From: Arboricoccus pini
Lineage (GTDB): Bacteria > Pseudomonadota > Alphaproteobacteria > Geminicoccales > Geminicoccaceae
NCBI RefSeq assembly: GCF_900187945.1
Contig: NZ_FYEH01000006.1
Span: 62,001-126,000 of the forward strand
Direction of reading: 5' to 3'
DNA length: 64,000 nt
The notes below the pieces were generated by a model. That model was not told the origin of the DNA, ran no database searches, and saw nothing but the letters and a program-made list of their open reading frames with translations. Of this stretch, positions 1 through 64,000 are shown piece by piece. The position numbers and the translations under genes are program-made. The stretch's first letter is position 1; each line of letters begins with the position of its first letter.

Positions 1-1271
1 GAGGGAAAACCGTCAGCGCGAAAGCGTGACGGCACCGCCAGCGCCGCGAGGTCCAGCAGATTGACGAAGTTCGTATAAGTCCCCAGCTCGCTATTGGGAC
101 CGATCGGATCTACTTCAAGCTCCTCCAGCTTGCGGGGCCGAGGATAGGTCGGCACCACCAGCAGATCGATCCGCGCCAGGATCGACTGGGCTGCCCGCCG
201 CAGCGCTGCCAATTTGTACTGGCCGGCAAAGGCATCGGCGGCGCTATAAGCCTTGGCGCCTTCGATGATCCGCCTCGTCGTCGGATGAAGAATGTCCGGT
301 CGCGTCTCCATGACGTCTCGGATGGCCTGATAGCGCTCGGCCACCCAGGGGCCAGCATAGAGCAAAGCGGCCACGTCGAAGAGTGGCTGCATGTCGACCG
401 GCACGATCTCGACCTCGCTCAAGGCCTGGAGATCGCCCATTGCCGCGTCGAAGGCGGCTTCGGCCAGCGCGTCGCCGCCAAAGACGCGACTGCTGGCGTC
501 AGGCACGCCGACCCGGAGGCGCGGTGGCAGACGCGATGGCATACCCCCGACAGGCAAGTCGCGGCAAAAGCCGTCCATGGGATCGTAGCCTTGCATGACG
601 CGAAAGACCGTGTCGGCGTCGCCGACCGTGCTGGCAAAGACGGAGATCGTATCGAGCGTGCGGCAGGCCGGGACCACGCCACGGGTCGAAACACTGCCCA
701 ATGAAGGCTTGAGACCGACAATGTTATTGAGTCCAGCCGGCACGCGACCCGAACCGGCGGTATCCGTGCCAAGCGCAAAGGTCACGAGGCCACGTGCCAC
801 AGCCACGGCCGAACCGGAGCTGGAGCCGCCGGGTACATAGGCTGCATCAATGGCGTTGCGCGGAACCGGATAGGGCGTGCGCACGCCCACCAGGCCCGTG
901 GCGAACTGGTCGAGATTGGTCTTGCCGATGGGAATGGCGCCGGCGGCTCGCAGCCGTTGCACTGCGAACGCGTCGACCGCGGCCTTATACGCAAAGTCCG
1001 GGCAGCCTGCCGTTGTCGGCAGGCCGACAACGTCGATGTTGTCCTTGACAGCGAATGGTACACCCCAGAGCGGTCGGCTCTTGGGATCGAAAGGCCCAAG
1101 GGCCTTGATCTCCGACAATATTTCGGCCTCGGATCGCAGAGTAATAAAGATCCCCGGATCGTCGAGGACGGCCATTCGACGATAGAGCTCGGCGATCACG
1201 AGCGTAGGATCGCTATCCCGGGCGTAAGCCTCGTGGAGTGCTCCGATCGTCGGAAACGCGCGCACCATCAT
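1..1271 (-). CDS. atzF: Allophanate hydrolase-type amidase (AtzF-like), C-terminus cut by window edge
   Basis: Amidase-signature enzyme that would hydrolyse allophanate (or a related ureido/amide compound) to ammonia and CO2 in the cytoplasm. About 423 residues are visible; the reading frame is open to base 1, so the C-terminus lies outside. The Lys-cisSer-Ser triad is present: Lys about 76 (VKDNID), the GGSSSGSA loop near 149-155, and Ser about 174 in GTDTAGSGRVPAG. The stretch NNIVGLKPSLG followed by RGVVPACRTLD is typical of the AtzF subfamily rather than of GatA. The start is one of two adjacent ATGs (1271 or 1268) behind a GGGAAAAAG ribosome-binding sequence. No urea carboxylase gene is visible; upstream is the decayed island. 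By nitrogen logic it could serve the pyrimidine locus at 55-62 kb, but that is inference. Substrate assignment is uncertain; the family is secure. Confidence 0.8.
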   Translation of the reverse strand, partial: MMVRAFPTIGALHEAYARDSDPTLVIAELYRRMAVLDDPGIFITLRSEAEILSEIKALGPFDPKSRPLWGVPFAVKDNIDVVGLPTTAGCPDFAYKAAVDAFAVQRLRAAGAIPIGKTNLDQFATGLVGVRTPYPVPRNAIDAAYVPGGSSSGSAVAVARGLVTFALGTDTAGSGRVPAGLNNIVGLKPSLGSVSTRGVVPACRTLDTISVFASTVGDADTVFRVMQGYDPMDGFCRDLPVGGMPSRLPPRLRVGVPDASSRVFGGDALAEAAFDAAMGDLQALSEVEIVPVDMQPLFDVAALLYAGPWVAERYQAIRDVMETRPDILHPTTRRIIEGAKAYSAADAFAGQYKLAALRRAAQSILARIDLLVVPTYPRPRKLEELEVDPIGPNSELGTYTNFVNLLDLAALAVPSRFRADGFP

Positions 1272-1915
1272 CTTTTTCCCAAGCTGTGTCGGTCGCAAGA
1301 TTGCACCGCGACACACCGCCCGCAATCGAGCGGATGATCTACCGTCGCGGGATGCAGCGGCCATGAGGTCCTGGGCGGCAAGCGCGGTTGCAACCGGCGG
1401 AATGGGGATCGAAGGCGAGCCGCCCGCCATGGCGCCATGCTGCGTCGCGTCGACCTTACTCGACGCTATTCCTCTCGACGTAGCATCCGAACGACGAGGG
1501 AGAGCCGCGATCGAAATTGCGATCGATGGACAGGTACCGGCGGTGGGACGCAAGCGGGCGAGACGACGCTGTCGCCGCAAGGGCGGGTGGCGCTTGTTAT
1601 TCGCGGGAAGGATGGAACATGGTGCGCCCGCAGGGATGCGACTCCCAACGCTTTTGATCCCTGATTATACAAGGCTCTTTTCGACCAATACCGTTTCCGA
1701 CCGCGCTGCTGGCCCGCATGATGGCCCAATGCGCGACGTGGCCGTCCATATCGAAGGTGGTGATCACTCTTCGACCTTCGCATCCTCCGTCACACGAAAC
1801 CCGAAGATCCGGTAGGCGGAGAAAGGAGCGTCCCAAAGGGGCGCATGAACACACCCATCCCCGAAATGATCCTCAAGCGAGAAATGTTGCTGCGATCTGG
1901 CGTCATCGGTCGACC
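1272..1915. other. Gene-poor stretch upstream of the amidase
   Basis: No convincing gene was found. The short open frames here give arginine-rich, low-complexity translations without recognisable motifs. The only identifiable element is the tRNA-Arg 3' relic at 1620-1660. The rest looks like decayed DNA at the outer edge of the degenerate island. Confidence 0.5.
1620..1660 (-). repeat. tRNA-Arg 3'-end relic, candidate degenerate attachment site
   Basis: On the minus strand this reads as the anticodon-stem end, T-arm and acceptor end of a tRNA, finishing in CCA. Aligned without gaps to the 3' end of the intact tRNA-Arg (from 4482), about 33 of 41 positions match. The relic has the same orientation as the full tRNA and lies beyond its 3' side, as expected for the displaced 3' fragment when an element integrates into a tRNA 3' end. 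Similarity is lost on the 5' side. A plain decayed tRNA duplicate is the alternative. Confidence 0.55.
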
Positions 1916-3055
1916 TCAGGCAGCCGGCTTCAGCACTACTTTGGTCCAGCCTTCATCACGGTTGTCGAAATGCTCGTACGCTGACGGCGCCTCATCCAGC
2001 TTCAAACGGTGGGAAATAATCTTGGATGGCGTCGCACGCCCGGTGTGGATCAGTCGGGCGAGCTGGCGGTTGTAAGCCTTGACGTTAGCCTGGCCGGTGC
2101 GGATTTGCTGACCCTTGAACCAGAAGGCGCCAAAATCAAAGGCCATCTTGCCCTCCTTGGCCAGTATGTCCGGTGCGCCCGGATCCTGCGGCACGAAAAC
2201 GCCGACGACGCCGATCCCGCCAGTGGCACGCGTGGAGGCTACAGCCCAGTTCATTGTGACGTGATTGGCTTCCTTCCCGTGGCGATCGCAGCATTGGTAG
2301 CCGACACATTCGCAGCCACGGTCGGTTCCACGACCATCCGTCCGGTTGAGGATCTCCTCCACCGGATCGCAACGCCGTGTATCGATCGGAACGGCACCCA
2401 GCGAGGCCGCCAATCTCAAACGATCGTCATGCGCATCCACGACGAATACGTCCGACGCGCCCTTGATCATGGCCGAGTGCGCGGCCATCAGCCCAACTGG
2501 TCCGGCACCGTAGACCGCAACGCTCTCACCCGGCCGCAGGCCAGCGAGCTCCGTGGCATGCCAGCCGGTCGGGAAGATGTCCGACAGCATCACATAGTCG
2601 TCCTCCTTCGCCTGCGCGTCCGGCGGAAGGACGAGGCAGTTGAAGTCGCCATACGGCACGCGCAATGCCTCCGCCTGGCCGCCCTCATAGGGACCCATTT
2701 CGGCGAAGCCGTAGGCGGCACCGGCAGTGCCCGGATTTGTGGTCAGGCAAAAGCCAGTGAACCCGCGCTCGCAATTCTCGCAAAACCCACAACCGACATT
2801 GAAGGGCAGGACGACGCGATCACCTTTCTTAACCCGATCCACCGCACTGCCGACCTCGACGACCTCGCCCATGTTTTCATGGCCGAAGATGCGTCCCTTC
2901 TCAAAAGATGTGCGGCCCTCATACATGTGAAGATCCGAACCGCAGATATTGGTGCTGGTCAGACGCACCAGAACGTCGGTCGGCTTTTCGATGCGTGCGT
3001 CCGGTACGTTCGAGACGCTGACGTCACGCGGTCCATTATAGACGACGGCTTTCAA
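1916..3055 (-). CDS. Zinc-dependent alcohol dehydrogenase, glutathione-independent formaldehyde dehydrogenase-like
   Basis: Medium-chain NAD(P)-dependent dehydrogenase of about 379 residues, cytoplasmic, oxidising an alcohol or aldehyde. Catalytic zinc ligands are visible as Cys38, His59 and Glu60 (GHENMGEVVE); the structural zinc site is Cys89, Cys92, Cys95 and Cys103. The nucleotide-binding loop GAGPVGLMAA sits near residue 178. The insertion around ECVGYQCCDRHGKEAN and the overall length fit the formaldehyde dehydrogenase/FdhA-like group. The start is a TTG at 3055 behind a strong AAAGGAG; an ATG at 3079 in the same frame has no such site and would add eight unusual residues. It lies alone inside the putative island between the tRNA-Arg relic and the integrase remnant, so it may be cargo. 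The physiological substrate is not readable from sequence. Confidence 0.85.
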   Translation of the reverse strand: MKAVVYNGPRDVSVSNVPDARIEKPTDVLVRLTSTNICGSDLHMYEGRTSFEKGRIFGHENMGEVVEVGSAVDRVKKGDRVVLPFNVGCGFCENCERGFTGFCLTTNPGTAGAAYGFAEMGPYEGGQAEALRVPYGDFNCLVLPPDAQAKEDDYVMLSDIFPTGWHATELAGLRPGESVAVYGAGPVGLMAAHSAMIKGASDVFVVDAHDDRLRLAASLGAVPIDTRRCDPVEEILNRTDGRGTDRGCECVGYQCCDRHGKEANHVTMNWAVASTRATGGIGVVGVFVPQDPGAPDILAKEGKMAFDFGAFWFKGQQIRTGQANVKAYNRQLARLIHTGRATPSKIISHRLKLDEAPSAYEHFDNRDEGWTKVVLKPAA

Positions 3056-4076
3056 TTGGCTGCTCCTTTCGAGCGGCAACTCGGATGGCGAGGCGCCTCC
3101 ACAAGCCTGTCGAAACGCCGGCAGTCTGGCGGTTGATTGCGGCCAGCGCTTCCGGCCGGGAAAGGCGGCAGGCGGCCACCTGTCTTCCCATTCGACCTAT
3201 CCTAGGGGAATCGGATTGCGAATCGCGTTCTCGTGAGAAAGGCATGGCGGCTTAAGCCTCCCCATGCATCCCCGCCGTCGCTGACACCAAGGCCCGTTTG
3301 CTACCCGATCGGGTGCACTGGATCAGAGGTGGAGCGTGAAATGCTTCTGCGCTGCCTCGAGCGGCAGCAGCGCGAGATCCTAGCTATCAAGCGTCGCCCC
3401 GATATGGCGCTGAACCGGCTACGCCAGCGCCGCGACCCGAAGGCAGTTGCTTCCACGGCGACGCGAAGCTGGTTATCTGACCATCGCGCGCGGGCCAGCG
3501 CCTCGCGCCGACTCGACGAGGCTCCCATGAATTCAGCGATTCGCTCGCACATGCGGGCCAGACCTGATTTCTGGCAACCGAACTGGATCGGGTGCTGGGC
3601 ATTTCGGTGCAGCAGGAACGAGACGCCCAACACCAAGGCCTGATCAAGGTTTATCGGCACGGTGCAGGCAAGTGATGATCCGGCCATCACCATCCACAAG
3701 GCTCAGGCATTCGACAAAGAAACCGACCGATACCGGGTCGACACGGCCCGCAGACTGCACCGCGCGCCGCAGCCGAGGACCATGCGCTTCCCCGTAGGCG
3801 CATACCGCGCACATAATGATTTTCTCGACCTGTCTCCGAAAACAGCCAGAAATATGGCTGTCATCGCCTGAAACCTGAAGGGTTGCCCGGGACGGATCGG
3901 CTGGTCGGGATCACCCCTCCGGCCACCCACTCTATCAAACGGTCGATGCGCGCCAAGGCATGGGCGGCAAACGCCCACTTGCACGTCCTCTGCATCCTGC
4001 TCAACTTCGACATCCGAAAGGGCTGTTGATCAGACAATCCGCCGCTGCCTTTCGGCAACTCGAGTTGCGCCTTTGA
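3056..4076. other. Decayed non-coding stretch of the island
   Basis: Open frames on both strands give arginine- and serine-rich translations without motifs, and codon usage unlike the neighbouring genes. The most gene-like reading (plus strand, around 3330-3660, rich in Gln, Arg and Leu) has in-frame stops and I cannot assign it. It probably holds remnants of element cargo or of the N-terminal part of the integrase that follows. Confidence 0.45.
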
Positions 4077-4445
4077 GAAACCATGTGGAGTCGAGGGGAC
4101 GGGGCTAGACTGCTCGCGAAAGCGAATGAGGCGATTCGCCCAGCGCTGCGACTGGCCCGCCTCCCAGCAAGTTACACCGCTCAGCGCGAGAACGACCTGC
4201 TCCACATGGCGTGGCGCGACAAGTTCAAGGATCTGATGGTTGATGTGAGGATAGCAGGCCTGAGATTTCAGACCCACGCCGAACGGCGTTCGTTCGCATG
4301 GTCGAAACCGGATGCACCCTGCAGAGATCGCCGGCATGGCCGGTCACGCTGTCGTCGAGGCCAGCGCCTCATCAATACATATCTTCGAAGCAAGCTCGCC
4401 CTCGTCCAGGCGGTCGTCATCAAGACACCAACGCCGGAAACCGAC
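4077..4445 (+). pseudogene. Frameshifted tyrosine recombinase (phage-type integrase) C-terminal remnant
   Basis: Three reading-frame segments in order rebuild the catalytic half of a tyrosine recombinase. Segment one (4077 onward) reads ETMWSRGDGARLL, then EAIRPALRLA and TAQRENDLLHMAW, matching the common integrase pattern of E.xW, ALRLALLTGQRQGDLLxLxW, including the box I Arg. Segment two gives LRFQ then DPRRTAFVRMVETGCTLQ, matching LRFHDLRGTAVT..AEAGCT with the conserved His changed to Gln. Segment three gives EIAGMAGHAVVEAS and then INTYLRSKLALVQAVVIK, matching IAAITGHS followed by the Tyr segment. At least two frameshifts and an in-frame stop just before the region make it non-functional. 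It points toward, and ends about 40 bases from, the 3' end of tRNA-Arg, the usual arrangement for a tRNA-integrated element. Confidence 0.7.
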
Positions 4446-4481
4446 CGAAGGCGTCTGAAATTCCAAAGCAAAATCAGGAAA

Positions 4482-4558
4482 TGGTGCGCCCGTAGGGATT
4501 CGAACCCCAAACCTCCTGATCCGTAGTCAGGTGCTCTATCCAATTGAGCTACGGGCGC
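4482..4558 (-). tRNA. tRNA-Arg (anticodon ACG)
   Basis: Minus-strand cloverleaf: acceptor GCGCCCG pairs with CGGGCGC, followed by A and an encoded CCA. The D-arm has AGCTCAATTGGATAGAGC; the anticodon stem CCTGA/TCAGG encloses loop CTACGGA, giving anticodon ACG, which reads CGU/CGC/CGA after A-to-I editing. The T-arm contains GGTTCGAATCC. Its 3' end faces the degenerate integrase and island. Confidence 0.95.
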
Positions 4559-4612
4559 TTGCGAGGCCCGTCACATAACGGGATCAGATGCGGCGCGCAA
4601 GTCCCTCGGCGC

Positions 4613-5218
4613 TCATGAGGAGGGGATGAGTTGCTGCAGGCTGCGCGCCATCTGCTCGGCGCTCACGTCGTGACCGAAATGGGCAAGGTACTCGCCGCTC
4701 GGGCTCATCAGATAAGTGAATCCCGAGTGATCGACGCTATAATTGCCATCTTTGTCCGGCGTACCCTTGTGGACGTAGACGCGATAGGCACGGGTCACCG
4801 CATCGATGTCTTGCTGCGAGCCGGTGAGGCCAATTAGCGATGGATGGAAGGCACGGACATAGTCACGCATCACGCTGGGCGTGTCACGGCCGGGGTCGAC
4901 GGTGATGAAAAGGGGAACGATGTTCGCTGCTTCCGCAGGCGGCAGATCATCCAATGCCTGGCTGATCGTTTGCAGGCCAAGCGGGCAGATATCCGGACAA
5001 TAGGTGTAGCCGAAATAGACGAGCTTGTAGCGATCGGCGAAGTCGCGTTCCGTCACGCGTCGTCCATCATCGGCCGTGAGCGTGAACGGGCCGCCGATCA
5101 ACGCCTGACCAGTGACCACGTTGGCCTGCTTATCCGCTCGCTGGACGATGACCGTCGCCAAGGCTGCGCTTACGACCGCCAGAGAGATCAGCCCTGCGAG
5201 GAACAGCCTTGATCGCAT
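4613..5218 (-). CDS. SCO1/SenC family copper chaperone
   Basis: Membrane-anchored, periplasm-facing thioredoxin-fold protein that helps deliver copper to the CuA centre of cytochrome oxidase or acts as a thiol-disulfide reductase on it. About 201 residues: an N-terminal hydrophobic segment (5-25) forms an uncleaved anchor, then the SCO fold. The copper ligands are visible as Cys74 and Cys78 in the CxxxC motif (YTYCPDICPLG) and His164 (SVDHSGFTYL). I take the second Met (5218) as the start because it has a GGAG eight bases upstream; the first Met (5236) has a poorer site. It stands between tRNA-Arg and an oxidoreductase gene on the same strand, with no oxidase genes in view. Confidence 0.9.
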   Translation of the reverse strand: MRSRLFLAGLISLAVVSAALATVIVQRADKQANVVTGQALIGGPFTLTADDGRRVTERDFADRYKLVYFGYTYCPDICPLGLQTISQALDDLPPAEAANIVPLFITVDPGRDTPSVMRDYVRAFHPSLIGLTGSQQDIDAVTRAYRVYVHKGTPDKDGNYSVDHSGFTYLMSPSGEYLAHFGHDVSAEQMARSLQQLIPSS

Positions 5219-5380
5219 GGACCCGCTCCATCTCATCCCGCCACCGCCGGCATTACGTCAAAGACCTTGCCCGCAACAGCCTTTCCATATCGTCAACCGC
5301 GCCAATCGCAACAATGGCGAAATCTAGGACAGGCAGCGGCCGAGCGACTGTGACGTGATGTCGCTCGATGACGAGGTCAT

Positions 5381-6625
5381 TTAGCAGAAGGCGCGTCGCG
5401 CGCGAAATGGCGCCAGATCGACCAGAGGCTGACGACCAGCAACAAGATCGGCCACGAGGCGGCCCGTTAAGGGACCGAGTGTCAGGCCGATATGCTGGTG
5501 GCCGAATGCGTACCAGAAATTGCGTAGCGCCGGTGCCCGGTCGACCACCGGCAGGCTGTCGGGCAATGACGGCCGGTGGCCCTGCCATGCGTCGTCAACG
5601 GTCGCTGTCAGACCCGGGACGAGACGGCGGGCGGGCTCGATCAGCCGACGGATGCGGGCATAGTCGGGGGGCGCCGCGTTACTGGCGAGCTCGACGCCGC
5701 CTGTGAGGCGAAGCCCATGCGTCATCGGAGCGACCACGAAGGATCCCTCGACGGTGTAGACTGGATTGTTCAGGGTGACGGCCGGATGCGGCAGCATGAG
5801 ATGATAGCCGCGCTCGGCGATGAGCGGGACCGGCGCACCGCTCATCCTCGCCAGCGCACCGCTGAACGCGCCCGCCGCTAACACCACCCCATCGACGGCG
5901 AGCTTACCGGCGTCGGTGATCACGGTCTTAACGACGCCATCCGCTCGCTCGATGTCCCGTACGGTCTGACGCACATGCTCCGCCCCCCGTTCCATGACCG
6001 CGCGCGCGATACCTCCCGTGTAGTCCTGGGGATGCCGCACCGCCCGGCAATCGGCGATCAACACGCCTGCCGCGATCTCGGGATTGAGCGCAGGCTCCAG
6101 ATCAAGGCATCCCTCGCGGTCAAGCATATGGTAGACGACGCCAAACCGGTCATAATAACGTCGAATTGACGCCATGTAGCGATCGAGCCGCTTTCGGTCA
6201 TAGGCGACCTTCAGCCAGCCGCCGCCGCGGACAAGATCGCCGAGCCCGGCTTGCTGGATGACGATATCGTGCGCCTGGTTCGCGTGTTGCAACAGGGCAG
6301 CCAGCGCCACAGTGGAACTCTCTACCGTGCGGCTACGGCTGGCAATGCAGAAGCGGACCAACCAGGGCAGAAGTTCCGGCAGATGACGCCAGCGAATGCT
6401 TAGAGCGCCCATCGGATCACGCAGCATTGCCGGGACGCCCCGCAACGTTTCGATCGTCGCTAGCGGTGTGATCGCGCTACAGCTGATGATTCCCGCATTG
6501 CCCTTCGACGTGCCGGCGCCAGGCTCGCGCGGATCGACCAGCACGACGTCGTGGCCGTCGCGCTGCAAAAAAAGCGCGCAGGAGCAGCCAACGATGCCCG
6601 CGCCCACGACAGCGATCCTACCCAT
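5381..6625 (-). CDS. FAD-dependent D-amino-acid dehydrogenase-like oxidoreductase
   Basis: DadA/glycine-oxidase-type flavoprotein of 414 residues that would oxidatively deaminate D-amino acids or a related amine. The FAD-binding motif VVGAGIVGCSCALFLQRDGH covers residues 5-24. Further DAO-family features are GTSKGNAGIIS near 40-50, the mid-protein VVLAAGAFSGAL and the C-terminal WYAFGHQHIGLTLGPLTGRLVADL, which contacts FAD. The start ATG follows GGGGAA. There is no alanine racemase or transporter neighbour, so the substrate is open. The next gene upstream (6718) is divergent. Confidence 0.8.
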   Translation of the reverse strand: MGRIAVVGAGIVGCSCALFLQRDGHDVVLVDPREPGAGTSKGNAGIISCSAITPLATIETLRGVPAMLRDPMGALSIRWRHLPELLPWLVRFCIASRSRTVESSTVALAALLQHANQAHDIVIQQAGLGDLVRGGGWLKVAYDRKRLDRYMASIRRYYDRFGVVYHMLDREGCLDLEPALNPEIAAGVLIADCRAVRHPQDYTGGIARAVMERGAEHVRQTVRDIERADGVVKTVITDAGKLAVDGVVLAAGAFSGALARMSGAPVPLIAERGYHLMLPHPAVTLNNPVYTVEGSFVVAPMTHGLRLTGGVELASNAAPPDYARIRRLIEPARRLVPGLTATVDDAWQGHRPSLPDSLPVVDRAPALRNFWYAFGHQHIGLTLGPLTGRLVADLVAGRQPLVDLAPFRARRAFC

Positions 6626-6717
6626 GTCTTATTCCCCGGCCGATTCGGCCCGCTTGTCGCTTCTTCGTCGAACGCTAGAGTGAGCGCATCGGCGCGCCAA
6701 GACGATCACGCGTTTGC

Positions 6718-7914
6718 TTGAAGCAAATGGTGTTCCGCGCTCTGTCATCGGATAGCTACATTTTGCCCAGCGTCGTGATCACCGTCGCCCAATCAGCACC
6801 GCTCCCCGACGATCTCCCGGGCAATGCGGCCGCGATCCGCGAAGCCCGCGAAGCGGCCGCCCGCATGCAGGCGCGGCTCGTCGTCTGTCCGCAAGATGCG
6901 CTGACGGGTCGGCCGGCCGCCGGCATCGCCTTGCGAGCCGATCTCCTGGCGAACTGCACGAAGCTCGTTGAACAATTCGTTCACGAGACCGCCGATGGCG
7001 GCCCGGCCCTTCTCTTCACGGCACCGCGTCAGACGTCCGAAGGCCTGGCCGATGTCGTCATCCTGGCGCAGGACGGCGCGGTCGCCGGCTGGCGCGCGCG
7101 CCACAGGCTGGAGCCAGAAGAGATTGCGACACTCGTGGCCGGTCCGGTCCCCGGTCCTTTGCCCCTCCGCCTCGACGAGGGCCGCGTCCTGCGACTTGGC
7201 GTCGTCCACGGAATCGACATTGAGACACCGGACGTTTCCGAAGCGCTGGCGGAATCCGGTGCCGAGCTTTTGATCTCCGTCATCGCCAGCAGCTTCGATC
7301 CGGCAGCCCCAGATATCCTCTTAAACAATGTCGTTAGCCGGATCAGGGAAACAGGACTTGCCTGCCTCGTCGCGAATCTGGCGGGCGCCCTTGACGACCG
7401 CGTGCATGCCGGCGGCTCCTTCGCGCTCGATGCCGATTGCCGCCTGCGGGCCTCGACGTTGCCGCTGGCGGCAGACCATCTTGCAACCAGCTGGGCGATC
7501 GAACCCGACGGAATTCGGCTTTTGGAGGGCAGGGTTCGGTTCCCGCCGCCGCCGGGGGTTCTCAGATCGCAAGCCCTCTGCCAGCGACTGCGCGCCATGG
7601 TCAGGGAACGCAAGTTCGATGGCATCCTGCTTCGTGCAGGCGAGCCGCGTCTGGCGGCACTGGCGATCGACGCAGTCGGCCCCTCCAAGGTCCGCATCAT
7701 CGATCTCGACGAGGCCTTGGTTCCTCTTATCGCGGGGCTGACAAGAACGCTCGAGAGTACGCTCCATGCCGCACCCCCGAAGATCCGGGTGGAGGACAGC
7801 CTACGTCTTCTGGCGCTGCGGCTGGCAGCCGAGACTGCAAACTGCCTCCTCGTGGGGGCGGGAGGCTATGACCCCTTTGGCGCGAGCGAATCTGGCTGGC
7901 CGCGAGCAACGTGA
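6718..7914 (+). CDS. Degenerate NadE-like protein (glutamine-dependent NAD synthetase relative lacking catalytic residues)
   Basis: Intact 398-codon frame. Residues about 19-270 resemble the N-terminal nitrilase/glutaminase domain of long bacterial NadE: ITVAQSAPLPDDLPGNAAAI, then RLVVCPQDALTGRP where the family has the catalytic Glu of FPEL (here Gln59). The nucleophile segment, usually GVxICEDIW, reads GVVHGIDIE, placing Gly165 at the Cys position. The triad Lys segment is also altered. Residues about 275-398 follow the synthetase domain (ALAIDAVGPSKVRIIDLDEA; NCLLVGAGGYDPFGASESG against the family LTTGNKSEMSVG), but the SGGIDS ATP-pyrophosphatase loop is replaced by RAGEPRL. The part after it is shortened and the protein ends where NadE would continue for well over 100 residues. 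Neither half should be an active enzyme. It could be a pseudoenzyme with another role or a gene in decay. The start is uncertain (ATG 6718 or 6727, both weak sites). Confidence 0.65.
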   Translation: MKQMVFRALSSDSYILPSVVITVAQSAPLPDDLPGNAAAIREAREAAARMQARLVVCPQDALTGRPAAGIALRADLLANCTKLVEQFVHETADGGPALLFTAPRQTSEGLADVVILAQDGAVAGWRARHRLEPEEIATLVAGPVPGPLPLRLDEGRVLRLGVVHGIDIETPDVSEALAESGAELLISVIASSFDPAAPDILLNNVVSRIRETGLACLVANLAGALDDRVHAGGSFALDADCRLRASTLPLAADHLATSWAIEPDGIRLLEGRVRFPPPPGVLRSQALCQRLRAMVRERKFDGILLRAGEPRLAALAIDAVGPSKVRIIDLDEALVPLIAGLTRTLESTLHAAPPKIRVEDSLRLLALRLAAETANCLLVGAGGYDPFGASESGWPRAT

Positions 7915-8124
7915 CAGACGGTTGCCCGCCCTTCCCCCGCAGCCCGAGGATCAGTTGTACCGACACTGGCACTCTTGTATAAGGCAGCCACCCGGACGGC
8001 GTGGCTTTGCCGGCATACGCCTGCGCGCGCCAGTCGTTCGAACCGAGGACTTTCGCGGTCCCGCAGATGGTATATGGGAGCGCCGGCGCGCACGTTACGC
8101 CGTGCAAGGAGCATCGACGAGGTT

Positions 8125-8889
8125 ATGAGCCGGCGCAGGCGGGTCTACGAAGGCAAGGCGAAGATCCTTTTCGAGGGGCCGGAGCCTGGAACGCTCGTCC
8201 AGTATTTCAAGGATGACGCGACCGCCTTCAACAATAAGAAGCACGCCATCATCACGGGCAAGGGCGTCCTCAATAACCGAATCTCCGAATATCTGATGAT
8301 GCGACTGGGCGATATCGGCGTGCCGACGCATTTCGTTCGCCGGCTCAACATGCGCGAGCAGCTGATCCGCGAGGTCGAGATCATTCCGGTCGAAGTGGTC
8401 GTGCGTAATGTGGCGGCGGGCTCGCTGTCGACCCGCCTGGGCCTGGAGGAAGGTTCCCCGCTCCCGCGTTCGATCGTCGAGTATTACTATAAGAGCGACG
8501 AACTGAGCGATCCTCTCGTCAGTGAGGAGCATGTAACGGCGTTCGGCTGGGCCAGCTATCAGGAGCTGGACGAGATCTTGAACCTGACTCTGCGCATCAA
8601 CGATTTCCTCACCGGGCTCTTCATGGGCGTGGGCCTCAGGCTGATCGACCTCAAGCTGGAGTTCGGCCGCCTTTGGGAAGACGAGGAGATGCGCCTCGTG
8701 CTCGCCGACGAGATCAGCCCCGATAATTGCCGCCTCTGGGATCGGCAGACGAACGAGAAATTCGACAAAGACCGCTTTCGCCGCGACCTCGGCAACGTGC
8801 AGGAAGGCTATGCCGAGATCGCACGTCGGCTCGGCATCCTGCCAGAGGCAGGACCGCGCGACCTTAGTGGACCTGAGACCATTCAGTAG
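8125..8889 (+). CDS. purC: Phosphoribosylaminoimidazole-succinocarboxamide synthase (SAICAR synthase)
   Basis: Cytoplasmic ATP-dependent ligase of purine synthesis joining CAIR and aspartate to give SAICAR. 254 residues, the usual bacterial length. Starts [16 protein letters not shown] (the YEGKAK motif), followed by [30 protein letters not shown] (substrate-binding arginine) and the C-terminal [16 protein letters not shown] and [13 protein letters not shown]. The frame is open further 5' (to 7975), but family comparison puts the start at ATG 8125, near GAGG. It heads the purC-purS-purQ-purL cluster; purS follows after 15 bases. Confidence 0.96.
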
Positions 8890-8904
8890 AGAGAAGCGAC
8901 GATC

Positions 8905-9144
8905 ATGCGCGTCAAGGTGGCCATCGGCCTTAGACCCGGCGTTCTCGACCCCGAAGCCGTAGCGATCGAACGCTCGCTCAAGGGCCTGGGCTTTCCCGAT
9001 GTCGCAAACGTCAAGCGGCAAAAGATCATCGAGCTCGATGTGGGCGCACCTGACCGCGAGGCCGCTCTCACGGCTGCCAGGGCCATGTGCGAGAAGCTGC
9101 TCGCCAACCCGGTCATCGAAAGCTACACGATCGACATTGCCTAA
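8905..9144 (+). CDS. purS: Phosphoribosylformylglycinamidine synthase subunit PurS
   Basis: 79-residue small subunit of the three-part FGAM synthase (PurSQL), bridging the PurL synthetase and PurQ glutaminase. Typical opening MRVKVAIGLRPGVLDPEAVAIE and the GLGFPDVANVKRQKIIELDV segment are clear. The start has GAGAGAAGCGACGATC upstream. It lies 15 bases after purC and 120 bases before purQ, consistent with one transcript. Separate PurS and PurQ proteins are the alphaproteobacterial and Gram-positive arrangement, unlike the fused large PurL of enterobacteria. Confidence 0.95.
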   Translation: MRVKVAIGLRPGVLDPEAVAIERSLKGLGFPDVANVKRQKIIELDVGAPDREAALTAARAMCEKLLANPVIESYTIDIA

Positions 9145-9264
9145 GGGATCGCAACGCGGCTGCCGAGCGGCAAACCATGGCGTCCGGCGGCGATCCGCCG
9201 GGTCGCACAATCATCGCTGCCTGGGTCCGCTCACAAGCTTCCGTACTGATGAAATCGAGAGACG

Positions 9265-9927
9265 ATGCGCGCTGCCATCATCACTTTTCCCGGGTCCAAT
9301 CGCGAGGTCGATCTCGCGCGCGCCCTAGAGGCCGCAACCGGCCATCGCCCCCTTTCGGTATGGCACAAGGAGAGTGAACTCCCCGACCTCGATCTCATCG
9401 CCCTGCCCGGCGGTTTCTCTTACGGCGACTACCTTCGCTGCGGTGCAGTGGCCGCACGTTCGCCGATCATGACGGAGATCGCAAGGCAAGCAGGCCGAGG
9501 GGTTGCCGTCATCGGCATCTGCAACGGGTTCCAGATCCTGACCGAAGCCGGGCTCCTCCCTGGCGTCCTCATGCGAAACAAGGGGCTGGCCTTCCTCTGC
9601 AAGCCCGTCACGCTGGAGGTCGCCACCAGGCAGTCGGTCTTTACGAGCGGCTATGAAGCTGGCCAGGAGGTCGTCTTTCCCGTTGCGCACCACGACGGGA
9701 ACTACACGATCGATGCCGAGGGCCAAAAGCGGCTCGAGGACGAAGACAGAGTGGCCTTTCGCTACAAAGGTGAGCTGAACGGCTCGGTAGGCCGCATAGC
9801 CGGAATTCTCTCGACCGGGCGCAACGTCCTGGGCCTCATGCCCCACCCCGAAGACGCCACTGAACCCTTGCAGGGCAGCATTGACGGCAAGCCTCTCTTT
9901 GCATCTCTTGCGGCCGCATTGGGTTGA
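9265..9927 (+). CDS. purQ: Phosphoribosylformylglycinamidine synthase subunit PurQ (glutaminase)
   Basis: 220-residue class I glutamine amidotransferase that releases ammonia from glutamine for FGAM synthesis by PurL. The nucleophilic Cys lies in [14 protein letters not shown] (about residue 84-90), and the His/Glu pair in [10 protein letters not shown] near residue 194. [18 protein letters not shown] is the oxyanion-hole segment. The start ATG follows GAGAGACG. Its stop overlaps a possible TTG start of purL. Confidence 0.96.
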
Positions 9928-9932
9928 CCAAA

Positions 9933-12143
<2,211 letters not shown>

Positions 12144-12191
12144 CTGGGGCATCGTTTTTTCGACAGTTTCACGCGAGGGATTCCGCGAGCA

Positions 12192-12428
12192 ATGGCGATG
12201 GCGCCCCACGATATCGAGACGCTGATCAAGCAAGCATTCCCCGATGCCATTGTTGTCATCGAGGACCTTGCAGGAGATGGGGATCATTATCGGGCCACCA
12301 TCACGAGCGAGGTCTTTCGCGGCCAGAGCCGCATCCAGCAGCACAAGCTCGTCTACGAGGCGCTTGGCGGTCGCATGGGTGGCGAACTTCACGCTTTGGC
12401 CTTGCGTACTTGCGCCCCAGCTGCCTGA
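12192..12428 (+). CDS. BolA/IbaG family protein
   Basis: 78-residue BolA-type protein. Members partner with monothiol CGFS glutaredoxins in iron-sulfur cluster trafficking. The helix-turn-helix-like segment FRGQSRIQQHKLVYEALGGRMG with its conserved His, and ELHALALRT near the C-terminus, are characteristic. The start is ATG 12192 or 12198. The next gene, 28 to 46 bases on depending on its start, is grxD, the usual partner, supporting a joint Fe-S role. Confidence 0.92.
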   Translation: MAMAPHDIETLIKQAFPDAIVVIEDLAGDGDHYRATITSEVFRGQSRIQQHKLVYEALGGRMGGELHALALRTCAPAA

Positions 12429-12474
12429 GACCCCTTAAACCCGACCTGGTCGGGCAATGTCCGGAGCAATGATG

Positions 12475-12816
12475 ATGACCAATGCCGTTTTCGACCGCAT
12501 CAAGGAACAAATCGAGCGCGACGACGTCGTCCTCTACATGAAGGGAACGCCCGTCTTTCCGATGTGTGGCTTTTCCGCCGCTACAGTGCAGGTCTTGGGG
12601 CAGACGGGCGTCAAATTCCAGTCCTACAATATTCTTGAGGACATGGAGCTTCGCAATGGGCTGAAGGAATTCGGCAACTGGCCGACCTTTCCCCAGCTTT
12701 ACGTCAAAGGTGAGTTGATCGGCGGCTGCGATATTGTCCGAGAGATGTACGAGACGGGCGAGCTCGAAGCGCTGTTCCAGGAGAAGGGCGTGAACACAAA
12801 CGCTGCCGTCGCCTGA
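12475..12816 (+). CDS. grxD: Monothiol glutaredoxin GrxD-type (CGFS)
   Basis: About 113-residue class II glutaredoxin that binds a [2Fe-2S] cluster with glutathione and hands it on, often with BolA. The active site reads MCGFSAATVQVL, and WPTFPQLYVKGELIGGCDIV is the glutathione-binding TVP/GG region. Four in-frame ATGs are near the start (12457, 12469, 12472, 12475); the last has GGAG eight bases upstream and is taken here, which also matches family length. A perfect hairpin follows the stop. Confidence 0.94.
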   Translation: MTNAVFDRIKEQIERDDVVLYMKGTPVFPMCGFSAATVQVLGQTGVKFQSYNILEDMELRNGLKEFGNWPTFPQLYVKGELIGGCDIVREMYETGELEALFQEKGVNTNAAVA

Positions 12817-12833
12817 ATCCCGGTTGAGAAGGC

Positions 12834-12853
12834 TCTCGCTCCTACGAGCGAGA
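12834..12853. terminator. Hairpin between convergent grxD and DUF3108 gene
   Basis: TCTCGCTC and GAGCGAGA form a perfect 8-bp stem with a CTAC loop, 17 bases past the grxD stop and 6 bases before the stop of the facing gene. There is no long T-run on either side, so it is a candidate bidirectional terminator or 3' stabiliser rather than a canonical intrinsic terminator. Confidence 0.5.
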
Positions 12854-12859
12854 CGCCAT

Positions 12860-13729
12860 CTAGCGCTCAATATTTGCACAAGCACCTGTCTGCGGCTTTC
12901 CCAGGCAGTCGTTTTGCAGGCTGGCGCTTGCCTGGGTGGCATCGCCGACTGTGGTCATCAAGATGGGTGCCATATCTCCCGGCCGGAAATGGATTCGTGC
13001 ATATTGCGTGGGCGTCTCGCCTGGGAAAGTTATGAGCCCATCGCCACGCTCGAAACCGGCTTTGGCAATAAACACCAGCTTGGCGACACGCGTGGTGACC
13101 TTCTGGCCAGCAATCTCGATGTCCGTACTTCCCTCATCGGTAACATCGGTATCGTAGAGCTTACGGCCATCGAAGATAGGCAGCGTAGCGCCTCCTCTGC
13201 CAGCCGCCATCGTGTCGCGCAGACGGAATGATGCGGTGACAGGATCGATCGTATTGGTCCAGGCTGTGCGTGGCACGTCGCTCGTGGCATCTCTACCATT
13301 ATTCCGATACCGGAAGCTCGTGATCTGGCCGTCACTGCCATAGCTGATATCGATCAGGCGCTGGCGGTCGCTTTTTGACTGAACGCTCTTGAAGCTTACA
13401 GGTCGAATGACGCCGCCAACCCGCGCTGCAATGGCGCTATAGCTTGTGGTGTTGCCCGATAAGATCGCTGCTAGGCCGTCGGCACGCGCAACGATCCTGC
13501 CCTCAAAATGATCGCCACGACGCAGATTCTGCAGTCGGAGCGCGCCCACGGTCAAACCGTAGGCTTGCACCGCATAGCGAAAATCGCCTTCGCTGAATTC
13601 GGCAGCCTGGGCACTCAGGGGCGCTGGGAGACAGGCGGCAGCGAGCGCCAAGGTGCTAGACTTCAGAAGCCGGCGTCGCGCGAGCGGTGCAAGGAGGGAC
13701 GGCATGATCATACCCACAATGTTTCGCAT
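12860..13729 (-). CDS. DUF3108 domain-containing periplasmic protein
   Basis: 289 residues with an N-terminal targeting sequence: twin arginines (ARRRLLKSSTLALAAACLPAPLSAQA) followed by a cleavable hydrophobic core ending near AQAAE. The mature part has the DUF3108 pattern: FRYAVQAYGLTVGALRLQ, FKSVQSKSDRQRLIDISY, DPVTASFRLRD and the C-terminal ARIHFRPGDMAPILM. The family is exported and its function is not established. A twin-arginine route is possible, though the RR is not in a perfect consensus. Converges with grxD. Confidence 0.8.
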   Translation of the reverse strand: MRNIVGMIMPSLLAPLARRRLLKSSTLALAAACLPAPLSAQAAEFSEGDFRYAVQAYGLTVGALRLQNLRRGDHFEGRIVARADGLAAILSGNTTSYSAIAARVGGVIRPVSFKSVQSKSDRQRLIDISYGSDGQITSFRYRNNGRDATSDVPRTAWTNTIDPVTASFRLRDTMAAGRGGATLPIFDGRKLYDTDVTDEGSTDIEIAGQKVTTRVAKLVFIAKAGFERGDGLITFPGETPTQYARIHFRPGDMAPILMTTVGDATQASASLQNDCLGKPQTGACANIER

Positions 13730-13757
13730 CGTGAGCGGGAAGAAAAGACTTGTGCGA

Positions 13758-14231
13758 TTAAAAGCCGCCGAGATCTAGCTTGAGAGCGTCCGCTAGGATC
13801 ACGGCTGCGGCATAATGATCAACAGGAGCGTCTCGCTTGGGCCGCCGCCACCGTCCCTCCGCAAATGCGTCCTCGACGGCAAAGCTCGTCAGGCGCTCAT
13901 CTTGCATCAGGACCGGGAGGGCCAACTCCAGTGCGAGGCGATTACCAAGATACCTTGCGGTAACGGCCATGGGCCCCTCGGAACCATCCATGTTGAGCGG
14001 AAGGCCAAGGACAATACCGACCGCGGCCCGTTCGACCACTCGCGCTTGAATGGCCTCAAGATCGTCTTGAAGCCGCCGTCGCTGCATGGTCGAGAGCGGC
14101 GTTATCAGCAGTCGTCGCGGATCCGTGCCTGCGAACCCTAAGCGCCGTTTGCTGGCGTCAATTGCCAGCAGGCCACCACTTTGAGGCAACACCGAGATGA
14201 AGGCCGGGAGGTCGTCGAACAACTCGGCCAT
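13758..14231 (-). CDS. ruvX: RuvX/YqgF family putative pre-16S rRNA nuclease
   Basis: 157-residue RNase H-fold protein of the YqgF/RuvX family, associated with 5'-end maturation of 16S rRNA and first described as a Holliday junction resolvase homologue. Visible: LLAIDASKRRLGFA (first catalytic Asp strand), VERAAVGIVLGLPLNMDGSEGPMA (GLPLNMDGxxGP motif), LMQDERLTSFAVED (second acidic strand, DERLTS) and the final DHYAAAVILADAL (last Asp). The first 20 residues are longer than usual, so a shorter start is possible. It is 28 bases from the DUF3108 gene. Confidence 0.9.
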   Translation of the reverse strand: MAELFDDLPAFISVLPQSGGLLAIDASKRRLGFAGTDPRRLLITPLSTMQRRRLQDDLEAIQARVVERAAVGIVLGLPLNMDGSEGPMAVTARYLGNRLALELALPVLMQDERLTSFAVEDAFAEGRWRRPKRDAPVDHYAAAVILADALKLDLGGF

Positions 14232-14285
14232 TGGAACGACTTTTCCTTTTGCCGGGACGATCGATGCGCTCGCCTACTGTGCTGT

Positions 14286-14543
14286 TCAGGCCAACTCGAA
14301 AGATTCCCGAGGCGCCACCTTCGATTGGACCGAAGGAAGGCCTTCGTATAACGACACATCCGAGGAAACCAGCGGCTGTTGGGCCAGCGAGATCCGCCTG
14401 GGCCGTGCGATAATACGCACACGGCCAGGCTCGATCGTCACGAATGCTCCTGGCAAAATGATCTCGCGCCTCGGAGCGTGCTCGTTGCCTCCACAAGCGT
14501 CGACTTCGGACATCGGATGTTCCATAATAAGCACGCTCTTCAT
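14286..14543 (-). CDS. Small hypothetical protein upstream of ruvX
   Basis: An 85-codon frame in line with and 54 bases upstream of ruvX. The translation is not obviously a shadow: REIILPGAFVTIEPGRVRIIARPRRIS looks like ordinary globular sequence. I recognise no family. Three Met codons compete for the start (14543, 14525, 14513); only the last has a weak GGAA ribosome-binding sequence. It may be a real short gene, a leader, or chance. Confidence 0.3.
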   Translation of the reverse strand: MKSVLIMEHPMSEVDACGGNEHAPRREIILPGAFVTIEPGRVRIIARPRRISLAQQPLVSSDVSLYEGLPSVQSKVAPRESFELA

Positions 14544-14807
14544 CGGCTGGAAACGGTGATGCGTGGCGCCGCACTGGCCGCCCGTTTCGATCGCATCTGA
14601 CGTTGAAAAACGTTGTGGCGCGTTATGGTTGCAATGTAAATCGAATTTTACGTAATTTTAGATAAATCAAGCGCCTTATTTCAACCTTGGGACCATGCCG
14701 CCACACCGTCGACGGTCTGTTGTCACTTCAACCCCGGCAGCTGTAAACTGTGCCGGCTGATGTCCATGGATCGGCATCCAAATTCCATCGTCTCGGAGAC
14801 CAGTTTC
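14544..14807. promoter_or_regulatory. AT-rich intergenic region upstream of gatCAB
   Basis: Between the leftward genes and gatC. Bases about 14605-14685 are distinctly AT-rich compared with the surroundings, with runs such as GTAAATCGAATTTTACG (a short imperfect inverted repeat) and TAATTTTAGATAAATCAAG. This is the likely divergent promoter area. I cannot fix -35/-10 boxes with confidence. Confidence 0.4.
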
Positions 14808-15095
14808 ATGTCGCTCGATCGATCCACCGTAGCGCGGATCGCGAACCTCGCGCGCATCGACGTGCCCGATGATCAGCAAGAACCGCTTGCTCGTGAACTC
14901 TCTAACCTGCTGCTCTGGGTGGAGCAGCTTCGCGAGGTCGATACGGACGGCGTCGAACCTTTGCGGATGATTATGCCGCTTCCGCCGCGCTGGCGTGAGG
15001 ACAGCGTCACCGACGGCGGTCATGCCGATGTCGTTACCGCCAACGCACCGGCAGCACTCGACGGATTCTTCGTAGTCCCAAAGGTCGTCGAATGA
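14808..15095 (+). CDS. gatC: Aspartyl/glutamyl-tRNA amidotransferase subunit C
   Basis: 95-residue subunit that holds GatA and GatB together in the tRNA-dependent amidotransferase. Typical features: [15 protein letters not shown] at the N-terminus, [22 protein letters not shown] in the middle and the C-terminal FFVVPKVVE. The frame is open to 14760, but ATG 14808 has GGAGA at good spacing and matches the family start. Its stop overlaps the gatA ATG by 4 bases, indicating coupled translation. Confidence 0.95.
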
Positions 15096-16573
15096 GCGAA
15101 CTTACCTATCTTACCTTGACGCAGGCGCGCGCGGGTCTCCTCGCCAAGGAGTTCTCGGTCGACGAACTCCTTGAAGCACATATCTCGGCTCTGGCTGCCC
15201 ATCGCGATCTTAATGCGTTCATCACCGAGACAGCAGATCTTGCCCGCCAGCAGGCAAAGACCGCCGCGAGCAGGCTGCAGCGGGGTGAGGCCGGCCTGCT
15301 TGAGGGCCTGCCCATTGCCATCAAGGATCTGTTTTGCACGACGGACGTGCTGACGACAGCAGCCTCGCATATCCTGGACGGCTTCAAGCCGCCTTACGAA
15401 TCGAGCGTTACAAGAAAGCTTTGGGGCGAAGGAGCTCTTTGCCTGGGCAAGACCAATCTCGACGAGTTCGCGATGGGCTCGGCGAACGTCACATCCTACT
15501 ATGGACCCGTGCGGAGCCCCTGGACGGCCGTGGGTGACAACGTGGCCGTGGTTCCAGGCGGCAGCTCGGGCGGCTCGGCGGCGGCCGTCGCCGCGCGCAT
15601 CGCCCTGGCTGCCACCGGCACGGATACGGGCGGCTCGATCCGCCAGCCCGCCGCCTTTTGTGGCATCACAGGCATTAAGCCTACCTATGGCCGCTGCTCG
15701 CGATTCGGCGTGATCGCATTTGCGAGCTCGCTCGATCAGCCAGGCGCCTTCGGCCGGTCGGTCGAGGACTGCGCGCTTTTTCTCGAAGCCATGGCGGGTT
15801 ACGACCCGAACGACAGCACGAGCGCTGATCTACCCGTCCCCGACTGGAAATCGGAGGTCGGCGGCGGTGTTAAAGGCATGCGCATCGGCTTGCCACGCGA
15901 ATACCGCGTAGATGGCATGCCGAGCGAGATCGAGCAGATCTGGCAGCAGGGCGCGTCGTGGCTCAAGGCGCAGGGAGCAGAAATCGTCGAGATCAGCCTG
16001 CCGCACACGAAATATGCGCTGCCGACCTACTATATCATCGCGCCCGCCGAAGCCTCGTCGAACCTCGCCCGCTATGACGGCATGCGCTTTGGTCTGCGCG
16101 TACCGGGCAAAAATCTCGCCGAGACCTATATGAAGACGCGCGGTGAAGGCTTCGGTGCCGAGGTGCGCCGCCGCATTATGATCGGCACCTATGTGCTCTC
16201 GGCCGGCTATTACGACGCCTATTATCTCAAGGCCCAGAAGGTCCGACGGCGGATAGCCGACGATTTCACCCAAGCCTTCGAACACTGCGACGCGATCTTG
16301 ACGCCGACCGCCCCCTCGGCCGCCTTTCGCGTTGGCGACAAGATGGACGATCCGGTCGCCATGTATCTGAACGACGTCTTCACCGTACCCAGCAGCCTAG
16401 CCGGCCTCCCCGGCATCTCGGTTCCGGCCGGCCTCTCCGCGTCGGGGCTGCCGCTCGGCCTTCAGGTGATCGGCCGGCCCTGGGACGAAATGACCTGCTT
16501 CAAGGTGGGTCGCGCGATCGAGCAGGCCGCCGATTTCACCACCTTGCCCTACGGGCTGGAGGCTGCCGCATGA
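15092..16573 (+). CDS. gatA: Aspartyl/glutamyl-tRNA amidotransferase subunit A
   Basis: 493-residue amidase-family glutaminase subunit that produces ammonia for amidation of misacylated Glu-tRNA(Gln) or Asp-tRNA(Asn). The Ser-cisSer-Lys triad is visible: Lys in [11 protein letters not shown], cis-Ser in [11 protein letters not shown], nucleophile Ser in [12 protein letters not shown]. Further conserved: [27 protein letters not shown] and the C-terminal [14 protein letters not shown]. It overlaps gatC upstream and gatB downstream by 4 bases each. Confidence 0.97.
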
Positions 16574-18024
16574 GCTATACGATCGAGGGCAACACGGGTA
16601 CCTGGGAAATCGTCGTCGGCCTTGAGGTACATGCGCAGGTCATTTCCGAGAGCAAGCTTTTCTCGGGTGCCTCGACCGCCTATGGCGCGCCACCCAACGC
16701 CAATGTCTCTATCGTCGATGCGGGCATGCCCGGCATGCTGCCGGTCGTGAATGCACATTGTATCCGGCAGGCCGTACGCACCGGCCTCGGCCTGAAGGCG
16801 CAAATCAACAAGGATTCGGTCTTCGAACGGAAGAACTACTTCTATCCAGATCTGCCACAGGGCTATCAGATCAGCCAATATCTCCATCCGATCGTCGGCA
16901 ATGGAGAACTCGTGATCGACATGCCGAATGGTGAGAGCCGGACGATTGGCATCACCCGGCTCCATCTCGAGCAGGATGCCGGCAAGTCGGTGCATGACCG
17001 AAGCGACGATGCGACATTGATCGACCTCAACCGCTCGGGCGTGGCGCTCATGGAGATCGTCTCCGAGCCCGACATCCGCACGCCCGAGGAAGCTGTTCTC
17101 TACATGCGCAAGCTGCGCTCCATCCTGCGCTATCTCGGGACCTGTGATGGCAACATGGAGGAGGGCAACCTGCGCTGCGACGCCAATGTCTCCGTACGCC
17201 GTCGGGGCGAGACCGCGTTCGGCACGCGCTGTGAAATCAAGAACGTCAACTCAATGCGCTTTGTTGCGCGCGCCATCGAATATGAGGCGAGGCGCCAGGT
17301 CGATCTCATCGAGAGCGGCCAGACCGTCGTGCAGGAAACACGCCTTTTCGACGCTCAGAAGGGCGAGACGCGCTCGATGCGTGGCAAGGAGGAGGCACAC
17401 GACTATCGCTACTTCCCTGACCCCGATCTCCTCCCTGTCATCCTTCCCGAGGGCTATGTCGAGGAGATCGCAGCCAGCCTTCCCGAGTTGCCGGATGCCA
17501 AGAAGTCGCGCTTCATCGCCGATTACGGGGTCACCCCCTATGATGCAGGCGTCCTGGTGATGGAACAGCAAACCGCCGCTTATTTCGAAGCGGTGGCGCA
17601 AGGCAGGGACGCGAAGCAAGCCGCCAACTGGGTCATCAACGAATTGTTCGGCCTGCTGGCCAAGGGCGGCAAGGATCTGAGCGAAACGCCGATCAGCGCC
17701 GATGATCTCGGCCGGCTGCTCGACCTGTTGAATGACGGCACAATCTCAGGCCGCCTGGCCAAGGACGTTTTCGCCATCATGTTCGAGACCGGTCAATCGC
17801 CGGCCCGGATCGTTGAGGAGCGCGGCCTGAAGCAGGTTACCGACACCTCGTCGATCGAGCCCTTCTGCGAGGAAGTCATCGCTGCCAATCCGGGGCAGGT
17901 CGAGACATATCGAAAAAATCCCAAGGTCATTGGCTGGTTCGTAGGCCAGGTCATGAAGAAGACCGGCGGCAAGGCCAACCCAGCCGTCGTGACCGGGATC
18001 CTGCAAAAAATGCTCGACGGCTAA
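16570..18024 (+). CDS. gatB: Aspartyl/glutamyl-tRNA amidotransferase subunit B
   Basis: 484-residue tRNA-binding and kinase subunit that activates the misacylated side chain with ATP. Clear landmarks: [53 protein letters not shown] and the C-terminal YqeY-like tail ending [12 protein letters not shown]. The ATG overlaps the gatA stop (ATGA). The presence of gatCAB implies indirect amidation of Gln-tRNA and/or Asn-tRNA in this organism. Confidence 0.97.
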
Positions 18025-18196
18025 GGCTCAGCGTAGGGAAGCAGAGCGAGGTCGACGGCATCCGCGTCCAGGCAGACCACGGCACCGACCGACAAGCCCC
18101 CCCGACGTCAGATCGACAGCATAGAGGGTGCAATTCGGGCTTATGCATTGCCGTTGCCCGTTCGCTTTGGCGACAGCAAGCCTCGAGGCTATGCCC
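18021..18196 (-). pseudogene. Possible frameshifted small ORF or gene remnant
   Basis: On the minus strand a coherent peptide runs GHEGIASRLAVAKANGQRQ, then CISPNCTLYAVDLTSGG. At a run of seven C (18098-18104 on the plus strand) the frame breaks. Shifting by one base continues sensibly as LSVGAVVCLDADAVDLALL and ends PYAEP at a TAG that overlaps the gatB stop. No start codon with a ribosome-binding site is evident. It could be a decayed gene, a homopolymer sequencing error in a small real gene, or a programmed slip. The family is not recognised; the CxxxxxC pair is the only motif-like feature. Confidence 0.35.
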
Positions 18197-19237
18197 TCAT
18201 GGCCGATGACGATGGGGCCGAACCGGTGCCCCCGGCGGCAGCACCAAGCGTATCGGCTTGTGGAGCACATTCACCTCAACGCGCCGCCCCGTGCGCGGCT
18301 CGCCGTCCAACGTCAGGTTCCACGGCTCGTCTGCCGACAACGTGAACCTTTTCGTGCGGCAGCGAATGACGAAGCGGGGCTGGGGAAAGTCGGGATCACC
18401 AACCTCCCGCACGACGGCAGGAAAATCCGCGATCTCGAAGGCGCGGATCATCCGCACATCCATCAGGCCATCATTGATAAGTGCGCTGGGTGCAACGACC
18501 GAACCACCGCCAGTCTGTCGCCCATTCGCCAGGGTCAGCACCACAAGGTCATCGCTCCCTCGCGCGTCATCCGACCGCCACTCGATTCGGCGCGGACGAA
18601 GGTGCAGGGTGCGCAAGATACCGGCGATCCAGTAAGCCGGGCCACCGATCAGACGCTTTAATTCGTCCGAAATCTCGGTCGCGTTCTCATCGATAAAGGC
18701 AGCGGTGATGACATTTACGGCGATCGACATATCCAAATCGGCAACCTCGCCAATCGGATCCAGGCCGCGGACTTGCAAGACGTCGATCGAACGGCTGCGA
18801 CCCGAGGCCGCCAGTTGCAAGGCCAAAGGCGGAAAGCGCGGGATCTGGCAGCCGGTTGCGAAATCGTTGGCCGTACCAGCGGGTAACAGGGCCAAGCTCG
18901 GCCTTCGCGTCGGTCTGACGCGCAAGATACCTTCCACGACTTCCTGAATGGTGCCGTCACCGCCGGCAGCCACGACGACATCGCAAAGCCGAGTCGAAAT
19001 GCTGGCGAGATGCGTCGCATCGCCCAGTCTATGGGTGATCGCAAGATCGACACGCGTCCCGGCCTGACGCATCTCCTCGATTGCCAGTCGAATGTCCGCG
19101 CGATCGGCCGACTTCCCATTCAAGATAAGGCGGAGTCGTCGATCCGATTTGGGCAATTTCGGCTTGAGACCAAGTACCCTGCGGACGATGGCGCGAACCC
19201 GCGCACGCCATATGCTGAACAAGGCGCCCAGGCTCAC
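18197..19237 (-). CDS. YegS/DAGK-type lipid kinase
   Basis: About 346-residue diacylglycerol/sphingosine kinase-family protein that would phosphorylate a lipid with ATP at the inner membrane surface. Catalytic-domain motifs: LRLILNGKSA at the start, VVVAAGGDGTIQEVVEG (the GGDGT nucleotide motif), LLPAGTANDFATG and, later, DVLQVRG and LTLANGRQTGGGSVVAPSALINDGLMDV. The frame is open to a TTG at 19291; the GTG at 19237 with GGGAA upstream is a better start and trims an unlikely basic leader. YegS-like lipid kinase of unknown substrate is the safest call. Confidence 0.85.
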   Translation of the reverse strand: MSLGALFSIWRARVRAIVRRVLGLKPKLPKSDRRLRLILNGKSADRADIRLAIEEMRQAGTRVDLAITHRLGDATHLASISTRLCDVVVAAGGDGTIQEVVEGILRVRPTRRPSLALLPAGTANDFATGCQIPRFPPLALQLAASGRSRSIDVLQVRGLDPIGEVADLDMSIAVNVITAAFIDENATEISDELKRLIGGPAYWIAGILRTLHLRPRRIEWRSDDARGSDDLVVLTLANGRQTGGGSVVAPSALINDGLMDVRMIRAFEIADFPAVVREVGDPDFPQPRFVIRCRTKRFTLSADEPWNLTLDGEPRTGRRVEVNVLHKPIRLVLPPGAPVRPHRHRP

Positions 19238-19359
19238 GAGGCGGTTCCCGGCATCAATGTCAGCCCGCCTATGTCGCGCCGTTGACAACAAGAGCCGGCA
19301 TCAGGCGAACGACCCGACCGCTCGATCATCAACGAATAGGATGAATAAGGGCGTTAATT

Positions 19360-19435
19360 TGGTGGAGCCGATCGGGATCGAACCGACGACCTCCTGAATG
19401 CCATTCAGGCGCTCTCCCAACTGAGCTACGGCCCC
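19360..19435 (-). tRNA. tRNA-Ala (anticodon GGC)
   Basis: Minus-strand cloverleaf: acceptor GGGGCCG with CGGCTCC (one G-U pair), D-arm AGCTCAGTTGGGAGAGC, anticodon stem CCTGA/TCAGG with loop ATGGCAT giving anticodon GGC, T-arm GGTTCGATCC, encoded CCA. It sits between the lipid kinase and the TIGR02300 gene. Confidence 0.95.
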
Positions 19436-19519
19436 ACCGGGGAGACGAGCGGCTTCATAAGGGTAAGCCGCTCGCCAAGCAAGCCCTCCGTGCATTTTGT
19501 CGTCGAGGCATCAACGAGG

Positions 19520-19921
19520 CTATCGATCGCCGTCCGGATCGTCGATATCGTCATCGATAACGTCGCTCACATCGTCGTCATCGCCCAGATCATCGGTGTC
19601 TTCGATCAGCGAGGCATCGTCAGCGGTCTCGTCGACGTCGGCATCGGCAAGGTCGGTGTCGTCATCGACGAGATCCTCTTCCTCGGCCTCGGTCTCGACG
19701 GCGATATCGGCGTCATCGGTCTCGAGCTCGGTGTCATCCGTGGGCGCATCGGCTCCAGCCACCGCGCGCGTGGCAACCCGCGGGCGGCGAGACCGCGAAA
19801 TCACGTCCAGGTCGAGCACGGTGCCGCAAGTCGGGCAGGTGATCGGCTGGCGCATGAAATCGTAAAATCTTGCCCCGCAATTCAGGCACAGGCGCTTCGT
19901 GCCCCATTCCGGCTTGGCCAT
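19520..19921 (-). CDS. TIGR02300 family protein (zinc ribbon plus acidic tail)
   Basis: 133-residue protein with two parts. Residues 1-45 form a small zinc-ribbon: KPEWGTKRLCLNCGARFYDF and PITCPTCGTVLDLD, giving a CxxC...CxxC site. Residues about 65-133 are a strongly acidic Asp/Glu/Thr tail encoded by a repetitive GAT/GAC/GTC-rich stretch. The opening KPEWGTKR is typical of the family, which is alphaproteobacterial and of unknown function. The start is ATG 19921 after GGAGAG; an upstream ATG (19990) is less likely. Divergent from the aroA-position gene, its usual neighbour. Confidence 0.88.
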   Translation of the reverse strand: MAKPEWGTKRLCLNCGARFYDFMRQPITCPTCGTVLDLDVISRSRRPRVATRAVAGADAPTDDTELETDDADIAVETEAEEEDLVDDDTDLADADVDETADDASLIEDTDDLGDDDDVSDVIDDDIDDPDGDR

Positions 19922-20182
19922 CGGCTCTCCAAACAAGTAAGAATTGCGGCCGTCTGACCGCAGTGCATAAGCGAGCGAGGCGATTGCCATGACGGCCCGG
20001 CGCTGTCAAAAGCAATTCCCGTGCTATCGCCCGCCTTACACCAATCTCGGCGGTGCGTAGGACCGCCATCGATCTGTTGCCCCGGTCTGGAGCGGATAGG
20101 TCGGTCGCTACCGACCACATTTCAAGCGGCAGCCGGCGCCAAGCTAGCTGCGTGTTCGCCGGCCCTGCCTGAACGGGTGCTC

Positions 20183-21478
20183 ATGCCGCTCCGACTGCCT
20201 GTCAGCTCTCAGCAATCGACGACCCTCAAGGTGCCGCCGGACCCGCGGAGCTCGATCGACGCCCTGATGATGGCAGCCCTGGCCGTTGGCAAGAGCCGTG
20301 TCGATCGCTTGGCATCGCATCCGCATATCGACGCCTTCATGCTTGCGCTGCAAGAATTGGGGGTTTTGATCACACTGGATACAAATGATGGGGTGCTGCT
20401 GCATGGCGTCGGCGTTGGCGGCTTCCTCAGCCCCGCTTCGACCCTACCGGTGTCGGCGATGACCTTCCCTCTTCTGCTAGGCGCCCTCGTGGGCCACGCC
20501 TTCGATAGCATCATGACCTGTGAGGGAAGCGGGTCAGTGGAGACCATGCTGACGTCGCTCCTGCCACCGCTGGCCGCCATGGGCGTGATCGCCAAGAATC
20601 GGCCGGAGCCGCGCTTCCCTCTGTTGTTGGAGGGGCGCAGCGACCTCATGCCCGTCGAATGGGATGCTGACGACGCAACCGACGGCACCCTTTTACGAAC
20701 CTTGCTGCTAGCCGGCCTGCACGCGCCGGGAACCACGTCGCTGTGCATACCGCGACCATCGACCGACCCGATTCTGACGGCATTGCAAAGCATCGGCGCC
20801 AAAATCGAAGAGGCGGGACAAAACGAAGGTCGCCTACATATCGCCATCAGCGGCCAACCCGAGCTGAAGCCGGCAGATTGGGCGGTAGCCGGCGATGATC
20901 TTATTGCCGCCTGTCTTATCGTCACCGCCGCCTGTTCGCCCGGAGCGTCGGTTATTCTCGAAGCGGTGCCGAACAGCCCGGCCATCCTCTGGCTGACCCG
21001 GAGCTTGAAACAGGCGGGTGCGACAATCAAAACGCTCAACACCCACGCGTGCTACGGCGGTTTCATGATCGACCTCGCGATCGACGGCACATCCCTTTCG
21101 GCGATCGACGTGGAACTGGAAAATCCACTTCCCTCGAGGGAGTTTAGCCTGTTGCTGGCCAGCGGTCTGGCGCGCGGCAGCGACAGGTCGGTACTACGCG
21201 GCCTAGGGCCCAACGCCTCGATGCGCAGCCGCGTTGCCAGGCTCGCCGCTTGCGGTGTGGCGATCGATGTCGTAGGCGACAACCTCGTTGCAGGTGGCAC
21301 CGCGGCCAGTGCGACAGCGGATCTTAGCGGCTTCGATGATGACCAGTTGACCGCTGCCTTCCTGACGGCGGCCGGGCCCACGAGGGCAGCGCTCATTGGC
21401 AGCAGCGCGTTCGGGGACTTGGCTTTGTCCTGCCTGCGTCAGCTCGTTCCCAACGCCAGAGATGAGAGACATTCGTGA
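20183..21478 (+). CDS. AroA-family (EPSP synthase-like) protein lacking the active-site residues
   Basis: Intact 431-residue frame at the canonical aroA position before cmk and rpsA. It aligns in pattern along the first two thirds with alphaproteobacterial EPSP synthase: LKVPPDPRSSIDALMMAALA stands where VRIPGDKSISHRSFM occurs, and LLHGVGVGGFLSP, SLLPPLAAMGV and TLLLAGLHAPGTTS have clear counterparts. However, every signature is changed: GDKSxSHR (PEP/shikimate-3-phosphate lysine and arginine) to PDPRSSID; GNAxTxxR to VSAMTFPL; the KRPM arginine to Glu120 (VETM); SAQVKSA to DGTLLRT; LRVKESDR to LGPNASMR. The fold may be kept but catalysis of PEP transfer should be impossible. Its stop overlaps the cmk start, so it is co-translated with essential genes. 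Start ATG 20183 by family length; the ribosome-binding site is weak. Confidence 0.7.
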   Translation: MPLRLPVSSQQSTTLKVPPDPRSSIDALMMAALAVGKSRVDRLASHPHIDAFMLALQELGVLITLDTNDGVLLHGVGVGGFLSPASTLPVSAMTFPLLLGALVGHAFDSIMTCEGSGSVETMLTSLLPPLAAMGVIAKNRPEPRFPLLLEGRSDLMPVEWDADDATDGTLLRTLLLAGLHAPGTTSLCIPRPSTDPILTALQSIGAKIEEAGQNEGRLHIAISGQPELKPADWAVAGDDLIAACLIVTAACSPGASVILEAVPNSPAILWLTRSLKQAGATIKTLNTHACYGGFMIDLAIDGTSLSAIDVELENPLPSREFSLLLASGLARGSDRSVLRGLGPNASMRSRVARLAACGVAIDVVGDNLVAGGTAASATADLSGFDDDQLTAAFLTAAGPTRAALIGSSAFGDLALSCLRQLVPNARDERHS

Positions 21479-22164
21479 GCTTGGACCCTGCCAGAGCTGC
21501 CGACCCCCTCGTGATAGCGGTCGACGGCCCGGCCGCTTCCGGCAAGAGCACGATCGCCAAGGCGCTGGCGGGGCGATTCGGCCTGGCGTTTCTCGACACC
21601 GGCCTCCTCTACCGCGCCGTCGGCCGCAAACTCCTCGATTGCGGGCTCGATCCGGCGGATGCCGAGGCAGCCTTGAAGGCAGCCGAAACGCTGCAGGCCT
21701 CGGATGTCGACGAGGCAAAGCTAACGGGTGACGAAACCGGCCAGGCGGGCTCGAAGGTCGCAGCCGTCCCCTCCGTTCGAGCTGTCCTTTTGCCTTTCCA
21801 GCGCAACGTCGCGAGGTCGGCGCCAGGCGCGGTTCTGGCCGGCCGCGATGTCGGTACGGTGATTTGCCCCGATGCTGCCGTGAAGCTGTTCATAACGGCC
21901 TCGGTAGAGGAGCGGGCCAACCGCCGGTTTGCGGAGTTGCATCAGCGCGGCGCAAATCCTATAAGGGCGCAAGTTCTCGAGGATATGATCGAGCGCGATA
22001 GACGCGACACCAGTCGGTCTGTCGCGCCTTTGCGCGTGGCAGACGATGCCCACGTCCTGGACACCACGCAGCTTTCTCTCGACGCGACGCTAGCCGCCGC
22101 CGCCGAGCTGGTAAGGCTGTCGCTGGTTCGAGCCGGACGCCGGGACGAAGCCGCTAGCGGTTAA
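21475..22164 (+). CDS. cmk: Cytidylate kinase
   Basis: 229-residue (d)CMP kinase, cytoplasmic, making CDP/dCDP for nucleic acid and lipid synthesis. P-loop IAVDGPAASGKSTIAKALA near residues 14-32; LAFLDTGLLYRAVGRKLLD is the CMP-binding YRA motif; AGRDVGTVICPDAAVKLFITAS and ERDRRDTSRSVAPL follow. The start is GTG at 21475, overlapping the preceding stop (GTGA). The gene follows aroA-like and precedes rpsA, the standard order. Confidence 0.95.
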   Translation: MSLDPARAADPLVIAVDGPAASGKSTIAKALAGRFGLAFLDTGLLYRAVGRKLLDCGLDPADAEAALKAAETLQASDVDEAKLTGDETGQAGSKVAAVPSVRAVLLPFQRNVARSAPGAVLAGRDVGTVICPDAAVKLFITASVEERANRRFAELHQRGANPIRAQVLEDMIERDRRDTSRSVAPLRVADDAHVLDTTQLSLDATLAAAAELVRLSLVRAGRRDEAASG

Positions 22165-22248
22165 GCGATACCTCGACGACGCTTGTTGCAACCCCAGCCC
22201 CGGCTGGCCCGTCCTCGAGGCGGCGCCTGCCGGCTTCTTGGAGACTCT

Positions 22249-23982
22249 ATGTCGGAAAGCACCGCCACCCTCGATCGGGGGGCCTCCCTCGACGATTTCG
22301 CGGCCATGTTGGATGAGACGCTAGGATCCTCGGGTCGTCTCGAGGGTACGGTCGTGCGCGGCACGGTCGTGGGCCTCGATAGCGAAGACGTCATCGTCGA
22401 TGTTGGCCTCAAGTCGGAAGGCCGCGTGCCCCTGCGCGAGTTCAGCGTTCAGGGCCAGGCTCCGGAGGTCAATATCGGGGATAGCGTCGACGTCTACGTC
22501 GAGCGCTTCGAAAACAAGAGCGGCGAGGCCGTTCTTTCTCGTGACAAGGCACGTCGCGAGGAAAGCTGGAACCGTCTCGAGCGTGCCTTCAATGACGTTG
22601 GCAAGGTCGAGGGCTTCATCTTCGGACGCGTCAAGGGCGGGTTTGCCGTCGATCTCGGCGGTGCCGTTGCCTTCCTGCCTGGCTCGCAGGTCGACATCCG
22701 GCCGCTCAAGGACATCGGCCACCTGCTCAACAAGACCGAGCCCTTCCAGATCCTGAAGATGGATCGCCGCCGCGGGAACATCGTCGTCTCGCGCCGCGCC
22801 GTCTTGGAAGAGAGCCGCGCCGAACAGCGCAACGAACTGCTGGCCAATCTTGCCGAAGGCCAGATCCTGGATGGCGTCGTCAAGAACATCACCGATTATG
22901 GTGCGTTCGTCGATCTTGGCGGTCTCGACGGTCTGCTGCATGTGACCGACATTTCGTGGCGCCGCATCAACCACCCAGCCGACGTCCTACAGGTTGGCCA
23001 GACCGTCAAGGTTCAGGTGATTCGCTTCAACCGCGAGACACAGCGCATCTCGCTCGGCATGAAGCAGCTTGAGGCCGATCCGTGGGAAGGCATCGAGCTC
23101 AAGTACCCCGTTGGTGCAAAGTATTCGGGTCGCGTGACCAACATCACCGACTACGGCGCCTTTGTCGAACTGGAGCCGGGCGTCGAGGGCTTGGTCCACG
23201 TCTCCGAGATGAGCTGGACCAAGAAGAACGTCCATCCCGGCAAGATCGTCTCGACCAGCCAGGAAGTCGAGGTGATGGTGCTCGAGGTAGATCCCGACAA
23301 GCGCCGGATCAGCCTCGGCCTTAAGCAGACCATGGGCAATCCCTGGGAGACCTTCCTCGAGACCCATCCGTTGGGTTCGGTCCTGGAAGGTGAGGTTCGC
23401 AACATCACCGAGTTCGGTCTCTTCATCGGCACCGATGCAGATATCGACGGCATGGTACACCTCTCCGACATCGACTGGGCGGAGCAAGGCGAAGAGGCCA
23501 TCAAGCGCTTCAACAAAGGCGACATGGTCAAGGCGGTCGTTCTCGATGTGGATGTCGAGAAGGAGCGCATTTCGCTCGGCATCAAGCAACTGGCCGATGA
23601 CCCCTTCAAGGAAGCGGTCTCGGGCATCCAGAAGGGCGAGCGGGTCACCTGCACGGTCAAGGAAGTGAACTCGGGTGGCGTCGAGGTCGAGGTTGATGGC
23701 GGTGCTACCGGCTTCATCCGCAAGGCCGAGCTGTCACGCGATCGAGACGAGCAGCGTCCGGAGCGGTTCGCTGTCGGCGAGAAAGTCGATGCGCGTGTTA
23801 TCAATATCGACGCGCTCAATCGCCGCCTTACGCTTTCGGTGAAGGCGCTCGAGATCGCCGACGAGAAGCAGGCGATGGCCGAATACGGTTCCACGGACAG
23901 TGGCGCCAGCCTTGGTGATATCCTGGGAGCAGCGCTTCGTCAGAAGGCCGCTGCCGACAGCACCGATCGCAGCGACGACTGA
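22249..23982 (+). CDS. rpsA: 30S ribosomal protein S1
   Basis: 577-residue protein with six S1 (OB-fold) repeats that binds mRNA on the small ribosomal subunit. Repeats are visible from repeated segments such as VKNITDYGAFVDLGGLDGLLHVTD, VTNITDYGAFVELEPGVEGL and VRNITEFGLFIGTDADIDG, each ending with a KRISLGLKQ-type strand. The frame extends 22 codons upstream, but ATG 22249 has TTGGAGA at proper spacing and matches the family start (MSESTATLD). A strong intrinsic terminator follows. Confidence 0.97.
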   Translation: MSESTATLDRGASLDDFAAMLDETLGSSGRLEGTVVRGTVVGLDSEDVIVDVGLKSEGRVPLREFSVQGQAPEVNIGDSVDVYVERFENKSGEAVLSRDKARREESWNRLERAFNDVGKVEGFIFGRVKGGFAVDLGGAVAFLPGSQVDIRPLKDIGHLLNKTEPFQILKMDRRRGNIVVSRRAVLEESRAEQRNELLANLAEGQILDGVVKNITDYGAFVDLGGLDGLLHVTDISWRRINHPADVLQVGQTVKVQVIRFNRETQRISLGMKQLEADPWEGIELKYPVGAKYSGRVTNITDYGAFVELEPGVEGLVHVSEMSWTKKNVHPGKIVSTSQEVEVMVLEVDPDKRRISLGLKQTMGNPWETFLETHPLGSVLEGEVRNITEFGLFIGTDADIDGMVHLSDIDWAEQGEEAIKRFNKGDMVKAVVLDVDVEKERISLGIKQLADDPFKEAVSGIQKGERVTCTVKEVNSGGVEVEVDGGATGFIRKAELSRDRDEQRPERFAVGEKVDARVINIDALNRRLTLSVKALEIADEKQAMAEYGSTDSGASLGDILGAALRQKAAADSTDRSDD

Positions 23983-24020
23983 TCGGCGGCGCCCACGGGC
24001 GCGTGTATTGACAGGTATCG

Positions 24021-24053
24021 GGGGGCGGTCCAACAGGGGCCGCCCCCTTTTTT
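24021..24053 (+). terminator. Intrinsic terminator of rpsA
   Basis: GGGGGCGG and CCGCCCCC form a perfect 8-bp GC stem with an 11-base loop, followed by six T (24048-24053). It lies 38 bases after the rpsA stop, ending the aroA-like/cmk/rpsA transcript and separating it from ihfB. Confidence 0.92.
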
Positions 24054-24249
24054 ATGCCGGATCATCACGAGCACCCGGGACACAGGCGAGTGGCCGATTT
24101 TGACCACGCCTACCGCGCGCCTTGACGCTCTGGCCGGCCATTGGCTAAGCGGAACGCATCCGGCCTATCCCCGGGCGCATTGCTAGCGCCCGATCCATCT
24201 TCGTTGGCATTCGGCCTGCCCTTATCAACCGCGAGCGGAAAGCGGACCG

Positions 24250-24537
24250 ATGACGAAATCCGATCTCGTCAAGCGACTGGCCGCAGCCAATCCGCATCTC
24301 TACCTCCGCGACGTGGAAAAGATCGTCGCCACGGTGTTTGAGGAGATCAGCTTGGCACTGACGCGCGGAGATCGGGTCGAGTTGCGAGGCTTTGGGGCTT
24401 TCTCGGTACGCGCGCGCGATGCACGGCAAGGTCGCAATCCACGTACCGGGGACGAGGTCGAGGTGCCCGACAAGCAGGTCCCACATTTCAAGACCGGCAA
24501 GGAACTACGAGACCGCCTCAACCAGGAGGCTGACTGA
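24250..24537 (+). CDS. ihfB: Integration host factor subunit beta
   Basis: 95-residue DNA-bending HU/IHF-family protein, partner of IHF alpha in transcription, replication and recombination. [21 protein letters not shown] at the N-terminus, [17 protein letters not shown] and the DNA-arm motif [15 protein letters not shown] are diagnostic; the C-terminus [13 protein letters not shown] is typical of the beta subunit. It follows rpsA as in most alphaproteobacteria, but its own promoter is expected because of the rpsA terminator. Confidence 0.95.
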
Positions 24538-24738
24538 GCACCGGCCACCTAAGCCCGGCCCCGGCGGTTGGCGACGGACGACAATCTCGCTAGATGGAAG
24601 CAGTGGGCGACCGCTCAGACGACCGATATCGTGGTGCGTCGGCTACCATGCAGAGTTTGCGAGGGGCTTCGCTCAGCGCCGCGATCGGCGCGCTGATCTT
24701 TCGATCGGGCTGCTTCGTTACATCAGGAGACGCAATCC

Positions 24739-25077
24739 ATGCTGCGCGCGATACGCCTCGTCATCGCCATCCTCGCGATCCTGGTCATCGTCGACATGGC
24801 CGTCGTCAATCGCGACAATGTCACGATAAGCTTCTGGCCGCTTCCCTATACGAGCGACACACCTCTCTTTGTCATAGGCGCGATCTGCCTCGTGGTGGGC
24901 GCGGTCCTGGGGGGCATCGCGACCTGGCTGGGCGCTTGGCGCTATCGCGCCAGGGCCAATCGGAACCGCCGCCAGCTTCGCGAGCTGGAAGCGCGCGAGC
25001 ATGCCCGGCAGCGACAGGAAGCAGCTGCGGAAAATGAGCGTCAAAAGCAGCGCCGAGCCAACCTGACGCTCACCTGA
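24739..25077 (+). CDS. LapA domain-containing (DUF1049) membrane protein
   Basis: 112-residue inner-membrane protein. Two hydrophobic segments (about residues 5-22 and 44-68) flank a short periplasmic loop with NRDNVTISFWPLPY, the LapA-domain signature; a basic, Gln/Arg/Glu-rich cytoplasmic tail (70-112) is probably helical. Relatives (LapA/YciS) take part in regulating lipopolysaccharide assembly in enterobacteria; the role in alphaproteobacteria is less clear. It stands in its usual place between ihfB and pyrF. The ATG follows AGGAGA. Confidence 0.85.
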   Translation: MLRAIRLVIAILAILVIVDMAVVNRDNVTISFWPLPYTSDTPLFVIGAICLVVGAVLGGIATWLGAWRYRARANRNRRQLRELEAREHARQRQEAAAENERQKQRRANLTLT

Positions 25078-25194
25078 GCCATAGGCGGCATCGCCCGATC
25101 CCTGCTGGCCATCTTCGCTTTGGCAGGCTGCGAGCGCCATGCTATAGCGGCGCGCCTTACAATGGGGTGACCGCCTCCTTATCTCAGCAAGACC

Positions 25195-25914
25195 ATGGGT
25201 TTGACGAGCACTGCTATCAATCCGATCTACGTCGCGATCGACCGCCCGGACCTCAAGGGCGCGCTGGAGCTTGCCGGCGTCCTGAAGGGCCATGTGGGGG
25301 GCCTTAAGCTCGGCCTCGAATTCGTTACCGCCAACGGGCCCGCCGGGGTACGGGAGATGGCAGCAGTGGGTCTGCCGGTCTTCCTCGACCTCAAGTTCCA
25401 CGACATTCCCAATACGGTGCACGCTGCGGTCAAAGCCGCCTGCGAACTGGGTGTCGCCATCATCAATGTGCATGCCGCCGGCGGTCCAGCGATGCTAGCA
25501 GCGGCAAGGGATGCAGCAGCCGCATCGCGAACGCCGCCCAAGGTCATAGCGGTGACGGTGCTGACCAGTCTCAATGGCGACGATCTGGCGGCTACCGGTG
25601 TAGCGGCATCTCCAGACGAGCACGCGGTCCGTCTGGCGTTACTCGCCAAGTCCAATGGCCTGGATGGTGTCGTTTGCTCCGCGCACGAACTCAAGGCGAT
25701 ACGGACGCGATGCGGACCCGACTTCATGACAATCGTCCCGGGCATCCGACCAGCGAACGCGGCCGACAGTGATCAAAAGCGTATCATGACGCCCGAGGCA
25801 GCGATGGCCGCAGGGGCGGATCTCCTCGTCATCGGACGTCCAATCACGGCGGCAGCAGATCCTGTTGAGGCAGCCCGCGCGATCGGCGTGACGCTGAAAG
25901 CGAACTGCTCATGA
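25195..25914 (+). CDS. pyrF: Orotidine 5'-phosphate decarboxylase
   Basis: 239-residue TIM-barrel enzyme converting OMP to UMP, the last step of de novo pyrimidine synthesis. Substrate-binding IYVAIDRPD at the start, LKLGLEF, the catalytic DLKFHDIPNTV (Lys and two Asp), and the phosphate-binding TIVPGIRPAN and LLVIGRPIT near the C-terminus are all present. The stop overlaps the trpF ATG (ATGA). The pyrF-trpF-trpB-trpA-accD-folC order is conserved in related bacteria. Confidence 0.96.
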   Translation: MGLTSTAINPIYVAIDRPDLKGALELAGVLKGHVGGLKLGLEFVTANGPAGVREMAAVGLPVFLDLKFHDIPNTVHAAVKAACELGVAIINVHAAGGPAMLAAARDAAAASRTPPKVIAVTVLTSLNGDDLAATGVAASPDEHAVRLALLAKSNGLDGVVCSAHELKAIRTRCGPDFMTIVPGIRPANAADSDQKRIMTPEAAMAAGADLLVIGRPITAAADPVEAARAIGVTLKANCS

Positions 25915-26576
25915 GCCTGATGGTCAAGATCTGCGGCCTACGTGAACAGATGGCAGTTGAACAGGCCGTCAATGCCGGTGCACGCTATTTGGGCTTCATC
26001 TTCTACCCACCCTCCGTCCGGGCGTTGCGGCCCGACGAGGCAGCTACGCTGATGGCCGACATCCCCGACAATGTTGGGAAGGTGGGGGTCTTTGTCGATC
26101 CGAGCGACAGAGAGATCGAGACCGTGTTGGCGCTCTGCCCACTCGACGTCATTCAGCTCCATGGCCGAGAAACGCCAGATCGCGTCGCCCAGGTGGCGCT
26201 GCGCAGCGGATTGCAGGTAATGAAAGCCATCCAGGTCGAAACGGCAGACGATCTGGGCGCATTGTCGGCGCACGTCGCTGCCGCAGACATGATTCTCTTC
26301 GATGCCAAGGCCCCCCGCGATGGCGCGGCGGTCCCAGGTGGCAATGGCCTGGCCTTCGATTGGCAGCTGTTGCAGAATCTGACCATCGACAAGCCCTGGT
26401 TCCTTGCAGGCGGCCTCAACAAGGAAAACCTGGCGCTCGCCGTCGAGCTCGTCGATCCGCCCGGCGTCGATGTCTCCTCCGGCGTGGAGCGATGGCCGGG
26501 GGCCAAAGATCCCGCGAAACTGGACGCCTTCCTGGCCGAGGCGCGCCGATTGGCCGACCTGCACAAGGCATCCTAG
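25911..26576 (+). CDS. trpF: Phosphoribosylanthranilate isomerase
   Basis: 221-residue TIM-barrel isomerase of tryptophan synthesis. Catalytic Cys in [10 protein letters not shown] near residue 8, [12 protein letters not shown], the catalytic Asp in [24 protein letters not shown], and [15 protein letters not shown] with [16 protein letters not shown] as phosphate-binding strands. Overlaps pyrF by four bases; trpB starts 70 bases downstream. Confidence 0.96.
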
Positions 26577-26646
26577 CCATGAGCGCTTTGGTCGCCCGAC
26601 GTGTTGCGCCCAGCCTTCCCCTATCCTTGCTGCCCGGACAAGCTTG

Positions 26647-27885
26647 ATGACTGCCGAGACTGCCTCTTCCACTTCCGCCAGGCCAAACAGCCTGCGTCAG
26701 GGACCCGACGCACGAGGGCGCTTCGGCATTCACGGCGGCCGCTTTGTCGCCGAGACATTGATGCCGCTTATCCTAGAATTGGAGCGCGCCTACGAGATCG
26801 CAAAGAAAGACGATCGCTTTAAGGCCGAGCTCGATTACTGGTTCAAGGATTATGTCGGTCGACCATCTCCGCTTTATTTTGCCGAACCCCTGACCAATGT
26901 GCTGGGCGGTGCCCGCATCTATTTCAAGCGCGAGGAGTTGAATCACACAGGCGCCCATAAGATCAATAACTGCCTTGGTCAGATCCTGCTGGCTCAGCGT
27001 ATGGGCAAGAAGCGAATCATCGCCGAGACGGGCGCCGGCCAGCATGGCGTGGCGACCGCGACGGTAGCTGCCCGGTTCGGCCTGCCTTGCGTCGTCTACA
27101 TGGGCGAGACGGACATTGAGCGGCAAAAGCCCAATGTCTTCCGCATGCGGCTTCTGGGTGCCGAGGTGATTCCGGTTAAATCCGGCTCTCGTACGCTCAA
27201 GGACGCGATGAATGAGGCGCTACGCGATTGGGTCACGAATGTTGAAGATACGTTCTACCTGATCGGCACGGCGGCTGGCCCTCATCCCTACCCTGCGATG
27301 GTGCGCGATTTCCAGTCGGTGATCGGCAACGAGACGCGCGAGCAGATCCTCGCGAAAGAAGGACGCCTGCCCGACGTTCTCGTCGCCGCCATCGGCGGCG
27401 GCTCGAACGCGATCGGCCTCTTTCATCCATTCCTTGATGATCCGGAGGTGCGGCTCGTGGCCGTCGAGGCCGCCGGGCATGGCATCGAGACGGGCAAGCA
27501 TGCAGCGGCCATCGCCGGCGGCCGCCCCGGCGTGCTGCACGGACAGCGCTCCTATTTGATTCAGGACGATGACGGCCAGGTGGCCGAGGCACATTCCATC
27601 TCGGCCGGCCTCGACTATCCGGGCGTCGGTCCCGAGCACGCTTGGCTCGCCGATATCGGTCGCATGGAAGTGACGGCGGCAACCGACGACGAGGCTTTGG
27701 CGGCGTTTCAGACCACGGCCAAGCTCGAGGGTATCCTGCCCGCGCTCGAAAGCGCTCATGCGATCGCAGCGACGATCAAGCTGGCACCGCAACTCGCCAA
27801 GGATCAAATCCTCGTCCTCAACCTCAGCGGGCGAGGTGATAAAGATATCTTCACGGTCGCTTCCTCGATGGGAGTCGAGCTTTGA
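26647..27885 (+). CDS. trpB: Tryptophan synthase beta chain
   Basis: 412-residue PLP enzyme joining indole and serine. The Schiff-base lysine is in [15 protein letters not shown]; the PLP-phosphate loop is [26 protein letters not shown] contains the catalytic Glu. The early [17 protein letters not shown] is diagnostic. The frame is open further 5' over trpF, but family comparison and the ATG at 26647 set the start. Its stop overlaps the trpA TTG start. Confidence 0.96.
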
Positions 27886-28712
27886 GCCGCATTGCCCGTC
27901 GTTTTCACGATCTGAAGGCCGAGGATCGGGCGGCCCTCGTCACGTTTCTTGTGGCCGGTGATCCGGACCTGGAGACAAGCCAGGCATTGATCGACGGCCT
28001 ACCGGCTTCCGGTGCCGATCTGATCGAAATCGGCATGCCGTTTACCGATCCCATGGCCGATGGTCCCGCAATCCAGGCCGCGGGTCTGCGCGCGCTAGCG
28101 GCAGGTGCAACGATGGATCGTACCCTCGAAATGGTTCGCCGTTTCAGGGATACCGACAAGGTCACACCCATCGTTCTGATGGGATATTATAATCCCATCT
28201 GGGCACGCGGTCCCGAGCGCTTTCTCGCCGAAGCCGGCGCTGCCGGCGTCGACGGTCTCATTATCGTCGACCTCCCCCCCGAAGAGGATGAAGAACTTTG
28301 CCTGCCGGCCCGTGCCGCCGGAATCGACTTCATTCGTCTTGCGACACCTACCACCGACAGCGCTCGCCTGCCGGCCGTTCTCCTGAACAGTTCGGGCTTC
28401 ATCTATTATGTCTCGGTTGCCGGCATTACCGGCCAAAAACGGGCTACGGCCGAGGTTATCGGCCAGGCGGTCCGTCGCCTGCGCGCAGCCACGGACCTGC
28501 CGATCGCCGTTGGCTTTGGCATTCGCGAGCCCGAGCAAGCCGCCGAGGTGGCGCGACTAGCCGATGCGGTCGTCGTCGGCTCCGCCCTGGTCGATAGCGT
28601 TGCGGCAAGCCTGGATCCTTCCGGTCAGGCTCAACCAGAGCTCGTGCGTGCAGTCCACAGCCGCGTCGAACGCCTGGCCGCGGCCATTAGAACTGCGAGG
28701 CAACAATCGTGA
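27882..28712 (+). CDS. trpA: Tryptophan synthase alpha chain
   Basis: 276-residue TIM-barrel subunit cleaving indole-3-glycerol phosphate to indole. Signature [19 protein letters not shown] with the catalytic Glu, [21 protein letters not shown] (second catalytic Asp) and [16 protein letters not shown] phosphate loop. The start is TTG at 27882, overlapping the trpB stop, with GGAG eight bases upstream; no better in-frame ATG lies near. The stop overlaps accD. Confidence 0.95.
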
Positions 28713-29650
28713 ACTGGCTTTCCAGCTACGTCCGCCCGAAGATCCGCGCCCTCGTCGGCCAAAGCCGCCCGGACCTGCCGGAAAATCTTTGGGATCAATG
28801 TGCGTCCTGCGAACGGATGATCTTTCACCGAGATCTCGAAGCCAATGGCCGGGTTTGCCCGCATTGCGGCTACCATATGCGGGTAGGACCGGAGTTCCGC
28901 TTCCGTGCCCTGTTCGATGAAGGAAGCTGGCAACGGGTGGAAGCACCGAGGGTCGCGGCCGATCCGCTGAAATTCCGTGACCTCAAACGCTACTCCGATC
29001 GTCTTAAGGAGGCTCAGAACCGGACCAAGGCATTCGATGCGCTTGAGGCCGCAGCCGGCACGGTGGACGGCTTGCCAACTGTCATTGCCGTTATGAATTT
29101 CGACTTCATGACGGGCACGATGGGAACGGCCTTGGGTGAGGCTTTCATTACGGCTGCCAGGCACGCTGTCGAAACGCGAAGTGCCTTTCTTGTCGTCACG
29201 GCTTCCGGCGGCGCCAGAATGCAGGAGGGCGCCTTGTCGCTCATGCAAATGGCGCGCACGACGATCGCCGTGCAGGAGATCAAGGAGGCAGGCCTTCCCT
29301 ATATCGTCCTCCTCACCGATCCGACGACGGGCGGCGTCACCGCATCCTTTGCCATGCTAGGCGACATTCACCTGGCCGAACCTGCCGCGATGATCGGCTT
29401 TGCTGGCCCGCGCGTCATCGAGCAGACGATCAGGGAGAAGCTGCCGAATGGCTTCCAGCGCGCGGAGTATTTGAAGGAACACGGTATTGTCGACCTCGTG
29501 GTGCCACGGCACGAGATGCGGGCGACGCTCGCCAGACTTCTAGGTCTGCTACTGCGTCCCAAGCTAGAGAGCCCCCCAGCCGCAGAGGTGACGAGCGGGC
29601 CGGAAGTCGCCACCGAGGACGAGATGGCGAATGTCGACGCTGGTCAGTGA
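28709..29650 (+). CDS. accD: Acetyl-CoA carboxylase carboxyltransferase subunit beta
   Basis: 313-residue zinc-ribbon carboxyltransferase subunit making malonyl-CoA with AccA. The zinc site is CASC (31, 34) and CPHC (50, 53); the crotonase-type core carries [22 protein letters not shown] and [20 protein letters not shown], with [12 protein letters not shown] binding CoA. The start is GTG at 28709 overlapping the trpA stop. The last 30 residues are acidic and overlap folC by 20 bases. Confidence 0.96.
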
Positions 29651-30926
29651 CCTGATCCTGGCCAGGCTCTCAAGCCTACACCCCAAGAAGATCGATCTAT
29701 CGCTCGGTCGGGTCTCGCGCCTCCTAGAGGCGCTCGGCCATCCCGAGCGGCATCTGCCGCCTATCGTCCACATTGCCGGGACGAATGGCAAGGGATCGAC
29801 CCTAGCGATGCTGCACGCCATGATCGATGCCGCCGGCCTCAGGGCACACCGCTATATTTCACCGCATCTGGTCCGCTTCAACGAACGGATCATGCTGAAT
29901 GGCCAACCCATCGACGAGGCACGCCTATCAGACTGCCTAGATCGCTGTGAACGCGCGAACGCAGACCAACCCATCACTTTTTTCGAAATCACGACCGCTG
30001 CGGCCTTCCTGGCGATGGCGGCAGACAGTGCGGATCTCGTTCTTCTCGAGACCGGCCTCGGCGGTCTCTATGACGCAACAAATGTTATCGACAGGCCCGC
30101 GCTCAGCCTGCTGACGCCCATCTCGATGGACCATGAAGCGTTCCTGGGCGACAACATCTCGAAAATCGCCATTTCCAAGGCAGGCATCCTCAAGCCCGGA
30201 TGCCTCGGCATCGTCGGGCCGCAGCCCGGATCGGCCCTGGACGTCATCAAGGCACATGCTGCCGAGATCGGTGCTCCGCTCCTGATTCATGGACGGGACT
30301 GGCTGGCCCGGGCCGAGGACGACTTCCTCGTTGTGGAAGATGGCGACACGACGATTAGCTTGCCCAGGCCTGCCCTCAAGGGAGCGCATCAGATCCAAAA
30401 TGGCGGGCTTGCCGTCATGGCAGCGCGGCATCTGCCTTCACTGATCATCGATGAGCACGCTATCGCCAGCGGCCTGCGCCGTGTCGTGTGGCCCGCGAGA
30501 CTGCAGCGCCTAACGCAAGGCCCGCTGGTCGAGTCCCTGGGCGGGATGCACGACCTCTGGCTCGACGGAGGCCATAATCCGGCGGCCGGCGAGGTCCTGG
30601 CGGAGAGCCTTGGAGCCTTGTCGGCGGGCCGGCCTGTTCATCTGGTCGTCGGCATGCTCCAGACAAAGGACTTCGCCAATTTTCTCAAGCCGCTGGTTTC
30701 GCGCGTGGCGTCCATAACGACCGTCCCGTTACCCGAGGAGCCGGGGGCCGGCCACGCGGCAGAGGAGCTTGCGGCCGTCGTCGTGGCGGAGAATGGACAG
30801 GCGAACATCGCAACATCGCTTGAGGACGCGACAGCGGGCCTTGCGCGCCGGTTGAAGCGGCCCTCCCTCGTTCTGATCTGTGGCGCCCTCTATCTCGCCG
30901 GTTATGTCCTGCGCACGAATAGCTGA
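29631..30926 (+). CDS. folC: Bifunctional folylpolyglutamate/dihydrofolate synthase
   Basis: 431-residue Mur-ligase-like ATPase that adds glutamate to dihydropteroate or folates. P-loop IVHIAGTNGKGSTLAML near residues 45-61; ISPHLVRFNERI; LLETGLGGLYDATN; ISMDHEAFLG with the catalytic His; DGGHNPAA in the C-terminal domain. It starts inside the accD 3' end (20-base overlap in another frame) and ends the pyrF-to-folC run. Confidence 0.95.
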   Translation: MSTLVSDLILARLSSLHPKKIDLSLGRVSRLLEALGHPERHLPPIVHIAGTNGKGSTLAMLHAMIDAAGLRAHRYISPHLVRFNERIMLNGQPIDEARLSDCLDRCERANADQPITFFEITTAAAFLAMAADSADLVLLETGLGGLYDATNVIDRPALSLLTPISMDHEAFLGDNISKIAISKAGILKPGCLGIVGPQPGSALDVIKAHAAEIGAPLLIHGRDWLARAEDDFLVVEDGDTTISLPRPALKGAHQIQNGGLAVMAARHLPSLIIDEHAIASGLRRVVWPARLQRLTQGPLVESLGGMHDLWLDGGHNPAAGEVLAESLGALSAGRPVHLVVGMLQTKDFANFLKPLVSRVASITTVPLPEEPGAGHAAEELAAVVVAENGQANIATSLEDATAGLARRLKRPSLVLICGALYLAGYVLRTNS

Positions 30927-30934
30927 CAGCCGAT

Positions 30935-30949
30935 TTAACCGACTATTAA
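30935..30949 (+). promoter_or_regulatory. CtrA-type binding site (TTAA-N7-TTAA)
   Basis: TTAACCGACTATTAA matches the full alphaproteobacterial CtrA consensus TTAA-N7-TTAA exactly. It lies 93 bases upstream of the CheZ-like gene and just after folC. CtrA commonly controls motility and cell-cycle genes, which fits the CheZ/MotA/MotB-like triad downstream. The sequence match is direct; binding is inferred. Confidence 0.6.
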
Positions 30950-31041
30950 GCTTATCGGGCTAAATTCGAGGTTGAAGCGGGCGGATGTCGCCATTGACGG
31001 CATTCGGATCCGATCGAAAGCCATTGGGTGGGGCATAAACG

Positions 31042-31521
31042 ATGAGCGACGGGCTCGAGATCGAAAACTTACGGCACGAGCTTGCCTATATGACCGGCAA
31101 GATCGACGACACCATGCGTGAGATCTCGATGATCCGCCATCCCATGATGTCAGATGATCGCGTCAACGCCGCCGTCGATGAATTAGGCGCGATCGTGGCC
31201 GCCACCGAGGTCGCGACCGGTGAAATTCTCGACGTCGCCGAAAAGCTGGAAGAGACGGTTCCCGGCGCAGCCACCAGCGAGCTGACGACGCGGCTGTTCG
31301 AAGCCTGCAATTTTCAGGACATTACCGGACAACGGATCAATAAGGTCATGACGCTTTTGCGTGACATTGACGGCCGTCTGCACAGCATGATCGCGACTTT
31401 GGGCGAGGAGCGGCTCGAACAGATACCGCATGAGCAGGTCTCAGGGGAAGCGGCCCTGTTGAACGGACCGGCGGTGACGGGCGCGCTCGCACAGAACTCG
31501 ATCGACGAGTTGTTCAACTAG
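31042..31521 (+). CDS. CheZ-like chemotaxis phosphatase-family protein
   Basis: 159-residue, mainly helical cytoplasmic protein. The CheZ active-site motif is visible as ACNFQDITGQRINKV with Asp93 and Gln97, matching the D-x-x-x-Q pair that CheZ inserts into CheY-phosphate. The C-terminus SIDELFN resembles the short CheY-docking tail of CheZ. It is shorter than enterobacterial CheZ. No cheY, cheA or flagellar genes are in view. A CtrA-type site is upstream, and MotA- and MotB-like genes follow after 255 bases. The target response regulator is unknown. Confidence 0.75.
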   Translation: MSDGLEIENLRHELAYMTGKIDDTMREISMIRHPMMSDDRVNAAVDELGAIVAATEVATGEILDVAEKLEETVPGAATSELTTRLFEACNFQDITGQRINKVMTLLRDIDGRLHSMIATLGEERLEQIPHEQVSGEAALLNGPAVTGALAQNSIDELFN

Positions 31522-31776
31522 CAGGAACTACCACTAGTCTTATCGCACCTGCTCGAGCGTTCAGGTGGAGGCTCACGCCCTCCGCTCGCCTCGGCATCGA
31601 GTCTGAAGATTGCTGGATCTGAGCAGCCGACGAGGTCGGCCCGAGCGCCTAGATGCTCCCAGGCAGAATGGCCGTGCGCGATTTTAGCCACATGTTTTTG
31701 GGTGGCGGGCATAGCGGGTCGGCTGTAAGCCGGTAGACTTGTTAACGAAACAGTCAGGTGAGTGGCCCCTTAGCTC

Positions 31777-32904
31777 ATGTCCAGCCCGCGGCGTTACATT
31801 ATCCGCGCGTTCCTGTTCATTGCGATCGCCATTGGGGTCGTGACGCTCTTATCGCGAATCATCTGGCAGGCGTTTCTTCACAATCCTTATCTCAACAGTC
31901 TCATCCTGGCCGTCCTGGTGCTCGGGATTGCCTATAATCTTCGTCGAATCTTCCAGCTCTTCCCCGCCAACAGATGGATCGAAACGTTCAGGACCGGACG
32001 TCCCGGCCTCTCACTGCAAACGGCTCCCCCTCTGTTGGCCTCAATGGCCGCGGTCCTGGGTGAACGTGACCGACGCGGTCGTTCGAAGCTCTCTCCCCTA
32101 TCGGTTCGCCATCTTCTGGACAGCATCGGCACCCGCCTCGATGAGAGCCGCGACATTGCCCGCTACCAGACCGGGCTCTTGATCTTTCTCGGTCTTCTCG
32201 GGACCTTCTGGGGGCTCCTAGAGGCCATCGGGGCAGTCAGTGGCGTCATCAGCAATCTGTCGATCACGTCGACAGACGTGGTGACCCTGTTCAACGACAT
32301 GAAGACGGGTCTGATGCGACCTCTGGCCGGCATGGGCACTGCCTTCAGCGCCTCTCTTTTCGGTCTCTCCGGTTCGCTGATCCTGGGTTTTCTCGATCTC
32401 CAGGCGACGCAGGCGCAAAACGGTTTTGCGAACGACCTTGAGGAGTGGCTCTCAGGCATGGCGCGCTTCGGCGGCGACGGTAGCGAGGTCGGCGGCCAGC
32501 CGATTCCGGTCTATGTGCAAGCGATGCTGGAGCAGACCGCCGAGAACCTCGATCGGCTGAACGCTATGATCGCCCGTGGCGAGGAAGGACGTGGCGAACT
32601 GAATCAGATTTTGCACGGGTTGAGCGAACGCCTGGGCATGCTGGGCGACAATCTTCGCCGCGAGCAGGACCTGATGGGCCGCCTGTCGGAGGGTTTCCAC
32701 GCGCTCGCCGACCAATTGGCGCGACGCAATGACAGCATGCTGGATGCAGAAAGCCGGGATCATCTCCGCAACACCGACCAGCAAATCGGCCGCCTGCTGG
32801 CGGAAACGGTGCGCGAGCGGGAGGAGATCAAGAATGAGATCAAGATCCTGACCCGAACGGTAGCAATCGCCGCCGGCGAGCCGATCCCGCCGGGCGGGGT
32901 CTGA
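31777..32904 (+). CDS. MotA/TolQ/ExbB-type proton channel family protein
   Basis: 375-residue inner-membrane protein. Hydrophobic segments occur near residues 10-30, 38-56, 128-155 and 180-205. The channel-type motifs are YQTGLLIFLGLLGTFWGLLE and GMGTAFSASLFGLSGSLILG, the two core helices of the MotA/TolQ/ExbB fold. Residues about 240-360 form a cytoplasmic helical tail rich in Arg, Glu and Leu. Unlike flagellar MotA it has two N-terminal helices before the cytosolic domain. The MotB/OmpA-like partner begins 7 bases after its stop, so the pair should form a proton-driven stator-type complex. What it drives is not evident. Confidence 0.8.
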   Translation: MSSPRRYIIRAFLFIAIAIGVVTLLSRIIWQAFLHNPYLNSLILAVLVLGIAYNLRRIFQLFPANRWIETFRTGRPGLSLQTAPPLLASMAAVLGERDRRGRSKLSPLSVRHLLDSIGTRLDESRDIARYQTGLLIFLGLLGTFWGLLEAIGAVSGVISNLSITSTDVVTLFNDMKTGLMRPLAGMGTAFSASLFGLSGSLILGFLDLQATQAQNGFANDLEEWLSGMARFGGDGSEVGGQPIPVYVQAMLEQTAENLDRLNAMIARGEEGRGELNQILHGLSERLGMLGDNLRREQDLMGRLSEGFHALADQLARRNDSMLDAESRDHLRNTDQQIGRLLAETVREREEIKNEIKILTRTVAIAAGEPIPPGGV

Positions 32905-32911
32905 GCCGGTC

Positions 32912-34354
32912 ATGGCCCGACGTCGGAGCGAGGCGCGCGCGGTCGATATATGGCCTGGCTTCGTCGACGCGCTCTCCACCTTGCTACTGGCCTTTATCTT
33001 TCTGCTTGTCGTCTTCGTCCTCGGCCAATTCTTCCTGAGCCAGCAACTGGTCGGCCGCGACCAGGAAGTCTCACGCCTCGGCCAACAGATCCGCGACCTG
33101 ACCTCGAAGCTGGGGCTGTCGGCCAGCGAGGCCGACGACCTCCGACGTAGCTTGGCTCAAACATCCGCGGACCTGCAGGCGGCACTTACCGATAAGGACG
33201 CTCTGGCCGCGCGCCTCGACCAGAGCGAAGCGGCCCGAGCCGATCTCAACAGTAGGCTCGCCCATACCGGCGACGACCATCTGGTCATGCAACGTCGGCT
33301 GGACGAACTGGAAGCCGGGCGCAGTCAATCACAAAGCGATATGGCCGCCTTGCAGCACCAGCTAGACGAGGCCCGCAAGACCGTGAGTGCTGATCAGGAC
33401 AAGTTGAAGGTCCAGTTGGCACAGCTCGTCCAGCTTCAGGCCGATATCGCAGCGCTCCGCCAAGTCCGCAGTGATCTCGAGAAGGATGTGGCCGATCTCA
33501 CCAGCCGCTCCACAGCCAGTGACGCCGAACGGACCCACCTGCTAGCCGAGCTTGGGACGACCAGGGACAACAGCGCCGCTCTGGAGGCCAAGCTGGCGGA
33601 TGCAGAGCAAAAAACGATGCTGGCCCAACGTGAGTTGCAAGCTCGTGAGATCCGTCTGACTGATCTCCTGCAATCGACGCAATCCCTTACCAGCAGCCGC
33701 GATCAAGCGTTGCAGGGGCAGGCGGATGCCGTGGCCGAAGTCCAGGCACTACGCCTACAGCTTACCGATCTCGGCGATCAGCTGCGGCGCTTGGCCAACG
33801 CCCTAGATGCGCAAAAGACTGCCGACAGCCAGAAGGATGCAAAAATCGAGGAGTTGGGCAAGCGGCTCAATCTGGCACTCGTCAACAAGGTCGAGGAACT
33901 CGACCGCTCACGGTCCGACTTCTTCGGCAAGCTCAGGGAGGTCCTGGGCGACCGGTCCGACGTTCAGATTGTCGGTGATCGTTTCGTCTTCCCCTCCGAC
34001 GTGCTCTTCACCTCTGGCGACGCTGATATAGGCCAGGACGGGCGCGACCAGCTTGCCAAGCTCGCAACGGCACTTAAGGACATCATTACCCAGATCCCCA
34101 ACGATCTCCCCTGGGTCCTGCAGGTCGATGGCCATACGGATATCCGCCCCATCAGCAACGCGCGGTTCCCTTCTAACTGGGAACTCTCATCGGCACGGGC
34201 CATCGCCGTGGCGCGCTTCCTCATTGATCAGGGAATTCCACCCGATCGCGTGGCAGCACGCGGCTTTGCCCAATTTCAGCCCTTGGACCCCGGCACCTCG
34301 GAAGAGGCCTATCGCCGCAATCGGCGGATCGAGATCAAGCTGACCACACGATAG
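32912..34354 (+). CDS. MotB/OmpA-like peptidoglycan-binding stator protein with long coiled coil
   Basis: 480-residue protein: basic N-terminus; a single transmembrane helix about residues 12-42 that begins DIWPGFVDALSTLLLAF, with an Asp in the position of the proton-carrying MotB Asp; a very long periplasmic coiled coil (about 45-330) with Leu/Gln/Asp heptads; and a C-terminal OmpA-like domain (about 345-478) with VLQVDGHTDIRP and NWELSSARAIAVARFLI. The OmpA domain should grip peptidoglycan. The roughly 280-residue coiled coil is much longer than the flagellar MotB linker, suggesting a different geometry. Translated with the MotA-like gene (7-base gap). Confidence 0.82.
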   Translation: MARRRSEARAVDIWPGFVDALSTLLLAFIFLLVVFVLGQFFLSQQLVGRDQEVSRLGQQIRDLTSKLGLSASEADDLRRSLAQTSADLQAALTDKDALAARLDQSEAARADLNSRLAHTGDDHLVMQRRLDELEAGRSQSQSDMAALQHQLDEARKTVSADQDKLKVQLAQLVQLQADIAALRQVRSDLEKDVADLTSRSTASDAERTHLLAELGTTRDNSAALEAKLADAEQKTMLAQRELQAREIRLTDLLQSTQSLTSSRDQALQGQADAVAEVQALRLQLTDLGDQLRRLANALDAQKTADSQKDAKIEELGKRLNLALVNKVEELDRSRSDFFGKLREVLGDRSDVQIVGDRFVFPSDVLFTSGDADIGQDGRDQLAKLATALKDIITQIPNDLPWVLQVDGHTDIRPISNARFPSNWELSSARAIAVARFLIDQGIPPDRVAARGFAQFQPLDPGTSEEAYRRNRRIEIKLTTR

Positions 34355-34874
34355 CCTTAGTCGATCGGCAAAAGCCTAGTGTAGGCTGCGAGTGCGGACA
34401 GCTACTGACCGCGGCCAAAGGCGAGCTCTTGGAAAGCACCCGAAGGCGAGTCCTGATGCGCGTACACGGACCAGATCGGGTGCCAGCCTGATAGGCTACG
34501 ACTGCCCATAGCCTGCGTTCGGCAGATGCTAGCGTGCCGTCTTAGAAGTCGCTCAGGAGCAGCCGCGCTTCAACCGCCCTCACCAATCCCAGACGACCCG
34601 CTAACGCGGCCATCGCGCTCAAGCGTCGGCACCTGGAGCCCGATTACCTGCAAGTCGGGCTGGCCGGATCGAGCTTGAACGGGCCATTTCGAATATCCGG
34701 GGACAGGGACGCTTACGATCTTGGAAAATCTCTCGGCTGCCGGAGACGTCGTCTCCGCAGTTGATCTCTGCCCAAGAAGCATTCGGTCAACGCGGAGCAT
34801 GCCGCAATCGCCAAGTTCCGCGCTCAAACCATGACAGTGCCCGAACGAACCATTCCCCAGGGAACACCCATGCC
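34355..34874. other. Intergenic stretch between the stator gene and the ABC exporter
   Basis: About 520 bases between two convergent genes. No frame looks coding: the longest (minus, 34570-34827) lacks a ribosome-binding site and motifs. No clear terminator with a T-run was found, although GGAGACGTCGTCTCC (about 34742-34756) is a short perfect inverted repeat. It is possibly the remains of a lost gene. Confidence 0.4.
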
Positions 34875-36683
34875 TCAGGCGGCGGCCTCCAGGTCGAATT
34901 GCAGGGCAGCGAGACGGGCATAGAGGCCGCCACGCGCGACGAGCTCTTCATGCCTTCCCTCATCAATGACACGGCCCTGGTCGAGCACGACGATGCGGTC
35001 GGCCTTGCGCACGGTGGCTAACCGATGAGCGATCACAAGGCACGTTCGGCCATGGCGCAGGCGCTCGAGCGCCTCTTGGACCGCGCGTTCGCTCTCAGCA
35101 TCCAGGGCACTGGTGGCCTCGTCCAAAAGCAGAACGGACGGCTCACGCAGAATGGCGCGAGCGATGGCTATCCGCTGGCGCTGGCCGCCGCTCAGCCGCA
35201 CCCCTCGTTCCCCCAAAAAAGTCTTATAACCTTGGGGCAACCGTTCGACGAAGCCTTGCGCCGCGGCGTTGCGCGTGGCGGTCACGACGGCTGCTTCATC
35301 CGCCTCTGCCAAGCCGTAGCGGATATTCGTCAAAACGTCGGTGCCGAACAAAACCGGGTCTTGCGAGACCAATGCCAGGCGCCGGCGAAACATTTCGGGC
35401 GCCAAGCTCCTCAGATCCTGCCCATCAAGAAAAACGCGGCCTTCCTGGGGATCATAGAAGCGCATGAGCAGATCGAAGATCGTCGACTTGCCAGCGCCTG
35501 AGGGACCGACGATAGCGACCGTCTCGCCCGGCCTGACCCGCAGATCGAAATGATCGAGGACGAGACGCTCCGGCGCGGAAGGATAGGCGAAGGACACACG
35601 ATTAAACTCGATCTCGCCTTGCGTGCGAGGCGGCAACGTGGCGACGATTGGTGGCGCCGCGATCTTGGGCTTGATGTCCATCAACTCGAATATCCGCTCC
35701 GCGGCACCGGCGGCGCGTTGAAGATCACCAAAGGTGTCGCTCAATCCCCCCATGGCACCGGCCACGACGCTGGCGAAGAAAACGAAGGATGCAAGCTCGC
35801 CTGCGGTAAGACGCCCCGAGACGACGTCCTGACCACCAATCCAGAGCACCACGACGATGGCACCGATGACCAGCGTTATGACGATCGCTGCCAGAAAGGC
35901 TCGGGCCCAGGCATAACGCGATGCCGCGGCGAAGGCCGTCTCGCAAGCCTCGGCGAACCGCCGGCTTTCATGCTCCTCCTGCCCGAATGCCTGAACGGTC
36001 TTAACGGCGCCGAGCGTCTCCTCTGCCAGCGCACTGACTGTTGCGACCCGGTCCTGGGTCTGACGCGACAGCCTACGTACATTTCTGCCGATGACGACGA
36101 TCGGTACGACGACAAGCGGTACAACAAGAAGGATGAGGCCGGTTAATTTCGGATTGGTTACGGCCAGCAGAACCAGACCGCCCACGAGCATAAGGAGATT
36201 ACGCAACGCCTGGGTGACACTGGAAGCGATCACCGCCTGGATCACGCTCGTATCGGTCGTCAGGCGGGAAATAATCTCGCCCATCCTCCTCGTCTCGAAA
36301 AATCCCGGCTCAAGACGGATGAGACGCCGTTCGAGTGATGTCCGCAGATCGGCAACGACACGTTCGCCTAGCCAAGTCACAAGGTACGAACGGGTAAACG
36401 TGGAAAGCGCCAGAACGACGATCACGATGAGGACCGCCTCGACAGCATGCCGCATGGCGATCAAGCGCCCACCGACCAATCCATGGTCGATCAGATAGCG
36501 CATGCCCACGCCCAGCGACAGAACGGATCCGGCAGCCAGAACGAGCGCCAGAAGCGCTAGAACGAGTCGCCAGCGATAGGGTAGGAGATATCTTGCCAGC
36601 CGCTTGAGCGGCTTGAGGTTGCGGCTTTTCTCACGGCCATCGCCTACGACCTGGGCCGTCCGTCGACCTGATGCCATCGCCAT
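34875..36683 (-). CDS. ABC transporter, fused permease and ATPase (ABCB/MsbA-type exporter)
   Basis: About 602-residue half-transporter exporting lipids, peptides or drugs as a homodimer. Six transmembrane helices in residues about 30-310 (for example YLLPYRWRLVLALLALVLAA and the DTSVIQAVIASSVTQ region), then the ATPase domain: Walker A IVGPSGAGKSTIFDLL, Q-loop ALVSQDPVLFG, signature RLSGGQRQRIAIARAIL, Walker B LLLDEATSALD and the switch His in LVIAHRL. The frame is open to 36842, but the Met at 36683 (or 36677) matches the family; the extra 5' residues look non-coding. There is no accessory gene nearby. Confidence 0.9.
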   Translation of the reverse strand: MAMASGRRTAQVVGDGREKSRNLKPLKRLARYLLPYRWRLVLALLALVLAAGSVLSLGVGMRYLIDHGLVGGRLIAMRHAVEAVLIVIVVLALSTFTRSYLVTWLGERVVADLRTSLERRLIRLEPGFFETRRMGEIISRLTTDTSVIQAVIASSVTQALRNLLMLVGGLVLLAVTNPKLTGLILLVVPLVVVPIVVIGRNVRRLSRQTQDRVATVSALAEETLGAVKTVQAFGQEEHESRRFAEACETAFAAASRYAWARAFLAAIVITLVIGAIVVVLWIGGQDVVSGRLTAGELASFVFFASVVAGAMGGLSDTFGDLQRAAGAAERIFELMDIKPKIAAPPIVATLPPRTQGEIEFNRVSFAYPSAPERLVLDHFDLRVRPGETVAIVGPSGAGKSTIFDLLMRFYDPQEGRVFLDGQDLRSLAPEMFRRRLALVSQDPVLFGTDVLTNIRYGLAEADEAAVVTATRNAAAQGFVERLPQGYKTFLGERGVRLSGGQRQRIAIARAILREPSVLLLDEATSALDAESERAVQEALERLRHGRTCLVIAHRLATVRKADRIVVLDQGRVIDEGRHEELVARGGLYARLAALQFDLEAAA

Positions 36684-37042
36684 TCTCTTACCGGCTGAAT
36701 CGAAATAAACTTGTTCTATGCCATAGGCCTGAGGCGGGTCAGGCAGCAACCCCAAGCCTGTCACACCGACGAATAAGCCGCGGCCGCGAATGATCTGCGT
36801 ACATGTCCGATCTGCTGCCGGAGATCCCGTCGCTGCGGTCAACGACGTTCGGTCGCGCTACCAGCGGATTTCCCGAAGGCGCCATCGCTTGCCTTTGCCG
36901 AGGGGTTCGGTTAGACAAGCGTCCGCACATGCTAGGCAAAGCGTTCGGCCCGGGCAGGAAACCGCCTGGAAGGGCCTTTTCTGCTGTTGTTGAACTTCTC
37001 CTACATTCGTCTCCATCAAGTTTCGTCTCGAGGATCGGCCAA
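36684..37042. other. Intergenic region between the ABC exporter and rpmE
   Basis: A divergent promoter region of about 360 bases. Short open frames on either strand are not convincing. Bases near 36985-37030 are relatively AT-rich (GTTGAACTTCTCCTACATTCG) and probably hold the rpmE promoter; no exact boxes can be claimed. Confidence 0.4.
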
Positions 37043-37270
37043 GTGAAGAAGGAAATCCACCCGGACTACCACGAGATCAACGTGGTGATGACCGACGGCA
37101 GCACCTTCACGACTCGCTCCACCTACGGCAATGCCGGCGATAGCCTGCTGCTCGACGTAGACAGCAAGTCGCATCCGATGTGGACAGGATCGACCTCGCT
37201 GCAGCTTGTTGAACGCGGGCAGGTCGAGAAGTTCAATCGCCGCTTTCAGAACTTCCGCCGCAAGAAATAA
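37043..37270 (+). CDS. rpmE: 50S ribosomal protein L31
   Basis: 75-residue L31. [18 protein letters not shown] and [19 protein letters not shown] followed by HPMWTG are diagnostic. It lacks the CxxC zinc motif, so it is a zinc-independent form, as is usual in this class. The start is GTG at 37043 behind GAGGA; the frame is open further upstream but only this start fits the family. L36 follows 64 bases on. Confidence 0.95.
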
Positions 37271-37334
37271 TCATGGGCGACGCCTCCCTGGTCTGCTTGC
37301 CAGCAGGGCGGTGACGTACATAGGGGTAGACGAG

Positions 37335-37460
37335 ATGAAAATCCGGAATTCGCTCAAGACCGCCAAGGCCCGACACAAGGATTGCCGGCTGGTGCGCCGC
37401 AAAGGGCGCGTCTATGTCATCAACAAGACGGCACCGCGCTTCAAGGCTCGTCAGGGCTGA
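37335..37460 (+). CDS. rpmJ: 50S ribosomal protein L36
   Basis: 41-residue L36 of the alternative (YkgO-like) type: [19 protein letters not shown] then [20 protein letters not shown]. The zinc-coordinating CxxC of the classical form is absent. ATG 37335 follows GGGGTAGACGAG. A strong terminator lies 40 bases after the stop. With rpmE it gives a pair of zinc-independent ribosomal proteins. Confidence 0.95.
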
Positions 37461-37500
37461 TCTGAAGGCCTTCTCGAGAGCAGCGCTGGTGGTACAAGAG

Positions 37501-37530
37501 CCCGCCGATCGATATGATCGGCGGGTCTTT
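37501..37530 (+). terminator. Intrinsic terminator of rpmE-rpmJ
   Basis: CCCGCCGATC and GATCGGCGGG form a perfect 10-bp stem with a GATAT loop, followed by TCTTTCGTCTTT. It ends the ribosomal protein transcript 40 bases after rpmJ and precedes the GlcD-like gene. Confidence 0.88.
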
Positions 37531-37585
37531 CGTCTTTGTACGGCCGTATCGAAAACTGATCGGCCCAATCAGGGAGCTTATGATC

Positions 37586-39073
37586 ATGGAGATGCCTGCG
37601 CTTGACCGGGACTCGCTGGCAAAGCGTGATCGCATCGTGGCTGCCCTGCGTGCGATCGTCCCCGGCGAGGGCGTCATCGCCAACGTGACCGAAATGCGGG
37701 CCTATGAATGCGACGCCCTGTCGGCCTACCGGACACTACCGATGGCGGTTGTGCTTCCCGCCAGTGTCCAGCAGGTCTCAGCCATTCTTAAGCTCTGCAA
37801 CGACGAGAAGATCAAGGTCGTGCCCCGCGGCGGCGGCACATCGCTTTCGGGCGGCTCTTTGCCTCTCGGCGACGGCATCGTCCTTGGCATGGGCAAGTTC
37901 AACAAAATCCTCGATGTCGATTTCCAGAATCGCTGTGTGGTCGTCCAACCGGGCGTTACCAATCTCGCCATCACGCGGGCAGTCGAGCATGAAGGTTTCT
38001 ATTACGCTCCCGATCCTTCCTCGCAGATTGCCTGCTCGATCGGAGGTAATGTCGCGGAGAATTCGGGTGGCGTACATTGCCTGAAATACGGCCTGACGAC
38101 CAATAATCTGCTTGGCGTCGAGATGGTACTTCCAGATGGATCCGTCATTCGTCTAGGAGGCCGGCATCTGGACGCGGACGGCTACGACCTGCTCGGTGTG
38201 ATGACCGGATCGGAAGGCCTCTTGGGCGTCGTCACCGAGGTGACGGTTCGAATCTTGAAGAAGCCCGACACGGCTCGCGCCGTCCTGATGGGATTTCCCA
38301 GTAACGAGACCGGCGGCGATACGGTGGCCTCGATCATCGCGGCTGGCATCATCCCGGGTGGCCTCGAGATGATGGACAGACCGGCAATTCATGCCGCCGA
38401 AGACTTTTGCAAAGCTGGCTACCCGAGGGATGTCGAGGCGCTGCTCATTTGTGAGCTTGATGGCACGGCGCAAGAGGTCGATCACCTGATCGACATCGTC
38501 GCCGCCATTGCACGCCAGCATCATGCATCGTTCATCAAGGTGTCGGAGAGCGAAGAAGAGCGAACCCGCTTCTGGGCGGGTCGCAAAGCCGCCTTTCCGG
38601 CTGTCGGCCGCATCTCGCCAGACTATCTCTGCATGGATGGCACCATCCCACGCAGCCAACTGGCCCACGTCCTTAAACGAATGGAGGAAATGAGCGCGCA
38701 TTACGGCCTAAGGGTCGCCAATGTCTTCCATGCTGGGGATGGCAATCTGCACCCCCTCATCTTGTTCGACGCCAACGTTCCCGACGAGTTACGCAAGGCC
38801 GAAGACTTCGGCGCGGACATCCTCAAGCTCTGCGTCGAGGTCGGCGGCGTCCTTACCGGGGAGCACGGAGTAGGGGTGGAAAAACGTGACCTGATGCCCT
38901 CCATGTTCAACGAAAATGAGCTGGCCCAACAGCAGCGACTGAAATGCGCCTTCGACCCTGTCCAAATTCTAAATCCCGGAAAGGTCTTTCCAAAGTTGCA
39001 CCGTTGCGCGGAACTTGGGAGGCTCCACGTCCAGCGGGGCGCCCTGCCCTTTCCGGATCTGCCGCGCTTCTGA
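37586..39073 (+). CDS. FAD-linked oxidase, GlcD-like (glycolate/D-lactate dehydrogenase family)
   Basis: About 495-residue flavoprotein of the VAO family that would oxidise a 2-hydroxy acid. FAD-binding PCMH domain: KVVPRGGGTSLSGGSLPLGDG, VVQPGVTNLAI, IACSIGGNVAENSGGVHCLK and LGVMTGSEGLLGVVTEV. The C-terminal domain ends with FHAGDGNLHPLILFD and LTGEHGVGVEKRDLMPSMF. These match GlcD closely. The start is ATG 37586 with AGGGAG nine bases upstream. The usual glcE and glcF subunits are absent on either side, so it may act alone or with distant partners. Confidence 0.88.
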   Translation: MEMPALDRDSLAKRDRIVAALRAIVPGEGVIANVTEMRAYECDALSAYRTLPMAVVLPASVQQVSAILKLCNDEKIKVVPRGGGTSLSGGSLPLGDGIVLGMGKFNKILDVDFQNRCVVVQPGVTNLAITRAVEHEGFYYAPDPSSQIACSIGGNVAENSGGVHCLKYGLTTNNLLGVEMVLPDGSVIRLGGRHLDADGYDLLGVMTGSEGLLGVVTEVTVRILKKPDTARAVLMGFPSNETGGDTVASIIAAGIIPGGLEMMDRPAIHAAEDFCKAGYPRDVEALLICELDGTAQEVDHLIDIVAAIARQHHASFIKVSESEEERTRFWAGRKAAFPAVGRISPDYLCMDGTIPRSQLAHVLKRMEEMSAHYGLRVANVFHAGDGNLHPLILFDANVPDELRKAEDFGADILKLCVEVGGVLTGEHGVGVEKRDLMPSMFNENELAQQQRLKCAFDPVQILNPGKVFPKLHRCAELGRLHVQRGALPFPDLPRF

Positions 39074-39091
39074 CTGCGAGGCATAGGCCCA

Positions 39092-39571
39092 CTAGCTGGG
39101 AGGCATCAGCTTCGCGGTGAGGACTGCTTCCGCGGCCACGCTGCCTTCTACCGTGGCCCGTCCTGCATATTTCCAGACACCCAACCTGTGGCGATCCAGT
39201 GTTACTTCTAGTCTGAGTTGATCTCCGGGACGGACAGGACGACGGAATTTCGCCCCATCCACGCCCATGAAATAGACCCCGCTGCCATTGGCCCACTCGC
39301 CCAAGCTGCGGATCGCCAAGACTGCGGCAGCCTGCGCCATGGCTTCAATGATCATCACCCCCGGCATGATCGGATCGCCGGGGAAATGCCCCATGAAAAA
39401 CGGCTCGTTGAAGGTAACGTTCTTGATACCGGCAGCACTTTCGAAGGCACGCGCATCGACTAGGCGGTCGAGCAACAACATCGGATAGCGATGCGGCAAT
39501 ATCGCCAATATCTCTGCATAACCGACATCGGGCAGCCTAGTGCCATGCGGCAACGGCGTCTTATCCGTCAT
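39092..39571 (-). CDS. fabZ: 3-hydroxyacyl-ACP dehydratase FabZ
   Basis: 159-residue hotdog-fold dehydratase of fatty acid synthesis. ILPHRYPMLLLDR carries the catalytic His; FMGHFPGDPIMPGVMIIEAM carries the catalytic Glu. Normally fabZ stands in ompH-lpxD-fabZ-lpxA-lpxB. Here ompH ends only 40 bases upstream with no lpxD between, and the downstream neighbour is the facing GlcD gene, so lpxA/lpxB are not here either. Confidence 0.94.
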   Translation of the reverse strand: MTDKTPLPHGTRLPDVGYAEILAILPHRYPMLLLDRLVDARAFESAAGIKNVTFNEPFFMGHFPGDPIMPGVMIIEAMAQAAAVLAIRSLGEWANGSGVYFMGVDGAKFRRPVRPGDQLRLEVTLDRHRLGVWKYAGRATVEGSVAAEAVLTAKLMPPS

Positions 39572-39611
39572 TATCTTCTCATCGTCGCTTGGGCCGAGTT
39601 CCGATTAGCGG

Positions 39612-40289
39612 TCAGTTCGCCGTATCGGGAACCTCAACATGGGGCAGTTTCTTGTCGAGAATGGCCAGAACATCCTGGGTCAGGTCAAGGTCTGGCGCGA
39701 AGAGCAAGACCGTCGAGGACGGCAGGACCAAGTTGAAGCCTCGCTGCTTGGCCAGCTCGTCAACGACCTCGATCACCGCCTGACGGACCGTACCAAGTGC
39801 GCGGGCACGCACGGCCTCCAATTGCTGCCGCCGCTCCTGCGACAAACGTTGCGCTTGCTGGACACGCTGCTCAAAATCCCGCCGCTTTTGCGTATAAACC
39901 TCCGGCGCGAGTACACTCCGCTGCCGGGCGATCTCCTTATCGGTATCGTAGAGATGCTGTTCTTCGGCTGACAATTCGTCGAGATAGCTTTTTCGCCGCG
40001 CCTCGACCTGATCATTGATGTCCTTGGCGGCCTTGGCGTCGCTCATCAACCGTTGAAAGTCGACGACAGCCGCCACCGTCGTTGGCATCGGCAGAGCATT
40101 TTGGTCCGCCTTGGCGTCGGGACTTGCAGGCGACGTCGCCGCGTCCTCCGCATTCCCCACATTCGGGATAACGAACAAAGAGGTCGCAAGAGCGAATGCC
40201 GCCGCAGCATGTCCGCGCGCCCAGCGGCCTTCACCGAATCGCCAACATGTGCCGCTTTGGAGAGCCTCGCTCACGTGTTTCGCCGCCAC
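39612..40289 (-). CDS. OmpH/Skp family periplasmic chaperone
   Basis: 225-residue exported chaperone that escorts outer-membrane proteins to BamA. Signal sequence about residues 25-47 (AAAAFALATSLFVIPNVGNA), then AAVVDFQRLMSDAKAAKDI, a long charged helical hairpin (about 90-170, rich in Gln/Arg/Glu) and FNLVLPSSTVLLFAPDLDLT near the end, all typical of Skp/OmpH. The start is a GTG at 40289 behind GAGGGCG, six bases after the bamA stop. Confidence 0.88.
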   Translation of the reverse strand: MAAKHVSEALQSGTCWRFGEGRWARGHAAAAFALATSLFVIPNVGNAEDAATSPASPDAKADQNALPMPTTVAAVVDFQRLMSDAKAAKDINDQVEARRKSYLDELSAEEQHLYDTDKEIARQRSVLAPEVYTQKRRDFEQRVQQAQRLSQERRQQLEAVRARALGTVRQAVIEVVDELAKQRGFNLVLPSSTVLLFAPDLDLTQDVLAILDKKLPHVEVPDTAN

Positions 40290-40295
40290 CGCCCT

Positions 40296-42569
40296 CTAGA
40301 AGCGCGTGCCGAACGACAAGCGGAAGATCTCAGTCTTATCGCCACTATCCTTGACGACAGGCTGGGCAATGTCGATTGCGAGCGGACCCAATGGCGAAAC
40401 CCATGACAGACCCACGCCGGTCGATACGCGGATATTGCCGCTGTCCTCGATACCACCACCATGCAGGTCGGTTTTCGTTAGCGTACCGAAATCAGAGAAG
40501 GCACGGCCGAAGATTCGCAGCTCGTCGGGCAGACCCAAAGGAAAGCGCACTTCCGTGGTGCCAACCCAATAGGCGTTGCCGCCTAGCGCGTCGTCGGTGT
40601 CCTTGTCCCTCGGACCCATGCCCGCATAGTCAAAACCGCGGAAGGTCTGGCCGCCTATGAAGAAGCGGTCAGTCAGGTGGACGTCCGATCCCAGGCCGAA
40701 AATATAGCCGGCACTGGCGCCAAGATTGAGAACCACGTCTGGCACGATTGAATAATACCAGTCAGCCCGGCCCTCATGGCGCAACCAACGATTGTCGCCG
40801 CCGACCCCGGCAACGTCTTCGTCCACTCGGAAATAATAACCTGAAGAGGGAAGGAAAACGGTGTCACGCCGATCATAGGCAAAGCTTTGGCCAGGCCCGG
40901 ACGTCAGTCTTTGACCCTCTTCCCGCTTGATGTAGCGCGACGCGTCGTCATCGACGTTCTTGATCTCGTCGAGCCGCAACGTGTAGCGCACAGTGTGCTT
41001 GAGATATTCTGTCAGCGGATAGGTGGCACGCAGCGTGATGCCCGTCCGATTCTCATCGAAATTGGCCTCGCTTTGATAATTCGTCTGCGAGCGGTAGACG
41101 TCGAAGCCGGCGGCGATTTCCTTGTTAAGGAAATAGGGCTCCGTATAGCTCAGCTGGATGAGCTGGCGACGTCCTGATACCGTGAAATTGGCCGATAGCT
41201 CCCGTCCGGTTCCCAGAAGATTGCGCTCCGAGAGACGGATGTCGCCCAACGGGCCATCGCTTGTCGAAAACCCGGCACCAAAGGAGAGCTCGCCTGTGGA
41301 CTTCTCGGTAACCGCGACATTGATGATGATCCGGTCAGGGGCGCTGCCGGGTGCCGTCGTGACATTTACGGAATCGAAGAAATCGAGATTACGAACGCGC
41401 TGCTGTGAGCGACGCAGGAGGGCCGAGTTGAAGGGATCGCCTTCGGCCAGCCTGAACTCACGCCGGATGACCTCGTCGAGCGTGCGAACATTGCCGGTAA
41501 TGTTGATCTTCTCGACGTAAACTCGGGGACCTTCCTTCACACCGTAGTTGATGCCAATCGTCAGATTGTCACGATCCTGAGTGGTCTGCGGGTCGACCTG
41601 CACGAAGGCGTAACCGAGCTGGCCAAGCCGGTCGGTGATCGACTGCACCGTCGCTTCCACCTCGTCGGCGTTGTAGGTCTTGCCTTCTTTGGTTGTGATC
41701 AGTGACTTCAACTCGTCGACGGGCACATCCGGCACCGAACTCGTAAGGTCAATGGCGCCAAACTTGTAGCGCTGACCCTCCTGCACCGTGAAGGTGATGT
41801 AGAAATCCTTGCCGTCCTGTCCCAGCTCCGCGATCGCCGAGACTACTGTGAAGTCCGCATAGCCTCGTGCCAGATAGAAACGCCGCAGCATTTCCTGGTC
41901 GAAATTCAGCCGATCGGGATCGTAATTGTCGTTCGACGAGAAGAACCGATACCAAGCGCTCTCCTTCGTCGAAATGACCCCACGCAGCGTGTTTGCCGAG
42001 AAGTCCTTGTTACCAACGAAAGAAATCGCCGCCACCCGGGTCATTTCGCCCTCGTCGATCTCGAAGACGAGATCCACGCGATTTTGGTCAAGATCGATGG
42101 TCTTGGGCTCGACCCTCGCCGCATAGCGGCCCTGGCGGCGATACAGATCCAAGATACGCTGGACGGCATCCCGGACGCGCGCCTCGCTGAAGACTACGCG
42201 CGGCCGAAGCTGGATCTCGCTCTCCAGCGTCTTGTCTTCGATACGCTTATTGCCCTCGAAGGCGATGCGATTGATGATCGGATTCTCGACCACGTGTACC
42301 GTCAAGGTCGAGCCGTCCTGACTGATCGAGACATCCTTGAACAGCCCGGTGGCGTAGAGATTCTTCAAGGACTGGTCGAGCGCTGTCGGATCGAAATTAT
42401 CGCCGCGATGAACCGCGAGATAGCTCTCAACGGTCGACTGCTCCACGCGCTGATTGCCCTGCACGGCGATGTTGGCGATCGTCCCACCGCTCGTCTGCGC
42501 CATGGCGGAGACCGTCAGGACGAACGGTATCAGCGTGGCCATCATCAGCCGTGAGATCAACGCCCGCAT
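40296..42569 (-). CDS. bamA: Outer membrane protein assembly factor BamA
   Basis: 757-residue Omp85 protein that inserts beta-barrel proteins into the outer membrane. Signal peptide residues 1-24 (cleavage near SAMAQ/TSGG); five POTRA domains (about 28-425), with repeats such as IANIAVQGNQRVEQSTV, INRIAFEGNKRIEDKTLES and EKINITGNVRTLDEVIRREF; then the 16-strand barrel with QTFRGFDYAGMGPRD (the conserved loop 6 RGF motif) and a C-terminal phenylalanine (FRLSFGTRF). Located between rseP and ompH as usual. Confidence 0.97.
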   Translation of the reverse strand: MRALISRLMMATLIPFVLTVSAMAQTSGGTIANIAVQGNQRVEQSTVESYLAVHRGDNFDPTALDQSLKNLYATGLFKDVSISQDGSTLTVHVVENPIINRIAFEGNKRIEDKTLESEIQLRPRVVFSEARVRDAVQRILDLYRRQGRYAARVEPKTIDLDQNRVDLVFEIDEGEMTRVAAISFVGNKDFSANTLRGVISTKESAWYRFFSSNDNYDPDRLNFDQEMLRRFYLARGYADFTVVSAIAELGQDGKDFYITFTVQEGQRYKFGAIDLTSSVPDVPVDELKSLITTKEGKTYNADEVEATVQSITDRLGQLGYAFVQVDPQTTQDRDNLTIGINYGVKEGPRVYVEKINITGNVRTLDEVIRREFRLAEGDPFNSALLRRSQQRVRNLDFFDSVNVTTAPGSAPDRIIINVAVTEKSTGELSFGAGFSTSDGPLGDIRLSERNLLGTGRELSANFTVSGRRQLIQLSYTEPYFLNKEIAAGFDVYRSQTNYQSEANFDENRTGITLRATYPLTEYLKHTVRYTLRLDEIKNVDDDASRYIKREEGQRLTSGPGQSFAYDRRDTVFLPSSGYYFRVDEDVAGVGGDNRWLRHEGRADWYYSIVPDVVLNLGASAGYIFGLGSDVHLTDRFFIGGQTFRGFDYAGMGPRDKDTDDALGGNAYWVGTTEVRFPLGLPDELRIFGRAFSDFGTLTKTDLHGGGIEDSGNIRVSTGVGLSWVSPLGPLAIDIAQPVVKDSGDKTEIFRLSFGTRF

Positions 42570-42736
42570 TATAAAACCTTCGGCTGCTATTGAGATCCGC
42601 CACTGGATGGCGTGTCGATAGGATCACGTCCTTAACAAATTATCGAGGGAATGCCAGCAGGTCGTTGATCCAGCGAGCGATCTTTAATCATGCGTTGCAA
42701 ATAGACCAAGCAGATCGAACGCCTGTCGTCCAGAGG

Positions 42737-43849
42737 TCAGGAGACGAGTCCCTTGACGAATTCCACCACCCGCAGGTGGATGAGGTCGTTCCATGTAGCA
42801 AAAACCATGAGGGTCAAGACCATCGCCAAACCAATTCGGAAGGCGATCTCCTGGCTACGCTCACCGAGAGGTCGGCCGCGTACGGCCTCGATGGCATACA
42901 TAACGAGATGGCCGCCATCGAGCATGGGCACAGGAAAGAGGTTGATCAGACCAAGATTGATCGAAAGCACGGCCGTGAACCATATGGCCGGGACCAACCC
43001 GTCCTGAGCGATCTGCCCGGACATCTGTGCAATGCGCAATGGTCCGCCCAATTCATCGGTGCCTCGCGAGCCCACGATCATTTGGCCGATCGCCTGCAGC
43101 GTCCCGCCTACCATGCGGCCGATCTCCCCTACCGCCTGAAACGGTGCGGCGAGGGGGTTGCTGCGGACGAATTCGACGCCCGCGCGGCTGACGCCGATCA
43201 GACCGATGCGGTGCACATTGCCGAACCGATCGGTTAACTCCTGCAATTTAGGGACCACCGTCGCCTGCACCGCCTGCCCGCCTCGTTCCAGAGTAAGGAC
43301 CAACGGGACGCCCGCAGCATCCCGCACAATGTCCTGCAGACGCTCGAAGCTGTCGACGGCCTTGCCATCGACGGCGGTAATCCGATCGTTGGGCAAAAGC
43401 CCGGCCGCAGCGGCTGGCCCGTCCTGCTGCACTTCGCCCACGACCGCTGGCGTGAATGGGCGGCCACTGAAAACAAAGAGGAAAGAGAGGACGACGATGG
43501 CGAAAAGAAAATTGAACGCCGGTCCGGCGAACACGACCGCCATGCGCTGTGCCACGCTCTTTGACGGAAAGCTGCCTTCCTGTGCGGCCTTCGCGCGGTC
43601 GATACTGGTGCTGGATGCATCGGCATCGCCGAGCATCTTTACGTAGCCACCCAGGGGGATCAGGCTGAATTTCCACCGTGTGCCGGCCTTGTCGGTACGA
43701 CCGAATATCTCGGGCCCGAAGCCGATCGAGAAGCTCTCGATGCGAACGCCGTTCCGGCGCGCCACCCAGTAATGGCCGTATTCGTGAACGAACACGACAA
43801 CAGAGAGGATGATTAGGAACGGAACGAGATATTGAGCGATCAACGACAA
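42737..43849 (-). CDS. rseP: RIP metalloprotease RseP (site-2 protease family)
   Basis: 370-residue inner-membrane zinc protease that cuts transmembrane substrates such as anti-sigma factors. The first helix carries HEYGHYWVARRNGV (HExxH zinc site); a PDZ domain follows around residues 115-200 (PAVVGEVQQDGPAAAAGLLPNDRITAVDG); the third zinc ligand is in the LFPVPMLDGGHLV segment (NxxPxxxLDGG) near residue 310. It is followed by bamA after about 170 bases. Confidence 0.95.
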   Translation of the reverse strand: MSLIAQYLVPFLIILSVVVFVHEYGHYWVARRNGVRIESFSIGFGPEIFGRTDKAGTRWKFSLIPLGGYVKMLGDADASSTSIDRAKAAQEGSFPSKSVAQRMAVVFAGPAFNFLFAIVVLSFLFVFSGRPFTPAVVGEVQQDGPAAAAGLLPNDRITAVDGKAVDSFERLQDIVRDAAGVPLVLTLERGGQAVQATVVPKLQELTDRFGNVHRIGLIGVSRAGVEFVRSNPLAAPFQAVGEIGRMVGGTLQAIGQMIVGSRGTDELGGPLRIAQMSGQIAQDGLVPAIWFTAVLSINLGLINLFPVPMLDGGHLVMYAIEAVRGRPLGERSQEIAFRIGLAMVLTLMVFATWNDLIHLRVVEFVKGLVS

Positions 43850-44009
43850 AGCATGATCCTCGCGATCGTGACGGCACAGTGCCGGTGTTTAGGCCAAAAT
43901 TACAGGCGAGCGCGATTCTGCCGCATCACGCGACGTGCAGCCCACCATCTCTTTAACGCGAAGCCCTGTTTCGCGCCAGCATGCCCGTGAGCTAATCACA
44001 AATGACGGG

Positions 44010-45212
44010 TCAACCGATGAGCTGCTTTGCCAGGGCGCGACCTTGCTGGTCGGCAAGGGCAACGGCCGCGAGGTCCATCAGGCGCGTGCTTTCGATGTCA
44101 TCAAGCACGCGCTCGCAGATCCGGGCAATGTCGAGAAACCCGATGGCGCCTTGTAAAAAGGCCTCGACGGCGACCTCGTTGGCAGCATTGAGCAGTGCGG
44201 GAGCGGTACCACCTGCTTCCAGGGCCGATCGAGCCAGGCGCAATGCTGGAAAACGTATCGGATCGGGCGGCTCGAATGTGAGATCGCCGATCTCGGCCAG
44301 GTCCAGCCTGGGCGCGCCCGTCGTCAAGCGTTCTGGCCATCCAAGCGTGGACGCGATCGGAATTCGCATGTCCGGAGATCCGAGCTGCGCCAGATGCGAC
44401 CCGTCGACGAATCCCACCATGCTGTGAATGACCGATTGCGGATGAACCAGAACCTCGATCCTCGCCGGGGGCAGACCAAAAAGATGGTGCGCCTCGATGA
44501 TCTCGAATCCCTTGTTCATCATGGTCGCACTATCGATGCTGATCTTTGCGCCCATCGACCAGACGGGATGCGCTAGAGCATCGCTTGGACGCACGTGCGC
44601 CATTTCAGCCAATGAGAGCTGCCGAAAGGGGCCACCTGAAGCTGTAAGGATGAGCTTCTCGACGCCCATGTCGGCGGCCCCATCGCTCTCGCCACGACTG
44701 CCAAGACATTGGAAGATTGCATTATGCTCCGAGTCAACGGGCAGGATAAGGCTGCCATGAGCATGCGCAGCCTTGATCATCAAATCTCCCGCGCAGACGA
44801 TGCTCTCTTTATTGGCCAGCGCCACGAAACTCCCTTGGCGCAACGCGGCCATTGTGGGTTCCAGGCCTGCCGCACCGGTAATTGCCGACATGATCCAATC
44901 GGCCGGCAGGGCTGCCGCGGCGACAACCGCCTCCCTACCAGCTTCGACCTCGATGTCGGAGCCGGCAAGCAGACCCGACAACTCGGCCAGTCGGTCCGGG
45001 TTCGCAATAACCGCCCGTTTAGCACCCAACGCTAGCGCCAGCGCCGCCAACTCGGCTGCTCGATCGCCACCGACAATCGCCTGAACATCATAAAGGTCCG
45101 GTCGCTCGCGAAGGAGAGCGGCGGTGCTCCGACCAATCGATCCCGTTGCCCCCAGGATGGAAACTCGCCTCGGACGATCGGGGAAACGCGCCTCTGTTGC
45201 GGGCCCGGGCAT
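44010..45212 (-). CDS. dxr: 1-deoxy-D-xylulose 5-phosphate reductoisomerase
   Basis: 400-residue NADPH enzyme of the MEP isoprenoid pathway. VSILGATGSIGRSTAALL is the NADPH motif; ALANKESIVCAGDLM and ILPVDSEHNAIFQCL carry catalytic and metal residues; LTASGGPFR, HPVWSMGAKISIDSATMMNKG and IHSMVGFVDGSHLAQLG complete the active site. The start at ATG 45212 overlaps the cdsA stop by one base (TGATG); an in-frame ATG at 45224 is possible. Confidence 0.96.
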   Translation of the reverse strand: MPGPATEARFPDRPRRVSILGATGSIGRSTAALLRERPDLYDVQAIVGGDRAAELAALALALGAKRAVIANPDRLAELSGLLAGSDIEVEAGREAVVAAAALPADWIMSAITGAAGLEPTMAALRQGSFVALANKESIVCAGDLMIKAAHAHGSLILPVDSEHNAIFQCLGSRGESDGAADMGVEKLILTASGGPFRQLSLAEMAHVRPSDALAHPVWSMGAKISIDSATMMNKGFEIIEAHHLFGLPPARIEVLVHPQSVIHSMVGFVDGSHLAQLGSPDMRIPIASTLGWPERLTTGAPRLDLAEIGDLTFEPPDPIRFPALRLARSALEAGGTAPALLNAANEVAVEAFLQGAIGFLDIARICERVLDDIESTRLMDLAAVALADQQGRALAKQLIG

Positions 45213-46042
45213 CAGACAATCCATCCGTTAAGATAGAGCATGAAGCCCAGAGCAAAACACGGCGTGGCAAACAACAGCCCGTCAACCCGGTCCAGGACAC
45301 CGCCATGCCCCGGCAGCAATCGTCCGCTATCCTTGACACCGGCTCGACGTTTCAGCGTTGATTCGAATAGGTCGCCGGCTTGGGCCAGCACCGCCAGGAT
45401 GGCGGCCATGATGGCGCCGGGTAGAAAAGGATGCCCGGTCGCCGCCGACACGCTGCCACCGACAATCGCCGCAAAGACCATGCCGCCGCCGAGACCGGCC
45501 CAGGTCTTGGACGGACTGATCCTTGGCGCCAACTTTGGGCCGCCAATCGCGCGACCGGCAAAATAAGCACCCACATCCGTGGCCCAGATAACGACGAGCA
45601 GCCAGAGCACGGCATCTCTGCCATCAATGTCGACATTGCGCAGCCAGACGAGGCAGACGGCTGAAAGGCCGATATAGACGACACCGAACGCGCAGCGGTG
45701 AACGGAAAGTCCGGGAATAGCCGCAGCCAGACCCGCCGCGGCAACCATGCCTGCGCCGAGGGCGCCGAAGGCGAAGGCAGTTGCTCCCTCCATCATGAAA
45801 ACGATGGCGGCAATAGGTGCAGCAGCCGTAATGAGCCGACTAATGCTTTGAGCTCTTGGTGTCTGCGGACGGGCCAGAACCGCCCACTCTTCCGCCATCA
45901 AGAGCACTGCAACGACGACGAAGATGGCAAAGAACCAGCCGCCGAGAAAGACGTCCGCCAGCGCGATTGCGGCTAGGACAGCGGCAGTCGCAACACGTTT
46001 CTTGAGGACTGGATCAAAACGATCAACGCGCGTCGACGCCAT
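45212..46042 (-). CDS. cdsA: Phosphatidate cytidylyltransferase
   Basis: 276-residue polytopic membrane enzyme forming CDP-diacylglycerol. About seven to eight hydrophobic helices, and the family signature toward the C-terminus: ISPSKTWAGLGGGM and GDLFESTLKRRAGVKDSG then LLPGHGGVLDRVDGL. The start is ATG 46042, overlapping uppS by 20 bases; a longer frame upstream is within uppS and unlikely. dxr follows directly. Confidence 0.95.
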   Translation of the reverse strand: MASTRVDRFDPVLKKRVATAAVLAAIALADVFLGGWFFAIFVVVAVLLMAEEWAVLARPQTPRAQSISRLITAAAPIAAIVFMMEGATAFAFGALGAGMVAAAGLAAAIPGLSVHRCAFGVVYIGLSAVCLVWLRNVDIDGRDAVLWLLVVIWATDVGAYFAGRAIGGPKLAPRISPSKTWAGLGGGMVFAAIVGGSVSAATGHPFLPGAIMAAILAVLAQAGDLFESTLKRRAGVKDSGRLLPGHGGVLDRVDGLLFATPCFALGFMLYLNGWIV

Positions 46043-46772
46043 AACGCCTTTCGCGCCTTGCATAATCGGCCAACGCCAGTTCCAGGTCTTTCTCGCCGAA
46101 ATCGGGCCAGCCGACATCAAGGAAGAGAAATTCAGTGTAGGCCATCTGCCAAAGAAGAAAATTGCTTATGCGGCGCTCGCCGCCCGTCCGGATGAGAAGA
46201 TCAGGATCTGGCAGGCCGCTCGTATGCAGCGCCGATGCCAATGCGTCCTCATTGATCGCCGCTACATCAATCAGTCCCGCTGCTGCCCTTTGCGCCAGTT
46301 GTCGCGCGGCTCGGGCCAACTCGGCACGCGCTCCGTAATTCAACGCCACGACCAGATCCAGGCGGAGATTGCCGCGTGTCCGCTCTTCCGCTCGAGCGAT
46401 CATGTCGAGAATATCGGGGTCAAAGCGTTCGCGTTCGCCGATCATGCGCACACGAACGCCGTTCTCGTGCAGTCGCTCGAGCTCGTTTCGCAGATAGTGG
46501 CGCATGAGGTTCATGAGCTCGCCCACTTCGTCACGCGGTCGACCCCAGTTCTCACTTGAGAACGCGTAGAGCGTGAGATAGCGAATGCCGCGGTCAGCGC
46601 AGGCCTCGACCGTGCGTTGTACCGCCTTGGCTCCCGCGCGATGACCAGCAGCGGCAGGAAGATGCCGCGCCTTCGCCCATCTGCGATTCCCATCCATGAT
46701 GATCGCGAGATGGGTTGGCAGCCGACCCGTTCCCTGGGCGTCGACGGTCCCGATGAGCTTATTGTGCGCCAC
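46023..46772 (-). CDS. uppS: Isoprenyl transferase (undecaprenyl diphosphate synthase)
   Basis: 249-residue cis-prenyltransferase making undecaprenyl diphosphate for cell-wall synthesis. HLAIIMDGNRRWAKARHLP carries the catalytic Asp; GHRAGAKAVQRTVEACADRG and YLTLYAFSSENWGRP follow; DLLIRTGGERRISNFLLWQM and the C-terminal FPD-like WPDFGEKDLELALADY are diagnostic. Ten bases after frr. Confidence 0.96.
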   Translation of the reverse strand: MAHNKLIGTVDAQGTGRLPTHLAIIMDGNRRWAKARHLPAAAGHRAGAKAVQRTVEACADRGIRYLTLYAFSSENWGRPRDEVGELMNLMRHYLRNELERLHENGVRVRMIGERERFDPDILDMIARAEERTRGNLRLDLVVALNYGARAELARAARQLAQRAAAGLIDVAAINEDALASALHTSGLPDPDLLIRTGGERRISNFLLWQMAYTEFLFLDVGWPDFGEKDLELALADYARRERRYGVDAR

Positions 46773-46781
46773 GCTAGCCGA

Positions 46782-47345
46782 TCAAACCGTCAGAATGTCT
46801 TTTTCCTTGCCGGCAGCAAGCTCGTTAATACCACCAATCGTCTTATCCGTGAGTCCTTGGATCTCATCCGCCCAGAGCTTGTGCTCATCCTGGCTCAGAT
46901 CCCCATCTTTCTCCATCTTCTTGAGCGCATCCATGGCATCGCGGCGTACATTACGAACGGCCACGCGCGCCTGCTCGGCATATTTATGCGCTACCTTGAC
47001 GAGTTCGGTCCGCCGCTCCTGCGTCAGCTCCGGCAACGGAACCCTGATAAGGGTTCCTTCCGCCGCCGGATTGAGCCCAAGGCCAGCGCTGCGTATAGCC
47101 TTCTCCACCGCCTTCGCATTATTTCGGTCCCATACCTGGACGGAGAGCATGCGCGGCTCGGGCACATTGATCGTCGCGACTTGGTTGAGCGGCATGTCGG
47201 CGCCATAGACCTCGACCGTTATCGGGTCGAGCAAGCTGGCCGAAGCTCGTCCGGTACGAAGACCCTGCAATTCCTTGCGCAGCACCTCAACCGCACCTTC
47301 CATCCGCTTGCTGTAATCGTCGATCTTGACGTCGCCGTCACTCAT
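46782..47345 (-). CDS. frr: Ribosome recycling factor
   Basis: 187-residue factor that splits post-termination ribosomes with [33 protein letters not shown] (head helix with RTGRAS), [20 protein letters not shown] and [10 protein letters not shown], then [20 protein letters not shown]. The ATG overlaps the pyrH stop by four bases. Confidence 0.96.
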
Positions 47346-48091
47346 TGTTGGCTCTCCTCGGCGATGATCGTATGCGGGCCCTCACCCTTGAGGACGCGGG
47401 CGAAAGCGCCTGGTGCATGGACCGAGAAGACGATGATCGGGATCTTGCTATCGCGCGCGAGCGAAATCGCCGACGCATCCATGACCTTCAGATCCTCGCT
47501 CAGCACCTGAAGATAGCCCAAGCGGTCATATCGCTTGGCGTTGGGATCTTTTTTGGGGTCGGCCGAATAAACGCCGTCGACCTGCGTGCCCTTGAGGAGC
47601 GCGTCACATCCCATCTCGGCGGCCCGCAGAGCGGCGCCCGTATCGGTGGTGAAGAACGGATTGCCCGTACCGGCGGCGAAAATCACGATCCGGCCTTTCT
47701 CAAGGTGGCGGATGGCGCGACGACGGATATAAGGCTCGCAAACAGCGGCCATGGGGATGGCCGACATGACGCGCGTGGGAATGCCTGTCTGCTGCTCGAT
47801 GACGCTTTGGATCGCCAGGGCGTTGATGACCGTACCCAACATGCCCATGTAGTCGGCGGTCGTGCGCTCCACACCCGCCGACGCCAGCGTGCCACCGCGA
47901 ATGATATTGCCGCCGCCAATCACGACCGTGAGTTGCACGCCCATCCTGTGGACTGCCGCGCATTCCTCGGCCAACTGCGAGAGCACCTTGCGATCATGTC
48001 CGAATTGACTGTCGCCCAGCAGGGCCTCGCCCGACATCTTAAGCAGAACGCGCTTGTAGCGCGTTTCGGCGGCGGCTGCGTACGACGTCAT
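47342..48091 (-). CDS. pyrH: UMP kinase
   Basis: 249-residue hexameric bacterial UMP kinase. [16 protein letters not shown] at the start, [52 protein letters not shown] and [20 protein letters not shown] are all family hallmarks. ATG 48091 follows a strong AGGAGGAG; an open upstream extension is not supported. Confidence 0.96.
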
Positions 48092-48206
48092 GGGAACTCC
48101 TCCTGGGCACCGCCCCTCGTCGACGGTGTTAAACGGATAGTCTGTCGGCGCACACCAAGCCACCCCTGGCGCGCGGTCCCGTTAAGGACAGGGCCGCGCG
48201 ATCGCC

Positions 48207-49133
48207 TCAACCCTGGGTCAGCTTTGCGACTTCGCTGGCCAGATCCTGCTCTTCCTTTGCCAAACCCTCGCCCAGTGCCAAGCGGATGAAGCCGACAAGG
48301 GCCACCGGCGTGCCCAATTCCTTAGCGGCTGCCTCGACCACCTGCTTCACTCGCTTGTCGGTGTCGACGACAAAGACCTGCTCGAGAAGAACGGCTTCTT
48401 CGTAAAATTTGCGGATCCGGCCTTCGACCATCTTTTCAACGATGTTGTCGGGCTTTCCCGACGCCTTGGCCTGATCAGCGAAGATCGCGCGCTCGCGATC
48501 GACAAGAGTGGGGTCGATGCTGGCGATGTCGAGGGCCTGCGGATTGGCGGCCGCCACGTGCATCGCAATCTGCTTGCCGACTTCGGCGAGCCTCGCAGGG
48601 TCACCCTTTGACTGCAGCGCTACCAGAACGCCGATCTTGCCCAATCCCGGCGCCGCCTGGCTATGCATATAGCCGGCAACGACGCCTTCCTGAACGGCTA
48701 GATACGAAGTGCGGCGGACGGTAATGTTCTCGCCGATGACGCCGATCGCTTGCTGCGCCGCCTGCTCGACCGGAAGACCGGAGGACGGTATCGTCAGCGT
48801 CTTGAGCTTCTCGACATCGCCCTCGGCGCTCAAGGCCAGCGCCGTCACCTCACGGACCAGCGACTGAAACGTCTCGTTGCGTGCCACGAAGTCGGTCTCG
48901 GAATTCACCTCGACGAGGACGCCCTTGGGCCCTTCCAAGGCAAGCCCGATCAGGCCCTCCGCCGCGACGCGGCCGGCCTTCTTGGCGGCAGCAGCCAAGC
49001 CTTTCTTGCGCAACCAGTCGGTAGCGGCCTCGATGTCGCCGCCATTCTCCTCAAGCGCCTTCTTGCAATCCATCATCCCGGCGCCGGACTGCTCGCGAAG
49101 CTGCTTGACGAGGGCGGGAGTCACCTGAGCCAT
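48207..49133 (-). CDS. tsf: Elongation factor Ts
   Basis: 308-residue nucleotide-exchange factor for EF-Tu. Starts MAQVTPALVKQLREQSGAGM with MDCKKALEENGGDIEAA, then LIGLALEGPKGVLVEVNSET and DFVARNETFQSLV, the EF-Tu contact. Follows rpsB by about 107 bases containing a GC hairpin. Confidence 0.97.
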   Translation of the reverse strand: MAQVTPALVKQLREQSGAGMMDCKKALEENGGDIEAATDWLRKKGLAAAAKKAGRVAAEGLIGLALEGPKGVLVEVNSETDFVARNETFQSLVREVTALALSAEGDVEKLKTLTIPSSGLPVEQAAQQAIGVIGENITVRRTSYLAVQEGVVAGYMHSQAAPGLGKIGVLVALQSKGDPARLAEVGKQIAMHVAAANPQALDIASIDPTLVDRERAIFADQAKASGKPDNIVEKMVEGRIRKFYEEAVLLEQVFVVDTDKRVKQVVEAAAKELGTPVALVGFIRLALGEGLAKEEQDLASEVAKLTQG

Positions 49134-49167
49134 CTGCTCTCTGCCTTTTGAAAATCATAGTCATTAC

Positions 49168-49184
49168 GCCCGCGAGGCGCGGGC
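49168..49184 (-). terminator. GC hairpin between rpsB and tsf, possible attenuator
   Basis: GCCCGCG and CGCGGGC form a 7-bp perfect stem with an AGG loop in the rpsB-tsf intergenic space. There is no T-run after it on the transcribed strand, so it is more likely a pause or processing structure than a full terminator. Confidence 0.4.
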
Positions 49185-49239
49185 GGCCGGTTATCCGCCA
49201 TCGTAGCAAGACGACAGCTTGGACCGGCCTTGTGTTAAT

Positions 49240-50076
49240 TCACTGAACGGCCGCGGCGGGTTCGGAGTCGCCGATATTGCTCTGCACCTCGGCGGGCTCA
49301 TTGTCCAAGGCAGGCTCAGATTCCGCTTCTTCAGGGACGTCATCGAGCGGCTGCTCGATGGCACCGAGATCGACACCGGAAGCCACCATCTCGGCCTGAA
49401 TACCGTCGAGAACGGCGCCCACAAGGAGGTCGCAATAAAGATTGATCGCCCGGCTGGCGTCGTCGTTGCCCGGGACCGGATAGCGGATGCTTTTCGGATT
49501 GCAGTTGCTGTCGACCACGGCCACGACCGGGATGTTCAGCTTCACCGCTTCCTGAATCGCGATCGACTCCTTGTTGGTGTCGATCACGACAATGATGTCG
49601 GGCAGGCCACCCATATCCTTGATGCCGCCGAGCGAGCGCTCCAGCTTCTCGCGTTCGCGATCCAGCTGCAGCAGCTCCTTCTTCGTCAGGCCGCCTTGGC
49701 CGCCCTCGGCTTTGGCCTCAAGATCACGCAGCCGCTTAATCGACAGCGAAATCGTCTTGTGATTGGTCAGCATACCACCCAGCCAGCGGTGGTTGACGTA
49801 GTACTGACCACATCGCGCCGCTGCCTGGGCAATCGGCTCTTGGGCCTGGCGCTTCGTACCGACGAAGAGCACGCGGCCGCCCGCCGCAACGACATCGCGC
49901 ACGGCTTGCAGGGCGCGATGCAGCATCGGCACGGTCTGAGTAAGGTCCAGGATATGGACGCCGTTGCGGGTACCGTAGATGTAGGGAGCCATCTGCGGGT
50001 CCCAGCGGCGCGTCTGGTGACCGAAATGGACGCCTGCCTCGAGGAGCTGGCGCATGGTAAAGGTCGGAAAAGCCAC
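49240..50076 (-). CDS. rpsB: 30S ribosomal protein S2
   Basis: 278-residue S2 with [22 protein letters not shown] and [20 protein letters not shown] near the start, [18 protein letters not shown], and [13 protein letters not shown] then [27 protein letters not shown]. The last 40 residues are an acidic tail. The start is GTG at 50076 with AAGGA upstream; the open frame to 50187 is not conserved. It heads the minus-strand block down to fabZ. Confidence 0.96.
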
Positions 50077-50299
50077 GTCTTTCGTCCTTGATCCGGTTAT
50101 TCCACCGCAGGCATTGAGCCCGGCAACGATCTCCATCTGGGATGATCGACGTCCGGACACCGGAAGGCGTGCAAAAGCAGCACGCATAAGCCCGCGTGAG
50201 AGGTGCGGCGGCTTTTACTCGCATTGTCTTGCAAGCGCAACCGCTAGCATTGACAGCGCCTGTTGGCGTCCTAGCCTGCCTTCGCCAGAGGAGAGCTCA

Positions 50300-51106
50300 A
50301 TGCAGTATGCCGACATATCCGCCGAACTGCTCGAACGCGTAAGGGCGCGCGCGCCGCTCGTTCAATGCATCACGAATTTCGTGGCGATGGATATCGCAGC
50401 CAATCTGGTTCTGGCGATTGGTGCATCTCCCGCCATGGTCCACGCAAAAGAAGAAGTCGAGGAATTTGCCGCGATCGCCTCTGCCCTGACGATCAATATC
50501 GGCACTATCGCGCCTGAGTGGGTGGAAGGCATGTCACTGGCGGCAAGCACCGCCAGTCGGATCGGCCTGCCGTGGGTCCTGGATCCGGTCGCCTGCGGCG
50601 CCACACGCTGGCGCACACAGGTGGCGCGTGAACTGGCGGCCAAGAGGCCTACGCTCATTCGCGGCAATGCGTCGGAGATCCTGGCTCTTCAGGCCGATAG
50701 GGAGACGACGACCCGCGGCGTCGATTCGACCGATCCGGTCGAACGTGCCCAGACAGCTGCCCGGGCCCTGGCAAAGACGTACGGCGCCATCGTAGCCGTA
50801 ACGGGTGCTACCGACTTTGTCACCGATGGCTCCCGCGAGTTGGGTATAGAAGGCGGCGATCCGCTGATGACGAAGGTAACGGCTCTGGGGTGCTCACTCA
50901 CCGCCGTAAGCGGCGCCTTCCTCGCAGTGGGCGATTCCGCCTTCGAGTCTACGGTGGCGGCGCTCGCGAGCTTCAAGATCGCCGGCAGCCGATCGGCCTT
51001 GAACTGCCCGGGTCCGGGGACCCTTCGCTGGCGTATGGCTGACGAGTTGCACCGGCTGGATGCCGCGGCGATGCGAAGCGAAGCCCGCCTACTAAGCTAT
51101 GCCTGA
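50300..51106 (+). CDS. thiM: Hydroxyethylthiazole kinase
   Basis: 268-residue ribokinase-fold enzyme that phosphorylates 4-methyl-5-hydroxyethylthiazole in thiamine salvage. PLVQCITNFVAMDIAANLVLAIGASPAM is the substrate-binding opening, LPWVLDPVACGATRWRT and LIRGNASEILAL follow, and VTALGCSLTAVSGAFLAV is the anion-hole/catalytic motif, with Cys in the usual position. ATG 50300 follows AGAGGAGAG. No thiD or thiE neighbours; I looked for a TPP riboswitch in the 224 bases upstream and saw no thi-box. Confidence 0.93.
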   Translation: MQYADISAELLERVRARAPLVQCITNFVAMDIAANLVLAIGASPAMVHAKEEVEEFAAIASALTINIGTIAPEWVEGMSLAASTASRIGLPWVLDPVACGATRWRTQVARELAAKRPTLIRGNASEILALQADRETTTRGVDSTDPVERAQTAARALAKTYGAIVAVTGATDFVTDGSRELGIEGGDPLMTKVTALGCSLTAVSGAFLAVGDSAFESTVAALASFKIAGSRSALNCPGPGTLRWRMADELHRLDAAAMRSEARLLSYA

Positions 51107-51127
51107 TGCGCAGCCTGCGAGATGCGC

Positions 51128-54100
51128 TCAATGCAGCGTGATGTCGCGAATTTCCCGTACGCCGGGATGTCGCTCAACATCCGCCCGCCTCTGATAGGGC
51201 AGGGCATACGTCTCCGGCAGGTTGAGCGTGATCTCCTCGCCTTCCTCCACGATCACGAGCCTGATGCGCGCTCCAGCACCGCTAGTATTGAGTAGCGGTT
51301 TGAGGCGCAGCGCTGATTCCGTATCGACCAACCGGATTTCGATCGAGGTAGGCCCGCGTCGATCGACCAAACCATCCAGTTTTTCCATGCGCAGGACGCT
51401 CAGCTTGACGTTCTCGCCGTCCAGGCGAGCATCGACTTCCACCAGCAGGGGGTCACGTGATTCCAGCAACTCACGCGACTGTGCCAGTGCCTCGTTGAAG
51501 AGCATAACCTCGAACTGCCCAGACGGGTCGGAAAGCTGCGCAAAGGCGAAGCGCGAGCGCTCGGTGACACGCTCCTGCTTGCCCAGCACGACACCGGCAA
51601 GCTTGATCCGCGTGCGCTCGGCAAAGCCCAGCGCATGGCGCAACTCGGCGGCAGGTGTAATGCGCAAGCGCTCGAGGGCAGACCTGTAGCTGTCGAGCGG
51701 ATGAGCCGACATATAAAAGCCGATAGCCTCCATCTCGTATTGCAGCCGCTCCATAGCGGGCCAGTCTTCGGTCTCCGGCAGGGTCGGTTTAGGCGGTAGC
51801 GCCTGTTCGCCGCTCCCGAACATATTCCATTGCCCGCTAACCGCCGCTTCCTGACAGGCCGCAGCCCAACGGAAGGCGGAATCGATCGCGAGCATCGACC
51901 GCTTGCGGTTGGCATCGAGGCCGTCCAACGCGCCCGCCTTGATCAGGGCTTCCAAAATCCGCCGGTTGAGCGTCTTCGTGCCGACACGGCGAACGAGATC
52001 AAAGATGTTGCCGAACGATTCTCCGTCGACACGCTCTCTCACAAGCTCTTCCATGGCATGCAGGCCGACCCCCTTGATCGCCGCCAAAGCGAAGCGGACG
52101 GCAGGCTTGCCGTCCGAGCGGTCCTCGACGGCGAATTTAGGCTGTGAGAAATCGACATCGGGCGGCAGCAGCTCTAATCCGCGGCTTTGCATCTCCTGGC
52201 GAAAGGCCGCCAGCTTCTCTTGGCTGGCCATTTCGGTCGTCATTGCCGCCGCATAGAACTCGACGCCGTGATTGGCTTTCAGATAGGCCGTATGGTAGGC
52301 GAGCAGCGCGTAGGCGGCCGCATGGCTCTTGTTGAAGCCGTAGGATGCGAATTTGGCTACGGCATCGAAAATCGTGTTGGCTAGATCATCAGCGATGCCG
52401 TTACCCGCGGCTCCCTTGACGAAGACCTCGCGCTGCGCATCCATTTCCGCCTTAATCTTCTTGCCCATCGCGCGACGCAGAAGATCGGCGCCTCCCAGCG
52501 AATACCCGGCCAGCTGCTTGGCGATCTCCATCACCTGTTCCTGGTAGATAATGACGCCATTCGTCTCCGAAAGGATCGGTTCCAGGAGCGGGTGCAGATA
52601 GGCGGGCTCTTCGAGTTTGTGCTTCACCGCAGTGTAGCGTGGAATATTGTCCATCGGTCCCGGGCGGTAGAGCGACACCATCGCGATGATGTCCTCAAAA
52701 CAGTCGGGCTTGAGCTTTCGCAGCGCGTCGCGCATGCCTCCCGATTCCAGCTGGAAGACGCCCGTCGTTTCCGCCTTGGCAAGCAAACGGTAGGATTCGG
52801 GATCGTCTAATTCGAGGGCGGAAAGATCGAGGTCGATCCCCCTTGCATGGACGATTTCTTCGGCAAACCGGAGCAGGGTTAGGGTCGAGAGCCCAAGAAA
52901 GTCGAATTTGACGAGGCCGGCCTTCTCGACATCCTTCATGTTGAACTGCGTGGCTGGCAACTGTGCGCGCGGATCTTGATAGAGCGGCACCAGTTCATCG
53001 AGCGGCCTGTCGCCAATCACCACGCCCGCGGCGTGGGTGGAAGCGTTACGCGGCAATCCCTCCAGCTGGCGCGCGATGTCCATCATGCGGGCGATGTTCT
53101 CATCTTCGCGCATCGCCTCCTTGAGCCGTGGCTCCATCTCCAGGGCCTGCGTAAGATTAATCGGATTGGCGGGATTTTGCGGCACGAGCTTGCAGATGCG
53201 GTCGACCATGCCGAAGGGCAGCCCCATGACCCGCCCGACATCGCGCAGCGCGGCGCGCGCCTGAAGCGTGCCGAACGTGATGATCTGAGCCACCCGGTCA
53301 GCACCGTAGCGATCGCGAACGTAGGCAATCACTTCGCCTCGCCGCTCTTCGCAAAAATCAATATCGAAGTCCGGCATCGAGACACGCTCGGGATTGAGGA
53401 AGCGCTCAAAGAGCAGTCCGAAACGGAGTGGGTCCAAATCGGTGATCTCGAGGCTCCAGGCGACGACCGAGCCCGCACCTGAGCCGCGCCCCGGACCCAC
53501 AGGTATTCCCTGGCTCTTCGCCCATTTGATGAAGTCCGAGACGATCAGGAAGTATCCAGGAAACTTCATCTGGCTGATCACGTCGAGCTCATAGGCGAGA
53601 CGCTGGTGATAGGGTCGTGCGGCCTTCTCCCTAGACGCTCCGTCCATGTCTTTTACGAAGACAGCCTGCCTGAGGCGCTTCTCCAAGCCTTCCGTCGCCT
53701 GTCGCCGCATCTCTGCATCCTCGTCGGCGGCAAAGGTCGGAAGGATCGGCTTCCGTTCAGGTGCCGCATAGGCACAGCGTCGGGCGACGACCAAGGTGTT
53801 GGCGATCGCCTCGGGGAGATCGGCAAATAACGCCGCCATTTCCTCGGCTGACTTGAACCTGTGATCAACCGTTACCCGCCGGCGATTTTGGTCGTGCAGC
53901 GTCGTACCCTGGCCTAGTGCGAGGAGCACGTCATGGGCCTCATGCATCTGGGCGGCGATGAAATGGACGTCGTTTGTCGCCACGAGCGGAATCTCGTGCC
54001 GATAGGCGAGTTCCAGCAGTTCGCCCTCGACCTCATCCTCCTGCGGCAAGCCATGCCGCTGGAGTTCGATGTAGAGCCGATCCCCGAAGATGGCCTTTAG

Positions 54101-54592
54101 CGCCACCGTCAGCCTGTCCGCATAGGCGCCTTCCCCTCGCAGAAGAGCCTGGCCAATGGGTCCAGCGCTCCCTCCCGTCAGGCAGATCAAGCCTTCGCTG
54201 AGGCTCTCCAGCCTCTCGATGCTAAAGCGCAAACCCTGCGTCGGATCGGACTCGAGATAAGCTTGGCTCAGTAGCTTTGAGAGATTGCGATAGCCCTGCT
54301 CATCCTTGACCAGAAGCACGATCGGCTCGGCTGGCGGTTCCTTAGTCGTCGTCCGCGGCCGCTCATCGAGGAAAGCCAAGGCGATCGTCGTGCCAAGGAT
54401 CGGCTGCACGCCCGCTTTCGTCATGGAGGAACTGAACTGCATGGCGCCGAAGAGATTGGCGCTATCAGTAAGGGCTACCGCAGGCATCCGCAGCCCCACA
54501 CAGGACTTGGCCAAATCATCGAACTTCACAGCACCTTCGAGCAGCGAAAAGCCCGAACGTACGCGAAGATGGACGAAGGATGCGTAAGCCAT
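51128..54592 (-). CDS. dnaE: DNA polymerase III subunit alpha
   Basis: 1154-residue replicative polymerase. N-terminal PHP domain ([29 protein letters not shown], with [18 protein letters not shown]); palm with [15 protein letters not shown] and the catalytic Asp pair in [16 protein letters not shown]; later [32 protein letters not shown] and [17 protein letters not shown]-terminal OB-fold and tau-binding region. The first PHP motif has Arg where many relatives have a second His, consistent with an inactive PHP nuclease. The gene lies convergent to thiM and next to the pyrimidine locus. Confidence 0.97.
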
Positions 54593-54839
54593 GAGGACCT
54601 GGACTGATAGGGACCGGGGTTGAGTGTCGCGTCAGACCAGCGTGGGATCAACCACCAGGGTGGAGATCGCGCTCCGATCGACGAACAGGCGTAACTTTGC
54701 ACGGACTCATGCCCGAGAAACAATCGGCTGCATCGAAGCAGCGAGCTATTTAAGCATTCCTACCCCATGGCCGGCCGCCCTGGCCATCTTATATCAAAGT
54801 TTCGACTATTGGGCTGACTCGGAGATGGAGCGCTGTGCC

Positions 54840-55262
54840 ATGAGCCTTGTCGTTGCCGACTTTGATCATCTCGTTTTGAACGTGACCGATGTCGAGGCAT
54901 CGGCCCGATGGTATGAAGATGTCCTCGGCATGAGGCGAGAGGAATTTCAAGGTGGAGACGGGCCGCGCCTCGCGCTGAAATTTGGTCGACGCAAGATCAA
55001 TCTCAGACCGGCTGACGCCAGTCAGAAGGATTGGTTTACGGCGAGCGAAGCCCGGCCCGGGTCGGCGGATCTCTGCTTCCTGACATCAACCTCTCCGGCC
55101 GAAGTCATGACGCATCTGCGTACTTTAGGTGTCTCGATAGAAGCCGGACCGACCAAGAAACAGGGAGCGCTGGGCACGCTTGATTCCATCTATTGCCGAG
55201 ACCCGGACGGCAGCCTGATCGAGATCGCCTCCTATGCCGGCCATCCGGTCGTTCGGCGCTAA
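54840..55262 (+). CDS. VOC (glyoxalase/dioxygenase fold) family protein
   Basis: 140-residue single-module vicinal-oxygen-chelate protein. FDHLVLNVTDVEASARWYEDVLGM opens with the metal-binding His; RKINLRPADA, SADLCFLT and YCRDPDGSLIEIASY (metal Glu) complete the pattern, similar to GLOD5-like proteins. ATG 54840 has GGAG upstream; the frame extends 5' but without support. It is convergent with rutA, 7 bases apart. The substrate is unknown; small VOC proteins often sit beside catabolic genes. Confidence 0.85.
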   Translation: MSLVVADFDHLVLNVTDVEASARWYEDVLGMRREEFQGGDGPRLALKFGRRKINLRPADASQKDWFTASEARPGSADLCFLTSTSPAEVMTHLRTLGVSIEAGPTKKQGALGTLDSIYCRDPDGSLIEIASYAGHPVVRR

Positions 55263-55269
55263 GATCAGC

Positions 55270-56349
55270 TCAGGTGGCGCCCGAGACATCGGCACGTGAC
55301 CGCATAAGCGGCTGAATACGCTGGCCGAACTGGTCCATGCCGATCAAAAACTCATCGAAAGTCAGCATGAGCCCCTTGGTGCCCGGCACGGTCGCAGCCT
55401 CGTCCAGCAGACGGGCGACGGTGGCATAGGAGCCAACGATTGTCCCCATATTGAAGTTCACCGCTCCCTCCGGCAGATTCATGTGAGTTGCCGTGGAATG
55501 TACGCTCGCGGTGCTGTCGGTGGCGCTTTGCGCCGCCATCCAGGCGAGCGCGTCCAGATCGGCGCCCGCTCGATAACTCTGCCACTTCGCCATCGCCGCG
55601 TCGTCTGTCTCGTCGGCAATCACCATAAAAAGCGCATAGGTGCCGACGTCACGCCCTGTCTTTGCCGCAGCACGCATTAGCCGGGCCGGCACATCTGAAT
55701 GTGCCGTGGGCGTATTCACGCCTTTGCCGAAACAGAAATTATAGTTGCCGTAAGTTGCGACGAACTCCATGCCCCGATCGCTCTGACCTGCGCCCACGAT
55801 TTCGGGCATGCGGACAGGGCGAGGGCTCAGCCGGCAATCGTCCATCCGGAAATAGCTGCCCTTGAAATCGGAGCGGCCCTCCGACCAGAGCTCGTTCATA
55901 ACGCGAACATATTCCGAGGCGTAATCGTAACGATAGCGAAAATAGTCGTCGCCGGGCCAAAGACCCATCTGCGAGTATTCCGCCACGTGCCAGCCAGAGA
56001 CGATGTTGACGCCAAAACGCCCCGGAGCGATCGAATCGATCGTCACAGCCTGCCGCGCGATCAAGGCAGGCGGGCATGTGGGAATCGCCACTGAGGCAAA
56101 CAGCTTGATCTTGCTAGTAACGGCAGCGATGCCAGCCATCAGCGTGAACGAATCGAGCGCGTGGTCCCAAAACTCGCTCTCCCCGCCAAAGCCACGCAAC
56201 TTCACCATCGAAAGCGCGAAATTCATGCCATAGGCTTCGGCCTTCTGGACTACCCGACGATTGAGATCGAAGCTCGGCATATATTGCGGCGATGTCTTCG
56301 AGATCAACCACCCATTATTGGCTATAGGAATAAAGACGCCGACATCCAT
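55270..56349 (-). CDS. rutA: Pyrimidine monooxygenase RutA
   Basis: 359-residue flavin-dependent luciferase-like monooxygenase that opens the uracil ring between N3 and C4 to ureidoacrylate peracid. Strong similarity to Rut[85 protein letters not shown]-type stretch ([15 protein letters not shown]), [17 protein letters not shown] and [21 protein letters not shown] take the start at ATG 56349 with GGAGA eight bases before; a Met at 56388 is in frame. rutB-rutG are not adjacent. A flavin reductase (RutF) needed for activity is not in view. Confidence 0.92.
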
Positions 56350-56571
56350 GACCAATCTCCGACCTGAACCTTTGAACGAGGGGAGCAAAGATCATGCCGG
56401 TGCAGAAGACGAATGCTATCGCCCTATGGTTGAAATGAATCGCATCGACGGACCTCAAGAAGACAAGTTGATGACAAGAAGTTCAAGGTGACGTAGATAG
56501 CGCTGGAAACAACTCCTGTACTCGCCAAAGATCAAAATCCTGCTGTCTGGGATCACGATGGGATCGTCTCA

Positions 56572-57135
56572 ATGACTAGCGTTTCTGCTGAGACGCTTCT
56601 TGATGGCAACGCGCCGCTCGTTGGCGGAGCCAACGTGCCCACTGTGTCAAAATCGGCCGTCGTCGTCGCAGGCGAACTCTATTTCAAACCGGCTCCCATA
56701 GAGGCCGAATGGATCGTCGAGGGTCAGCCGCTTGCCCAATCGGCCATTGTCAGCGGCAGCACCGATGGGATGGGTCACACCATGGTCTGGGAGTGCACGG
56801 CCGGCACATTCGACTGGCACTTTCATTTTGAGGAAACGATCCGCGTCCTGTCCGGAGAGGTCATCGTCACCGACGAGGATGGCCGAGTACATCGATTGAG
56901 CGCGGGCGACACAGCCTTCTTTCGTGGCGGCAGCCGCGCCCGCTGGCACATCCCTGATCACCTCCGCAAACTAGCATTTAACCGTCGCGTGCCACCCTCA
57001 GCCATTGTCCAAGCTTGGCGCGCGATTCTCGGCTACAGATTGATCATGCGCGCCGTTATGAAGCGCCTGGGCCCGGCACTCGAATCGCCGGCTACTCAGA
57101 TGATACTCATTTCAGGCGCGGCCATACTGTTCTAA
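56572..57135 (+). CDS. Cupin-domain protein beside rutA
   Basis: 187-residue protein with one cupin barrel (about 60-140). ECTAGTFDWHFHFEETIRVL carries the metal ligands His83, His85 and Glu87/88, and GDTAFFRGGSRARWHIPDHL the second cupin motif with His126. The sequence resembles the DUF861/EutQ-type small cupins. The last 20 residues (SPATQMILISGAAILF) are hydrophobic and could form a membrane anchor or a buried strand, unusual for this family. Divergent from rutA (222 bases between starts) and convergent with the carbamoylase gene. Function unknown; possibly a sensor, isomerase or hydrolase for a ureido intermediate. Confidence 0.7.
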   Translation: MTSVSAETLLDGNAPLVGGANVPTVSKSAVVVAGELYFKPAPIEAEWIVEGQPLAQSAIVSGSTDGMGHTMVWECTAGTFDWHFHFEETIRVLSGEVIVTDEDGRVHRLSAGDTAFFRGGSRARWHIPDHLRKLAFNRRVPPSAIVQAWRAILGYRLIMRAVMKRLGPALESPATQMILISGAAILF

Positions 57136-57147
57136 GGCCCACTCCTC

Positions 57148-58395
57148 TCAGCTAGCCTGAGCGAGTTGCAGCGCTGCACGTAGCAGGACGTTCGCACCTG
57201 CTTCCGCTTCATGCGGCTCGATGCTCTCTTCTTCATTGTGACTAAGGCCGTCCTTGCAGGGACAAAAGATCATGGCCGTAGGCACATGGCGAGCGGTGTA
57301 GCAACTGTCGTGGCCTGGGCCACTCACCATATCCTTGTGGCCATAACCCAACTCATCCGCCGCCTGCCGGATTGCAGCGACGCATGTCGCGTCGAATTGC
57401 ACGGGTGGAAAATACCAAGTCTGATCGAGCTCGAAGGCTATCTCATCGCGCTCGCATGCAGCCTCGATGGAAGCACGAATCTCTCTGTCCAGAGTCTCGA
57501 TCACCTCTTCCTGCGGATGCCGCACGTCGATCGAGAATTTGACCAGGCTCGGTATGACGTTCCGGCTGCCCGGCTCGATATCAATCTGACCGACCGTGAT
57601 CACGGCGTGGGGTGCATGACGCCTGGCGATCTGATCGAGATCCGCGATCACACGCGAAGCTGCTACCAGGGCGTCCTTGCGCCGTGGCATCGGCGTCGAA
57701 CCGGCATGGCTATCCTTGCCGTGTATCCTGCACTCGTACCAGCGAATCCCCTGGCCACCGACGACCACACCGATTGGCAACCGCTCCGCCTCGAGGATCG
57801 GCCCCTGCTCGATATGAAACTCCAGATGGCATTTCCATTTCTGGGGTTCGCAGGGCAGAGCGCCCCTATAGCCGATGCGCTCGAGTTCCTCGCCGAACTT
57901 GAATCCCTGGCGGTCCGCGCTCGCATAAGCCCATTCTTTGGTGAAAGCGCCCGCCCATACGCCCGATGCCATCATGGCCGGGGCGAAGCGGCCACCCTCT
58001 TCATTGGTCCAGTTGACGACCATGATCGGGTGGTCATGCTCGTAACCTGTGTCCTGAAGCGTACGCAAAATTTCGACGCCCGACAGCACGCCCAGCACCC
58101 CATCGAACTTGCCACCCGTCGGCTGCGTGTCCAGGTGGCTGCCAATGACCACTGGCGGCAGGTCGGCCCGCCGCCCGGGCTTGAGCGCCATCATGTTGCC
58201 CATTTCGTCGATGGTTACCGTGCAACCGGCCGCCTCGACCCATTTCCGGAACAAGGCCCGCCCCTGCGCATCGAGATCGGTGACCGTCTGCCGGTTGCAA
58301 CCTCCCTTGGGCGTACCGCCGATCTTGGCCATTTCCATAAGCGACTCCCACAGCCGCTCTTTATCCACCTTCATGTTGCTGCCGGGCAGATTCAT
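57148..58395 (-). CDS. N-carbamoyl amidohydrolase, beta-ureidopropionase type (M20 family)
   Basis: 415-residue metallohydrolase (HyuC/AmaB/PydC group) cleaving an N-carbamoyl amino acid to amino acid, CO2 and ammonia. Metal ligands: His87 in VVIGSHLDTQPTGGKFDGVL, Asp98, Glu132/133 in WTNEEGGRFAPAM, the His in HLEFHIEQGPILE and the C-terminal His in FCPCKDGLSHNEEE. IRWYECRIHGKDSHAGSTPM is the dimerisation motif. It follows preT-preA on the same strand with 39 bases between, so N-carbamoyl-beta-alanine is the likely substrate; allantoate and N-carbamoyl-L-amino acid enzymes are close relatives and cannot be excluded. Confidence 0.85.
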   Translation of the reverse strand: MNLPGSNMKVDKERLWESLMEMAKIGGTPKGGCNRQTVTDLDAQGRALFRKWVEAAGCTVTIDEMGNMMALKPGRRADLPPVVIGSHLDTQPTGGKFDGVLGVLSGVEILRTLQDTGYEHDHPIMVVNWTNEEGGRFAPAMMASGVWAGAFTKEWAYASADRQGFKFGEELERIGYRGALPCEPQKWKCHLEFHIEQGPILEAERLPIGVVVGGQGIRWYECRIHGKDSHAGSTPMPRRKDALVAASRVIADLDQIARRHAPHAVITVGQIDIEPGSRNVIPSLVKFSIDVRHPQEEVIETLDREIRASIEAACERDEIAFELDQTWYFPPVQFDATCVAAIRQAADELGYGHKDMVSGPGHDSCYTARHVPTAMIFCPCKDGLSHNEEESIEPHEAEAGANVLLRAALQLAQAS

Positions 58396-58434
58396 GACCG
58401 ATTTCCTCGATAGATGGGACGAAACCTGCCCCTC

Positions 58435-59709
58435 TTACTCGGTGGTGGCCAGATTGTCTGGATGGCGCGGGTGATTTTTCCAGGTCAGATAAGGTGCGCT
58501 TGTCGGGACGGGTACCATTGCAATGCACCCTTCGACCGGACAGACATGCTGGCAGAGATTGCAACCGACGCACTCGGCCTCGATAACCTCGTAGTACCGC
58601 CGACCCTCGAGCCTGCTAGCAGCAATGGCCTGATGCGACGTGTCCTCACAGGCTATGTGGCAAAGACCGCATTTGATGCAAAGATCCTGATCGATCCGGG
58701 CTTTGGTGACAAAATTCATGTCCAATTCGCCCCACTCGACATAGTTGGGCGTAGCCATTCCCTTGAATGCATCCAAGGTCGCATAGCCTTTGGCATCCAT
58801 CCAGTGGCTAAGGCCTGAGATCATGTCCCCCACGATCTTGAACCCGTAATGCATGGCTGCGGTGCAGACCTGTATCGAGCCGCTGCCCAAGGCAATGAAC
58901 TCAGCGGCATCGCGCCAAGTCTCAATGCCACCAATGCCCGAGATCGGCAGCTTACCGCACGTGTCGCGGGCAATTTCCGCCACCATCCCAAGGGCGATCG
59001 GCTTCACAGCCGGCCCGCAATAGCCGCCATGCGTGCCCTTGCCGTTTACCATGGGCATTGGCGCCATCAGGTCGAGGTCGACGCCGGTGATCGAGTTTAC
59101 GGTATTGATCAAGGCGACGCCGTCTGCGCCGCCAAGCTGCGCGGCGCGCATGGGAGCAAGGATGTTCGTGACGTTCGGCGTAAGCTTCACGAACACGGGC
59201 ATGCGCGTGTGGGCTTTGCACCAGCGCGTCACCATCTCGATATATTCTGGCACCTGACCGACCGCCGAGCCCATGCCTCTCTCGGACATGCCGTGCGGAC
59301 AGCCGAAATTCAACTCAACGGCGTCGGCGCCCGTCTGCTCGACGCGCTTTAGGATGCGTTGCCAGGACGCCTCCTCGCAAGGCACCATCAGTGACACAAT
59401 GAGGGCGCGATCCGGCCAGTTTCGCTTTACCTCCGTGATCTCTCGCAAATTGATTTCGAGCGGGCGATCCGTGATGAGCTCGATATTGTTGAATCCCGCC
59501 ATGCGTTGGCCGCGATAGCCTATAGCACCGTAACGTGAACTGACATTGACGACGGGCGGGTCTTCACCGAGCGTTTTCCAAACCACCCCGCCCCAGCCAG
59601 CTTTAAAGGCACGCTCGACGTTATATTGCTTGTCCGTTGGAGGAGCCGATGCCAGCCAGAATGGATTTGGCGAGCGCACGCCCGCGATGTTGCACGAGAT
59701 GTCGGCCAT
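58435..59709 (-). CDS. preA: NAD-dependent dihydropyrimidine dehydrogenase subunit PreA
   Basis: 424-residue catalytic subunit reducing uracil and thymine to dihydro forms. An FMN-binding dihydroorotate-dehydrogenase-like barrel covers residues about 5-310 (NPFWLASAPPTDKQYNVERAF, KTLGEDPPVVNVSSRYG, AVELNFGCPHGMSERGMG, KLTPNVTNI, GPAVKPIALGMV). Two [4Fe-4S] clusters follow: CIKCGLCHIACED and CVGCNLCQHVCPV. It matches bacterial PreA and the C-terminal half of eukaryotic DPD. Twelve bases after preT, so co-translated. Confidence 0.95.
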   Translation of the reverse strand: MADISCNIAGVRSPNPFWLASAPPTDKQYNVERAFKAGWGGVVWKTLGEDPPVVNVSSRYGAIGYRGQRMAGFNNIELITDRPLEINLREITEVKRNWPDRALIVSLMVPCEEASWQRILKRVEQTGADAVELNFGCPHGMSERGMGSAVGQVPEYIEMVTRWCKAHTRMPVFVKLTPNVTNILAPMRAAQLGGADGVALINTVNSITGVDLDLMAPMPMVNGKGTHGGYCGPAVKPIALGMVAEIARDTCGKLPISGIGGIETWRDAAEFIALGSGSIQVCTAAMHYGFKIVGDMISGLSHWMDAKGYATLDAFKGMATPNYVEWGELDMNFVTKARIDQDLCIKCGLCHIACEDTSHQAIAASRLEGRRYYEVIEAECVGCNLCQHVCPVEGCIAMVPVPTSAPYLTWKNHPRHPDNLATTE

Positions 59710-59721
59710 GGCGGCGTCCTC

Positions 59722-61125
59722 TCAAGGCTGCAGATAGTTGTGGATGGCGGCTGCGGCGCGTTTGCCGTCCTCGACCGCGACCACAGTCAGATCCTGGTCG
59801 CGGGAAACACAGTCGCCACCGGCAAAAACTCCGATGATGGAGGTTGCAAACTCGGAATCGATCCGGATCTTAGTTTCTACAAGGGGGCTCGACGTCGTTG
59901 GGAAAGCACCTCTATCGAGGGTCTGGCCGATAGCTTTGAAAAGCTGATCGGCCGGCAAGAGGAACCGCTCTTCTCCTATAACAAGCTTACCCCCCGGATC
60001 GGTCTCCGTCGTGGCGAATTCGACTCCGGTCAACCGCCCATCCTTTCCGTGCAAGGCCACGGGAGCGGCCCAATGGCGAATGGTGCAGCCATTGATCTGC
60101 GCCAGTTCCTGCTCGAACGATGTGGCCGACATCTCCGCTGATCCGCGGCGATAGGCGATGGTCACATTGACGGCACCCAATCGCTTGGCCTGAATCGCGA
60201 TGTCGATCGCGGTATTGCCCCCGCCGATAACGACGACGTCCTCTCCGACCTCCAGTTTGCTTAGATCATCCGCCTGACGCAGCGCGGCGATATATGCGAC
60301 GGCGTCCTCGACCCCCGCGAGATCCTCGTTCGGCAAACCCAGCCTGTTGGCAGCACCGAGGCCGATCGCTAAAAAGACCGCATCATGTCCCCGCAGCAAT
60401 TCCGGCAGATCGAAATCCCGCCCCAGCATCAAGCCATGCCGGATCTCAATCCCTCCTAGGCTCATTAGATAGGCGATCTCGCGCTGCGCGAAATCATGCG
60501 GGACTTTATAGGCGGCGATACCGTATTCATTGAGGCCGCCAGCCTTGGCCCGTTGCTCGAAGATGATCACATCGTGTCCGAGGCGGCTGAGGTGATGGGC
60601 ACAAGCAAGGCCTGCCGGTCCGGCACCTACGACTGCCACGCGCTTTCCCGACGGCGACGCTCGGACGAAAGGCTGAATGCTTCGATCCATCAGCCAATCG
60701 GTGGCGTAGCGCTGCAACGCACCGATCTTGACCGGTTTGCCGTTCCGACCATGCCAAACGCAGGCCCCCTCGCAAAGAATCTCTGTCGGGCAAACACGTG
60801 CGCATGAGCCACCTAGAATGTTGGCTCCCAATATCGTCCTGCCCGCGCCCTCGACATTGCCAGTCTGGATCCCACGGATGAAACCTGGAATATCGATGCC
60901 CGTGGGACACGCCTCGAGGCAGGGCGCATCGTGACAGAAATAGCAGCGATCTGCCTCGACCACGGCTTCTTGGACGGTGAAAGGTGGATGGAGATCGTCG
61001 AAATTCCGCTCGTATGTCTCCTTTTGCAGTCGTCCCCCACGAACACGCGACGACAGCTTCTCACCAGGCTCACCAGCCAGCAAAGACTCAACCTCGGCAA
61101 CGTTCACGCTCATGACACGCACCAT
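59722..61125 (-). CDS. preT: NAD-dependent dihydropyrimidine dehydrogenase subunit PreT
   Basis: 467-residue FAD/Fe-S electron-transfer subunit, partner of PreA. The N-terminal cysteine cluster is CYFCHDAPCLEACPTGIDI and LGGSCARVCPTEILCEGACV; FAD motif VAVVGAGPAGLACAHHL; NAD(P) motif VVVIGGGNTAIDIAIQ; C-terminal VFAGGDCVSRDQDLTVVAVEDGKRA. The start is ATG 61125 or 61113, the second having AGGATGG at better spacing. Transcribed divergently from the TetR/RutR-type gene; ATATGGTCAA sites lie in between. Confidence 0.94.
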   Translation of the reverse strand: MVRVMSVNVAEVESLLAGEPGEKLSSRVRGGRLQKETYERNFDDLHPPFTVQEAVVEADRCYFCHDAPCLEACPTGIDIPGFIRGIQTGNVEGAGRTILGANILGGSCARVCPTEILCEGACVWHGRNGKPVKIGALQRYATDWLMDRSIQPFVRASPSGKRVAVVGAGPAGLACAHHLSRLGHDVIIFEQRAKAGGLNEYGIAAYKVPHDFAQREIAYLMSLGGIEIRHGLMLGRDFDLPELLRGHDAVFLAIGLGAANRLGLPNEDLAGVEDAVAYIAALRQADDLSKLEVGEDVVVIGGGNTAIDIAIQAKRLGAVNVTIAYRRGSAEMSATSFEQELAQINGCTIRHWAAPVALHGKDGRLTGVEFATTETDPGGKLVIGEERFLLPADQLFKAIGQTLDRGAFPTTSSPLVETKIRIDSEFATSIIGVFAGGDCVSRDQDLTVVAVEDGKRAAAAIHNYLQP

Positions 61126-61150
61126 CCTGACCCGGGCAAAACCGCCACGG

Positions 61151-61160
61151 ATATGGTCAA
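61151..61160. promoter_or_regulatory. Second ATATGGTCAA half-site upstream of preT
   Basis: ATATGGTCAA occurs here and again, identical, at 61219-61228 within the full palindrome. Here only one arm fits the RutR consensus TTGACCA-N2-TGGTCAA; a looser ATGGTCAATCTACCAT inverted repeat (61153-61168) extends to the other side. It lies 26 bases before the preT ATG at 61125, so a bound regulator would block preT transcription. Confidence 0.5.
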
Positions 61161-61213
61161 TCTACCATTGGAATGGCCCCGATTTTTCTTATCTAACGAG
61201 CGTAGGAATAACC

Positions 61214-61227
61214 TGACCATATGGTCA
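61214..61227. promoter_or_regulatory. RutR-type operator palindrome
   Basis: TGACCATATGGTCA is a perfect 14-bp palindrome, matching the E. coli RutR consensus TTGACCA-N2-TGGTCAA at 13 of 14 specified half-site bases when read as CTGACCATATGGTCAA. It lies in the preT/regulator divergent region and overlaps the first ATG (61221) of the regulator, which suggests autorepression and uracil/thymine-responsive control of preTA. Confidence 0.75.
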
Positions 61228-61889
61228 AGATTTTAAATAATCCAATGAATGAGGATTCCTCTGTCAGATCGGTCCTTCGCGGTGGCCAGCGCATTCGCGC
61301 CCGCAATGAAGCGCGCCTCATCAATGCGGCCATCCAGGTTTTCGCAGACCGGGGACTTGAGGGTGCAACGACGGCCAGAATTGCCGAAACCGCCGGATTA
61401 CCGAAGGCCAATCTTTATTATTATTTTGCCAGCAAGGAGACGATCTATCGGCGTGCCGTGCTCGGTATCCTGGAGAAATGGCTAGACGCCTTTAATGCCT
61501 TGAGCCCCGACGACGATCCGGCCCTAGCTATCGCCGATTATGTCCGCGCCAAGATGACGGCCAGCTTCAACCATCCAGCAGAATCGCGCCTCTTCGCTCG
61601 CGAACTCCTTAGCGGGGCACCGATCGTCAAGCATTATCTCGAGACGGAACTCCGAGACTGGGTCGCCCGAAAGTCGGTCATCATCAAGGCCTGGAGCGAT
61701 AAAGGCCTCATGGCGCCTGTCTCGCCGCCCCATCTTTTCTTCATCATCTGGGCTGCGACGCAGACATTCGCTGACTTCTCCGTCCAAATCGATTGTGTCC
61801 TCGGACCGGAAGACCGATCAAGCCGGCAAGAAATCGCTACCGACGAGATCGTCAGCTTCGTACTCCGCGCATGCGGTCTGGGCGGTTGA
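61221..61889 (+). CDS. TetR-family regulator, RutR-like
   Basis: 222-residue repressor. The helix-turn-helix lies about residues 42-75: AAIQVFADRGLEGATTARIA then AGLPKANLYYYFASKETIY. The effector domain resembles E. coli RutR: ADYVRAKMTASFNHPAESRLFARELLSGAPIV and the LFFIIWAATQTFADFSVQID stretch (RutR has HLIFMIWASTQHYADFAPQV). RutR senses uracil and thymine. The first ATG lies inside the operator; the second in-frame ATG (61245) would free the operator from the coding region and is a serious alternative, but neither has a good ribosome-binding site. Divergent from preT. Confidence 0.88.
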   Translation: MVKILNNPMNEDSSVRSVLRGGQRIRARNEARLINAAIQVFADRGLEGATTARIAETAGLPKANLYYYFASKETIYRRAVLGILEKWLDAFNALSPDDDPALAIADYVRAKMTASFNHPAESRLFARELLSGAPIVKHYLETELRDWVARKSVIIKAWSDKGLMAPVSPPHLFFIIWAATQTFADFSVQIDCVLGPEDRSSRQEIATDEIVSFVLRACGLGG

Positions 61890-61918
61890 GCGATTTCCTC
61901 TTCCCATCCTGCCAAGCG

Positions 61919-62503
61919 CTACTTGTGAGCGAGAGCTTCTTGTCGTTGCAGAATGCCTGCCAAGTCGACTCGAATGGCTTCAAAGACCTGGCGATAAGCC
62001 TGGGCGGAGCTCCGCTCAATTACTGCTTCGAGGCCGATACCTGCGAAGTCGTGCTGGCTGTCCCCACCTTTGCCAGGATAAACCTTGTGAAGGAGTTGCT
62101 TCCGATCGGGCCCGAACAGCTTTGCATCGACCTGGAGATCGATGACGCCATCGGTGAATTTGAAGCTGGGTATCTCAAGGACGAGTGTTAGACGCTGTTG
62201 TCCGGAATCAGGTGTCGCGAAGCTGTCCTTGAGCACGTAGTGGCCAAACATGGCTCCGAGGTCGTGATCCGCTGCCTGTCGAAGCATGACGCCGGGTTGC
62301 GCATAATAGGCCCTGAGGCCAGCTGTGAATGACCCCTTGATCGGGTAAATGCCTTGCTGCGTAGCAGCATCGATCACCGCCACCAGCGCATCGCCGGGCG
62401 CGGTCTTCTGCACCGGGTAGTCCAAGGGCGCGAGGGCCAGATCGTCTGAGCAGCCCGCCATGAAGAGCAAGGCAGAAAGAGCCAGATAGACGATCTTGCG
62501 CAT
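61919..62503 (-). CDS. Predicted outer-membrane or periplasmic lipoprotein
   Basis: 194 residues with a lipoprotein signal: MRKIVYLALSALLFMAGCSDD, with lipobox FMAGC and Cys18 as the lipidated residue. Asp residues right after the Cys could favour inner-membrane retention by enterobacterial rules, which may not hold here. The mature part (LEIPSFKFTDGVIDLQVDAKLF) resembles no family I recognise. ATG 62503 follows a perfect AGGAGG. Convergent with the RutR-like gene. Confidence 0.75.
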   Translation of the reverse strand: MRKIVYLALSALLFMAGCSDDLALAPLDYPVQKTAPGDALVAVIDAATQQGIYPIKGSFTAGLRAYYAQPGVMLRQAADHDLGAMFGHYVLKDSFATPDSGQQRLTLVLEIPSFKFTDGVIDLQVDAKLFGPDRKQLLHKVYPGKGGDSQHDFAGIGLEAVIERSSAQAYRQVFEAIRVDLAGILQRQEALAHK

Positions 62504-62737
62504 TGAATACCTCCTAGCCGTGGCTGGACGAGGCAAAATTGGATAGCGGCTGCAGGGGCAAACACCACAGGGAAGCGACGCTCGACGCGCCGAAGCAATA
62601 TCGATTATATACCGGATGATCGCCGAAACGCCATCCGACGGTCGGTATCACCCGTTTACGCGAAACGGACGACAACGCGCCTTCGAGCGAAGGCAATCGT
62701 ACTGCCGGCTACCCAAATCCTAAGCTTTCGAAGGGTT

Positions 62738-62813
<76 letters not shown>

Positions 62814-62939
62814 GGCGAGCGGGGACATACCGGGGATGAGGACGAGCCGTCAAGCCTGCCACCGCGTTTTGCACCATGGCACAGCCGTCCTCTGGCAAAC
62901 GCGATAGCGCTTATGTGAGGCCCCCCGGCCAGACGGGAA

Positions 62940-62965
62940 GGCAACGTGACGACAGGCCGGACGTT
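62940..62965 (+). promoter_or_regulatory. Candidate EcfG-type general stress promoter of the CsbD gene
   Basis: GGCAAC, 16 bases, then CGTT, compared with the alphaproteobacterial EcfG pattern GGAAC-N16/17-CGTT. One base of the -35 element differs. It lies about 50 bases upstream of a CsbD-like stress gene. This is a weak match based on position and spacing only. Confidence 0.25.
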
Positions 62966-63015
62966 TGTCATACAGGCATGAAAACCCATGCTCGGTTCGC
63001 AAAGGAGCGCGCATA

Positions 63016-63198
63016 ATGGATCGCAATCGCGTCGAAGGCACAGCCAAGGACGTCAAGGGCAAGATCAACGAAGCTGTCGGCAAGCTCACCGGTAACGACC
63101 GTCTCCGGGCCGAGGGAAAGACCGATCAAGTCGCGGGCAAGGCCCAAGGTGCCCTGGGCAAAAGCAAGGATGCCGTGAAGGCCGCGGTCAAACATTGA
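63016..63198 (+). CDS. CsbD family stress protein
   Basis: 60-residue, Lys/Gly/Ala-rich protein with the CsbD pattern: MDRNRVEGTAKDVKGKINEA then VGKLTGNDRLRAEGKTDQVAG and QGALGKSKDAVK. Members accumulate under general stress in many bacteria; molecular function is not established. ATG 63016 follows AAAGGAG. In related alphaproteobacteria such genes are often under the general stress response. Confidence 0.88.
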   Translation: MDRNRVEGTAKDVKGKINEAVGKLTGNDRLRAEGKTDQVAGKAQGALGKSKDAVKAAVKH

Positions 63199-63243
63199 CG
63201 GCCGGGGAGCTTGTCTAGCCATACAGGCTCCCACTCCAGCTTT

Positions 63244-63600
63244 CTAGTGAGGCCGCTCGCTCATGAGGTAGGCAACGGCATTGGCTAATGCCTCGCGCGT
63301 GAATGGCTTCGCGAGGGCTACTGCCTCGAGGTCGTCGGTAACAGCCAGCGGCGTCGCAGTAACATAAAGGACCGGAACGTGCGAATGGAGCTGCCTTATC
63401 CGGCGTGCGGCTTCGACCCCATTACCTTGCTTTAGATGGATATCGACGGTCAGTAGCGCCGGCCGTCTGGCGACGGCAGAGGCGATAGCCTCTGCTTGCG
63501 TGGCCGCGATACTGAAGGTCGTGAGCCCCATCTCGCCAAGCAAGGCGACCATGGTCGAGGCGACCAGTCTTTCATCTTCAATAATCAGCGCGTGGGGCAT
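63244..63600 (-). CDS. Single-domain response regulator (REC only)
   Basis: 118-residue receiver domain without an output domain. Acidic pocket Glu8/Asp9, phospho-acceptor Asp53 (LLTVDIHLKQGNG), Thr81 (VLYVTATPL) and Lys98 (ALAKPFTREAL) are all in place, so it should be phosphorylatable. Start at 63600 by family length; a Met at 63639 is in frame. Position next to CsbD suggests, but does not show, a stress-signalling role. It could also be a CheY-like partner for the distant CheZ-like protein, which is speculative. Confidence 0.88.
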   Translation of the reverse strand: MPHALIIEDERLVASTMVALLGEMGLTTFSIAATQAEAIASAVARRPALLTVDIHLKQGNGVEAARRIRQLHSHVPVLYVTATPLAVTDDLEAVALAKPFTREALANAVAYLMSERPH

Positions 63601-63729
63601 GGGAGAAAGAGCTTGGTTGATTCGGTCGCGAGCTCGCATTTAGCGATACGAATACCGAATGTCACCGCGGCTTACGAAAATTTGAAGAGTCCCTGGTTTC
63701 TTCGCTGGCCGCCATGCGCATCGAGGTAT

Positions 63730-64000
63730 CTACAATGCCCGGGCGCGGATAACACTGCGGATGGAAAAATTTGAATGGATGCGCGCGACGCCGGGCATGC
63801 GTGACAGCTGCTCGGTGTGAATACGCTCGTAGTGGGCCGCATCCCTGACCTCGACCCGCAACAGATAGTCGGCCATCCCACTCATCAGGTAACATTCTCC
63901 CACCTCGGGGCATCGCCGGACCGCAGCTTCGAACCGAAGAAGCGAATCCTCGGTTTGCCGCTCCAAGGTAATTTGAACGATGATCACCGTTACCGCCTCT
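63730..64000 (-). CDS. Lrp/AsnC family regulator, C-terminal domain, cut by window edge
   Basis: The visible 87 or so residues form the RAM/ligand-binding domain: IVQITLERQTEDSLLRFEAA, VRRCPEVGECYLMSGMADYL and LRVEVRDAAHYERIHTEQLS with GVARIHSNFSIRSVI at the end. The frame stays open through base 64000 (EAVTV precedes), so the N-terminal helix-turn-helix is presumably beyond the edge. A GTG at 63987 could start a stand-alone version, but that would lose the first strand. Such regulators sense amino acids. Confidence 0.85.
   Translation of the reverse strand, partial: EAVTVIIVQITLERQTEDSLLRFEAAVRRCPEVGECYLMSGMADYLLRVEVRDAAHYERIHTEQLSRMPGVARIHSNFSIRSVIRARAL

Follow-up and report, generated by a model that had tools for sequence, protein, structure and literature searches.

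The region analysed (the window) is a stretch of 64,000 nucleotides, positions 62001-126000 of contig C8 in the genome of Arboricoccus pini (G000), an alphaproteobacterial assembly of 4.07 Mb in 28 contigs that is estimated to be 99.3% complete and is not closed. On its minus strand, fabZ (39092-39571) encodes a 3-hydroxyacyl-ACP dehydratase that scored above the cut-offs of NCBIfam models TIGR01750 (181 bits, cut-off 155) and NF000582 and matched PF07977. The neighboring genes on the same strand are an ompH/skp-like gene for a periplasmic chaperone (39612-40289; PF03938, E 1e-22) and bamA, for the outer membrane protein assembly factor (40296-42569; NCBIfam TIGR03303, 797 bits against a cut-off of 297), and 5' of bamA come rseP, dxr, cdsA and uppS, identified by scanning, followed by frr and pyrH, which were identified from sequence alone without a profile scan, in the same order as in relatives. 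The preliminary description of this DNA had placed ompH and fabZ 40 bases apart with nothing between them, and a spacer of exactly that length was found (39572-39611). Beyond the fabZ stop, 18 bases (39074-39091) separate fabZ from a convergent gene on the plus strand (37514-39073) for a FAD-linked oxidase (PF01565, PF02913); the facing GlcD described earlier is thus indeed the next gene and is best called GlcD-like, its score lying just below the NCBIfam glcD cut-off (525 against 568). The absence of lpxD, lpxA and lpxB from the bamA-ompH-fabZ locus, the central claim of that description, was likewise upheld, and near fabZ in the window no match to lpxI was seen either. Fatty acid synthesis requires fabZ whether or not lipid A is produced.

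Two other features of the window were noted. An ABC transporter gene at 34875-36842 (34875-36683 scanned) passed an NCBI MsbA-related model (805 against 780) and failed the model for the lipid A flippase MsbA itself (503 against 602); its product could be the flippase of another lipid. On the minus strand, positions 50077-50200 just reached the gathering score of the rpsB leader RNA family RF01815 (40.4 against 40).

Comparisons within the family were made with 31 genomes from 16 genera. In all eight genomes with an LpxB match (lpxB-positive), lpxD occupied the position of the 40-base spacer between ompH and fabZ, whereas ompH adjoined fabZ in 20 of the 23 genomes without such a match (lpxB-negative); the remaining three were unreadable at this junction, G011 for want of a fabZ match and G012 and G025 because of a contig edge. 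The order in G018 and G004 was ompH-lpxD-fabZ-lpxA-lpxI-lpxB, with lpxA, an lpxI-like gene and lpxB where A. pini has the 18-base spacer, lpxI being a putative assignment. The gene beyond fabZ varied among lpxB-negative relatives: G005 and G007 have what we take to be a citrate-synthase-like gene facing fabZ (presumably the same in G003 after one small gene), and G001 and G013 a presumed carboxylase-like gene, all of them named from the start of their sequences and unscanned. Chance or an assembly gap as the cause of the ompH-fabZ junction was ruled out by the lack of any N in the window and by the family-wide pattern at the locus. A contig scan for relatives returned none that were close, FabZ identity being 49-63% among the 80 loci kept. 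Among the 17 named loci in the comparison, five had no lpxD or lpxA match beside fabZ, namely those of Kordiimonas (L026), Sphingomonas parva (L073) and three bins that grouped with Kordiimonas (L028, L066 and L068).

A six-frame search of the whole A. pini genome with curated Pfam models for the LpxA C-terminal domain, LpxB, LpxC, LpxD and Kdo transferase (PF04413) gave no match to LpxA, LpxB, LpxC, LpxD or Kdo transferase (WaaA/KdtA) in this 99.3% complete assembly. All five models matched the E. coli and Caulobacter (Caulobacter vibrioides) genomes used as positive controls and at least eight of the 31 family genomes, where the family's own lipid A enzymes reached scores of roughly 50-360 bits. 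LpxA, LpxB and Kdo transferase were found in the identical eight genomes (G002, G004, G006, G009, G010, G018, G019 and G024), LpxD was above cut-off in these eight with one weak match below cut-off in G013, and LpxC was matched in 14 of 31. Besides A. pini, 22 of the family genomes gave no LpxB match, and eight of these 22 are at least 99% complete. The preliminary description had posed relocation of the genes or an outer membrane without classical lipid A, and would have been refuted by lpxD, lpxA and lpxB lying together elsewhere; they had no match anywhere in the genome, so that relocation was rejected by the profile searches and the second option is the one supported. For the enzymes searched, it is nearly certain, in our uncomputed judgement, that A. 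pini would be unable to make lipid A by the known route. A gene for a KpsF/GutQ-family sugar-phosphate isomerase on contig C9 (L223:8190-9218) was kdsD-like and fell under the NCBI KdsD cut-off; kept without a Kdo transferase match, it may supply Kdo for another glycan.

The machinery that exports LPS was lost in part only. Models for LptD and for LptF/LptG matched all 31 family genomes, and the LptA/LptD-N model also matched all 31, with 30 over the cut-off, although G022 and G011 had only weak matches at the LptD N-terminus. As far as the genes can tell, A. pini keeps lptA, lptB and lptD and has LptFG only as a second-type pair; its LptB passed the NCBI LPS-export cut-off (352.8 against 240) and its LptA was just under the cut-off (67.5 against 71.7). 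The six lpxB-positive genomes that were read across the relevant junction (G002, G004, G009, G010, G018 and G024) have pepA next to lptF1-lptG1-lptD-surA, and G019 has first-type LptFG next to lptD, at the end of a contig. At the same junction in A. pini (L123), holC-pepA is followed by lptD-surA and lptF1G1 is absent. The arrangement was likewise holC-pepA and lptD-surA in G005 and G003 (holC and pepA of G003 recognised by eye), and pepA also adjoined lptD in G011, G012, G016, G020 and lpxB-positive G006. The lptA locus reads rnd-kdsD-lptA-lptB-rpoN in A. pini as opposed to rnd-kdsD-lptC-lptA-lptB-rpoN in G018. Among 11 loci read between kdsD and lptA, lptC was present in G002, G003, G009 and G018 and missing in the other seven (G000, G005, G007, G016, G017, G027 and G030). 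Genome-wide, the LptC model PF06835 matched 7 of 31 genomes, namely the six that were lpxB-positive and had no serine palmitoyltransferase (SPT), and G003, which retains lptC despite having no lpxB. This model gave no match in A. pini; LptC is poorly conserved, and negatives with the model are weak evidence by themselves because it also missed lpxB-positive G004 and G006. Flanking genes were joined within contigs at all three A. pini loci, ompH-fabZ, pepA-lptD and kdsD-lptA.

The sole LptF/LptG pair of A. pini (C15:14880-17338; PF03739, 215.7 and 140.1 bits) was found among putative ceramide genes, in the order fatty-acid-hydroxylase family gene, CerS-like gene, nucleotidyltransferase gene (CpgD-like), metallophosphoesterase gene, LptF2, LptG2, ceramide-kinase-like gene (DAGK domain) and CpgC-like gene. 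An operon aasR-cerR-acpR-spt, its gene order assigned by similarity to G003, lies at 377-382 kb of contig C15. Its SPT passed the NCBI equivalog cut-off NF047599 (606 against 500) and its acyl-AMP ligase passed NF006624 (765 against 600), while the SPT of G003 matched solved SPT chains (E 1e-135 to 1e-144), which we take to be those of Sphingomonas and a relative. An MFS transporter gene near the operon (L195:1643-2791, contig C15) appears as two adjacent ORFs; it is presumably Bcr/CflA-like, a similar gene, as we take it, precedes aasR in G004, and its product may be a flippase candidate. The labels CerS, CpgB, CpgC and CpgD rest on position and on likeness to the published Caulobacter cluster, as given in its descriptions (PMC11324152, PMC12275187), without direct comparison with Caulobacter sequences.

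The LptF2 profile matched several solved LptF chains over nearly their full length. Of the 23 genomes without lpxB, 16 had the LptF/G locus read, and every one of these carried second-type genes beside ceramide cluster genes; in five of the seven unread (G015, G016, G022, G023 and G029), LptF/G and SPT lay a few kb apart on one contig. Similar neighbors, with SPT and LptFG, were noted at plasmid loci of Sphingomonas parapaucimobilis, Roseomonas haemaphysalidis and Diaphorobacter sp. JS3051, and the LptF proteins of these three loci joined the second-type clade with a support of 0.86, LptG2 not being cleanly resolved. The Diaphorobacter locus (L263; NZ_CP065408.1, 46056-71180) belongs to pDCB2, an IncP conjugative plasmid that carries the sphingolipid cluster and second-type LptF/LptG together with mercury-resistance genes, and such lipid genes may therefore travel between bacteria. 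The NCBIfam LPS-export cut-offs (TIGR04407 and TIGR04408) were considered as a marker of cargo, the A. pini pair falling under both (217.2 against 230 and 173.2 against 240) and first-type LptF and LptG of G018 and G004 passing in 4 of 4 cases. This marker was rejected after controls, since second-type proteins pass too: outside A. pini, four of six scanned did so (four of five without the incomplete G004 LptF2 query), these being both proteins of Sphingomonas, LptG2 of G004 and LptF2 of G005 (230.1 against 230).

The occurrence of SPT, scored with a profile threshold of E <= 1e-100, was associated with the absence of LpxB. Within the family (n=31), SPT was found in 22 of 23 lpxB-negative genomes and in two of eight lpxB-positive genomes (G004 and G006), leaving six lpxB-positive genomes without SPT and one genome, G027 (95% complete, 260 contigs), with neither. 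In 84 other families, each represented by one genome, the corresponding rates were 8/13 and 3/71, five genomes having neither gene (G036, G047, G054, G099 and G102) and 68 having lpxB only. Fisher p values were 2.5e-4 for the family, ignoring shared ancestry, and 4.1e-6 for the other families, the latter being less exposed to shared ancestry because each family contributes one genome. Identity of SPT beyond the threshold was confirmed for A. pini and G003 only, and the matches in G006, G020 and G101 were partial. The suggestion in the preliminary description that sphingolipid synthesis genes be sought as a substitute for lipid A was borne out at the gene level by the SPT operon, the cluster and this co-distribution.

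A FastTree phylogeny of nine concatenated proteins, covering the 17 named loci and 28 family genomes (all but G011, G012 and G025, for want of data), placed the family within Alphaproteobacteria, beside three metagenome bins, one of them titled Rhodospirillales. One clade (0.998) united G003 with sphingolipid genes only, G004 with both systems and two LptFG pairs, and G002 with lipid A genes only, and loss of lipid A in this clade was therefore separate from that in the main clade, which holds A. pini. Taken literally, the tree would require more than two losses, though support is low at several nodes (0.36-0.72). The double state of G004 is less certain because this assembly is 7% contaminated. 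Within the main clade, G006 has both lipid A genes and a sphingolipid cluster; in G017, of the same genus, lpxC is the only lipid A gene left, located at ftsZ and with motif residues intact. G006 (87% complete) has lpxA, lpxB, lpxC, lpxD and Kdo transferase yet only second-type LptFG on its contigs (mixed-state loci L245, L253, L254 and L204), so LptF2G2 may be able to carry LPS too, or LptF1G1 may be unassembled. Contamination or chimerism of this bin was considered and discarded, the lipid A genes looking native: the contig with bamA, lpxD, fabZ and lpxA is sister to that of G017 (support 1.0), LpxA groups with G018 and G024 (0.94), and LpxD falls inside the family (0.97), beside G002 and G004 at only 0.41.

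LpxC without LpxB occurred in six genomes, five of which were read (G025 was not; LpxC of G012 was read by eye), and no LpxC match was found in the other 17 lpxB-negative genomes, A. pini included. At positions corresponding to those that matter in E. coli LpxC, at least one catalytic or metal-binding residue was lost in G007 (L125:7513-8409), G012 (L128), G020 (L127:6776-7753) and G008 (L126:6348-7118), the last having lost metal ligands at both motifs. All four genes follow ftsZ, the usual site, in open frame, in genomes with no lpxA, lpxB or lpxD match; on their residues alone they may be decaying or retained for a non-catalytic role. The gene trees disagree on whether G003/G004 acquired the sphingolipid cluster independently of the main clade: the SPT tree (Roseomonas nearer the main clade than G003/G004), the CerS tree (G003 with Diaphorobacter and Roseomonas, 0.91) and the LptG2 tree lean toward separate gains, whereas the LptF2 tree, midpoint-rooted so that labels near the root may shift, joins G003/G004 to the main clade with a printed support of 1.0.

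Parts of this arrangement are known. In Caulobacter crescentus, a sphingolipid cluster (CC_1152-CC_1168) includes LptC2, LptF2 and LptG2, which are proposed as a phosphosphingolipid exporter, transport not having been investigated there (PMC11324152). Similarity to A. pini extends to aasR, cerR, acpR, spt, cerS, ceramide kinase and nucleotidyltransferase genes and the second LptF/LptG pair (PMC11324152). Unlike A. pini, Caulobacter keeps lipid A, with LpxA, LpxB, LpxC and LpxD matches in the C. vibrioides control; in A. pini the sphingolipid genes occupy two separate stretches of a single contig, and no gene for the phosphoglycerate transferase CC_1159 was recognised in the cluster as read. 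Sphingomonas and relatives are described as LPS-free Alphaproteobacteria that make sphingolipids (PMC11324152, PMC10964400). S. parva (L073) resembles A. pini in having no lpxD or lpxA match beside fabZ, S. parapaucimobilis (L265) has LptF/LptG between cerR-acpR-spt and a CerS-like gene, and the feature of the Sphingomonas type consisting of SPT with a dedicated ACP and acyl-AMP ligase is met in A. pini. The second-type LptFG of Sphingomonas is only distantly related to that of the A. pini family, and its loss of lipid A was independent, since it stands in a different lineage of the tree, one with lpx-positive members of its own. Rhodothalassium salexigens, with serine palmitoyltransferase and dihydroceramides, has an outer membrane reportedly without lipopolysaccharide; the terms Lpt and lpx do not appear in its description, which leaves the export side undiscussed (PMC11762602).

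Because LPS synthesis and the first LptFG are gone from A. pini, as lptC appears to be, only the second LptFG can feed the remaining bridge. The explanation that we consider likely is that an anionic sphingolipid took the place of lipid A and is transported by LptB together with second-type LptFG, LptA and LptD, although this is deduced from genes, in the absence of lipid chemistry. Its parts differ in strength: a ceramide-based anionic lipid is very likely the replacement, and LptB2-F2G2 with LptA and LptD, the best-supported export route, is held with good though lesser confidence (both judged, not computed), since the pair is the only LptFG, is encoded with lipid synthesis genes and is accompanied by LptD in 31 of 31 genomes. 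The outer surface is probably built of sphingolipids, because lipid A genes are lost, the bridge is partly kept, and sphingolipid genes with a matching export pump are present; production of the sphingolipid, its place in the outer leaflet and its passage through LptB-F2G2-A-D are inferred. An ancestor would have gained a ceramide/phosphosphingolipid cluster with its own LptF2-LptG2 pair and then lost the lipid A genes lpxD, lpxA-lpxI-lpxB, lpxC and Kdo transferase as well as lptC, lptF1 and lptG1, the LPS-specific components of the bridge at the inner membrane, while the cargo-neutral ATPase LptB, periplasmic LptA and outer-membrane LptD would have been kept. LptB2-F2G2 would extract an anionic sphingolipid of the ceramide phosphoglycerate type from the inner membrane, LptA would pass it to LptD, and LptD would insert it into the outer leaflet.

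The most durable alternative, unlikely in our estimate, is that lipid A was lost and that LptA, LptB, LptD and LptF2G2 carry a cargo other than sphingolipid or are relics. The role of a second Lpt set in sphingolipid transport is only a published proposal and untested (PMC11324152), and the state of G006, with lipid A genes and second-type LptFG alone, is compatible with such a cargo. Against this alternative, LptD and LptF/G are matched in every family genome, unlike LpxC, which decays or disappears, and the pairing of LptF2G2 with ceramide genes in all 16 lpxB-negative loci read, and with like genes on the Roseomonas, Diaphorobacter and Sphingomonas plasmids, points to a sphingolipid cargo. 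Much less probable is synthesis of lipid A by enzymes too divergent or different for the models: single steps are known to have non-homologous replacements such as LpxH/LpxI/LpxG, but at least five would have to occur simultaneously, and precisely in a set of genomes almost all of which carry SPT; the family's own versions are picked up by the models, and lptC, lptF1 and lptG1 disappear too. That the genes moved elsewhere or lie in unassembled DNA, as an unclosed assembly in 28 contigs could permit, is hardly tenable given the unmatched models genome-wide, the flanks joined inside contigs at three loci and the lack of an LpxB match in 22 other family genomes.

Replacement of lipid A by an exported sphingolipid has evidence against it as well, namely the lack of lipid or transport data, the exceptions G006 and G027, the imperfect trade-off outside the family (3/71 and 5/13), the 0.86 support of the LptF2 clade with LptG2 poorly resolved, the failure of the NCBI cut-offs to tell the two LptFG types apart and the lptC kept by G003. 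On balance, we lean toward the further view that in two or more lineages of a single alphaproteobacterial family the Lpt bridge changed over entirely from LPS to sphingolipid through a swap of the inner-membrane permease pair alone, that it works without LptC in the A. pini branch and that living intermediates record the steps. Present genomes form a series from lipid A only, through both systems with two LptFG pairs, to sphingolipid only with lpxC intact, losing metal ligands or gone. LPS-free Alphaproteobacteria that make sphingolipids were already known; what looks new here is the lineage, the remnant of the bridge without LptC and the stepwise series, and the open-licence literature, judged mostly from listings, yielded no report of this lineage, of an LptFG swap accompanying lipid A loss or of a graded series.

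Two questions are put as open in the literature (PMC10964400, PMC11324152), namely why most Gram-negative bacteria cannot live without lipid A and some can, and by what route bacterial sphingolipids arrive at the outer membrane. The family offers a genomic answer to each and makes both accessible to experiment: throughout it, loss of lipid A goes with sphingolipid genes and, where read, with sphingolipid-linked LptFG, LptD being present in all 31 genomes. The prediction is that LptFG and LptC would choose the cargo and that LptB, LptA and LptD would be neutral. Since 8 of 13 outside families without an LpxB match have SPT, the same swap would be expected to have recurred in other Alphaproteobacteria.
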